This document shows positions 1-9,697 of a DNA stretch of 9,697 nt, in pieces; the stretch's first letter is position 1, and every line of letters begins with the position of its first letter. This DNA comes from a bacterium (GTDB taxonomy: Bacteria > CAIJMQ01 > JAADFP01), in contig JALUVB010000140.1 of assembly GCA_027021085.1 (NCBI GenBank), positions 1 to 9,697 on the forward strand, in the 5' to 3' direction. Both the position numbers and the translations under genes were made by a program. Below the pieces are notes generated by a model. That model was given only the letters and a program-made list of their open reading frames with translations, ran no database searches and had not been told where the DNA came from.

Positions 1-19
1 TTTCCTTAATGGTAATCAT
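1..19 (-). CDS. Start of a gene running off the left edge (partial, 6 codons)
   Basis: Seen: on the minus strand an ATG at 19-17 opens a frame reading M-I-T-I-K-E before the window ends. A strong Shine-Dalgarno (GGAGG, 31-27) lies 7 bases upstream, and a near-consensus promoter lies just beyond it. The gene follows the last attC of the array in the same orientation, so it may belong to a fourth cassette. Cassettes with their own promoter are often toxin-antitoxin modules, and a start like MITIKE would suit a Phd/YefM-type antitoxin, but six residues cannot identify a family. That idea is inference only. Confidence 0.6.
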
Positions 20-37
20 ATTCCCACCTCCAGATAA

Positions 38-66
38 AATATACCATATGTCAAAGAAAATGTCAA
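38..66 (-). promoter_or_regulatory. Sigma70-type promoter for the left-edge gene
   Basis: Minus strand: -35 TTGACA (66-61), a 17-base spacer, -10 TATATT (43-38). A second copy of TTGACAT lies 12 bases downstream of the first (54-48), giving a short direct repeat between the two boxes that could act as an operator. The predicted transcription start (about 31) falls at the Shine-Dalgarno itself, so the leader would be extremely short, or transcription starts slightly upstream. Confidence 0.65.
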
Positions 67-117
67 TATATGATACAGGTTAATTGGCAGTTAACTCGTC
101 ACCTTATTTGTTTTTTC

Positions 118-191
118 ATCTAATGGCAGAGCTCACCTGCCGCCAAGGAGTGCAGCGGAATTGCCAGTCCGAGTTAATGCGTTTGTTGGCC
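118..191 (-). other. attC site of the third cassette, distal core degenerate
   Basis: Read on the minus strand, R'' is GGCCAAC (191-185), the exact complement of this cassette's first bases (GTTGGCC at 1809-1803). The inner part shares CCGCTGC, GGCGGC and TGAGCTC blocks with the neighbouring attC at 1803-1887, so the two are related. The expected R' core reads ATTAGAT (124-118), with A in place of the crossover G. The site is either mutated or a junction with non-integron DNA. The stem pairing is imperfect. The stop codon of the upstream gene lies inside this site. Confidence 0.65.
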
Positions 192-1790
192 TGTGTTCTC
201 TTCAAGCCAAGCCCGGTTCCATGCAATACGATAACCACCTAATTGTTCAATAGTAGAACCCATTATATCAGGGCTTTGTATTCTTCTAATCCGTTTTACT
301 TGAATTGTGCATACTAAATGAGGACCTAAGCCATATCCTGAGAGACGTCTGCGACGATAATCTTTACAGAAGACGCTAATACGAGCGTAACCCAAGGGAA
401 GAAAACGGATAATTTTGCATATTGGCGTTTTTTTACGTGCTTCTGAGAGAGCTTTTCTGACTGCTTTTTTCCGGATCTTTCGAATAATATCTTGTGTTAT
501 TGAACCTTTATGATATTCTACAAAAACACTCCCATTAAGTACAGCCCCCCAGGCATTCCTATGGATATTAGCTTCTCGGATGTATATTTCAGGTAGGCCA
601 AGTTGCCTTTTAATATCTAATATAGCAATTGGCATGTTAAGTCTGAAACTCAATATAATGTTCTGAATCCGAGCAATGAATCGGGGGGTTTTTATTCGGG
701 GGACATAGAATACTAAATCGTTTTCAAGTACGCCCTTATAATCTTCAAGGATAGCATCTTGCTTATTCCTTAAATCATGGAGCTTTTTGCCATCAAATGC
801 CGCCCACCCAGGCCAAGAGGAGGAAGAACGAATGGAAAAGAAATAGCGATCATAGCCGGGCACAAAACTTTCAACAAGAACTCCTGTCTGAAATGTGGAT
901 AATTGGACCTTCCCGTAATCAGCAGTGTTTGGCCTGGCATATATTATAAGTTGGTTCAATCCCGTGAATTTAGAGGGTGTACAACCTACAACCTCCCACC
1001 ATGGGGTCTTGGTTTCCTCTTTAAGTTCCTCCAACAGCAGCTGTTGAGGTAACCGGTATCCATTTGGTTGATTTACTAAAAGGAAAAGAGAAAGTGCAAG
1101 AGCTAAAGCATTGCAAGAATCAAGAAGATCATCAAATGTCCTAACGATATCTCTATCGCTATATTTTTCTTCATTCCCTTTCTTGTCGCAGTACAGAATT
1201 TCGTTCTGAAGATATGTAATACCACCGTGGGCGATGGCATTTCGGACTATATGCTTGTATGGATTGACAACATCAGACAAGCTAGTTCTTTCTATCTCCT
1301 CAACGATTGGAAACAAATCTAGGCCATCTGTTCCACTGCCCCGATCAACGCGCGAAAAATAGGCAACGATACGACAAAATGGAGTGAAAACGGCTTCTGT
1401 AAGCCTAAGATAAGAGGGGTGTATTTGTTGATCGATGAACCTAATGAACTCAATATTATCAAGTTTCTCAAAAAAATCGTGCCAGTCTAAGTTGTTGATC
1501 TCTTCGAGATGAAGGAATGCTCGATTCAACTCAGCATCATGCTCAGTCAGATATTGCTGAAGTGCACCTTGGCTAATTCGATTTCTATCCTCTAACCATC
1601 CAAGAAATTTACTGTAAACAGATTGCGAATAAAAACGCTGTGGCGATCTTTTAATGTATTTGTGAATAGAAAGGAAGTGATCATGTGGACAGTCTTCCAA
1701 TTCAGGAAAGTGCTCCTTGATATCGCTGCGTTTTCGTGCATGAGTGTTCCGTAGCAGGGGATTCTCAAGTATGTTTCTGAGAGCTTCCAT
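174..1790 (-). CDS. HEPN-like cassette protein with long basic C-terminal region (unknown family)
   Basis: I do not recognise a named family. The first half is largely helical in character and contains IVRNAIAHGG, an R-x4-H motif with Asn after the Arg (R183 and H188 from the ATG at 1790). This is the pattern of HEPN domains, many of which are RNases in toxins, Abi proteins and CRISPR effectors. It is followed by a hydrophobic helix rich in Ala and Leu, as in other HEPN-like folds. Residues from about 250 to the end form a second region of mixed beta character with a very basic stretch near the C terminus (KIRKKAVRKA, YRRRRL), which could bind nucleic acid. I chose ATG 1790 (538 residues). 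An in-frame TTG at 1808 sits exactly at the cassette crossover and would add six residues. No good Shine-Dalgarno is visible. The last residues (GQQTH) are encoded by attC sequence. A role as a single-gene anti-phage effector is inferred from the motif and the cassette context. Confidence 0.75.
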   Translation of the reverse strand: MEALRNILENPLLRNTHARKRSDIKEHFPELEDCPHDHFLSIHKYIKRSPQRFYSQSVYSKFLGWLEDRNRISQGALQQYLTEHDAELNRAFLHLEEINNLDWHDFFEKLDNIEFIRFIDQQIHPSYLRLTEAVFTPFCRIVAYFSRVDRGSGTDGLDLFPIVEEIERTSLSDVVNPYKHIVRNAIAHGGITYLQNEILYCDKKGNEEKYSDRDIVRTFDDLLDSCNALALALSLFLLVNQPNGYRLPQQLLLEELKEETKTPWWEVVGCTPSKFTGLNQLIIYARPNTADYGKVQLSTFQTGVLVESFVPGYDRYFFSIRSSSSWPGWAAFDGKKLHDLRNKQDAILEDYKGVLENDLVFYVPRIKTPRFIARIQNIILSFRLNMPIAILDIKRQLGLPEIYIREANIHRNAWGAVLNGSVFVEYHKGSITQDIIRKIRKKAVRKALSEARKKTPICKIIRFLPLGYARISVFCKDYRRRRLSGYGLGPHLVCTIQVKRIRRIQSPDIMGSTIEQLGGYRIAWNRAWLEENTGQQTH

Positions 1791-1802
1791 TTTCTCATTC
1801 AA

Positions 1803-1887
1803 GGCCAACGCCTGAGCTCAGCCGCCGACAAGACGCAAGCCCGAAGGGCGCAGCGGATGGGCGTTCAGGTGCAGCGCTTTGTTATGT
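1803..1887 (-). other. attC site of the middle cassette (85 bp)
   Basis: Minus strand: R'' ACATAAC (1887-1881; extended ACACATAAC) and R' GTTGGCC (1809-1803) preceded by GC. The extended R'' is the exact complement of the start of its own cassette (GTTATGTGT from 2794). The inside holds a strong apical hairpin (GCCC, loop of three, GGGC at 1839-1849). An outer arm pairs CCTGA near R'' with TCAGG near R'. Length and layout fit a medium-sized attC. Confidence 0.85.
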
Positions 1888-1893
1888 GTACCT

Positions 1894-2766
1894 TTATATT
1901 TCAATTTTCGCCTCAACTAATTGAAATAATGCCGCTTTCAAAACCTGCCAGGATATTTTTGCAGTATATTCATCTGGATTGAATTTTGAACTAACCTGTT
2001 GAAACGGATGAATATAATTACGAAATTCCCTCAAGGAATGGCTGAATTTTTTAACATCTTCTTTCAGTAATCCCAACTCATGCGATACATTTATTAAATC
2101 GTTTAATGTCCACTCGTGGAACGGCCTTACTTTACCTCCGCTGTTCTTGGGAGAAGACTTTGCCTTATTAAACTGTTTTGGATATTTCAGCGCTATTCCC
2201 AAAAGAATTCCTTCCAAGGTACTACCTGAAAGAAAAATAACCGCTAGCGGCGCATTTGAGGATAAACATCGTTTAATCTCTTCAAGGCGCATACTGAGAA
2301 CATCAGTAATGGCGCTATTTAAGCCTATTTTTTCAAGAGGTATTTCTTCAAATTCTATATTAAGAAAATCTGTCTCATCGTCAGTAAGTTTTGACGATAA
2401 CGATTTTTCTAAATCACTTTCATCGGCTTTAACAAAGCTAATCTCCTTACCCTTTCTAATTACTTTCCATCCGTCAAATACGAGATACTGATTGAATTCA
2501 TCGATAAATTTATCTAGTTCGCCCATTCTTCCGATAAAATTGACTGGTGCAAACAGATTTTTTATACATTTATCCAACTCCGGTGTTCCATTAATCTTTG
2601 ATAGTTTCTCGTCTGTATATATCCATCTTGAAGGAAAACCTTGTCCATAAGTATCATTAAAGCCAAGCTCATTAAAAAATTGAACTAATTTCGGTCCAGA
2701 ACGATATTCTGTCTCTTCGTTGATAAGACCTCGAAGTTTTTCTAACGTCTTCTTTTGTAAAATCAT
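1894..2766 (-). CDS. AbiJ-like / HEPN-like abortive-infection-type protein
   Basis: A 290-residue protein that fills its cassette: the ATG lies 27 bases inside the crossover and the TAA stop about 6 bases before the R'' core. The N-terminal part, about residues 15-110 (with YRSGPKLVQFFNELGF, GQGFPSRW, NGTPELDKCIKN, NFIGRMGELD and FNQYLVFDGW), resembles N-terminal domains I associate with AbiJ-type proteins. This is family recall, not a search result. The C-terminal part, about 155-290, is helical and ends in SLREFRNYIHP. This contains R246-x6-H253 and an overlapping RNxxH, in the style of HEPN/DUF4145-type domains, whose members include RNases and abortive-infection effectors. No signal peptide or membrane segment is seen, so it is probably cytosolic. 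A weak AGAAG ribosome site precedes the ATG. Expression probably depends on the array promoter at 3770-3798. Defence function is inferred; the exact family is uncertain. Confidence 0.82.
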   Translation of the reverse strand: MILQKKTLEKLRGLINEETEYRSGPKLVQFFNELGFNDTYGQGFPSRWIYTDEKLSKINGTPELDKCIKNLFAPVNFIGRMGELDKFIDEFNQYLVFDGWKVIRKGKEISFVKADESDLEKSLSSKLTDDETDFLNIEFEEIPLEKIGLNSAITDVLSMRLEEIKRCLSSNAPLAVIFLSGSTLEGILLGIALKYPKQFNKAKSSPKNSGGKVRPFHEWTLNDLINVSHELGLLKEDVKKFSHSLREFRNYIHPFQQVSSKFNPDEYTAKISWQVLKAALFQLVEAKIEI

Positions 2767-2787
2767 TTCATCTTCTTAATTAAAGAC

Positions 2788-2847
2788 ACATAACGCTCAG
2801 CATCAGCGGCGGTGCGTAGCGCCGTCCGCTGCATGCTGTTGTTAGAC
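2788..2847 (-). other. attC site of the TIR cassette (60 bp, well formed)
   Basis: Minus strand: R'' GTCTAAC (2847-2841) and R' GTTATGT (2794-2788) enclose a near-perfect palindrome. CAGCAT pairs with ATGCTG. CAGCGGACGG pairs with CCGCCGCTG except for a single extra A, which looks like the extrahelical base that gives attC its strand polarity. A loop of about 8 bases sits at the tip. The 60-bp length is the classic '59-base element' size. R'' is complementary to the start of its own cassette at 3732-3726. Confidence 0.92.
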
Positions 2848-2872
2848 GCCTTGTTCTTACAACGCCTTGTTC
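2846..2872. repeat. 11-bp direct repeat over the TIR gene stop codon
   Basis: ACGCCTTGTTC occurs at 2846-2856 and again at 2862-2872 (plus strand), period 16. It covers the last TIR codons, the stop, and the first bases of the attC R'' core. It looks like a small local duplication at the gene/attC boundary. Confidence 0.7.
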
Positions 2873-3699
2873 ATATCCACAGGTAGCCCAGCGGCCTTTA
2901 GTTCCCTGGCTAACTGCAATCGCCAGGCGCCCTCCGTGTCCAGCTTCACGTAGAGTACTCCCGAGTAATCGGAAGGTATCTCGACGCCCTCCACGTACAG
3001 TACGCACACGCGAGACCGGCCAAGCCTGCCAAGGAAGAACCCGAGTTCAAGGATCACGTTCTGCCGTGCACGAGGATGCAGTTCATCGTTCGATGCCGAC
3101 GCCAACCCGCCGCGATCGTCGCCAGTGAGAAGCACAACTGCGAATCCTACGTCGCTGTACTCTTCGAACTTCTCGATGATAGTCCGGCCGCGATTAGGCT
3201 GCTCGCGAAGTAGAATAACTTTTTGATCTAGTTTCTCAAGGAAGCGTGCTACGGCCTGAATTGCCGCCTCGTCGTGACCGTGCACCAGGAAGATCCGATG
3301 GCCCTTTGGTGCATTCGCTAGTACGCCAGACACAGTTCCCACCCCTTGGAGTTGCTGCTCCGTCCTGAGCAGTTCCACTAAGCCCTCAAGACGCGCGAGC
3401 TGGGATTGGAGGCTTTCCGCTCGGTGGTTTTCCCACCATTCTTCGCCTGCTCCCATCGGGAAGGCCCCGTACTTTCCCACATCCGTCACGCTGCTCACGT
3501 TTGGTGAATTCCGACCGAACGCCTTCTCTAGATAATTGCGGGTCACGAGCTCCCACTGCCCATAGGAATCACTGTCGAGAGGACGGGATTGTAGGAGTGC
3601 GCGACCCTTTCGGAGTTGCTCCTCGAGGAGGCGGATCCCCGTAGCAGGGTCAACCTCCGGGACGCCCGGAGGATCTGGCTCTTTGCGTCTACGTGCCAT
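2857..3699 (-). CDS. TIR-like nucleotide-binding protein (PF10137 / CAP12-PCTIR TIR type)
   Basis: A 280-residue cytosolic protein. The C-terminal half is a TIR-like domain of the type also found in CBASS Cap12 and Pycsar effectors. It contains the strand-loop RIFLVHGHDEAAI (135-147), REQPNRGRTIIEKFEEY (165-181), the strand VGFAVVLLTGDDRG (184-197), ARQNVILELGFFLGRLGR (211-228) and a final SDYSGVLYV segment. E176 in TIIEKFE is the best candidate for the catalytic glutamate of NAD+ hydrolysis. The N-terminal part (about 20-120; LLEEQLRKGRALL, YLEKAFG, then a helical stretch) is not STING-like or an obvious cyclic-nucleotide sensor. Members of this family that degrade NAD+ kill or stall infected cells; that activity here is inferred. 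ATG 3699 has only a weak upstream AGGGA. The gene is visibly richer in GC than its neighbours, as expected for an acquired cassette, and is the promoter-proximal one. Confidence 0.9.
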   Translation of the reverse strand: MARRRKEPDPPGVPEVDPATGIRLLEEQLRKGRALLQSRPLDSDSYGQWELVTRNYLEKAFGRNSPNVSSVTDVGKYGAFPMGAGEEWWENHRAESLQSQLARLEGLVELLRTEQQLQGVGTVSGVLANAPKGHRIFLVHGHDEAAIQAVARFLEKLDQKVILLREQPNRGRTIIEKFEEYSDVGFAVVLLTGDDRGGLASASNDELHPRARQNVILELGFFLGRLGRSRVCVLYVEGVEIPSDYSGVLYVKLDTEGAWRLQLARELKAAGLPVDMNKAL

Positions 3700-3725
3700 C
3701 CGATCTTTCCCTACTCCGCTCGTAC

Positions 3726-3732
3726 GTCTAAC
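3726..3732 (-). other. Entry core of the array (cassette/attI-like junction)
   Basis: Minus strand GTTAGAC, a perfect GTTRRRY core, marks the start of the first cassette. Upstream of it there is no palindrome, so this is not another attC. It is the position expected for attI or for a secondary insertion site (preceded by GGAT). A tiny ATG frame (M-L-D-V-R-A-E-stop, 3735-3712) spans the junction, recalling the short frame in attI1 known to help translation of the first cassette. That parallel is only suggestive. Confidence 0.7.
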
Positions 3733-3769
3733 ATCCTTTTTTATTTTTCTTCTATTATCAATTATCTAA

Positions 3770-3798
3770 ATAATACATTTAAAGCGGCAAAGCGTCAA
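3770..3798 (-). promoter_or_regulatory. Putative array promoter (Pc-like)
   Basis: Minus strand: -35 TTGACG (3798-3793), a spacer of exactly 17 bases, -10 TATTAT (3775-3770). Start of transcription is expected near 3763, about 30 bases before the cassette entry core and about 65 before the TIR ATG. No other good promoter precedes the cassettes, so it probably drives all three genes, with falling expression along the array. Confidence 0.7.
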
Positions 3799-3830
3799 AT
3801 TTTCTGCAATTTTTGCTGAAGAGAAGGGAA

Positions 3831-4100
3831 ATAGTAAACAGTGAATTGGTACCCTGGTATCTTGGTAATCCTGGTTTCTTGCCCGCCTGTCATGCCTGCG
3901 GAAGCAGGCATCCAGTAAAGCAGTGAGTAGATAGTAGCGGGTAGATAATAGTTAGGGAAGATATAAGATAGGTGTGAGGTGATAAGCAGAACTGGCAACT
4001 AACAACTCTCCCAAGATACAGGTGGGGCACAGGTGGAACTGGTAACTGGAAACTGGCAACTAACAACTCTTCCACCATAGACTTTAGACGTTAAACTGGG
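3831..4100. repeat. Degenerate intergenic repeat belt, left of the cyclotransferase gene
   Basis: The 516-base gap 3700-4215 contains no convincing gene. Besides the array promoter, it holds repetitive text: the 19-mer beginning ACTGGCAACTAACAACTCT occurs at 3991-4009 and 4052-4070. Variants of AACTGGTAACTGG, AGTAAACAGTGAATTGG and GGTAATCCTGGTTTC also recur. ACCATAGACTTTAGACG (4074-4090) recurs exactly at 5266-5282 on the other side of the cyclotransferase gene. These look like decayed dispersed repeats. The regular spacer and repeat lengths of a CRISPR array are absent. Confidence 0.75.
3892..3911. repeat. Perfect palindromic hairpin (REP-like)
   Basis: ATGCCTGC (3892-3899) and GCAGGCAT (3904-3911) form a perfect 8-bp stem closed by GGAA. 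It sits in a TGTC...CCAG context that I recall as a dispersed palindromic repeat in many bacterial genomes. It could be a REP/RAYT-type element or simply a transcript-stabilising hairpin. Having no poly-T tract, it is unlikely to be an intrinsic terminator. Confidence 0.6.
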
Positions 4101-4107
4101 AGGGGGA

Positions 4108-4120
4108 GTTGTCGGACAAC
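4108..4120. promoter_or_regulatory. 13-bp perfect palindrome upstream of the cyclotransferase promoter
   Basis: GTTGTC and GACAAC flank a single central G. The site lies 47 bases upstream of the predicted -35 box, where an activator or repressor could bind. No known operator is recognised. Confidence 0.3.
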
Positions 4121-4166
4121 ATCCAAATGAAACCAACTACCGGCAACAAACAGGGAGAATATGGGG

Positions 4167-4195
4167 TTGTAGAAGCGCAGATTATTGCATACAAT
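4167..4195 (+). promoter_or_regulatory. Putative sigma70-type promoter for the glutaminyl cyclotransferase gene
   Basis: TTGTAG (4167-4172), a 17-base spacer, TACAAT (4190-4195). The predicted start near 4202 leaves a leader of about 14 bases before the ATG, with no Shine-Dalgarno visible, so translation may be weak or nearly leaderless. Confidence 0.5.
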
Positions 4196-4215
4196 AGCAC
4201 TATATAAATTTTATT

Positions 4216-5052
4216 ATGAAGTATTCCCTGGCAATTTTCATAGGGCTTTTTATCTTATCAATTGCCGTGCTTCTTTATTACCGGTCAAATGTGCACGGCT
4301 CAACAGTTATTCCTCCTTCAGCAGACCCCAAAATTTCGGGAAAGGTCCCCATATATACTTACAGAATAGTAAATATTTATCCGCATGACAGAAAAGCTTT
4401 TACCCAGGGTTTGGCTTTTGAAAACGGATTTTTATACGAAGGAACAGGGTTCCAGGGAAAATCCAGCTTACGGAAGGTTAAACTGGAAAACGGAGCCGTC
4501 TTGCAGATTTATAAACTTCCCGAGCAATTCTTTGGTGAAGGTATAACTATTTATGGAGATAAAATTATTCAATTGACCTGGCGCTCCAGGGTGGGATTTG
4601 TCTATGATAAGAAAACCTTTAAGTTAATAAAACAGTTCACCTATCCCACCGAAGGTTGGGGCATTACCAACGATGGGAAACGCTTAATCATGAGCAATGG
4701 CAGCTCAACATTATACTTTCTGGACCCGAATACCTTTGCACAAATCGGGCAAATAGAAGTGCACGATAATAATTATTATCTAACCAGGTTAAATGAACTG
4801 GAATACGTGCAGGGAGAGATTTATGCCAACATATTACAAAGCGACTACATTGCCAGGATTTCTCCCCGCACAGGGGAAGTAACCGGCTGGATAGACCTGA
4901 GAAATATTTTGCCTCCCAGATACCGGAGAAACCGCACCCATGTGCTCAATGGAATCGCCTACGATACGCAGAACAACCGGCTGTTCGTAACCGGTAAATT
5001 CTGGCCGCGTCTTTTTGAAATTGAGCTTATCCCTAAAAGTAGTGAACAGTAA
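4216..5052 (+). CDS. Glutaminyl-peptide cyclotransferase, beta-propeller type (PF05096)
   Basis: A 278-residue enzyme predicted to convert N-terminal glutamine of peptides or proteins to pyroglutamate, releasing ammonia. The plant-type metal-independent propeller family is recognised by FTQGLAFENGFLYEGTG (62-78), FFGEGIT and QLTWR (105-123), EGWGITNDGKRLIMSNGS (146-163), RLNELEYVQGEIYANI (191-206), VLNGIAYD (243-250) and VTGKFWPRLFEI (258-269). The family's usual conserved acidic residue lies in the first of these motifs. Residues 1-22 form a hydrophobic signal or anchor segment, so the enzyme acts outside the cytoplasmic membrane. The ATG at 4216 gives the expected short N-terminal signal. 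The gene stands alone between two repeat belts, with its own promoter, and is not part of the cassette array. Its natural substrate cannot be told from context. Confidence 0.93.
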   Translation: MKYSLAIFIGLFILSIAVLLYYRSNVHGSTVIPPSADPKISGKVPIYTYRIVNIYPHDRKAFTQGLAFENGFLYEGTGFQGKSSLRKVKLENGAVLQIYKLPEQFFGEGITIYGDKIIQLTWRSRVGFVYDKKTFKLIKQFTYPTEGWGITNDGKRLIMSNGSSTLYFLDPNTFAQIGQIEVHDNNYYLTRLNELEYVQGEIYANILQSDYIARISPRTGEVTGWIDLRNILPPRYRRNRTHVLNGIAYDTQNNRLFVTGKFWPRLFEIELIPKSSEQ

Positions 5053-5345
5053 ACGGTAGTGAGTAGTTAGTAGTGAGTATCGAGGGGAAAGGTAGTAAAT
5101 AGTGAACAGTAAGCAGTGAATAGTGAGTTGGTTCCCCGTATCATGTGTTTTTCCCCTCTAATGTCTAAAGTCTGATGTCTATAGTCTAACATGGAGGTAT
5201 GGGTGTCCCGACATGCGCCGGGACAGGGAACTGGCAACTCACAACTAACAACTCACAACTTTCAGACCATAGACTTTAGACGGTAGACGGGGAGAGTATT
5301 GAAGAGTAAGCAGGGGATTAGTAGTCCTGGTTTCCTGGTTTTGTG
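5053..5345. repeat. Degenerate intergenic repeat belt, right of the cyclotransferase gene
   Basis: It begins right after the stop codon with runs built from AGTAGTGAGTAG, AGTGAACAGTAA and similar words (5038-5130). GTCTAAAGTCT (5163-5173) is the inverted copy of AGACTTTAGAC (5271-5281). Between them lie a CGGGACA hairpin and copies of the ACTGGCAACT/AACAACTCACAACT text also found at 3991-4070. ACCATAGACTTTAGACG (5266-5282) matches 4074-4090 exactly. No gene is supported here. Confidence 0.75.
5204..5225. repeat. Hairpin within the right repeat belt
   Basis: TGTCCCG (5204-5210) pairs perfectly with CGGGACA (5219-5225) around an 8-base loop. It is a 7-bp GC-rich stem with no downstream T tract, so it is more likely part of a dispersed palindromic repeat than a terminator. 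Confidence 0.5.
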
Positions 5346-5623
5346 GGGGAGCGGGCAGCGGCTTGCGCAGGAATGAGAAAAGAGAAGCAGAAAAGGAAAA
5401 AACCAGCCCGCATGTCATACCCGCCTGCCCTCCCTTCCGAAGTAATGCCGGGGCAGATTCCCGGTAGCAAGCCATGAGTTTTCCGGTATCCTGGTTTTGC
5501 ATACTGGCATTTGGGTTTATTCCAAGTTTCAGAAAAGATGCTGTCCTGCACTCATAACTTTTAGCGCACGCCCCCGGCCTTATATTCCATAATCCTTTAA
5601 GATGGGGTAAACTATTCACCACT
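5346..5623. other. Gene-free stretch upstream of the MFS-protease operon
   Basis: No gene is supported. The minus strand stays open for a stretch here, but its translation has no recognisable domain and is rich in Pro, Ala and Cys words typical of translated repeats. CCTGGTTTTG/CCTGGTTTCC words link it to the belts on either side. A promoter for the downstream operon should lie here, but I could not pick a convincing one. Confidence 0.5.
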
Positions 5624-6754
5624 ATGCTTTTATTAATTATTGCCAGCGCAATATTCGGGCTGAGTATTGGTCTATACGACTTTCTTCTTCCTTTTTACCT
5701 GGATACCCTGAAGATTTCTTACGGGAACATGGGAATAATCTTCTCTTTTTCCGCGGTGTTCCTCTTTTTTATAAGGATTTATGCTGGCCAGATTTCAGAT
5801 TTCATTGGCAGAAAGCATTTTTTCTCTCTTTCCCTCCTGCTTTCCGCATTCAGCAACCTTTTTACCCCCTTTTTCTCCACGGTAACAGCTCAAATATTGC
5901 TCCGCTCCCTGAGGGAAACCTCACGGGCGATTAAAGAAACAATACAGCAAGTTCTGGTTTTTGAACAATGGAAGGATAAATTCCGCCATCTCATTGCCTG
6001 GACAGTGGGGTCTGATTTCACCTTCCAGGGATTAGGAGTAATCCTGGGAGGATTTCTCCTGGTGAGAACAGGTTACAAGTTTCCTTTTGTTTTAATAGGG
6101 ATAATTACATTTTTCACCGCGCTATTATTCATTTTCCGGTTTGAGGAGAAATTTACTCCCTCGCACTCCTCCCTTTTTTCCTGGACGGCTCCCTTTAAGC
6201 ATCGCCTGCCCCGCCCACTGGTTCTTATTACCGTCTCGGGGTTCATCCTTATGATAGGAGTAAGTGCGAGTCATTCCTTTATTCTTCCCCTCTTCTTCTA
6301 CCACAAATTTTCCGTATCACCCGGCTGGGTCGCACTTATCTTAGCTTTTCATAGGTTCAGCCTGGGAATTCCCATGATACTGTCGGGAAAAATCGTAAAG
6401 TGGAATCTGAAGGCCACTACCATTATATTTATCTTCCTGCAAGGGGTGACAATCGCGCTTACCGCAGTGCCCTCTACATTTCTCCTGGCTTCAATCGTAT
6501 GGCTCACACATGACCTGGTAGGAGCGAGTTTCTGGGTGCCTGCCCGCAACACACTTGTTCAACATTACGCCCGGGAAGGAAAGAGGGGACTGGAGGTAGC
6601 CATAGTAATGTCCTTAAGCGGGCTGGGATGGATTCTGGGACCTTTAATTGCAGGGGCGGTGAGCAAGTATTCCATAAATTATCCTTTTATTATAAGTGGT
6701 ATAATAATCTGTCTTTCAGTGATACCACTCTTCTGGTTAGAAAGGGGTAAGTAA
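5624..6754 (+). CDS. Major facilitator superfamily permease
   Basis: A 376-residue integral membrane protein made of successive hydrophobic segments, consistent with 11-12 helices. The MFS motif A between helices 2 and 3 reads GQISDFIGRK (55-64), with the conserved Gly, Asp and Arg present. Two similar halves are separated by a charged cytoplasmic loop around residues 165-195 (RFEEKFTPSHSS, FKHRLPRP). The best-fitting description is a drug/metabolite-type exporter or uptake permease; the substrate cannot be inferred. The first helix starts right at the ATG, and upstream only a poor GGGG ribosome site is seen. The stop codon overlaps the start of the M16 protease (TAATG), indicating translational coupling. 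Coupling to a secreted peptidase raises the possibility that the permease handles peptides or their products, which is inference. Confidence 0.9.
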   Translation: MLLLIIASAIFGLSIGLYDFLLPFYLDTLKISYGNMGIIFSFSAVFLFFIRIYAGQISDFIGRKHFFSLSLLLSAFSNLFTPFFSTVTAQILLRSLRETSRAIKETIQQVLVFEQWKDKFRHLIAWTVGSDFTFQGLGVILGGFLLVRTGYKFPFVLIGIITFFTALLFIFRFEEKFTPSHSSLFSWTAPFKHRLPRPLVLITVSGFILMIGVSASHSFILPLFFYHKFSVSPGWVALILAFHRFSLGIPMILSGKIVKWNLKATTIIFIFLQGVTIALTAVPSTFLLASIVWLTHDLVGASFWVPARNTLVQHYAREGKRGLEVAIVMSLSGLGWILGPLIAGAVSKYSINYPFIISGIIICLSVIPLFWLERGK

Positions 6755-9285
6755 TGAGAAAAATTTTATTCTTTTCAATTCTTTTCCTGGCAATCTTACA
6801 CTCTTCCCTTTACCCTGCCCAAACACTGCAACTGCAAAACGGATTCCAGGCAATCTGGGAGAAACAGGAATCCCCCCTGGTGCACATAGAGCTATGGGTA
6901 AAAGCAGGGAGTATCTTTGAAAAAAATCTTTATGGAAGCGGCATATCCCACTTTGTGGAACACATGATATTTAAAGGGACAGAAACCAAAGCCGTGGGAG
7001 AGATAGCTAAAAAAATATCCCAGCTGGGAGGCGATGTAAGTGCCTATACATCCTTTGACCATACCGCATACCAGATTACTGTCCCCCGCGACAATCTTGT
7101 TCCTGCCTTGAATATACTTGCCAGGGCAGTGTACCAGCCCGCATTTGAAGAAAAGGAGCTGGAGAAAGAGAGAAAAGTTATCATAAAAGAAATGGAAATG
7201 AACCAGGATAATCCGGACAGGGTGTTGAGCCGTTACTTCTTCGAAAAATTCTTTTCCTATGCTCCCTATCGCTTCCCGGTGATTGGGTATAAAGATTCTT
7301 TTCTCAATATCTCACGCCAGGATATTATCAACTATCACAAAAAAATGTACGTGCCGGGTAACTCCCTACTAATAATCTGCGGCGGGATAGATGAAAGCAA
7401 GATTCCCTCTCTAATAAAGAAAACCTTCGGCTCTTTGCCCGCCTCCCCTATCCCTGTATTTTCCCTCCCCTCCGAACCTTACCTTAAAGGAAAGAGAGAA
7501 TTTGTTTACCGCAAAAAGATAAGCCTGGCCAGAGAGATAATAGGCTTTCCTATCCCCGGATTCGGTGGAAAGGATACCTTTGCCCTGGATTTGCTGTCTT
7601 CTATACTTTCAGACGGCAAAAGCAGCCTATTAGTCAGAACACTCAAAGAAACTAAGAACCTGGTTAACTCCATTTCCACCTTTTCCTACACCCCTTTGTA
7701 TGAAGGCATCTTTGCCATCGAGATAACCTGCGAGGCAAAAAACCTCAAGAAGGTGGAAAAAATACTCTGGGATGAACTGAACAACCTCCCCCGTAATATC
7801 ACTGAAAAAGAAATAGAAAGAGCAAAAAATCGCATAGAAATGGGCATCTTAAAGTCCGGGGAATCGGTGGAAGGCAGAGCCAGAATGCTCATCTCCGACT
7901 ACTTTTACTCCGGCAACCTGAACTATTCCCGTTTCTACCTTGCATCCATCAAGAAATTAAAAAAATCAGATATCCTGCGGGTAGCAAAGAAATACTTAAG
8001 AAAAGAAAATTACAGCAAAGTTTTGCTCCTTCCTGCTTCCTACCCGGTAGAAAAACAGAAAATTACAGTTGAAAACCAAACATTAAAAAAGATAACCTTC
8101 CCCTCCGGCGTGCGCGGAATATTTATCCATAAGGACGTCCCCTATGTAAACTTGAGAGTGGTCATGGGAGGCGGAGTAAAGTGGGAAACAGCAGATAACA
8201 ACGGCATATCAAAAATCATCTCTATCTTGCTTCTGCAGGGGGAAAAAGCCGAAAAATGGACAGACAAAATAGAAGCAGTGGGAGGCGAAATTTCCAGTTA
8301 TTCAGGTAACAATTCCATGGGGATTTCCATTACTTTGCCCTCTCAATATCTCACCACCGGATTAAAAGCTATCACAGAACTCATTCTCCACCCCCAGTTT
8401 TCCCCTGAGGAAATCGATAAGGCAAAGACAGACCTCTTGCGCAGTATAAGCATGCGAAAAGAAACTCCGTTTCGTTATGCTTTTTATCGCCTGAGAAAAA
8501 ACTTTTTCACCTCCTCCCCCTACTCCCTTTCTCCAGAAGGTGAAGTGAAATCAATAAAAAGTTTAACCCGGGAAGAAATCAAAAACTTTTACTTCTCCCG
8601 CCTCCTCACCAGCAACAATACAATTGTAGGTATCGGCGGCAAATTCCAGGAAGAAAAAGCCAGGAAATTCCTGGAAAGAAAATTCTCCCGCCTGGAAAAA
8701 GGCAGCAGGGTAAAAAGGGAAAAACTGAAATTTACCCGCAGGGAAAAGGAAGAGAGCGCAAATTTCGCAGAATCAGTAGTCTTTCTGGCTTTCCCTATTC
8801 CTCCTCTAAACTCTCCTGACCTCTATTCCATAGAAATTCTGCAAACTTATCTCTCTGACCAAACTTCCCCACTTTTTTACCACCTGAGAGATGAGAAAGC
8901 CCTTGCCTACCTGGTGGGAAGTTTTACTTTCCAGGGCTGGGATGAAGGAATGCTGGTCTTTTATCTTTTCACCGGAAAAAATAAACTCCGGGAGGCAGAA
9001 CAGGGGCTCTGGGAAGAGGTAACAAAATTAAGAAAGGAAGGCATCACCGGGAAAGAGTTAGCCTCGTTGAAAAGCAAATTAATCAGGCAAAAAAGCGAGA
9101 GTACAGAAACAGTGGACTCCCTTCTCTTCTCCTCCATGCTTTATGAACTTTACGGCCTGGGCTATCTTCTCCCCCTGCAGTGGGAAGAAAAAATAAAAAA
9201 AGTCACCCTATCAGACATACAGGAAACCATCAAAAAATACATCCAGCCTCAAACTTCCTTCACCTACATCCTGCAAGGGGAGTAG
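6754..9285 (+). CDS. Secreted two-domain M16 (pitrilysin-type) zinc metallopeptidase
   Basis: An 843-residue protein with a signal peptide (about 1-22, ending YPA before Q). The first M16 half carries the inverted zinc motif HFVEH (66-70) in GISHFVEHMIFKGT. The distal zinc ligand is probably E146 in KVIIKEMEMN, at the usual spacing. A related second half starts near residue 440 and lacks the zinc motif: the equivalent helix reads GISKIISILLLQG (484-496). It does keep the substrate-binding Arg/Tyr pair in HLRDEKALAYLVGS (R712, Y719). In M16B enzymes these two roles are often split between a catalytic and a non-catalytic subunit; here both sit in one chain, as in periplasmic fused forms such as PqqL. 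It should degrade peptides or unfolded protein fragments in the periplasm or outside the cell. It starts inside the MFS stop codon and ends at a strong terminator, so the two genes form an operon. Confidence 0.93.
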   Translation: MRKILFFSILFLAILHSSLYPAQTLQLQNGFQAIWEKQESPLVHIELWVKAGSIFEKNLYGSGISHFVEHMIFKGTETKAVGEIAKKISQLGGDVSAYTSFDHTAYQITVPRDNLVPALNILARAVYQPAFEEKELEKERKVIIKEMEMNQDNPDRVLSRYFFEKFFSYAPYRFPVIGYKDSFLNISRQDIINYHKKMYVPGNSLLIICGGIDESKIPSLIKKTFGSLPASPIPVFSLPSEPYLKGKREFVYRKKISLAREIIGFPIPGFGGKDTFALDLLSSILSDGKSSLLVRTLKETKNLVNSISTFSYTPLYEGIFAIEITCEAKNLKKVEKILWDELNNLPRNITEKEIERAKNRIEMGILKSGESVEGRARMLISDYFYSGNLNYSRFYLASIKKLKKSDILRVAKKYLRKENYSKVLLLPASYPVEKQKITVENQTLKKITFPSGVRGIFIHKDVPYVNLRVVMGGGVKWETADNNGISKIISILLLQGEKAEKWTDKIEAVGGEISSYSGNNSMGISITLPSQYLTTGLKAITELILHPQFSPEEIDKAKTDLLRSISMRKETPFRYAFYRLRKNFFTSSPYSLSPEGEVKSIKSLTREEIKNFYFSRLLTSNNTIVGIGGKFQEEKARKFLERKFSRLEKGSRVKREKLKFTRREKEESANFAESVVFLAFPIPPLNSPDLYSIEILQTYLSDQTSPLFYHLRDEKALAYLVGSFTFQGWDEGMLVFYLFTGKNKLREAEQGLWEEVTKLRKEGITGKELASLKSKLIRQKSESTETVDSLLFSSMLYELYGLGYLLPLQWEEKIKKVTLSDIQETIKKYIQPQTSFTYILQGE

Positions 9286-9307
9286 AAAAGGGGACTGTCC
9301 CCTTTTT
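9286..9307 (+). terminator. Rho-independent terminator, probably bidirectional
   Basis: AAAAGGGGA (9286-9294), loop CTG, TCCCCTTTT (9298-9306) plus one more T. The perfect 9-bp stem begins immediately after the protease stop codon. The A tract on the 5' side gives a U tract on the opposite strand, so it could also end transcripts of the convergent GIY-YIG gene. The same GGGGACTGTCCCC core is one I recall as a dispersed palindromic repeat in some genomes, so it may have been recruited from one. Confidence 0.8.
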
Positions 9308-9366
9308 CAAATAGGTATTCTAAAAAGGAACTTCTCACCCTTCTGGGGCAAGAGAAAATCAGAGTT

Positions 9367-9663
9367 TCAATTCCTCATAGGTATTCCCCTCCTTCGCCAA
9401 GGCTTCGGAGGACTGGGAACCAACCGCTTTTTCATAAAAGCCTTTCCCGAACCACTTTTTAAATACCTTTCAAAACTTTCTGCTTTCTCTCTTTGCCCAA
9501 AGACACCATACCATATCAACTTCCAGGGACATTTTGACTTTGTATAAGCAGAACAATTAGTGTTATGCTCAAAAATACGCTTGCTTAGATTCTGTGTGAT
9601 TCCTACATAAAACTCTTGTGTCTTTTCACTTTGAATTATATACACATAAAACTTCTCTCTCAC
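9367..9663 (-). CDS. Small GIY-YIG nuclease-domain protein (UPF0213/YhbQ-like)
   Basis: A 98-residue single-domain protein. FYVYII (5-10) and FYVGIT (18-23) are the GIY and YIG strands. LSKRIFEHN (26-34) supplies the catalytic-type Arg (R29), and AESFERYLK (61-69) the metal-binding-type Glu (E65). The domain is complete by about residue 80. Stand-alone members of this family are widespread and have been linked to DNA repair or structure-specific cleavage, but the role here is unknown. The start is a GTG at 9663; no ATG alternative lies in frame before the first strand. The tail KRLVPSPPKPWRRRGIPMRN appears to be read through a near-palindromic repeat (about 9392-9412) and is probably not part of the fold. 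The gene is convergent with the protease operon. Confidence 0.88.
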   Translation of the reverse strand: MREKFYVYIIQSEKTQEFYVGITQNLSKRIFEHNTNCSAYTKSKCPWKLIWYGVFGQREKAESFERYLKSGSGKAFMKKRLVPSPPKPWRRRGIPMRN

Positions 9664-9697
9664 TCTTCAATTTTACCAAATTATATCCACCGAAGTT

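Follow-up and report, generated by a model that had tools for sequence, protein, structure and literature searches.

An integron gene-cassette array without an integrase, and the promoter leader it shares with other arrays of the same genome

The window analyzed here is an entire contig of 9697 bases (C140) from a bacterial MAG of 1.93 Mb, comprising 307 contigs and 93.9% complete. One side of the window is occupied by ordinary chromosomal genes on the plus strand (4216-9285), which Pfam identifies as a glutamine cyclotransferase, an MFS transporter, and an M16 peptidase, with no intI among them. All array features lie on the minus strand and follow, from this chromosomal side, in the order leader (3817-3726), cassette 1 (3731-2794), cassette 2 (2793-1809), cassette 3 (1808-124), and the start of a fourth cassette (123-1). 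The crossover points fall before the TT that follows G3732, G2794, G1809, and A124. The original prediction of single-gene integron cassettes adjoining chromosomal genes is borne out. Of this genuine array of integron gene cassettes without an integrase (CALIN), the window holds the promoter-proximal half.

Cassette 1 (2794-3731, 58% G+C) encodes a protein of 280 residues (2857-3699, minus strand) for which the predicted TIR-like character is well founded: Pfam CAP12-PCTIR_TIR matches at 6.9e-36, with 123.3 bits against a curated cut-off of 24.7, placing a TIR domain in the protein, and the PADLOC family PDC-S35 matches near whole-length at 4.8e-78. A match to Cap12 in the PDB (2.4e-8) is also found. 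The protein resembles the CAP12/PycTIR-type TIR effectors in its TIR domain and in the extent of its PDC-S35 match, but differs from them in being encoded by a single-gene cassette with no cyclase partner and in scoring far below the NCBIfam cut-off for Cap12 of CBASS (38.4 bits versus 450). It is a strong candidate, on these profile matches, for a TIR effector of the CAP12/Pycsar effector type. Because it stands directly behind the leader promoter, its gene is the one of the array most likely to be expressed.

The second cassette (1809-2793, 37% G+C) encodes 290 residues (1894-2766, minus strand), in which PADLOC recognizes an Stk2-like region at residues 10-117 (3.5e-13) and an AbiJ-like one confined to the N-terminal residues 21-118 (E 0.0044); similar N termini occur in proteins annotated as belonging to an abortive infection family. 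The C terminus carries a HEPN-like motif, RNYIH. For the AbiJ/HEPN-like product originally proposed, an Stk2/AbiJ-like N terminus and the RNYIH motif were observed, and no curated HEPN family gave a match. Among viral contigs, one distant relative of cassette 2 was found, in the company of genes resembling a type I restriction operon. The AlphaFold model of the protein is uninformative (mean pLDDT 43).

Assignment of these units to integrons depends on their attC sites, which were sought with covariance models, regular-expression scans for R''/R' having been set aside after missing sites and giving false ones. The first model (R1) was built from nine attC sites of class 1 integron resistance plasmids only. 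In an unfiltered search of the window and C287 it scores highest at window 2788-2847 (33.3 bits, E 2e-7), C287 4067-4142 (19.3 bits), and window 1806-1884 (16.4 bits, E about 0.01), with low-score matches following at C287 2612-2682 and 4786-4838. The second model (R2) incorporated MAG sites but held out that of cassette 2, attC2 (1803-1889, minus strand), which it nevertheless scored at 34.5 bits (E 7e-4 for the MAG as a whole). R2 located ten sites in the MAG, spread over five contigs, and none in 354 kb of its control contigs. Both attC2 and the site of cassette 1, attC1 (2788-2848, minus strand), show the R''-L''-loop-L'-R' organization with conserved cores and a hairpin. The unconstrained minimum-energy fold of the bottom strand is clear for attC1 (-20.1 kcal/mol, z -4.8) and not for attC2 (z 0.6). 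Rfam yielded chance matches only, with no match to an attC family. That a model derived from plasmids alone scores both sites sustains the claim of attC sites for cassettes 1 and 2. The original prediction was to be abandoned if an attC model scored none of its three sites; two of the three score, the site at 118-191 being scored by neither R1 nor R2, and that outcome did not arise.

Another property of integron cassettes, complementarity between the cassette start and its own R'' core, had been taken to fix all three cassettes, with exact runs of 8, 9, and 7 bases. The first two values are right and the third is 8, the runs being GTTAGACG for cassette 1, GTTATGTGT for cassette 2, and GTTGGCCT for cassette 3. 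Because GTTR/YAAC pairs of at least 7 bases number ten in the window, only three of which are the cassette start/R'' pairs, complementarity by itself is weak evidence, and its use as sole proof of cassettes was dropped.

In the third cassette (124-1808, minus strand, 41% G+C), the reading frame (174-1790, minus strand) is best begun at the ATG at 1790, which is preferred over the TTG at 1808. The RNxxxH motif originally ascribed to the product of this cassette is present as RNAIAH, a HEPN-like motif, but the protein belongs to no known family, as no convincing match was found in Pfam, NCBIfam, or PADLOC; its AlphaFold model is uninformative (mean pLDDT 50), with low-TM Foldseek matches only. 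When 84,980 species genomes were scanned with the protein, five relatives in five taxa emerged, all retaining the R, N, and H of the motif in alignment. Plasmids and viral contigs yielded no relative. The closest of the five relatives, in Desulfosarcina cetonica, is 90% identical, and at the DNA level homology of 89.7% over 1666 bp extends from window 1812 to 147, so that it starts no more than 3 bases from the cassette edge and ends inside the terminal attC. The D. cetonica genome encodes a bona fide IntI (467 bits against a cut-off of 265). In an acidobacterial relative, an attC directly follows the gene (L026 6631-6690, 27.7 bits). As judged from these alignments, cassette 3 is shared between phyla as a cassette unit, and it records recent exchange of a putative defense cassette between the lineage of the MAG and Desulfosarcina.

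The terminal site of cassette 3 in the window, attC3 (118-191, minus strand), presents a different case. Its R' core is ATTAGAT, it has no model match and forms no hairpin (-9.8 kcal/mol, z -0.3), and the claim that it is a third true attC must be given up; the attC of the same cassette in D. cetonica, in contrast, is intact (bottom-strand fold -20.2 kcal/mol, z -4.3). Read against that site, attC3 is a hybrid. Its 5' half is that of the cassette-3 attC; the other half (GGCGGCAGGTGAGCTCTGCC), at the 3' end, is of the endogenous type, similar to sites such as GCGGCAGGTGAGCTTGG in G003, from the MAG's class. Since a loop like TTCCGCTGCGCTCC is common to both kinds of attC, the hybrid probably arose by deletion from one attC loop to another. 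The hybrid, having lost the attC fold, is probably inactive, and would illustrate one way for a cassette to become trapped.

The end of the window is not the end of the array. Positions 1-127 recur without a difference as the terminal 127 bases of C287, which fits the pattern of an assembly-graph overlap at k=127. The fourth cassette begins at the end of attC3 (window 1-123, minus strand, with the ATG of a Phd/YefM antitoxin gene at 19) and runs on into C287 (L012), where Phd/YefM (5167-5436, 6.8e-11) and ParE (4862-5155, 5.7e-9) are encoded. It is followed by a cassette with a PIN-toxin gene and a small upstream ORF, VapBC-like in arrangement, and by one with an aspartyl-protease-like gene and a small HicB-like ORF; beyond these come a second leader, a one-attC array, and then chromosomal genes. 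The array of the window thus totals six cassettes, the last three made up mostly of toxin-antitoxin genes, and the count of three originally given was an artifact of the contig end. With three defense-like genes being only the contig-limited part of six cassettes, the argument that their enrichment is unlikely by chance also falls: where the contig happens to end is arbitrary, and two of the proteins match no curated family. Another reading, that a defense island or a cluster of abortive-infection genes happens to contain attC-like repeats, agrees with the TIR, AbiJ-like, and HEPN-like products but is very improbable. It is rejected because further cassettes of the array carry toxin-antitoxin and other genes, and it fits poorly with the scoring of two sites by a plasmid-derived attC model and with the sharing of cassette 3 as a unit. 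No grouping of the three genes' relatives without attC was seen, cassette 3 being the one scanned for in genomes. Overall, the prediction stands in part, as to what was observed and as to integron cassettes as its interpretation, with corrections to the cassette count, the third site, the complementarity, and the enrichment.

An integron would ordinarily be completed by an intI beside attI and the array. No IntI is encoded at the array flanks or in the searchable MAG, which, with contigs below 3 kb masked and unbinned sequence outside it, contains only two tyrosine recombinases, XerC- and XerD-like; the earlier statement that no intI is in view holds and extends to this larger territory. Seven genomes of the MAG's class likewise gave no confident IntI match in a search for which the D. 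cetonica IntI served as positive control, and among these relatives G003, G004, and G001 carry attC sites, G003 and G004 with two tyrosine recombinases each. The window has two sites scored by a model and C287 has four, with no intI nearby, which agrees with the definition of a CALIN by at least two attC sites. Contigs below 3 kb consist of N in the sequence searched and unbinned sequence lies outside it, so that absence of IntI from the genome is not proven. It is partly for this reason, and given the 93.9% completeness of the MAG and the inflation of CALIN counts reported for draft assemblies (PMC9024848), that a complete integron broken by assembly and binning can be envisaged, the leaders being copies of the attI that belongs to an intI whose contig is masked, missing, or unbinned. 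Such breakage seems unlikely, as chromosomal genes without intI lie at both ends of the window's array, and no IntI is detectable either in those relatives of the class that carry attC sites, G004 with its 10 contigs among them.

The leader that precedes cassette 1 (3726-3817, minus strand) comprises a sigma70-type promoter (-35 TTGACG at 3798-3793, a 17-base spacer, -10 TATTAT at 3775-3770), an A-rich stretch, and an attI-like core, GTTAGAC (3732-3726). Elements of about 85 bp like it occur in four further copies in the MAG and in one in a genome of the same genus, all directly before cassette arrays; of the at least six arrays of the MAG, all five whose starts are in view are preceded by a copy. 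Alignment of the sequences upstream of first cassettes gives the pattern AAATTTGACA, 17-18 bases, TATTAT or TATAAC, an A-rich stretch, and a GTT core. Two observations tell against the explanation favored below: the core in C287 is degenerate (GTAATAA), and the first cassettes of C163, a contig with three model-scored attC sites and two leaders, match their own R'' imperfectly. Of the other contigs with arrays, C293 has one attC, at the contig start. A second type of leader is common to arrays of two class relatives (L095, L096), as seen in two sequences only.

A BLAST search of the MAG with a leader from C163 as query returned a weak match in C289 (E 0.012), behind which two attC sites and a cassette beginning GTTCGGCG, complementary over 8 bases to its R'' CGCCGAAC, were then found; as the leader was met first and the array afterward, the leader predicted the array. 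Cassettes outside the window's array also match PADLOC candidates, among them PDC-S11 on C289 (6.2e-41). A profile of four leaders recovered the held-out C289 copy (3.9e-8) and the copy before the array in the same-genus genome G001 (1.6e-7), with nothing else in 218 kb. A five-leader profile was run on the contigs with arrays together with 354 kb of control contigs from the MAG, of which about 22 kb are masked. It recognized only the five array starts and gave no significant match in the controls, the next one being at E 0.18. The window leader itself matches at 4.7e-16 and 9.5e-16 with the four- and five-leader profiles, respectively.

The cores resemble the consensus sequences of Delta-attI1 and Delta-attI2, AAACAAAGTTRRRY and AATAAAATGTTRRRY, and as in attI1, attI2, and Delta-attI the A-rich stretch directly precedes a GTTRRRY core with insertion between G and TT (PMC12901181). 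The leaders differ from those sites in being present in several copies and in their location, since intI adjoins none of the five leaders of the MAG within the available sequence. The leader would be a putative recombination site, judged by its position, its sequence resemblance, and its repetition at array starts, and its promoter is predicted to be active. Alternatively, the leaders could be merely ordinary strong promoters. Insertion at off-target, attG-like positions, described as scattered over many E. coli loci (PMC12901181, PMC12444791), would then have produced ordinary CALINs, of which selection kept those expressed from a strong host promoter type; a promoter consensus in leaders that otherwise differ considerably from pair to pair would be expected from such a history. 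This origin appears improbable in view of a similarity that reaches 93% over 57 bases, extends beyond the promoter hexamers, and stops at the crossover core, and given that scanning about 330 kb of unmasked control sequence with the leader profile revealed no ordinary promoter like the leader.

The explanation held to be probable is that the CALINs lie scattered at entry sites of attI/Pc-like character and received their cassettes from an IntI now lost or unseen. Under this explanation IntI would have placed the cassettes: acting in trans, whether since lost, unbinned, or visiting, it would insert circular cassettes at leaders by recombination of attC with the leader, and the leader promoter would then transcribe the first cassette, here the TIR gene. 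A role in defense through shutdown of the host cell is plausible for all three cassettes, which may protect against phage by NAD+ depletion in the case of the TIR protein and by RNA cleavage in the case of the HEPN-like proteins. A more ambitious version, a distributed integron in which one lineage maintains several attI-plus-promoter leader copies as independent sites of cassette entry and expression, served by a single integrase in trans or by an unrecognized recombinase, is offered tentatively and is rather more doubtful.

Most of these observations are covered by what has been described for CALINs and their proposed origins, attG insertion, the CALINs of Xanthomonas, and anti-phage integrons. 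Like the CALINs of PMC9024848, the present arrays have at least two attC-bounded cassettes and no neighboring intI but, unlike those as presented there, several in one genome begin with a common promoter/attI-like leader. Sedentary chromosomal integrons that store anti-phage genes (Darracq 2025 and Getz 2025, as cited in PMC12444791) similarly hold putative defense and toxin-antitoxin cassettes in the chromosome, whereas here no integrase was found, the arrays are small and scattered, and the defense role is putative. The multi-locus CALINs of Xanthomonas also occupy several chromosomal loci away from intI; these genomes often keep intI at ilvD, unlike the MAG, and a shared leader goes unmentioned in the relevant part of that source (PMC12444791). 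A limited search of open papers found no description of a leader shared by several arrays of one genome.

CALINs are common, and how they arise is unsettled, with off-target insertion, intI loss, and rearrangement having been proposed (PMC8618304). Separate CALINs with one leader in a genome allow the idea of copied attI sites to be tested directly, and such copying would mean expression of cassettes from several first positions. A distributed integron, if true, would allow several newly acquired cassettes to occupy a first, expressed position simultaneously.

The array of the window is carried on by a second contig of the same metagenome-assembled genome, C287, where its end is followed directly by a second leader (the promoter and attI-like core found at array starts) and a HicB/HicA-like gene pair that has a single attC (L012 3110-3199 to 2612), so that two arrays stand in tandem. 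The array behind the leader of contig C289 (L101 143-1901, minus strand) encodes a NucS-like PDC-S11 protein and a short, possibly truncated protein that matches GmrSD (DUF262) at the N-terminus only.

Outside the array, the intergenic regions 3860-4100 and 5041-5340 of the window are dense in short dispersed repeats (for example GTAGTGAGTAG, ACTGGCAACTAACAACTC and CCTGTCATGCCTGCGGAAGCAGG), which also occur near arrays on other contigs. A GIY-YIG domain protein of 98 amino acids lies at the contig end (9367-9663, minus strand).

Beyond this genome, Desulfosarcina cetonica has a true intI, located at the end of a contig with a LexA-like gene as its neighbour (L036 7194-8908), and its array with the cassette 3 relative lies on a separate contig, L023. 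The cassette adjoining that relative (L023 3912-4898) encodes a 328-residue protein with an RNTTGH motif, without a match in Pfam or PADLOC, and is possibly a further HEPN-like cassette. In the class relatives G003 and G004 (L091-L097) there are several small arrays of attC sites that lack an intI; two of these, on L095 and L096, have in common a separate leader in which TATAAT precedes GTTAA. On a viral-collection contig (L102 3742-9031), hsdS-like and hsdR-like genes flank a distant relative of cassette 2, whose product has an Stk2/AbiJ-like N-terminus.

The two contigs bearing the window's array overlap exactly at their ends over 127 bases (window 1-127, L012 5418-5544), and the overlap ends a few bases within attC3 (window 118-191). 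It probably represents a graph branch at the junction of cassettes 3 and 4, which may reflect strain variation in the array.
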